Position numbers and translations under genes: made by a program | DNA from: a virus | Strand: one strand, 5' to 3' | DNA length: 23,791 nucleotides | Virus record (IMG/VR): IMGVR_UViG_3300013094_000277 | Span: 1-23,791 of that record | Part shown: positions 1 to 23,791 of the stretch, in pieces | Layout: each line of letters starts with the position of its first letter | How positions within the stretch are numbered: the first letter of the stretch is position 1 | The notes under the pieces: generated by a model | Databases searched by the model: none | The model's input: only the letters and a program-made list of their open reading frames with translations | Told to the model about the DNA's origin: nothing

Positions 1-2096
1 ATACTCCAGTTGTCGCCAGAAAGTCGAATTCCATTGACATACACACGAACTACAAGATCATCTAGTGCGGCGATATCGTCAAAAATATCTATATTAAAAT
101 TATTAGTTAAATTAGAATTTTTATATATTCGAATAGCGGCTTGTGTATTAGTTACTGTCGAAGTCTTCCAGCCATTGACATACACTGAATTGCCAGAATA
201 GTCATGACTAACCAGATATCCAACATTGATATTTTTGCTAATCAGCGAGGTCGTCTCTTTATATTGGAAACTGTCAGTCGCCAGTGTAAAGTTAAAAACA
301 ATATCTCCAATGTTATTAACATTTTGATAACTTAACGGAAATCCTAAAGTTAAATCAGCAGTGCCTGTACCAATTTTATAAGAAAATATTGATGTACCGA
401 TAAATGAGCTACCATTGTAAACTGTGGTATCCCCGAAGCTAATACCGTTATCATCAACTACATCAAACAACGGAGCTTGATTTGTATTATTTTTTTGTTG
501 CGAAGATTGCCATGCAGTGCCGTTGAACCAATACATTCTACTTTGGTTCTTAATACCCTGCTTTACTAACACTGTCTGATTTTTTATAGGTGAATCTGTT
601 TCAGTAAGGACGATTTGATCGTATCCTTTGATGTTAATGAAACTAACTGTATAAATTTTATTTTGTACTAGCGAATCTTTATCTGATAAAAATAATACAC
701 GATGACCTGATACTAGCGGTACTCCATCAATATTATAACCTCGGGATCCTTCTATAGTAGAAAAAATATCTGTAGTAAATGTATCAACTAAATCGACATC
801 ATCGATTGCAGTTGTACCAAAATTAAATAATTTTAAATCAGCCTGAAATTCAATAATTGGTCGAATCGCTCTAGCTGTTTGATCTAAAGACAGATCACTT
901 CCATTATAACTAGCACTAGTCGCAATAACATCTTTATGGAACCAACGATTGTATCGACTCCATGGATTATGATCTTTACTTGCACGATTTATTACAAGAT
1001 AATCTGTTATGCTGGCAAATCCAGTAGCATCACTGAAAGGATCGACATCAAATGCGGCTGAATCAAATGCTATCGATTCAGCAACTGTGTAAGGATTAAT
1101 TATTTCTAAAACTTTAGAGTCAATTAAGGTGATTGCGGTTCCTACGCCTTCAACGTAGTATTGTCCAGTAGCATATGTTGAAGGTATTACTGTTCCTCCA
1201 AACGAAATTTTCATTCCGTTACTAAGTGCAGTACCGTCTGCTAGAACATAATTTTTTTTACCTAAAATGTCTTTTTCAACATCAATAGTTGATGCATCGG
1301 TTACATTAAATATTTCTAATGAACCACCTAAGTCAATATCAGTTTCACTTTGATAATACAAAATACTCGGTGCATCTAATGGGACTGTAAATGTTATAGT
1401 GCCTTGTTCTACAGCAAAATTGCTGACTCCATGTTTATATCTAGTGCTTGCTCCTACCACTCGCTGAGACATAAAACTAAAAGGATTTCCTGGACTGTTG
1501 ATTTCAAACGTATATGTTTGACCTCTATATAATTTCAATACAGGATTAAGATCTAATCCGTTTGGTGTAAACAGATATTCATTGGTGTTACCTTCTGATT
1601 GTATCTTTACAGTATATGTGCTAGTAATAGATACCGCCTGTCCGTAGATTGTAATAGTATCGGGACCATATGGCAACCAATAATAATTTTGAAAGTTAAC
1701 AAACTTATCCCAATCAATATGCGGATCCCATGAATAAAACTCTTGTTGATTTAATCGTGCATGATTATTTGTAATTCCACCAAAGACCCCAATTTGATTG
1801 ATATAATCGATATAGTCTTTAAAAAATGTAACATTACCTATACTGTCTTTAATAACTAGTCCGGGTTCTAATTGATAGTTTTGTCTTGTTGTATCTGCTG
1901 CGGTAACATAAACATCAGCACCTGTTGCCGCTTTTGCATTTTCACGACCAATAAATCCGCTGACCTTTGAAACTGTGCCAGGCTGATACAGCTGATCAAT
2001 CGTTGCCTGCAAGAATTTTTTATTAGCAGGTGTTTGATAAAAATCAGGAAGAAAATTTACGCCTAGCCCTGGCTTGCCGGTCGGATTGTTTGCCAT
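1..2096 (-). CDS. Large virion structural protein, C-terminus beyond the window
   Basis: An open minus-strand frame runs from an ATG at 2096 to the left edge (698 codons with no stop), so the gene is partial. The protein begins MANNPTGKPGLGVNFLPDFY. Residues of about 155-260 resemble the cupredoxin-like beta-sandwich repeat seen in marine phage structural proteins (LYRGQTYTFEIN, then VPLDAPSILYY), without the usual copper ligands. Near the visible end a VYVNG motif occurs twice, 47 residues apart. The ATG shares its A with the gp6 stop codon (TAATG), and a GGAG ribosome site lies at 2107-2110, so it is probably translationally coupled to gp6. Its place after gp6 is where T4 carries genes 7 and 8, so a peripheral baseplate or tail-fibre attachment role is plausible, but I see no specific match to gp7. 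No signal peptide or membrane segment is apparent. Confidence 0.82.
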   Translation of the reverse strand, partial: MANNPTGKPGLGVNFLPDFYQTPANKKFLQATIDQLYQPGTVSKVSGFIGRENAKAATGADVYVTAADTTRQNYQLEPGLVIKDSIGNVTFFKDYIDYINQIGVFGGITNNHARLNQQEFYSWDPHIDWDKFVNFQNYYWLPYGPDTITIYGQAVSITSTYTVKIQSEGNTNEYLFTPNGLDLNPVLKLYRGQTYTFEINSPGNPFSFMSQRVVGASTRYKHGVSNFAVEQGTITFTVPLDAPSILYYQSETDIDLGGSLEIFNVTDASTIDVEKDILGKKNYVLADGTALSNGMKISFGGTVIPSTYATGQYYVEGVGTAITLIDSKVLEIINPYTVAESIAFDSAAFDVDPFSDATGFASITDYLVINRASKDHNPWSRYNRWFHKDVIATSASYNGSDLSLDQTARAIRPIIEFQADLKLFNFGTTAIDDVDLVDTFTTDIFSTIEGSRGYNIDGVPLVSGHRVLFLSDKDSLVQNKIYTVSFINIKGYDQIVLTETDSPIKNQTVLVKQGIKNQSRMYWFNGTAWQSSQQKNNTNQAPLFDVVDDNGISFGDTTVYNGSSFIGTSIFSYKIGTGTADLTLGFPLSYQNVNNIGDIVFNFTLATDSFQYKETTSLISKNINVGYLVSHDYSGNSVYVNGWKTSTVTNTQAAIRIYKNSNLTNNFNIDIFDDIAALDDLVVRVYVNGIRLSGDNWS

Positions 2097-5000
2097 TAGT
2101 TAGATGCTCCAAAATTTGCGCTGGTTATGTTTTGACTAGATACTACTGTTGTTAGTGCTTCACCGGTAACTGTTTTAAGATTAGCACTAGTAAGTCCTGA
2201 TACTATTACAATATTTTTAGCTGTGGCACAACTTAAAAATATTTGATTACTAGAACATTGTACTTCAAATAAACTACCAAAGTATTGTCCAGATTGAGTA
2301 GGCACAATAACAAAGTTTGTAATATCTGGTGCTAGTTGATTCATGACATATGTTGACAATTCTGTAAAATAAAATGTGTCACCAAAGTCCCAATTCTGTA
2401 AAGCAAAAAATTGATTAATTGCTGTTAATATTCTTGCGGTAACGTCGGCAGTTGATACAGCAATAGTTGGATTGATGATGACATTAAAGGTTGCTTGTAA
2501 AGTAGGATCAGCCTGTTCTCCAAACAAAAGTTTATAACTTACAGGATGATAAACAATTTCATCGCTAATAGCTTTAATTAAATTCAAATTAGAACTTAGC
2601 ATACTGTTAAGTTCTGCTGAACTTGGAGGTAAAGGCTCGCTGATATTTGCGCCAGACAACCATTGTCTAAATTGAGAATCATAGCTGTCAGTTAATACAT
2701 AGATATCAATAATATTGCTTGGTCCTGGATCAATCCTTGAATCATAATCTGCACTATGAGTGTATTGAAATTTAATTTTATCTCTACCAGTATATACTCT
2801 GTAATCTAAAGTAGGAGAAAATATACCAGTTGTGCGATTTAATTTTTTTACAACACTAGTATCAATGAAATAAAAATATTGGCCATCTGGATATAAAGTA
2901 GAGGTAATACCTGTTTGTGTTGATTTGATGATTACAGGACCAGTATCTGGATCATTTAAAACATATCGATAATCTTCTTGACCTTCTGTTATAATATATT
3001 TTTCTTCTATAATATATTTGTATTTGTCTTGATCAAAGTTTCCAGTATTTGGATTAACCATGTCAAGGAATAGTTGAGGATTATCTACTATACCATTACC
3101 GCTAGAATCAGCAAACGTTACAACAATCTTTTTAGGATCTATATATCCGTCTTGTCCTACGTATTCACTAACAACTTGCCAATCAGAGTCAACTGTAAAT
3201 GCAGATGTACTGTCTGGTTGTGTGTTAATACTTAATAATTTAATTTGATCTTTAACTATATTGCTAGATGCAATATCATAAATTTTCTGATTACTGTCAA
3301 AATAGAAAGTTACAGCCGCATCGCTTTCAAATACATAGCGTATTTGTCTAGTGGTGATAGTGTAGTATTCATTATTAGTAGTAAACAACAACATCCAACT
3401 ACTGTCTATTTGAGTACTCGAAGTGTCTCCTTGGTTAACTAAACTAAAAGCACCTGCAACATTAAGATCTTGTTCATAGATAATTTGCCATGCTTGATTT
3501 ACTGCATCATAGCGTAGACCAAATGGTTGATTAGCAAATATTAAGTCTATCATTGTTGATTGAACACTTGGTGTAATTGTTAAAACAAACTTAGGAAGGA
3601 TTTGTGTTATTACGGCATTAGTAGGTATTTGCTGATTTAATTGAATAGGTCCAAATCCTGTGGCCAATCTACCAGTACCACTAGCAGTGCCGTCTCCTGA
3701 CACTGACACGACTTCAGCCCAAACATACGTTGTTCCGCCTGCTGGAATATTTCCAGTATATGCTACTAGTTCGTTGTTCTTTTTAGTATTAAAATAATAG
3801 CCAGCTGGTGCAACAAATTTTAGTAACGCACCTGCACCAACATATTTTAAATTTGTTGCAGTAAGATTTTGTCCAACAGTATAAGGAGTAGCATTTGCGA
3901 TTGATCCAATATATCCACTGGACATGTTGCTATCAGAAGTTATACTATACCACGCAGCACTATTACCAACTGTTAGTACGTCAATGAAATTAGCATAATA
4001 AAAATTTCTTAAATTTTGATCTCGTAGAATATCAGTTACAGTGTTAGCAATAATTCCTGCAATTTCAGTCTGTGTAGTATAGGTGAATGTGGTAGAATAT
4101 GTAAATGGTTGTTGATAAAGTACGCCGTCATCGGCAAACAAATTAGTGCTACTGTACTTGCCTGTTGGATCAGTCAGATCAAAATAACGGCTAATACCGC
4201 TGCTAGTTCTGTTTACTGCCTTAACCTTGGCCACCTGAAGATTAGCACTCAGCGGACTAATATTATAATCTTCACCTGTAATCATTCTATTTTGTGTATA
4301 GTATGTCTGAGGTGCGTTAGTTTTAATACTAGCATTTGTTTCTGACGCGGTTGCATTAGTCACTGATGTTGCCAGACTTAATGTAATAGATAATGTTTCA
4401 CTTGTGTTCTGTGCTGAAATGTAAGGTATAGTAATTCCAACGTTTACAATATCTGATGGATTAATTGTGTATGATAGATTATTACTTACTCTGTAATATA
4501 CTCTAAAAGAGCCTAGTGGCAAATTACCAAATACTCCGTCACTAAACGCCAATGCGATTGCATCGTTTGCTTTGGTTAATACGCTATAGATATTTTTAAC
4601 CTGATTGCTACTTAAACTGTTATAAATTACATTGTTACCAGTAACAGAAGGAATTTTTGTCCAGGTGGTTGATTCTGCACCTTTCTGATCAATGCCGTAT
4701 AACCATACGTCGGTATTGTTAATATTTTGAGTAGCAATGTCAATCGTTTGATTACTGCTAGGTTGCGTCACTGTAAATGTTGCAGTGTTCAACGATCCTT
4801 GAGTGAAATTAAAAAAGAATCCAGTTCCTGGACTACCAGCACCGTGACCATCATCACTATAAATGCAGGCGATCTGATTACCTGCTTTAGGTGCTTCTTC
4901 ATAAACAAAAGTTTCACCCTTGAATGTTGCACTGGTAATTTCAAAATTCATTGCACGACCTGCAACTGTTTGAGAAAATGTGTAGATAGGCACATCTGTA

Positions 5001-5578
5001 TTAGATGAGTTAAATCTATACTGTGCTGTAGGAATGCCGTAAATTACAGAATGATCAGCTGGGGTTCCAAACTGTTGAGTTGCGGGCATTGCCGCATTAA
5101 AGACTTTAATAAATTGATCATACCAGTTAGGATTGCTAGGATCATTCCAGTTAATATATTGTCCTGCAATGTTTCTTCCATTACTATCAATTACGTTTTC
5201 GCTAGTACGAATAGTTTGAATTTTTAATAGACCACTGGCTGCAACGTTTCTGCTGGCATTATAGCTGACTAACTGTGCTAAACGCAGTACGCTATCACGA
5301 CGTTCTGCTAGTTCTAAAAAGTTCTCACGAGCATTTAGGTCAACGCGGAAAGCAATACTTTGACCTACATAGGCTATAAGATCTATAAGAGCTAGATACT
5401 CGCTACTTTCAATATAATCGTTAAAATCTTCTGGAAAATTTGTACGAATATAGTCAATCATTGTTCGACGCAGATTATCAAAGTCATAGCTTTGAAAGTC
5501 AGCATTTTTAAAACTTTGATAAATTTTGGTCCAATCTTCTGATACTAGGAGATTGTTTTGTCTAGCAGTTGAACTCAT
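2096..5578 (-). CDS. 6: Baseplate wedge protein gp6 (baseplate J-like), enlarged
   Basis: This 1160-residue protein matches the gp6 family at its N-terminus. Residues of about 25-115 hold the typical block YDFDNLRRTMIDYIR, ESSEYLALIDLIAYVGQS, DLNARENFLELAERRDSVLRL. The C-terminal part, from about residue 1010, carries the conserved segment around ISDEIVYHPVSYKLLFGE and ATFNVIINPTIAVSTADV, followed by a DFGDTFYFTEL region. Gp6 dimers form the inner ring of the baseplate and join neighbouring wedges during sheath contraction. T4 gp6 is about 660 residues, so some 500 residues are extra, apparently in the Ser/Thr/Asn-rich beta-type middle (about 130-950). A late-type promoter (5597-5604) and an AGGAA ribosome site lie in the 46-base gap after gp25. 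The stop overlaps the start of the next gene. Confidence 0.93.
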   Translation of the reverse strand: MSSTARQNNLLVSEDWTKIYQSFKNADFQSYDFDNLRRTMIDYIRTNFPEDFNDYIESSEYLALIDLIAYVGQSIAFRVDLNARENFLELAERRDSVLRLAQLVSYNASRNVAASGLLKIQTIRTSENVIDSNGRNIAGQYINWNDPSNPNWYDQFIKVFNAAMPATQQFGTPADHSVIYGIPTAQYRFNSSNTDVPIYTFSQTVAGRAMNFEITSATFKGETFVYEEAPKAGNQIACIYSDDGHGAGSPGTGFFFNFTQGSLNTATFTVTQPSSNQTIDIATQNINNTDVWLYGIDQKGAESTTWTKIPSVTGNNVIYNSLSSNQVKNIYSVLTKANDAIALAFSDGVFGNLPLGSFRVYYRVSNNLSYTINPSDIVNVGITIPYISAQNTSETLSITLSLATSVTNATASETNASIKTNAPQTYYTQNRMITGEDYNISPLSANLQVAKVKAVNRTSSGISRYFDLTDPTGKYSSTNLFADDGVLYQQPFTYSTTFTYTTQTEIAGIIANTVTDILRDQNLRNFYYANFIDVLTVGNSAAWYSITSDSNMSSGYIGSIANATPYTVGQNLTATNLKYVGAGALLKFVAPAGYYFNTKKNNELVAYTGNIPAGGTTYVWAEVVSVSGDGTASGTGRLATGFGPIQLNQQIPTNAVITQILPKFVLTITPSVQSTMIDLIFANQPFGLRYDAVNQAWQIIYEQDLNVAGAFSLVNQGDTSSTQIDSSWMLLFTTNNEYYTITTRQIRYVFESDAAVTFYFDSNQKIYDIASSNIVKDQIKLLSINTQPDSTSAFTVDSDWQVVSEYVGQDGYIDPKKIVVTFADSSGNGIVDNPQLFLDMVNPNTGNFDQDKYKYIIEEKYIITEGQEDYRYVLNDPDTGPVIIKSTQTGITSTLYPDGQYFYFIDTSVVKKLNRTTGIFSPTLDYRVYTGRDKIKFQYTHSADYDSRIDPGPSNIIDIYVLTDSYDSQFRQWLSGANISEPLPPSSAELNSMLSSNLNLIKAISDEIVYHPVSYKLLFGEQADPTLQATFNVIINPTIAVSTADVTARILTAINQFFALQNWDFGDTFYFTELSTYVMNQLAPDITNFVIVPTQSGQYFGSLFEVQCSSNQIFLSCATAKNIVIVSGLTSANLKTVTGEALTTVVSSQNITSANFGASN

Positions 5579-5596
5579 GGTTGTTCCTAATAATTG

Positions 5597-5604
5597 TATT
5601 TATT
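5597..5604 (-). promoter_or_regulatory. T4-type late promoter upstream of gp6
   Basis: The minus strand reads AATAAATA, a 7/8 match to the T4 late consensus TATAAATA. It lies in the 46-base gap between gp25 and gp6, so transcription would begin near 5591, about 13 bases before the gp6 start. It would boost gp6 and the large protein after it independently of the upstream operon. Confidence 0.6.
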
Positions 5605-5624
5605 GAATAAAATTATGTGAGCAG

Positions 5625-6053
5625 TTAATTAACTATACCGTTAGTTTGATCAAACTGGACTTGTAAATTTTCCGACAAATTGTATGGAACATAGGTTAAT
5701 GTAGCCTGTATCTGTATGCCAGTGTCGTACGGGGTTATAGTAATATTACTTGCCTGTACACGTGGGTCGTAATTTAATAAAAAATTTACATTTTGCAAAA
5801 TTACATCCTGCACTTGGGGTGTTAATGGCTCAAACAGTAGATCCCAGATAACACATCCAAATGTAGGATTCATCAGGCGTTCACCTTGTCGGACATAGAA
5901 GCTGTTTAGGATATCTTGCTTAATTAGTTCAAAATCATAAAGAGCAAAATTCTGACTATTAGTGTTTACTGTACTAAATCCCCTATACATCTGTGATGTA
6001 GAAACAGTAGTATTAGGTTTTCCGTTAATAGTTATTTTGTTTTGTAGGCTCAT
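5625..6053 (-). CDS. 25: Baseplate wedge protein gp25 (GPW/gp25 family)
   Basis: The 142-residue length is close to T4 gp25 (132). The middle of the protein carries the family core: LYDFELIKQDILNSFYVRQGERLMNPTFGCVIWDLLFEP, a helical segment followed by the conserved region after 'RxG.R'. The rest, VILQNVNFLLNYDPRV and a C-terminal beta-sheet, is also typical. Gp25 is the conserved wedge component of all contractile systems and sits with gp6 and gp53 around the hub, where sheath assembly starts. The ATG overlaps the gp5 stop by four bases (ATGA), with a strong AAGGAG site at 6061-6066 inside the end of gp5, so it is coupled to gp5 translation. Confidence 0.95.
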   Translation of the reverse strand: MSLQNKITINGKPNTTVSTSQMYRGFSTVNTNSQNFALYDFELIKQDILNSFYVRQGERLMNPTFGCVIWDLLFEPLTPQVQDVILQNVNFLLNYDPRVQASNITITPYDTGIQIQATLTYVPYNLSENLQVQFDQTNGIVN

Positions 6054-7729
6054 GATGGAGCTCCTTGATTTTTAGGCTGACTGTCAGCTGGCGGTACTTT
6101 AAGGAATGTGTCTGTAATAGTAGTATAAGATTTATAAAATTTTGGTACAGTTGCACTACCATTGGTGAATTTAATTGCTGATGATTCTCTGTCAGTTTTT
6201 GCTGCTGTCAGGGCCAACGGATCTAAATTCTCATGCTGTGTCCACGGTTCTACATTCGGTATACGTTTCATTATACTAGTAATACTGCTGCCGGAGGAAT
6301 TGTAAATATTACTAAATGTTGATAAAGAGGATGCTGTTTTAGCACTAGTTGCTGGACTATTATCTATTGCTCCGGTTCTAGGAGGAGCAGAACTTTGAGA
6401 ATAATCTGTGCCGCTACCTCTCCAAGTATGGGTATCTCCTAGTATAGTATCATAGTAGGCCGTGCCAACTTTTCGAGTAAACGTAGTACCGGTAGTTAAA
6501 AATGTATCAGTACCTGAATTAATTTCTAGTTGTTTTCCAGTTGTAATAAATCCGTTAGTCCCTACTATTAGTTGCAGTTGATCTTTACTTTCAATTCTAA
6601 CTTCGCCGCTTAGAGTTCCGGCAGTTGTACCGGCAGCCTTGATGTTTACATTGCGGCCTGCTTCCATGTTTATATCGCGATCTGCATAAAAGTTCATATC
6701 AGCTTTGGTATGTACACTAACGCTGTCGGCAGCATAGATATCAATTTTTCCATTACTGGTTAATTCAATCCATGTAGTTCCTTTGGCATTACCAATGTAG
6801 ATCAAATCTTCTGAATTGTGCAACAGTATCTGATGGCCGGTTCGAGTTCTAATACGCACTAGTTCATTATGAGGTATAGTCACGTCTCCGCTCTTATCAC
6901 CTTGTTCAATAGCAGCGTAATCAGGTTCACCTTGCCCAGCAGATTTTTTTCTAAGGAAGTTAGGATCGCCGTCATCCATAACAAATGTTGTGCCGCCAAG
7001 TCTGCTGACATAGGCATTGGGTATTTGATTTTCTATAGTGCCAATCGGGCCTTGTTTTGCACCTGCCTGTTTATCTAATGGGCCGGGAGTACTAATACCA
7101 AATACAGAACTTGGCAACTCTCGTCTAGAACTGCTGGTTGTGATTCCTCGAATATCATCGTAGGCCAGGCCTTGATTAGTTAATACCGTAGTAAATGGAT
7201 GCGTAGGTTTTTTTAATTTTTCAGGATCATTGGGACTGTTGTTTGCCGGAATTTTTTTATTGTATTCACCGGTAGGTACACGAGCATTTCGTCCTTGAGA
7301 ATCTTTAGGCAAAGTTGTGTCTACTGTACTTTCAGTAGCTGCTATACCCGGTGTCATGAAATTCATATTATCTTCAACAACACAACCTATCCAATAGCAA
7401 TACTTGGCATTGCCGCCGACTAACATAATGAGTACTTGTGAACCTATGTCAGGAGGCACTGCCCAGAAACCATAACTTTTTTGTGTATTATTGTAGTCGT
7501 TGGGATCCGGAGAAGTATACTGTATTCCTGTTGTACCAAAAAAAGGACTTAGATACTTGGCCGTGTATTGCTGGCCCGATGCTCCTGTAGTTCCGCCTTC
7601 TGTAAGAACCTCTACTCGTAAGTTTCCAGAATAAGTACCATCTAGATATCCTATTACTTTAGCCCTGAATGGACCGGTTTCACCTTTAGGTGCATCTTTA
7701 GAACTAAAATTTTCTTCAAAATTTGGCAT
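6050..7729 (-). CDS. 5: Baseplate central spike protein gp5, no lysozyme domain
   Basis: 559 residues. Residues of about 20-120 form the OB-fold domain of gp5/VgrG spikes, ending in YGFWAVPPDIGSQVLIMLV. A linker of about 170 residues rich in Pro, Gly and Ser follows. Residues of about 288-400 show the short repeating strands of the spike beta-helix (HQILLHNSEDLIYIG, WIELTSNGKIDIYA, DMNFYADRDINMEAGRNVNI), as in gp5C and VgrG. The T4 lysozyme domain that lies between the OB fold and the helix is not recognisable here. The C-terminal 150 residues are low-complexity Ser/Thr. The trimer would form the membrane-piercing tip below the hub. A ribosome site (AAGGGA) overlaps the end of the hub gene, 9 bases upstream. 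Confidence 0.93.
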   Translation of the reverse strand: MPNFEENFSSKDAPKGETGPFRAKVIGYLDGTYSGNLRVEVLTEGGTTGASGQQYTAKYLSPFFGTTGIQYTSPDPNDYNNTQKSYGFWAVPPDIGSQVLIMLVGGNAKYCYWIGCVVEDNMNFMTPGIAATESTVDTTLPKDSQGRNARVPTGEYNKKIPANNSPNDPEKLKKPTHPFTTVLTNQGLAYDDIRGITTSSSRRELPSSVFGISTPGPLDKQAGAKQGPIGTIENQIPNAYVSRLGGTTFVMDDGDPNFLRKKSAGQGEPDYAAIEQGDKSGDVTIPHNELVRIRTRTGHQILLHNSEDLIYIGNAKGTTWIELTSNGKIDIYAADSVSVHTKADMNFYADRDINMEAGRNVNIKAAGTTAGTLSGEVRIESKDQLQLIVGTNGFITTGKQLEINSGTDTFLTTGTTFTRKVGTAYYDTILGDTHTWRGSGTDYSQSSAPPRTGAIDNSPATSAKTASSLSTFSNIYNSSGSSITSIMKRIPNVEPWTQHENLDPLALTAAKTDRESSAIKFTNGSATVPKFYKSYTTITDTFLKVPPADSQPKNQGAPS

Positions 7730-7738
7730 GTGTTTCCC

Positions 7739-9943
7739 TTACATCGAGCCGTCTGGATAGCCGGTGCCGCCCGCTCTTGGTGCTGTCGGATCATTCGGGT
7801 ATGCTGATTTTTTCGATGTGTTATCAACAGAAAATATTTTACCTACTTGTCCTGGACCTTGCAAGAATTGCCCTTGTCTACGAGTAGCGGTTAGTGTTTG
7901 TGTAAATTGTCCGCCACGGAATTCACTGTGTGCAGCGGTTACCCAGTATAGGCCGCTCCAGTGTGTTACCGCAGCACTTTTGCTGAAACCTCCGTAATTA
8001 TACAAGCCAGTTCCTGGATCAATATCAATCGGACTTCTAAAGTAAACAGCAATATCTACTTCACCATTTTGATAATTCACACTGCCGTCGGCATTTAAAT
8101 TTACATAGTTAGTTGGCCATGAAACATAATTACCCCAGCCGCTATGCCCTAAAAAATATGGATCGCCTATTATTTTCATATCAAGATTTAACATTTCTGC
8201 AGGTTGTGTTGCGGCTGTGGCAAAATATTTTGCTGCACGATTTTTTTCGTCTTCTGTGCCACCGCCACCCAGTTGATCCCACCATGTTGTTGTGTGTGCT
8301 GGATTTAATTTGTTTGGAATTTCTCCTCCAGACTTTGATGTGTCTATTGGGTTACCTTCTGGAAGTGGTTTAATATTATCTGATTTTTGATCTGCCCCTG
8401 CTGTCACTGCTTGATTCTGCACATCACCTGTAGTTGATAACGATTTAGCAGGTAACTTGCCACGAAAAGTTAGATCAAAGTTAATGGCGAAATTTATAAT
8501 ATCTGTATTTTTACCAGTATAAATGTAGTTGTACTCTTTAATTGCTTGTAATTGCAATGCGCCATCTAGTCCCGGTGCCTTGGTATTAGTTGGCATTAAT
8601 CTGCTGGTATGTACATTATAAAAACTAACTCTGTAGACTAGTAATCGAGGTTTCTCGCCAGTGGTTGTTTCGTTATCTGTAGTAGAAATATTGTACATCT
8701 GTGTGTCAATTCTCCACCATTTTCTATATCCCTCAGCAGTGACAGCACCTTTAGCTAGTGCTTGCTTTGGATATTCGCTGGAGAAAATTACCTGATTGAT
8801 TACGTTCATTATTGAAGAATTTTTCTGAAATCTATGTTCTCCAATTTTTGTGTCATTGAGTACATTTGCACGAATGTCAACTTTAAAATCAGCTTTATAA
8901 ACATTTTTAGGTCCGGTTACAGGAGTCGAACCTGACTTTGTATCACCGTACCCCATATCAGCAAGGCCGATGTCGTTACAGTCAGCTGCTGTTTGAATAA
9001 GTGTACTATTTTTAGAACTACGAGTAACTCCCAATTTAACATTAAGAGCGGCGGCGGTTGCACTGGGACTAACTGTTGCCCCAAGGGCTGCTCCGCCCGA
9101 AGCATCTGTGCTAGCAGAAGCAATATTTTTAGGAAATAAAATAACAACTTCGTCTGCTACTTTGACTAATCCATCAGTTACTTTTTGTTTTAAAATTCTA
9201 TTAACTACTGCTTGTAAACTATCTTCACCTGTTTGCAGTGTTTCTTGTACAGTACGACCACTTATGGAAATAGGAGTCGGTATGGTTGAATCCTTTGCGC
9301 TGGTTATTCCTTGATTTAAAATCATTGCTTCACACTTGTAAATGCAACCCCGCTCACTGACCTGCATTTCTGTTTTTATAAATTTAAAAGGAATGTATCG
9401 AGTAGCTTGCGGAATATTTTCTAATTGTCCGTTTTCTTTATTTCCTCTAAATTGTATAGACATGACAAAAGGCGCAACTGGCCAGTTGTTATGACCGTAT
9501 TGTTGGGCTGCTTGCTCAATAGCGATATAAAATAAGCCCATACTGTATGGTTCAGTAATTTCAAAATCTAATTTAACTGCGTTGGTCAAATGTAAATTAT
9601 CCAGATTCATTTGATGATCGATTGACACGTTGTCAATAAAAAAGTCAAATCTACCAAATGCTGTATTAATTCTATTGCTAGGATCTGTATTTGCAGATTT
9701 AGCAATCAATGGCAATCTGGTTTGCATATAAGTAGAATCAGGATTGGCCACTTGATCATCGCTGAGAACACTGATACCTAGTATGTAATCATAACTGGCA
9801 TAGTCAAACAGTACATTTTTTAAAGGAAATTTAACAGGGGCAAGTTTTTGAATAAAACTGCCAACAGAACTTAAAAACCCGCCAGATGAATCTACAGCAG
9901 GTATAGGTGTTCCATTGACGTCTACTGTTGCGCCGTCAGCCAT
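7739..9943 (-). CDS. Baseplate hub protein, probable gp27 counterpart
   Basis: This 734-residue protein lies directly upstream of the gp5 spike gene and after gp48/gp53, the place expected for the hub. Residues of about 100-235 form a beta-rich domain containing FDFFIDNVSIDHQMNLDNLHL, EITEPYSMGLFYIAIEQAA and RYIPFKFIKTEM. The C-terminus has GLYWVTAAHSEF followed by GGQFTQTLTATRRQGQ, a pattern I associate with hub and tail-protein-D-like barrels. The centre (about 240-330 and 500-580) is low-complexity and may be linker. T4 gp27 is only about 391 residues, so either this is an expanded gp27 or it also carries another hub function. The assignment rests on context and fold-like patterns rather than a clear family motif. 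The start lies one base after the gp53 stop. Confidence 0.7.
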   Translation of the reverse strand: MADGATVDVNGTPIPAVDSSGGFLSSVGSFIQKLAPVKFPLKNVLFDYASYDYILGISVLSDDQVANPDSTYMQTRLPLIAKSANTDPSNRINTAFGRFDFFIDNVSIDHQMNLDNLHLTNAVKLDFEITEPYSMGLFYIAIEQAAQQYGHNNWPVAPFVMSIQFRGNKENGQLENIPQATRYIPFKFIKTEMQVSERGCIYKCEAMILNQGITSAKDSTIPTPISISGRTVQETLQTGEDSLQAVVNRILKQKVTDGLVKVADEVVILFPKNIASASTDASGGAALGATVSPSATAAALNVKLGVTRSSKNSTLIQTAADCNDIGLADMGYGDTKSGSTPVTGPKNVYKADFKVDIRANVLNDTKIGEHRFQKNSSIMNVINQVIFSSEYPKQALAKGAVTAEGYRKWWRIDTQMYNISTTDNETTTGEKPRLLVYRVSFYNVHTSRLMPTNTKAPGLDGALQLQAIKEYNYIYTGKNTDIINFAINFDLTFRGKLPAKSLSTTGDVQNQAVTAGADQKSDNIKPLPEGNPIDTSKSGGEIPNKLNPAHTTTWWDQLGGGGTEDEKNRAAKYFATAATQPAEMLNLDMKIIGDPYFLGHSGWGNYVSWPTNYVNLNADGSVNYQNGEVDIAVYFRSPIDIDPGTGLYNYGGFSKSAAVTHWSGLYWVTAAHSEFRGGQFTQTLTATRRQGQFLQGPGQVGKIFSVDNTSKKSAYPNDPTAPRAGGTGYPDGSM

Positions 9944-9944
9944 T

Positions 9945-10247
9945 TTATAAACCTAACACAGATGTCAATCTGCTGTTTTTACAAACATAAATTTGTGTGC
10001 CGGGAACAAAATCTAAAATAGGATCTTGGAGCACATCAAGATTGCGCTGTATAAACACCCACCACAATCTCGGATCACCGTACAAGTCAAATGCCAGTAG
10101 GTCTGGTCTGTAGGTATATTGAGCCTGAATAGTGTAAAGGAAATCGTCAACTTCTGCTGGTACTGGTCTAATGGTCAGCACATCAAGATGATTGTTAGCA
10201 ATCGCAGTATTAAACCACGGACTAGTGTTAGTGTATGTAGCTGCCAT
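9945..10247 (-). CDS. 53: Baseplate wedge protein gp53-like (LysM-like)
   Basis: A 100-residue protein with the characteristic block YTYRPDLLAFDLYGDPRLWWVF followed by DPILDFVPGTQIYV. This is the LysM-like or tail-X-like fold of gp53 proteins. In T4, gp53 (196 residues) clamps wedge to hub together with gp25 and gp6. This protein corresponds to one domain of it, which seems usual in aquatic T4-like phages. It lies between the gp48-like and hub genes with intergenic gaps of one base on each side, so it is a tightly packed operon member. Confidence 0.82.
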   Translation of the reverse strand: MAATYTNTSPWFNTAIANNHLDVLTIRPVPAEVDDFLYTIQAQYTYRPDLLAFDLYGDPRLWWVFIQRNLDVLQDPILDFVPGTQIYVCKNSRLTSVLGL

Positions 10248-10248
10248 A

Positions 10249-11247
10249 TTAGATGTATCCAGTCTGATTACTTAGGTATCCGCCTTCAACAAATCTATCA
10301 AGGCTAAAGTTTCTGGCGCTAGCTCTGCTGTAGATAGGTTGTAAGGTTACTGTAAATGAACTCTTTGTAGGAACATGGGTTGTTCCTCCGCTTGTTGAAC
10401 CACCAACGCCAAACAAACCAGCTAATGCTGCTACCTGTCCAACACCACCTGCAATAGTACTTAGCGGGCCGGTGACTGCGGCTGCCGCAGGAAAGGCACT
10501 GCCTAAACTATCTGACAATCCACCTACTGCATCAGCTAGGCCTTCTGCTATACCGGCTGCACTACCAACTACCGGTACGCTGATATAATCACAGTTAGCA
10601 TCGAGACTTGTACTAAAACTAGTAACTACTACTGGAACATTTTTAAAAACATAATTACCGTATCCATTCAAGTGTACAATGGGCGGAGGATTGCCGGCCT
10701 TGGGATCAATTCCCACAAACATTTTTGTAAGGCTGCGTAAATAGTGTACTGCTGCAATCCAATATAGACCCTGTGTTGGGTCTTCAACGTTCATAGGAGC
10801 AGTAATTGTTATTGTTCCTGGATCACTATTTTTGAACGCTTGAAAGGTATAGTTGGTATGTGTAGTATCAATAGGTGAATATCTAGCATTGCTAGCAATA
10901 TTAATAGTCGGAGTATATGGAAATATCATACCGCCAGCATCTTTTAATGGTTTTAAAACTACACTGGTTGCAAAACTAGGCCACGACGGGAGACTTAATC
11001 TGACACGCCAATCGTTTTCGTTACTACCATCAACGAAGTTAGCAACTGCACTGTACAAGTCGCCTACTGCTTCTCCAGCTGCTGGAAGATCGATAGCTCG
11101 AATTGCACCGATAACATTTCCACCAGCACCACCAGCAGAGATTGCACCAGCTAAGTTTTTAGCCGTATTAACAGCGGCTGCGCCTGCCGTAATAACACCA
11201 GCGCCTGCTACGAGTTTTGAAGTTATTCCCTGTCCAACTACAGCCAT
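10249..11247 (-). CDS. 48: Baseplate tail-tube cap/initiator, gp48-like (or gp54)
   Basis: 332 residues and first gene of the leftward tail operon. The N-terminus (1-80) is Ala/Gly-rich and hydrophobic. Residues of about 80-235 form the tube-like core: NDWRVRLSLPSW, GGMIFPYTPTINI, the Asn-Tyr-Thr strand after THTNYTF, then YWIAAVHYLRSLTKMF and GYGNYVFKNVPVVV. This is the tail-tube-related fold of gp48/gp54, which sit on the hub and start tube polymerisation. A second Ala/Gly-rich stretch (about 240-285) precedes the C-terminal VTLQPIYSR segment. I choose gp48 because it heads the block, but gp54 is a close alternative. It has an AAGGAG ribosome site at 11255-11260 and a late-type promoter at 11270-11277. 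Confidence 0.8.
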   Translation of the reverse strand: MAVVGQGITSKLVAGAGVITAGAAAVNTAKNLAGAISAGGAGGNVIGAIRAIDLPAAGEAVGDLYSAVANFVDGSNENDWRVRLSLPSWPSFATSVVLKPLKDAGGMIFPYTPTINIASNARYSPIDTTHTNYTFQAFKNSDPGTITITAPMNVEDPTQGLYWIAAVHYLRSLTKMFVGIDPKAGNPPPIVHLNGYGNYVFKNVPVVVTSFSTSLDANCDYISVPVVGSAAGIAEGLADAVGGLSDSLGSAFPAAAAVTGPLSTIAGGVGQVAALAGLFGVGGSTSGGTTHVPTKSSFTVTLQPIYSRASARNFSLDRFVEGGYLSNQTGYI

Positions 11248-11269
11248 AATAATACTCCTTTTGGTGTAT

Positions 11270-11277
11270 TATTTATT
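11270..11277 (-). promoter_or_regulatory. T4-type late promoter of the tail operon
   Basis: The minus strand reads AATAAATA (7/8 of TATAAATA). It lies 22 bases upstream of the gp48-like start and just before a strong AAGGAG site. The start point would be near 11264. It shares its first base with the -35 box of the divergent gene 55 promoter. Confidence 0.65.
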
Positions 11278-11305
11278 TGACTTTATTAACCGCGTAGTTT
11301 ATAAT
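11277..11305 (+). promoter_or_regulatory. Sigma-70-type promoter of the 55-47-46 block
   Basis: TTGACT (11277-11282), a spacer of exactly 17 bases, and a perfect TATAAT (11300-11305). The start point would be near 11312, giving a leader of about 16 bases with a GGAG site (11315-11318) before the gene 55 ATG at 11328. This is close to the ideal bacterial housekeeping promoter. It suggests that unmodified host polymerase transcribes gene 55 and the genes after it. Confidence 0.82.
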
Positions 11306-11327
11306 ACAACATCCGGAGAACCGATTA

Positions 11328-12161
11328 ATGACAGCAAAAGTTAACTACCTAAACAACAAGGACATGTTGTTAGAAATACATAGATCAAAATCATCCTACT
11401 GTGTTTTTACCAAACCAGAATATCATCAATATGATTTAATTGTTTCAAATTTAGATAAAATCAATATCCGCAGTATTGCAGAAGCCAAACGTGCTCGTGC
11501 TAAACGCCAGGGCGATCAAGAATATGCTAGCCGAAAGGCCGCTGGCGAAAAGGTAAAACAAGCCGATTGTGAAGTTGACTACAAAAAAATTGCTAAAATA
11601 GACGTAGTGTTTAGAGTAATGACTTATGACCATATTCCGTTAAACAATACACGTAAAAAGAATCCAAAAAGTCTAGCAGATCATCGTGACAAAGTAAATT
11701 TTCCCCCGTTCCAACATTGGAAATTTGACGAAAATGATGAACTAGTATGTGTCGGAAAAAGCCATTGGAAGGGTAGTTTAGACAAAGGAAAATTTGACAA
11801 AGATGCTGGCCAAATTACTCCAACTCTAGCTAGAATGATGTTAAAATTATGTGAGAGATATGCTACTCGCGGCAACGTTCGTGGCTATACTTACAATGAT
11901 GAAATGAAGGGACAGGCTATTTTGCAGTTAACACAGATTGGATTACAATTTGATGAATCAAAATCAGACAATCCATTTGCCTATTTTACTGCGGCTGTTA
12001 CTAACAGTTTTGTCCGTGTGATTAACGTAGAAAAACGCAATCAAAATATCCGTGACGATATTTTAGAAATGAATGGTATGAATCCAAGCTACAGTCGTAC
12101 TGGGGCTAATGATCATGCTGTCGCTATGAAACGTTTCGGTGAGGATGCTACAGGTGAGTAA
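11328..12161 (+). CDS. 55: Late-transcription sigma factor gp55
   Basis: 277 residues against about 185 in T4. The C-terminal half carries the sigma-70 region-2-like core: LARMMLKLCERYATRGNVRGYTY, DEMKGQAILQLTQIGLQFD and NPFAYFTAAVTNSFVRVINVEKRNQNIRDD. This pattern is diagnostic of gp55. The N-terminal ~100 residues are Lys/Arg-rich and longer than in T4, with FPPFQHWKFD and HWKGSLD segments between. Gp55 replaces the host sigma factor and directs polymerase to TATAAATA promoters, in T4 with the sliding clamp and gp33 helping. Several such promoters are present in this window. It is first gene after a sigma-70-type promoter, and its last eight bases overlap the next small gene. Confidence 0.95.
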   Translation: MTAKVNYLNNKDMLLEIHRSKSSYCVFTKPEYHQYDLIVSNLDKINIRSIAEAKRARAKRQGDQEYASRKAAGEKVKQADCEVDYKKIAKIDVVFRVMTYDHIPLNNTRKKNPKSLADHRDKVNFPPFQHWKFDENDELVCVGKSHWKGSLDKGKFDKDAGQITPTLARMMLKLCERYATRGNVRGYTYNDEMKGQAILQLTQIGLQFDESKSDNPFAYFTAAVTNSFVRVINVEKRNQNIRDDILEMNGMNPSYSRTGANDHAVAMKRFGEDATGE

Positions 12162-12318
12162 AAGTAACTATCTAAGTATTGTAGAGTCAGCTACCCATAA
12201 AACTATTATTAACAAAATGTTTTTTAATGCGCCGGCTATGAACAAATGGATTAAAGATGAAGATATCTTAAACAAGTATCCTAAACCTACTTATTACATC
12301 GTCAAGGAATGCTATTAA
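12154..12318 (+). CDS. Small conserved-looking protein between genes 55 and 47, GTG start
   Basis: 54 residues, starting at a GTG that overlaps the end of gene 55 by eight bases and ending in a TAA that shares its A with the gene 47 ATG (TAATG). A GGTGAGG ribosome site lies at 12138-12144. The protein has an N-terminal MSKSNYLSIVESATHK, a MFFNAPAMNKWI segment, and a C-terminus KYPKPTYYIVKECY. It closes an otherwise empty 156-base gap exactly, which argues strongly for a real gene. Small proteins ending in a similar TYYIVKE-type tail occur near gene 47 in aquatic T4-like phages as I recall, but the function is unknown. The context suggests a role with sigma factor or nuclease, which is only inference. 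Confidence 0.75.
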   Translation: MSKSNYLSIVESATHKTIINKMFFNAPAMNKWIKDEDILNKYPKPTYYIVKECY

Positions 12319-13331
12319 TGAGTAACTTGTTTAAGAAAGTGGCCTGTTTCACGGACATTCACTTTGGCCTAAAGTCTAATAGCAGTGTCCATAATCAAGA
12401 CTGTGAAGATTTTGTAGATTGGTATATTGCCAAGGCAAAGGAGGAAGGCTGTGATACAGGTATATTCATGGGAGATTGGCATCATAACCGCAATAGTCTT
12501 AATATCACAACTATGGATTATAGTCTTCGGGCGTTGGAAAAGTTGGGACAAGCGTTTGATAATTTCTACTTTTTTCCTGGCAATCATGATCTATACTATA
12601 AAGATAAGCGGGATATTCATAGTGTTGAATTCGGGAAGTACATTCCCGGGATAACTGTAGTTCACGAACCGATGACTATCGGTGATGTTACTATGTGTCC
12701 TTGGTTAGTAGGTGACGAATGGCGATCAATTGGTAAAAAAGGTGGCAAATATATATTTGGACACTTTGAATTGCCTAGCTTCTTTATGAACGCAATGGTA
12801 CAAATGCCAGATCATGGAGAGATACAATTAGATAGTTTTCAAAACTATGAGCTAGGATTCAGTGGACACTTTCATAAACGTCAGCAACAGAAGAACATGA
12901 TCTATATTGGCAATGCATTTCCGCACAACTATGCAGATGCATGGGACGATGAACGTGGAATGATGACGTTAGAGTGGGGAGGACAACCAGAATATCATAC
13001 GTGGCCGGCTCAACCCACATTCCGTACACTAAAGTTAAGTGAATTAATCGACGGTGCTGATGCCATTATTAAACCTAAACAGCACCTGCGTGTGGCCTTG
13101 GACATTGATATCAGTTTTGAAGAAGCAAGTTTTATTAAAGAAAAGTTCATTGCTGATTATGATATCCGCGAACTTACACTTATTGCTGAAAAGAAAGAAG
13201 TAGAGATCAATACCAACATTGATATTCAATCTTTTGAAAGCGTAGATCAAATTGTAAGCAGTCAAATCGTCAGCATTGATTCAGACACTTACGACAAAAA
13301 CACATTACTAGCAATTTATAATAGCCTATGA
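12318..13331 (+). CDS. 47: Recombination endonuclease subunit gp47 (Mre11/SbcD-like)
   Basis: 337 residues from the ATG at 12318. This start is chosen over the in-frame ATG at 12309 because AAGGA at 12304-12308 lies nine bases before it and because it overlaps the small gene's stop. All metallophosphoesterase motifs are visible: DIHFG (13-17), GDWHHNR (52-58), GNHD (88-91), GHFE (148-151) and GHFH (183-186). These bind two metal ions for exonuclease and endonuclease activity. With gp46 it forms the SbcCD/Mre11-Rad50-type complex that resects DNA ends for recombination-dependent replication and degrades host DNA. The C-terminal ~90 residues would contact the gp46 coiled-coil base. The stop overlaps gene 46 (ATGA), as expected for two subunits made in fixed proportion. 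Confidence 0.96.
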   Translation: MSNLFKKVACFTDIHFGLKSNSSVHNQDCEDFVDWYIAKAKEEGCDTGIFMGDWHHNRNSLNITTMDYSLRALEKLGQAFDNFYFFPGNHDLYYKDKRDIHSVEFGKYIPGITVVHEPMTIGDVTMCPWLVGDEWRSIGKKGGKYIFGHFELPSFFMNAMVQMPDHGEIQLDSFQNYELGFSGHFHKRQQQKNMIYIGNAFPHNYADAWDDERGMMTLEWGGQPEYHTWPAQPTFRTLKLSELIDGADAIIKPKQHLRVALDIDISFEEASFIKEKFIADYDIRELTLIAEKKEVEINTNIDIQSFESVDQIVSSQIVSIDSDTYDKNTLLAIYNSL

Positions 13332-15106
13332 TACGTATTAAGGAACTAACAGTAAAAAACTTCATGAGCGTGGGCAACCAAACTCAAGCAGTTGATTTTA
13401 GTAAGACCAATTTGACTTTGGTGTTAGGTGAAAATCTAGATCAGGGCGGCGATGACAGTGGCTCACGTAATGGTACAGGTAAAACTACCATTGTAAACGC
13501 ACTCAGTTATGCACTATTTGGCAATGCATTAACTAACATTAAGAAAGATAATCTTATCAATAAGATTAACAATAAGAACATGTTGGTTACATTGGCATTT
13601 GAAAAAGATGGTCAAACTTATAGAATAGAACGTGGGCGTAAACCCAACGTCTTGCAGTTTTATGTTAACGATGTAGAGCAAGAAGGTGAAGAAACTGATG
13701 ATGCTCAGGGTGATAACAGAGAAACGCAAAAAGATCTCGATGATCTTATTGGCATGAGCCATGACATGTTCAAGCACGTGGTAGCACTGAATACCTATAC
13801 AGAACCATTCTTGAGCATGAGGGCTAATGATCAGCGAGTAATTATTGAGCAGTTGCTAGGTATTACACTGTTAAGTGAAAAAGCAGAAACACTTAAAGAA
13901 CAAATCAAAACTACTAAAGATGCTATTTTTCAAGAAAACGCAGACATCGAAGCAGCCAAGAAATCTAACGAGAAAATACAACAAAGTATTGACAGCCTAT
14001 TAACTAGACAAGGTGCTTGGAATACGCAACATGCCCAAGAATTAGAAAAAATAGGCAGAGCCATCGTAGAATTGGAGAGCGTGGATATCGATGCTGAGCT
14101 TGCGAAGCATGCGGAGCTAAAAGATTTTTCAGAGAAGACAGCGAAGCTGCAGAGCTTGAATAAGGAACGTGCTACGTTAGATAGCGCGATAGCGCAAGCA
14201 GAGCGAAGCGTCACGAAGTATGACGGCGAGCTCGCCAAGTTGGCTAACAAGACCTGTCACGCTTGTGAACAAGAGCTCCATGACCATAAGCATGAAGAAA
14301 TGACTGCTCTGACACAAGGGCACCTTGACGAGGCCAGGAAATACTATGACAAGGTACAAAAAGATCTTGCTAAAATCACTGGTGAAATAGCCGCAGTGGG
14401 CGAAGTGGCTGCTAGACCCAATACCTACTATGACACTCTAGAGCAGGCGCTGAAACATCAGAATAACCTTAAAACTCTGGAAACTCAGCTGGCTGTCAAA
14501 GCGGGCGAGTCAGATCCCTATCAAGAGCAAATTGACGAGCTACGCAATACAGCCATGCAGACTATATCTTGGGATCGTGTTAACGAACTCAGCACACTGA
14601 AAGATCATCAAGAATTCCTGCTTAAACTGCTGACATCAAAAGATTCATTTATACGCAAGAAGATCATAGATCAAAACCTAGCCTATTTGAACAATAGATT
14701 GACCTATTACCTGGACAAGATGGGCTTACCGCACACTGTTCTGTTTCAAAACGATCTATCAGTACTGATAACACAGCTGGGGCAAGACTTGGATTTTGAT
14801 AATCTCAGTCGAGGAGAGCGTAATCGTCTTATCTTAGGCCTGTCGTGGGCGTTCCGTGACGTGTGGGAAAGTCTATATCAGCAGATCAATCTCATGTTTG
14901 TTGATGAACTTATAGACAACGGGCTAGATGCGTCAGGTGTCGAGGGCGCATTGGGTGTGCTTAAGAAGATGAGCAGAGAACGTAAAAAGAATATATTCTT
15001 GATATCGCACAAAGACGAGCTGATCGGACGTGTCAACAATGTTCTGCGTGTGATCAAAGAAAACGGATTTACATCCTATGCTAACGATCTAGAGGTTACA
15101 GAGTGA
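13328..15106 (+). CDS. 46: Recombination endonuclease subunit gp46 (Rad50/SbcC-like)
   Basis: 592 residues, near the T4 length (560). Walker A lies at about residues 45-54 (GSRNGTGKTT) and the Q-loop region follows near HVVALNTYTEPF. A long charged coiled coil spans about 170-450, broken by a zinc hook Cys-His-Ala-Cys at 310-313. The ABC signature LSRGERNRL begins at 493 and Walker B, with Asp526-Glu527, ends MFVDELID. The His switch is likely in LISHKDE near 570. The ATPase opens and closes to control gp47 access to DNA ends. The first half uses A-ending codons (GAA, AAA), while from about 14060 onward GAG, AAG, GCG and AGC become frequent, an internal change of codon use. The gene overlaps both neighbours by four bases. 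Confidence 0.96.
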   Translation: MIRIKELTVKNFMSVGNQTQAVDFSKTNLTLVLGENLDQGGDDSGSRNGTGKTTIVNALSYALFGNALTNIKKDNLINKINNKNMLVTLAFEKDGQTYRIERGRKPNVLQFYVNDVEQEGEETDDAQGDNRETQKDLDDLIGMSHDMFKHVVALNTYTEPFLSMRANDQRVIIEQLLGITLLSEKAETLKEQIKTTKDAIFQENADIEAAKKSNEKIQQSIDSLLTRQGAWNTQHAQELEKIGRAIVELESVDIDAELAKHAELKDFSEKTAKLQSLNKERATLDSAIAQAERSVTKYDGELAKLANKTCHACEQELHDHKHEEMTALTQGHLDEARKYYDKVQKDLAKITGEIAAVGEVAARPNTYYDTLEQALKHQNNLKTLETQLAVKAGESDPYQEQIDELRNTAMQTISWDRVNELSTLKDHQEFLLKLLTSKDSFIRKKIIDQNLAYLNNRLTYYLDKMGLPHTVLFQNDLSVLITQLGQDLDFDNLSRGERNRLILGLSWAFRDVWESLYQQINLMFVDELIDNGLDASGVEGALGVLKKMSRERKKNIFLISHKDELIGRVNNVLRVIKENGFTSYANDLEVTE

Positions 15107-15354
15107 CACCGCAAGACGAAGAGCTACATGCTGAACTCATGCGTGTGTTCAGGGTCTATTTTGCTGAAAATCAGCAGTGGCTCAGTGAGGGCACCTACGC
15201 CAGCAGTATTAGACTAAGGCATTTGTTATCAGATATTAGGAACGTGTGTTCCGCAAGGCGCAAGGCAATTAGAAAGTGGCAGGTCAATAAACGTCAGCAG
15301 TTGGACGAGCGCAAGATTCGCCGCGCTCAAAAGAGAGGTAACAAGGAAGACTAG
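15103..15354 (+). CDS. Small basic protein after gene 46, GTG start, unknown
   Basis: 83 residues from a GTG that overlaps the gene 46 stop (GTGA), with a GAGG site seven bases upstream. The N-terminal half is acidic and helical (DEELHAELMRVFRVYF). The second half is strongly basic and probably one long helix (RRKAIRKWQVNKRQQLDERKIRRAQKRG), suggesting nucleic-acid or protein contact. I do not recognise a family. The four-base overlap means it is co-translated with the gp46/47 nuclease, so an accessory role in recombination is a reasonable guess, but nothing in the sequence proves it. Confidence 0.78.
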   Translation: MTPQDEELHAELMRVFRVYFAENQQWLSEGTYASSIRLRHLLSDIRNVCSARRKAIRKWQVNKRQQLDERKIRRAQKRGNKED

Positions 15355-15369
15355 CTCGATAACTAATTG

Positions 15370-15804
15370 ATGTCATGGTACTATGCGGATCAATTAGTAG
15401 AAGAATTACCAGAAACCTGTGTGGGTTTTGTATACTTGATTACAAACAAGACCACAGGCCGCAAGTACATAGGCAAAAAACTAGCAAAATTCTCAAAAAC
15501 CACCACTAGAGTAGTAAAACTTAAAAACGGCAACAAGAAGAAAAAGAAAATCCGCAGCAAAATTGACAGTGATTGGCGGGACTACTATGGTAGTTCACCA
15601 GAACTCAGCAAAGATGTTGCGCAGTTAGGTCCGGAAAACTTCCACAGAGAGATACTGTACTACTGTGGCAGTAAAGCAGAATGCTCATATATAGAGGCTC
15701 GTGAACAGTTTAGTCGGCGTGTCTTGGAGTCAAATGACTATTATAACGGTCATATCCAAGTGCGTGTACATGGTTCACACATACGTAAACTCCAAGAAAA
15801 CTAG
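15370..15804 (+). CDS. GIY-YIG-like endonuclease or relative
   Basis: 144 residues from the ATG at 15370; a TTG three bases earlier is in frame but less likely. Residues of about 18-36 read GFVYLITNKTTGRKYIGKK, the two-strand GIY...YIG signature of this nuclease fold. A very basic insertion (GNKKKKKIRSK) follows, then a DSDWRDYYGSS segment, NFHREILYYCGSK with a likely helix containing Glu, and EAREQF. Such proteins in T4-like phages are often called Seg-like homing endonucleases, but this one lies at the end of an operon and lacks an obvious DNA-recognition tail, so it may instead be a resident repair or degradation nuclease. No strong ribosome site is visible; it follows the previous stop by 15 bases. 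Confidence 0.72.
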   Translation: MSWYYADQLVEELPETCVGFVYLITNKTTGRKYIGKKLAKFSKTTTRVVKLKNGNKKKKKIRSKIDSDWRDYYGSSPELSKDVAQLGPENFHREILYYCGSKAECSYIEAREQFSRRVLESNDYYNGHIQVRVHGSHIRKLQEN

Positions 15805-15831
15805 GCAGTAAACTACCAAATTAACAGCTTT

Positions 15832-15854
15832 CGCCAGCGTTGTAGGCGCCTTTT
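15832..15854 (+). terminator. Weak terminator-like stem after the GIY-YIG gene
   Basis: CGCC (15832-15835) can pair with GGCG (15845-15848) and is followed by CCTTTT. The stem is only four base pairs, so this is a low-confidence candidate for the end of the 55-47-46 transcript. Confidence 0.25.
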
Positions 15855-15902
15855 AACTGGACCACGGGTCGCAGGGCAAGGAATTTCTGACCGGTAGCAG
15901 AG

Positions 15903-15967
15903 TTATATTTCAGTATCCTTAACAGGACCCCGATGGAACGTGCCTATTGAATCCATTTGAAATATAA
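15903..15967. other. Long-range 10-bp inverted repeat
   Basis: TTATATTTCA at 15903-15912 is the exact reverse complement of 15958-15967. The 45 bases between are relatively GC-rich for this genome. The loop is too long and there is no T run, so it does not look like a terminator. Confidence 0.55.
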
Positions 15968-16009
15968 GAGAAAAATTGTAAAGGCTAAAAGAAGGGAGAA
16001 AAACCCTAC

Positions 16010-16041
16010 GTTGTTGTGCATGGTAGCGAATGTACAGCAAC
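16010..16041. other. 12-bp stem-loop with two G-U pairs
   Basis: GTTGTTGTGCAT (16010-16021) pairs with ATGTACAGCAAC (16030-16041) around an eight-base loop GGTAGCGA. The two wobble pairs occur only if the plus strand is the RNA; on the minus strand they would be A-C mismatches. This favours a plus-strand transcript. Confidence 0.55.
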
Positions 16042-16136
16042 CGCCGTCATATAAAGACTTGGCTCGAGGTACAGGATGACCGCCTCTGTAATGCCATACC
16101 GCTACAGTGACATTGTGCAACTCAGATAATGTCGAT

Positions 16137-16161
16137 CGCTTTGCCCGGCTAGGGCAAAGTG
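16137..16161. terminator. Strong GC-containing hairpin, possible terminator
   Basis: CTTTGCCC (16139-16146) and GGGCAAAG (16152-16159) form a perfect 8-bp stem with loop GGCTA, extended outward by a G-U and a C-G pair. No T run follows on either strand, so it may stop transcription only with help, or protect a 3' end. It is the most stable local hairpin in the convergent region. Confidence 0.4.
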
Positions 16162-16187
16162 TGACTGAACAATCTAGATAATATCTT

Positions 16188-16202
16188 AAGTGCTTCGCAC
16201 TT
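16188..16202. other. Hairpin AAGTGC-TTC-GCACTT
   Basis: A perfect 6-bp stem with a three-base loop, lying inside a weaker outer stem (CTAGATAA near 16174 with TTATCAG near 16211). It is part of the run of hairpins between the converging operons. Confidence 0.4.
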
Positions 16203-16223
16203 GATTATGTTATCAGATAAGGA

Positions 16224-16268
16224 GAAAAGTTCGAGCGCAAGCGAAGAACAGAAGAACGCAGTTCTTCT
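16224..16268 (-). terminator. Tandem hairpins ending the gene 26 transcript
   Basis: On the minus strand, immediately after the stop codon at 16268-16270, AGAAGAAC and GTTCTTCT form an 8-bp hairpin with a three-base loop (16250-16268). A second, weaker hairpin GTTC...GAAC (16229-16249) follows, and then TTTTCTCC. The position right after the last codon and the short T run fit termination of the 26/frameshift operon. Confidence 0.5.
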
Positions 16269-16501
16269 TAGAGCAATGGCATTCGTGATTCTTTAGTAGC
16301 TTCAATATTCTCTTTGATAACTCGATAGATCATGGCACGATCATCAGCATCGTAGACATGCAGTAGTTCTTGAACTGACACACCACCACGCATGTACCAG
16401 CTTATTCTGAATAGCTCTTCTTTGAATTGTTTTACTTGATCATCTAGCCTAACTAGTGTGTCCTGAATTTCTTCCGTGGGTGTACTAATTAGGCTTTGGC
16501 G
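16268..16501 (-). CDS. Frameshift extension of gp26 (T4 gp51-like small chaperone domain)
   Basis: A 77-codon frame in the -1 register relative to gene 26, ending TAA at 16268-16270. It is closed upstream by stop codons at about 16513-16517 and has no ATG, GTG or TTG before the Met of WYMRGG, which lies inside the best-conserved-looking part. It therefore cannot be started normally except from an ATT. Its sequence has a helical EEIQDTLVRLDDQVKQF segment, then WYMRGGVSVQELL, then AMIYRVIKENIEATKESRMPLL. The WYMRGG...IKENIE.TKES.MP pattern is the small protein that follows gp26 in T4-like phages, which I link tentatively to gp51 and to the C-terminal parts of frameshifted tail chaperones. The expected product is gp26 residues 1-275 joined to these 77 residues, 352 in all. 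Confidence 0.8.
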   Translation of the reverse strand, partial: RQSLISTPTEEIQDTLVRLDDQVKQFKEELFRISWYMRGGVSVQELLHVYDADDRAMIYRVIKENIEATKESRMPLL

Positions 16502-16510
16502 AAAAAATTT
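16446..16510 (-). promoter_or_regulatory. Programmed -1 ribosomal frameshift signal
   Basis: Reading the minus strand in the gene 26 frame, AAT TTT TTC ends at 16501 and contains the slippery heptamer T TTT TTC (16507-16501), overlapped by A AAT TTT. After a five-base spacer, a stem forms between 16495-16484 (AGCCTAATTAGT) and 16457-16446 (ACTAGTTAGGCT): 12 base pairs with one G-U and a 26-base loop. The stem encloses the zero-frame stop TAA (16491-16489). Slip site, spacer and stem are in the standard order and distance for -1 frameshifting. Confidence 0.85.
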
Positions 16511-17325
16511 GAGTTATCAAACTCCACGGCGATTTCAGTAGCTGCTGAGCAATTTGAGCAGGTCACGGGCTGAGTGGGCACAGCAAATGCCTTGGTATTT
16601 TGTTCGGCTACTGCTTTGATTGCGTCAAACACTGTGGCATCGGCATTGTCTAGCCACTCTAGGATAAACTTCTGTTCGGTCACATTCATATTGCCAGTTT
16701 CTACACTTTCCACAGACATCTTGTAAATTTCATTCTGCATGTTGGCCAGTTCGGAGTAGAGCTGTTTTAGCTGTATGTCCTGCTCTTCTGTAAGTTCTTG
16801 ATTCTGTGATATTCGGATCAACTGTGCTGCCTGCTGCTGGATCTTGAAGCTTTTAATGGCAAGCTCACTGATCTGACGATAGTTAAGTGGTTTTAATTTG
16901 ACAGTTAACTGATCTAGATCCACGGTGTTGACATAGTTCTGACCAGCATAGTAGTCAATAATTTTGACCAAATCTAGTTCATATTCGTTTTCTGTAGAGC
17001 AGGCACTACAAGTGTGTGCTACAGTCATAGCACTGCCATAGGTGGCAATGCGTATAGCCACCAGCAAGAGATTGGTGTCAATAGTGCTGATGTCCCAACC
17101 GTCTTTGATACTAGGGCAACAGCTTTCCATGATCTTGACCACACTTTCACCGCTGAGCAGGGCATCTGGAGTTTTGGCCATGATTTCATCCATGCCAGTC
17201 ATACCGTAGATAGGCAGTTTATTCGCATCGCCCTGTATAGTACCGGGCTTGGTAAAGATGCCCTTGCTGGGCAATTTGATATAGATCTTTGGCTGTCTAA
17301 AATATTGTTGTAGTGGATTAGTCAT
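16489..17325 (-). CDS. 26: Baseplate hub assembly protein gp26-like / tail chaperone
   Basis: 278 residues against 208 in T4. The N-terminus has the family block QPKIYIKLPSKGIF, LPIYGMTGMDEIMAKTPDALLSGESVV, a Cys-Cys-Pro element and LLLVAIRIATYGSAM. Two Cys pairs, CSAC (106-109) and CSNC (256-259), would bind zinc together. Between them, about 145-215, is a helical, Gln/Glu-rich region. T4 gp26 is needed for hub assembly together with gp28 and gp51. The position next to, though divergent from, a tape-measure gene fits a tail-assembly chaperone. The final codons include the slip site of a likely -1 frameshift, after Phe275, so two products are expected: the 278-residue form and a 352-residue extended form. 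A perfect late promoter and a GGGAG ribosome site precede the start. Confidence 0.88.
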   Translation of the reverse strand: MTNPLQQYFRQPKIYIKLPSKGIFTKPGTIQGDANKLPIYGMTGMDEIMAKTPDALLSGESVVKIMESCCPSIKDGWDISTIDTNLLLVAIRIATYGSAMTVAHTCSACSTENEYELDLVKIIDYYAGQNYVNTVDLDQLTVKLKPLNYRQISELAIKSFKIQQQAAQLIRISQNQELTEEQDIQLKQLYSELANMQNEIYKMSVESVETGNMNVTEQKFILEWLDNADATVFDAIKAVAEQNTKAFAVPTQPVTCSNCSAATEIAVEFDNSNFFAKA

Positions 17326-17345
17326 AGGGACTCCCTGTAGTCGTG

Positions 17346-17353
17346 TATTTATA
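17346..17353 (-). promoter_or_regulatory. T4-type late promoter of gene 26
   Basis: The minus strand reads TATAAATA, an exact match to the late consensus, 20 bases upstream of the gene 26 ATG. Transcription would begin near 17340, with GGGAG at 17331-17335 in the short leader. Confidence 0.85.
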
Positions 17354-17393
17354 TGCGCACTTTTTAGGTATTTTTATTTTGGCTCGTGTGTCT

Positions 17394-17401
17394 GATAAAT
17401 A
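17394..17401 (+). promoter_or_regulatory. Late-promoter-like site, almost leaderless
   Basis: GATAAATA matches TATAAATA at 7 of 8 bases. By T4 spacing (last A at -6) transcription would begin near 17407, three bases before the ATG at 17410. No ribosome site would fit in such a leader. Confidence 0.5.
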
Positions 17402-17409
17402 TATCATCT

Positions 17410-18441
17410 ATGAAAATCCTAGACATCATCTCCGAACGTGCCGCAGTACCTCCAGGTAGTTTAGCTGCCAGAGCCGCTGCCAGAAATGCACCATCTGCTG
17501 CACCTGCCGCGGCAGACGAAGTTAATGCTAAATCAATGAACTTTTTCCAACGAGTACAGGCTCGTGCCACAGCGGCCAAGACAAAGGCACCGGATATCAT
17601 TGACAAATGGAAGGGCACTATTGGTTTCTGGGCCAAGGTCCTATGGGCATTAGGTGTGTTGGATTCAGCAGGCACATTGGTTTGGAATCTACACAACGCT
17701 GAAGAAGAATACAAAAACGATCCTACTATAACTGAAGAAGATTTCAAACACTACAGAGAACTTTACTTTGGTCAGTTTACAGCAGCTATTCTATTGCCAG
17801 CACTGGCCAGTAGATTGCGAATTGCCAGTGTAGTTAATGGAGTAGTTGAATTGATTGTGTATGTAGTCACCGGTGGCGGAGCAGTTGCAGCGGCTGTAGG
17901 CAGCGGTGGACTTGCTGCTGCACCTGCTCTTGCTGGATTATTTGCAGAACAGGCATTTTTCACTGCTTTATCTGTATGGTTAGGGTCACCCGCAGCACAG
18001 GGATGGATTGCTGGACATCTAGTTAAACCATTAATCTATGTTGGTTATGTACCAGAAGCCATCTGGAGTGAACTGTACAAACAGGTTACAGGTACTGATG
18101 TTTATAAAGATGCTGGTGAAAAGAAAGCTGCTGTAACAAAAGACAAAGCAGCCAAAGGTGATCCAGCAGCTCAATCTCAGATTGCTAGCACTAGCGCAGC
18201 AGCCGCCGCTGATGCAAATCAAGTTAAAGTAGCTGGTATGGTTATAACTAATGCAGATGGCACACCAAATATGAATGCTATCAATTCTCCCGTAATTCAA
18301 CAGTTTATTCAAAATTATCCAGATGCTAAACAAAAAGTTGATGCTGTTTTAGCACGTGGTCAATCTAAAACATCAACTACATCATCTGCAAGTGATACTG
18401 AACCTAGCAGATTTGACAAAGCAAACAATCCTTACTACTAA
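17410..18441 (+). CDS. Unknown hydrophobic, Ala-rich protein with capsid-targeting-like N-terminus
   Basis: 343 residues from the ATG at 17410; a GTG at 17386 is in frame but lies upstream of the likely transcription start. The first residues, MKILDIISERA, resemble the capsid-targeting peptide of T4 internal proteins (MKTYQEFIAEA) and contain an Ile-x-Glu that fits the gp21 protease rule. An Ala-rich linker follows (about 15-40). Residues of about 72-93 (IGFWAKVLWALGVLDSAGTLVW) and about 123-195 are strongly hydrophobic, enough for two to four membrane segments, with Gly/Ala-rich turns. The C-terminal 120 residues are Ala, Lys and Ser/Thr-rich and look flexible. I recognise no family. It may be an internal or ejected protein acting on the host membrane, or a tail-lumen protein, given the tape-measure gene next to it. 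Confidence 0.88.
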   Translation: MKILDIISERAAVPPGSLAARAAARNAPSAAPAAADEVNAKSMNFFQRVQARATAAKTKAPDIIDKWKGTIGFWAKVLWALGVLDSAGTLVWNLHNAEEEYKNDPTITEEDFKHYRELYFGQFTAAILLPALASRLRIASVVNGVVELIVYVVTGGGAVAAAVGSGGLAAAPALAGLFAEQAFFTALSVWLGSPAAQGWIAGHLVKPLIYVGYVPEAIWSELYKQVTGTDVYKDAGEKKAAVTKDKAAKGDPAAQSQIASTSAAAAADANQVKVAGMVITNADGTPNMNAINSPVIQQFIQNYPDAKQKVDAVLARGQSKTSTTSSASDTEPSRFDKANNPYY

Positions 18442-18469
18442 AATCAAAATATACACACTTTATTAATCC

Positions 18470-18477
18470 TATAAATA
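18470..18477 (+). promoter_or_regulatory. T4-type late promoter of the tape-measure gene
   Basis: TATAAATA, an exact consensus match, 23 bases before the ATG at 18501. The start point would be near 18483, and an AGGA site lies at 18490-18493 with a run of T after it. Confidence 0.85.
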
Positions 18478-18500
18478 TATTATATTTCTAGGATTTTTTT

Positions 18501-20519
18501 ATGGCCGATCCAGGTTCAAGACCACTAACTGACGACGAAATGCGTCGACAAGCCGAGATAACGGCCAAAGTATTCAAAGCAAATGGTATTGGTTTAGGCG
18601 GTGCCGCTGGCGGAGGAGTCAATAGCTTTATCAGCGGTTTTGGGGGAGTAACTGCAAGTCTTGACTCTGCAGCAAAACCTTTAGAAATAGGTCTTAGAAC
18701 AGCCGGCGCCGGCGCCGCAGAAGCAGCTTTAGTGTTTAACGGCCTTAAAACTGCCATTCATGATAATTTAGGTACTTGGAGAGAACTCAGCAAAGCTGGC
18801 ATGAATTTTGACAATGATATTGTGTCAATGGCTACTGCTGCCGCAGCATCGAGACTTAGTCTTCAAGAATATGCAAGTTTAATAAAAGAAAACGGTGCCA
18901 GTCTTGCATTTTTAGGCGGCAGTGTTGCTGATGGTACTAAGGCATTTGCTAGACTAAGTGCCAGAATGTTTGATTTTGATAGTGCTACAGGTCTAGCAAC
19001 ACAAAAATTGCAAGAGATGGGATTTAGAAATGATGATCTAAATGAAATTCTTGCAGTAAGTTTAGCTATTAATAGATCATCCCTAGGTGAAGGACAAGCC
19101 GCTGACGATGCCGCTATTTCATCAGCACAACGTCTTGCACTTGAAATGGATAAGGTGGCTAAACTAACCGGACTAAGTCGTGAAAAGCAAGTAGAAGAAC
19201 TTAAAAAAGCAGAGTTAGATTCTCAGATACAAGCAAGATTTAAATTAATTGAGTTAACTGAAGGTAAAGACGCTGCCGACGCTGCTAGAGAACAATATAA
19301 GAAAAATATCTTAATTGCAGAAAGTCAAGGACCTGCTGTACTAACCGCCTATAAGGACATGGTTGCTAACAATGGCGCTGTAACTCTTAAAGAAAGTGCT
19401 CAGGCTATTACACTTTTAAATCAGCAAGGAGAGGGAGTACAAAATTTAGCCACAGCAACTCTTAAAGGCAATGCTGAACTAGGCGCCCAAGCTCAACGTC
19501 AGATGATTGAAGGTGCTAGACAAAATGATAGTAATATTGAAATATTGCAAGCTCGTACCTTAGGTAGTATTGCTAAAGTAAATGACACCTTTGCACCAAC
19601 CTTCCAAGCAACTAAGACAATAGTAGATAGCATGAATTCTATTGCTCAGGAAGCAAAATTTAAAGGCAAAAGCGAAGACGAAATTTATGCTGAGGCTGTG
19701 CGTAGAGCCAGTGTTAGAGAACCCACAGCGGGATCAGGAAGTACTGCGGCAATTATAGCTGTACAAAATAAGTACAACGACATACTTGCTACGGCTATGC
19801 GAGGAGTAGCAACACCTTTAAATGAAAAGATTGCGCCAACGTTATCTGCTATGGCTGACAAATATCTAGGCAGACGTACTCCCGCAGCAGACGCTAAACG
19901 AGATACAGAATCAACTGTTAGAGGAACACAAGGCAAAGGAACTAATGAGCCTGTACCTGGTGAAAGCACAGCCGATGCTGTTAAACGACAAATACAGGGC
20001 ATGCGATATACTAGTGCGACAGGCGACATACTGGGAGAAATTGGTAACAAAATTGGTCAGATTGCTAACATGACCGTGGGTACTGTAACTTCATTAACCA
20101 TTGACGGTAAAGGAATTAAAGGCGAAGCAGAAGGATCTAAAGATGTGTGGGGTTCATGGTTCGGAGGTCCTAGCGGTCTAGCCAATATTCGTGAGAATGG
20201 TCCTGAAGCTGTTGTACCGTTTGCCAAGATTAACGAATTTGTCAACGACATGCGGGGTAAAATACCCAGTGCTGGTCCAGATTTATCAGGAGTATCTAGT
20301 CAGCTTAGCCAATTATTACCGCAGGCTCAAGCAGCAATTCCTAATGTATCTAATGTGTTTTCTGGAAATCAAGGCGCAACCTTATCTGACGTGGTAGAGT
20401 CCCTAGATAAGTTAAATAAGTCTAACGGAATGATGATATCATATTTGGAAACTATTAGCAACTACAGTGGCAAGCAGGTAAAAGCTACTCGTGGTATGTC
20501 AAATAATAGATTCGATTGA
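18501..20519 (+). CDS. Probable tail tape-measure protein (gp29 counterpart)
   Basis: 672 residues, mostly Ala-rich helix. The N-terminal third is Gly/Ala-rich with hydrophobic stretches around 30-85. A long helical region (about 95-420) with many Glu, Lys and Gln follows. Near residues 558-575 is SGLANIRENGPEAVVPFAK, the 'GPEA(V/I)VP' motif common near the ends of tail tape-measure proteins. The last ~50 residues (LDKLNKSNGMMISYLETI) are the usual short terminal helix. T4 gp29, the ruler that fixes tail length and forms part of the hub, has 590 residues. Its neighbours agree: the gp26/frameshift chaperone lies upstream on the other strand and the portal downstream. The identity rests on composition, the GPEA motif and context, not on a full-length match to T4 gp29. 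Confidence 0.75.
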   Translation: MADPGSRPLTDDEMRRQAEITAKVFKANGIGLGGAAGGGVNSFISGFGGVTASLDSAAKPLEIGLRTAGAGAAEAALVFNGLKTAIHDNLGTWRELSKAGMNFDNDIVSMATAAAASRLSLQEYASLIKENGASLAFLGGSVADGTKAFARLSARMFDFDSATGLATQKLQEMGFRNDDLNEILAVSLAINRSSLGEGQAADDAAISSAQRLALEMDKVAKLTGLSREKQVEELKKAELDSQIQARFKLIELTEGKDAADAAREQYKKNILIAESQGPAVLTAYKDMVANNGAVTLKESAQAITLLNQQGEGVQNLATATLKGNAELGAQAQRQMIEGARQNDSNIEILQARTLGSIAKVNDTFAPTFQATKTIVDSMNSIAQEAKFKGKSEDEIYAEAVRRASVREPTAGSGSTAAIIAVQNKYNDILATAMRGVATPLNEKIAPTLSAMADKYLGRRTPAADAKRDTESTVRGTQGKGTNEPVPGESTADAVKRQIQGMRYTSATGDILGEIGNKIGQIANMTVGTVTSLTIDGKGIKGEAEGSKDVWGSWFGGPSGLANIRENGPEAVVPFAKINEFVNDMRGKIPSAGPDLSGVSSQLSQLLPQAQAAIPNVSNVFSGNQGATLSDVVESLDKLNKSNGMMISYLETISNYSGKQVKATRGMSNNRFD

Positions 20520-20535
20520 TAGATAAGGATAAACA

Positions 20536-22287
20536 ATGAGCTGGAAAAAGTACTTCACGCCAGTACCTGTAAATGGACAAAACCTAGGACCAATTAGTGG
20601 TCAAAATTCGGGTACACGTCCTGGACCAGCTAGAGCCAACTATTCTAGCTATTTGCCTGATGTTTACTCAGGCAGTCCTAATCGACTAGAACGCTATCAG
20701 CAATATGAAGTTATGGATAGTGATCCGGAAGTTAATGCGGCCTTAGATATCCTTGCAGAATTCTGCACACAAAAATTAAAAGATTCAAAAAGCGCCTTTT
20801 CAGTCAAGTGGCGAAACAAAGCTACTAACGCTGAAGTTAAGATTCTAGGTGAATACCTACAGCAGTGGAACAAACTACAGCAGTTTGACACACGTATATT
20901 CCGTATTGTACGTAATGTATTCAAATACGGCGATGCTTTCTTTATCCGTGATCCTGAAAATCAAAAATGGAACTATATTGATTCTAGCAATTTAGTCAAG
21001 ATCATTGTTAACGAAAGTGAAGGTAAGAAACCTGAGCAGTATGTGGTCAAGGATCTAGCACCTAACTTTATTAATCTAGTGGCCACACAGATAACACCTA
21101 ATATTAATCCTCGACAAACCGGAGGCGGTCCTGTACCTGCCAGCGGATATCTAGGACAAGGTGCTAGCCAACAGGGCTCAACAGGTGGCGGAAGTACTTC
21201 AAGCAGTAACCGTTTTGGCCTGCAGATGAAAGAAGATGCTATTGATGCCAAACACATGGTGCACCTAAGTTTATCAGAAGGATTAGATCAAAATTTCCCA
21301 TTTGGCAACAGTCTACTAGAAAACGTATTCAAAGTCTACAAGCAAAAAGAACTATTAGAAGATGCTATCCTAATCTATCGTATACAACGTGCTCCAGAGC
21401 GCAGAGTATTCAGTATTGACGTAGGTAATATGCCCAGCCACCTTGCTATGGCATTTGTGGAACGTGTTAAAAATGAAATACATCAACGCCGCATTCCATC
21501 GCAAACTGGTGGTGGACAGAATGTTATAGACAGTGCGTACAATCCGTTGAGTATTAACGAAGACTACTACTTCCCTAAGACAGCAGATGGTAAAGGATCA
21601 GATGTTAAGATCCTAGAAGGCGGTAAAAACATTGGCGAAATTGACGACCTACGCTACTTTACCAACAAACTATTCCGTGGCTTACGTATTCCTTCAAGCT
21701 ATTTGCCCACAGGACAAGAAGATAGTCAAGCAAGTTTTAATGATGGTCGTGTAGGCACAGCATATATTCAAGAATTGCGTTTTAACAAGTATTGTGAACG
21801 CTTGCAGTCTATGCTTACTGAAGTATTTGACCAAGAATTCAAGATGTTTATGTACTCAAAAGGCATGAACATTGACAGCAATCTATTTGAATTACAGTTT
21901 AATCCACCAATGAACTTTGCAAGTTCACGTCAAGCAACCATTGATGCAGAGCGTATTAACACATTTAATACAATTCAAGCAGTTCCTTACATGAGTAAAC
22001 GCTTTGCCGCTAAACGTTTCTTAGGGTTAACTGACGAAGAAGTAGCGGAAAACGAACGTTTATGGGCAGAAGAAAACGGCAAAGGTCAACCTAATAACAC
22101 TGATGCTGCTGGCGAACTACGTTCAGCAGGATTATCAGCAGCAGGTATGGATGCCGATATGGCAGACGCTAGTGATATGTCAGCACCTGAAGATATTGTT
22201 AACGATCTTGAATCAAATCCTGAAGCAGGCATAGGAGGCGGTGCAGCCGCAGCTCCTGCAGGCCAACCTCCAACACCAGTAGCATAA
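20536..22287 (+). CDS. 20: Portal vertex protein gp20
   Basis: 583 residues against 524 in T4. It has the gp20 hallmarks: RLERYQQYEVMDSDPEVNAALDILAEF near residues 50-77, VRNVFKYGDAFFIRDP near 125-140, LLEDAILIYRIQRAPERRVFSIDVGN near 270-300, NEIHQRRIPSQ and a block around GSDVKILEGGKNIGEIDDLRYF followed by LFRGLRIPSSYL. The dodecamer forms the DNA gateway of the capsid, is the seed for prohead assembly and binds terminase and neck. Residues of about 195-220 are a Gly/Ser-rich insert, and the last ~60 residues are Ala/Gly/Pro-rich and likely flexible. An AAGGA site at 20525-20529 lies seven bases before the start, 16 bases after the tape-measure stop. Confidence 0.96.
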   Translation: MSWKKYFTPVPVNGQNLGPISGQNSGTRPGPARANYSSYLPDVYSGSPNRLERYQQYEVMDSDPEVNAALDILAEFCTQKLKDSKSAFSVKWRNKATNAEVKILGEYLQQWNKLQQFDTRIFRIVRNVFKYGDAFFIRDPENQKWNYIDSSNLVKIIVNESEGKKPEQYVVKDLAPNFINLVATQITPNINPRQTGGGPVPASGYLGQGASQQGSTGGGSTSSSNRFGLQMKEDAIDAKHMVHLSLSEGLDQNFPFGNSLLENVFKVYKQKELLEDAILIYRIQRAPERRVFSIDVGNMPSHLAMAFVERVKNEIHQRRIPSQTGGGQNVIDSAYNPLSINEDYYFPKTADGKGSDVKILEGGKNIGEIDDLRYFTNKLFRGLRIPSSYLPTGQEDSQASFNDGRVGTAYIQELRFNKYCERLQSMLTEVFDQEFKMFMYSKGMNIDSNLFELQFNPPMNFASSRQATIDAERINTFNTIQAVPYMSKRFAAKRFLGLTDEEVAENERLWAEENGKGQPNNTDAAGELRSAGLSAAGMDADMADASDMSAPEDIVNDLESNPEAGIGGGAAAAPAGQPPTPVA

Positions 22288-22290
22288 ATA
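22283..22290 (+). promoter_or_regulatory. Late-promoter-like site overlapping the gp20 stop
   Basis: CATAAATA matches the late consensus at 7 of 8 bases and includes the gp20 TAA. By T4 spacing the start point would be at about 22296, the A of the next gene's ATG. Part of the match is imposed by the stop codon, so confidence is limited. Confidence 0.4.
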
Positions 22291-22295
22291 TCTAC

Positions 22296-22535
22296 ATGAT
22301 ATTGAGAGAATTGTTTTACATCGATGCAGATACACGTAATGTAGCTAATGATCTACGCTACGACGCTTCTCGTGACGATTCTCAAATGCACAGAACCGAT
22401 ACACGCAAGACTAGATTAACTCTAGGTCAAATAAACGAATTAAGAAAAAGCAGTGAAGCCCACATTTTAGAACAGGAAAATGAACTAGCATTTATACATT
22501 CAATGTACGCTGTGCCTCCGCCTGCCCCACAATAG
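22296..22535 (+). CDS. Small protein between gp20 and the prohead-core gene, unknown
   Basis: 79 residues, starting MILRELFYIDADTRNVANDL and continuing with RYDASRDDSQMHRTDTRKTRLTLGQINELRK, a charged helix and a Pro-rich end (YAVPPPAPQ). Similar small proteins with 'RYDASRD' and 'DTRKTRLTL.QIN.LR' are, as I recall, found after the portal in aquatic T4-like phages. In T4 the equivalent place is between 20 and 67/68, so a prohead assembly role is likely. Leu3-Arg4-Glu5 would fit the gp21 cleavage rule, which is weak evidence. There is no clear ribosome site; the start follows the gp20 stop by eight bases and coincides with a possible late transcription start. Confidence 0.8.
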   Translation: MILRELFYIDADTRNVANDLRYDASRDDSQMHRTDTRKTRLTLGQINELRKSSEAHILEQENELAFIHSMYAVPPPAPQ

Positions 22536-22548
22536 ACAAAAATTTGTC
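22535..22548. other. Palindrome GACAAA-AA-TTTGTC
   Basis: A perfect 6-bp inverted repeat beginning in the last base of the preceding stop codon. It is followed on the plus strand by A, not T, so it is not a standard terminator for that strand. Confidence 0.35.
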
Positions 22549-22574
22549 AAAAAAGACTAATTTTGCTATATAAG

Positions 22575-22599
22575 TACACTATTTTTTAACAATAGTGTA
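22575..22599. promoter_or_regulatory. 9-bp inverted repeat overlapping a late-promoter-like site
   Basis: TACACTATT (22575-22583) and AATAGTGTA (22591-22599) form a perfect 9-bp stem with a seven-base loop. Its right arm overlaps the TGTAAATA element at 22596-22603, so it could be an operator or an RNA hairpin ending the gp20 transcript (without a T run). Confidence 0.45.
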
Positions 22600-22603
22600 A
22601 ATA
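22596..22603 (+). promoter_or_regulatory. Late-promoter-like site of the prohead-core gene
   Basis: TGTAAATA is a 7/8 match to TATAAATA. Transcription would begin near 22609, giving a leader of about 36 bases with a strong AGGAG site (22633-22637) seven bases before the ATG at 22645. Confidence 0.5.
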
Positions 22604-22644
22604 TATTACAGCCTTGTATCATATCAAACCACAGGAGAATTAAC

Positions 22645-23490
22645 ATGACTGACCGCGCTCAATTTGAAGCCATGCTAGAAGCACTGATCAACGACGATCA
22701 AGATGCAGCAAAAGAAATATTCCACAACATCGTTGTTGGAAAATCACGTGAAATTTACGAAGAATTATTAGAGTCTGACTTTAGCCAAGATTCTGGAAAT
22801 CCTTATCAAAAGAATGAGGAAGCAGAGGAAGAAGAGACTGCAGACAACGCACCTGCCGCCGAAGAAGAAGAAGGCGAAGAAGAAGAAGGTGAAGAAGAAG
22901 GCGGTGAAGAGGAAGAAGGCGAAGAAGAAGAAGGCGAAGAAGAAGGTGGAGAGGAAGAAGAAAGCGGTGAAGATATTGAAGATCGCGTAATGGACCTTGA
23001 AGATGCCATAGAAGACCTTAAAGCTGAATTTGAACAATTATTAGCTGGCGAAGAGCATGAAGAAGAGCAAGAGCCAGGAATCCACGGTGACGGCATGCCA
23101 ATGCACGATATCGAAGCTGATATGGATGCTGAAGAAGAGCCAATGGACGAACTACAGCACATGATGGAATATGTTAACAAAGTTGGTAACCCTCAACACG
23201 GTGACAACGGTGCTAACACTAAGTCAACAGTAGCTGGTGAAAACAACATGGGTGGTACAGCAGCTAATATCGCTCAAAGTTTTTCAACAGAGAAAGGCGG
23301 CACAGAAGGCGGTTTAGCCAAACCTAAAGCAGGTGACTTAACAGCTGGTCTAAATGTACACAACCGTCCAGGTAGTGATGCAGGTAAGTCAGCGTTCAAG
23401 AAGAAAGAACCTGGCCACGGTGCTGAGAAAGCTGGTGCAAAAGAAACTGCTGATAACAAAGTAAGTACTTTAAAGCCATTAAAGAAATAA
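22645..23490 (+). CDS. 67: Acidic prohead-core protein, gp67-like
   Basis: 281 residues. The first ~50, MTDRAQFEAMLEALINDD then AAKEIFHNIVVGKSREIYEELL, match the pattern of the T4 gp67 N-terminus (short helices with a 'D..AA...F....A..R.I....' spacing). A very acidic tract of Glu and Gly (residues about 73-107), a short coiled coil (EDIEDRVMDLEDAIEDLKAEFEQLL) and a second acidic part follow. The last 100 residues are Gly, Lys, Asn and Thr-rich and turn basic at the end (TLKPLKK). Gp67 is a scaffold component of the prohead that gp21 degrades during maturation. T4 gp67 has only 80 residues, so this protein is much longer, and fusion with a gp68 or gp22-like part cannot be excluded. The place between portal and gp21 agrees. 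Confidence 0.75.
   Translation: MTDRAQFEAMLEALINDDQDAAKEIFHNIVVGKSREIYEELLESDFSQDSGNPYQKNEEAEEEETADNAPAAEEEEGEEEEGEEEGGEEEEGEEEEGEEEGGEEEESGEDIEDRVMDLEDAIEDLKAEFEQLLAGEEHEEEQEPGIHGDGMPMHDIEADMDAEEEPMDELQHMMEYVNKVGNPQHGDNGANTKSTVAGENNMGGTAANIAQSFSTEKGGTEGGLAKPKAGDLTAGLNVHNRPGSDAGKSAFKKKEPGHGAEKAGAKETADNKVSTLKPLKK
22861..22965 (+). repeat. Two 45-base tandem copies encoding a Glu/Gly unit
   Basis: The 15-residue unit EEEEGEEEEGEEEGG is encoded twice, at 22861-22905 and 22906-22950, and a partial third copy (EEEES) follows to 22965. The two full copies differ at four bases, all third codon positions that keep the amino acid. Confidence 0.9.
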
Positions 23491-23510
23491 AAAGAGACTA
23501 AACTAAAAAT

Positions 23511-23791
23511 ATGTCTTTATACCTCCGAGAGAATCTCAGTTTCAACGAAGCAAAAATGATCGTTGAATCTGATGATAAAGATGGGAAAAACTTGTATATG
23601 TCCGGGATTTGCATCCAGGGCGGTATACGCAACGCTAACCAGCGTGTTTATCCTGTTGGAGAGATTGGCAAGGCTGTCAAAACCCTTAATGATCAGATTC
23701 AAAACGGTTATTCAGTTCTCGGAGAAGTGGATCATCCAGATGATCTAAAAATTAACCTGGACCGTGTATCACACATGATTACAAATATGTG
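23511..23791 (+). CDS. 21: Prohead core protease gp21, N-terminal part
   Basis: The frame is open from the ATG at 23511 to the window edge (93 codons). It reads MSLYLRENLSFNEAKMIVES, then LYMSGICIQGGIRNANQRVYP, a helix EIGKAVKTLNDQIQNG and YSVLGEVDHPDDLKINLDRVSHMI. The 'G(I/V)xxQGxxxNxNxRxYP' and 'LGExDHP' blocks are the N-terminal signature of the gp21/U9-type serine proteases, with His in the DHP motif as the likely catalytic His; Ser and the third residue lie beyond the window. Gp21 cleaves scaffold and capsid proteins after (Leu/Ile)-x-Glu during maturation. The start is 20 bases after the core gene stop, with only a weak AGAGA ribosome site, so coupling to the upstream gene is likely. 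Confidence 0.94.
   Translation, partial: MSLYLRENLSFNEAKMIVESDDKDGKNLYMSGICIQGGIRNANQRVYPVGEIGKAVKTLNDQIQNGYSVLGEVDHPDDLKINLDRVSHMITNM

Follow-up and report, generated by a model that had tools for sequence, protein, structure and literature searches.

Lambda gpG and gpG-T exemplify tail-assembly chaperones made in a short and a long form by a -1 frameshift at the 3' end of the chaperone gene; Atkins et al. (2016, PMC5009743) regard this frameshift as conserved widely, 'except T4'. The contractile-tailed phage P2 likewise produces a frameshifted tail chaperone as E and E+E' (PMC5009743). Among the T4-like phages, the work of Vladimirov, Gautam and Davidson (2022, Virology 566:9-15) is cited in a paper on frameshift prediction (PMC10885494) for phages in which the short form and the long fused form have a gene each, and in PMC12846349 for slippery poly-T sequences within T4-like TAC-N genes. 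The Pakpunavirus/Vandenendeviridae phage Adele, from a different phage family, has a comparable locus with a GTTTTT slippery motif, a -1 extension of >200 bp and a downstream piece that is routinely misannotated (PMC12846349). A review of T4 counts gp26 and gp51 among the chaperones of hub assembly and describes gp51 as needed yet absent from the particle (PMC3004832), and a 2010 review called gp51 essential and of unknown function. A direct search of the open-licence literature for gp26/gp51 or T4-like tail frameshifting returned no report and yielded the reviews PMC3004832 and PMC5009743.

The DNA analysed here (the window) is a 23,791-base fragment of an uncultured virus record, taken over its whole length. 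Its portal protein is 48-52% identical to the portals of Phosso, CBB, Atu_ph07, and other jumbo phages, and the window is a T4-like virus from an uncultured clade related to jumbo phages. Its gene 26 very probably encodes a tail-assembly chaperone expressed via a -1 frameshift, with gp26 as the short form and gp26-51 as the long form, in analogy to lambda G and G-T. The locus shares with T4-like gp26 (TAC-N) and gp51 (TAC-NC) the family PF12322, phrog_634 by way of the cyanophages, and the poly-T slippery sites attributed to T4-like groups in the citing literature; it differs from T4 itself, in which the short and long genes are separate, and from lambda in its protein family and slippery sequence. 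The T4-like chaperones of the 2022 study, represented here by the papers that cite it, differ from the window in that the window clade is uncultured and related to jumbo phages. Since a T4-like chaperone frameshift was published in 2022, the window is a good new example and not a new phenomenon, and the remark in the initial annotation that it was aware of no description of a T4-like gp26/gp51 frameshift was contradicted by the two papers citing that work (PMC10885494, PMC12846349). The extension to the window clade and to the jumbo phages named below, together with the covarying stem, may be new; what is added to the published core idea is the breadth, the covarying stem in the window clade, and a codon-level control.

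The slippery site and the -1 extension of gene 26

The features of the locus are as follows.

16489-17325, minus strand: gene 26, 278 aa, putative short chaperone form (TAC-N), assigned from the ORF, PF12322, phrog_150, and an AlphaFold2 model
16501-16507, minus strand: slippery heptamer T TTT TTC in zero-frame phase (X XXY YYZ), from reading of the sequence and 138/138 loci
16496-16500, minus strand: 5-nt spacer GCCAA, from reading of the sequence
16484-16495, minus strand: 5' arm of the putative stimulatory stem, AGCCTAATTAGT, enclosing the zero-frame stop TAA (16491-16489), from sequence, folding, and covariation
16446-16457, minus strand: 3' arm of the putative stimulatory stem, ACTAGTTAGGCT, from sequence, folding, and covariation
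16268-16501, minus strand: -1 frame extension, 77 codons plus stop (TAC-C, gp51-like), from the open frame, dN/dS, and hhalign to the cyanophage gp51 family

The zero-frame protein was assigned to PF12322 (T4_baseplate; E 5.9e-17, 62.5 bits versus a cut-off of 24.5 in a Pfam scan) and to phrog_150 (baseplate hub; E 3.1e-18 in PHROG), and its AlphaFold2 model (pLDDT 85.8) matched a T4-like baseplate hub assembly protein in BFVD (TM 0.83). A PDB fold search with the gp26 and gp51 models gave no match below E 0.4, which counts against the chaperone reading, and the gp26 homologue of phage CBB is annotated as a structural protein, which would fit a virion component better than a chaperone. The gp26 model also matched, more weakly (TM about 0.4-0.5), long and uncharacterised proteins from other large phages, among them Erwinia phage Special G and Ralstonia phage RSF1, and judging from these model comparisons the long proteins possibly contain a gp26-like domain. 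Four cysteines arranged in two C-x2-C pairs (C106, C109, C256, and C259) were invariant across 21 gp26 relatives, which suggests a zinc site.

Gene 26 ends on the minus strand with TCA AAT TTT TTC GCC AAA GCC TAA, and its zero-frame stop lies at 16491-16489; the slippery T TTT TTC ending at 16501 and the five-base spacer claimed from the sequence were exact. Alignment of the gene 26 ends of relatives, which had been proposed as a check, placed the heptamer in phase at every locus counted: an in-frame T TTT TT[C/T] 0-11 codons ahead of the stop, together with an open -1 frame, occurred in 138/138 loci (132 TTTTTTC and 6 TTTTTTT), a set that comprises the loci with a complete gene end, the window included, and that does not amount to 138 independent events because many are close relatives. 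The distant relative LR756511 has no slippery site at its frame end and was excluded from this count. An IMG/VR search identified 34 relatives with 42-100% identity, all of which carried the heptamer and open -1 frame where the end was complete. In tblastn comparisons TTTTTTC was also present in the jumbo phages RaK2, 121Q, GAP32, CBB, Munch, PA5oct, Atu_ph07, Phosso, SCTP-2, Vibrio 2.275, XbC2, XaC1, and Hallingskeid, and jumbo phage XacN1 has seven T's at the site; TTTTTTC or TTTTTTT was found in cyanophages, Methylophilales and Pelagibacter phages, KVP40, Aeh1, YB07, SRB7757, and Atu_ph04. Other Phe-Phe pairs within the same loci, used as a control, read NNT TTT TTY in only 3/29, 16/280, and 4/28 cases, and therefore the codon choice at the site has been held beyond the need for two Phe alone.

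The -1 frame stops at 16270-16268, so that the fusion comprises 275+77 = 352 aa, and the product lengths of 278 and 352 residues predicted by the initial annotation were both correct, as was its description of a start-less small frame open back into the gene 26 end in the -1 register. The median dN/dS of the -1 frame was 0.26 versus 0.28 for the core in the window clade and 0.18 versus 0.20 in the cyanophages; the extension is under purifying selection like the core and is real coding sequence. The window extension itself had no significant match in Pfam or PHROG. An annotation error appears to be widespread: many 'gp51' or hypothetical proteins entered without a start codon in cyanophage and jumbo-phage records most probably represent the C-terminal end of a frameshifted protein.

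The downstream RNA stem and alternative explanations

A stem of 12 pairs, one of them G-U, starts five bases past the heptamer, and the coordinates given for it around the zero-frame stop (16484-16495 with 16446-16457) were right. A folding energy of -18.1 kcal/mol was obtained for the 62 nt past the heptamer (z = -4.8, with 0/100 shuffles as stable). Across 21 distinct sequences of the window clade, 91.3% of cells were paired with both-sided changes at 5/12 pairs, and the covariation score was 0.269 versus 0.182 when shuffled (0/500); sliding the stem partner by 1-3 columns abolished pairing in this clade, and RNAalifold recovered the identical helix unaided. The clade member L028 is without the stem, folding gave no convincing comparable local stem in RaK2 and several cyanophages, and among other lineages P-SSM2 folds into a local stem and Melnitz into a long-range one. 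The stem thus differs or is missing elsewhere and is therefore a feature of the window clade and not of the whole family, so that conservation in relatives, which had been suggested as a check, holds by covariation within the clade and lapses in several cyanophages, RaK2, and L028. A single stem common to all lineages was rejected, as the others fold differently or not at all.

Alternatively, ribosomes that re-initiate past the gene 26 stop could translate the downstream frame as a gene in its own right, as its entry as a separate CDS in public records would imply. In KVP40 (L067:2513), YB07 (L072:3229), 121Q (L043:2328), Atu_ph04 (L069), and XbC2 (L048), the heptamer is accompanied by an ATG that overlaps the stop or immediately follows it, and an ATG overlaps the stop in Atu_ph07 and Phosso. 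This explanation is nonetheless improbable: the first 30 codons of the -1 frame hold no ATG, GTG, or TTG in the window and no start codon in 12 other members of its clade (13/22 in all) or in PA5oct, RaK2, and SRB7757, a Shine-Dalgarno-like start was found within those codons in 0/22 clade members, no stop interrupts the frame between the heptamer and the annotated starts, and the heptamer is retained even in the lineages with an ATG. Since the ATG coexists with the heptamer in KVP40, YB07, 121Q, Atu_ph04, and XbC2, its position indicates that these phages could make an additional free C-terminal product by re-initiation.

Realignment of RNA polymerase at the T run, yielding mixed mRNAs, would also join the two frames, and all members do have a run of six or more T. 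Six T is short for polymerase slippage, which counts against such an origin, and the run is nearly always ended by C in the X XXY YYZ phase and is followed in the window clade by a covarying RNA stem; transcriptional slippage is about as improbable as re-initiation. Homopolymers are prone to error, and a sequencing or assembly fault at the T run might have split one gene into two frames, an explanation with a negligible chance of being correct given that three separate metagenome records (L001-L003) have identical sequence and that the arrangement recurs in 138 loci, finished phage genomes included. The relatives thereby refute a T-run sequencing error as the cause.

The frameshifted chaperone is accordingly the preferred explanation. 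Three proposals of the initial annotation have support at the sequence level, namely frameshifting by -1, a fusion of gp26 with gp51, and the likeness to lambda G/G-T; at that level the heptamer, open -1 frame, selection, and covarying stem for a short and a long form are all present. Most ribosomes would halt at the gene 26 stop to give the 278-aa short form, and in a minority, with assistance from the stem further on, both Phe tRNAs would shift back by one base on U UUU UUC and re-pair. In the 352-aa long form made by the slipped ribosomes, the 77 added residues would be the counterpart of the T4 gp51 C-terminus. If the two forms act as lambda G and G-T do, the short one may cover the tape-measure protein while the long one may recruit tail-tube subunits (PMC5009743), and both chaperone forms would depart before tail completion.

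Relationship to T4 gp26 and gp51

T4 gp26 and T4 gp51 each match PF12322 over its full length and are therefore paralogues, so that the short and long forms of T4 are encoded by two genes. The abstract of the 2022 study is said to name genes 26 and 51 as those used by T4 and reportedly describes frameshifting as conserved in several T4-like groups. In hhalign comparisons the window-clade extension aligned with that of the cyanophage gp51 family at P 98.2 and E 3e-14. The cyanophage extension in turn aligned with the C-terminus of T4-type gp51 at E 1.6e-7, compared with 0.028 for the top scorer among 50 column shuffles; no other slice of gp51 matched it, and direct alignment of the window-clade or jumbo-phage extension with the T4 gp51 C-terminus was not significant. 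Homology of the window-clade extension to the T4 gp51 C-terminus is thus supported by profile alignment via the cyanophage family. Further, phrog_634 is common to the C-terminal part of T4 gp51 and the extensions of cyanophages, KVP40, and Aeh1, the KVP40 record itself likens its small gene to a 40-aa stretch at the T4 gp51 C-terminus, and the cyanophage 'gp51' (T4-GC_12) is the downstream portion of the -1 frame. These relationships tie T4 gp51 to the tail-assembly chaperone mechanism.

The end of T4 gene 26 (GAG TTC TTT GAG) retains the Phe pair with the slippery sequence gone, and its -1 frame runs straight into gene 25. In a midpoint-rooted tree with long branches and moderate support, T4-type gp26 and gp51 grouped together (91/84) beside KVP40 and Aeh1, among the frameshift lineages, a placement that fits duplication having replaced the frameshift in the T4 branch. 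A tentative wider scenario, which we hold as possible and somewhat short of probable, is that one frameshifted gp26-51 gene was ancestral to the T4-like supergroup including the jumbo phages, that the stimulatory RNA evolved per lineage, that the T4 branch swapped frameshifting for duplication, and that KVP40, 121Q, and Atu_ph04 may add a third, free C-terminal product. In one T4-like IMG/VR record (L065:2501-2860) the gp51 frame stops after 120 codons.

Genomic neighbourhood

The gene order in HTVC008M is tail tube, gp26, gp51, an ORF, and tape measure, and in that phage the neighbouring tape-measure gene is evident; for the window such a neighbour is a guess. The divergent neighbours of gene 26 in the window are ORFs that lack a family assignment, and the candidate is as follows.

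18501-20519, plus strand: 672-aa ORF, divergent, adjoining the portal gene; guessed from its position and GPEAVVPF motif to be a tape-measure protein

We take GPEAVVPF in this ORF to be a motif of tape-measure proteins, and with no database match to the ORF the label is a guess. The ORF gave no tblastn match among 50,697 phage records, and a search for the window's tape-measure gene by family search, comparison with CBB and RaK2, and tblastn gave no match.

Rfam family RF01718 (Polynucleobacter-1 RNA), named in a 2010 survey of candidate RNAs (PMC2864571), was identified at 15826-15967 of the window (plus strand, 78.1 bits), downstream of gp26 and on the opposite strand. It was present in 9/11 relatives tested (L001, L005, L007, L010, L012, L017, L020, L028, and L029), and this orphan RNA family is carried by T4-like phages related to the window. 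Hairpins occur just past the -1 stop (16186-16204 and around 16200-16270), one of them terminator-like on the plus strand, and terminator-like sites between 15800 and 17450 numbered 6 versus 1.1 expected.
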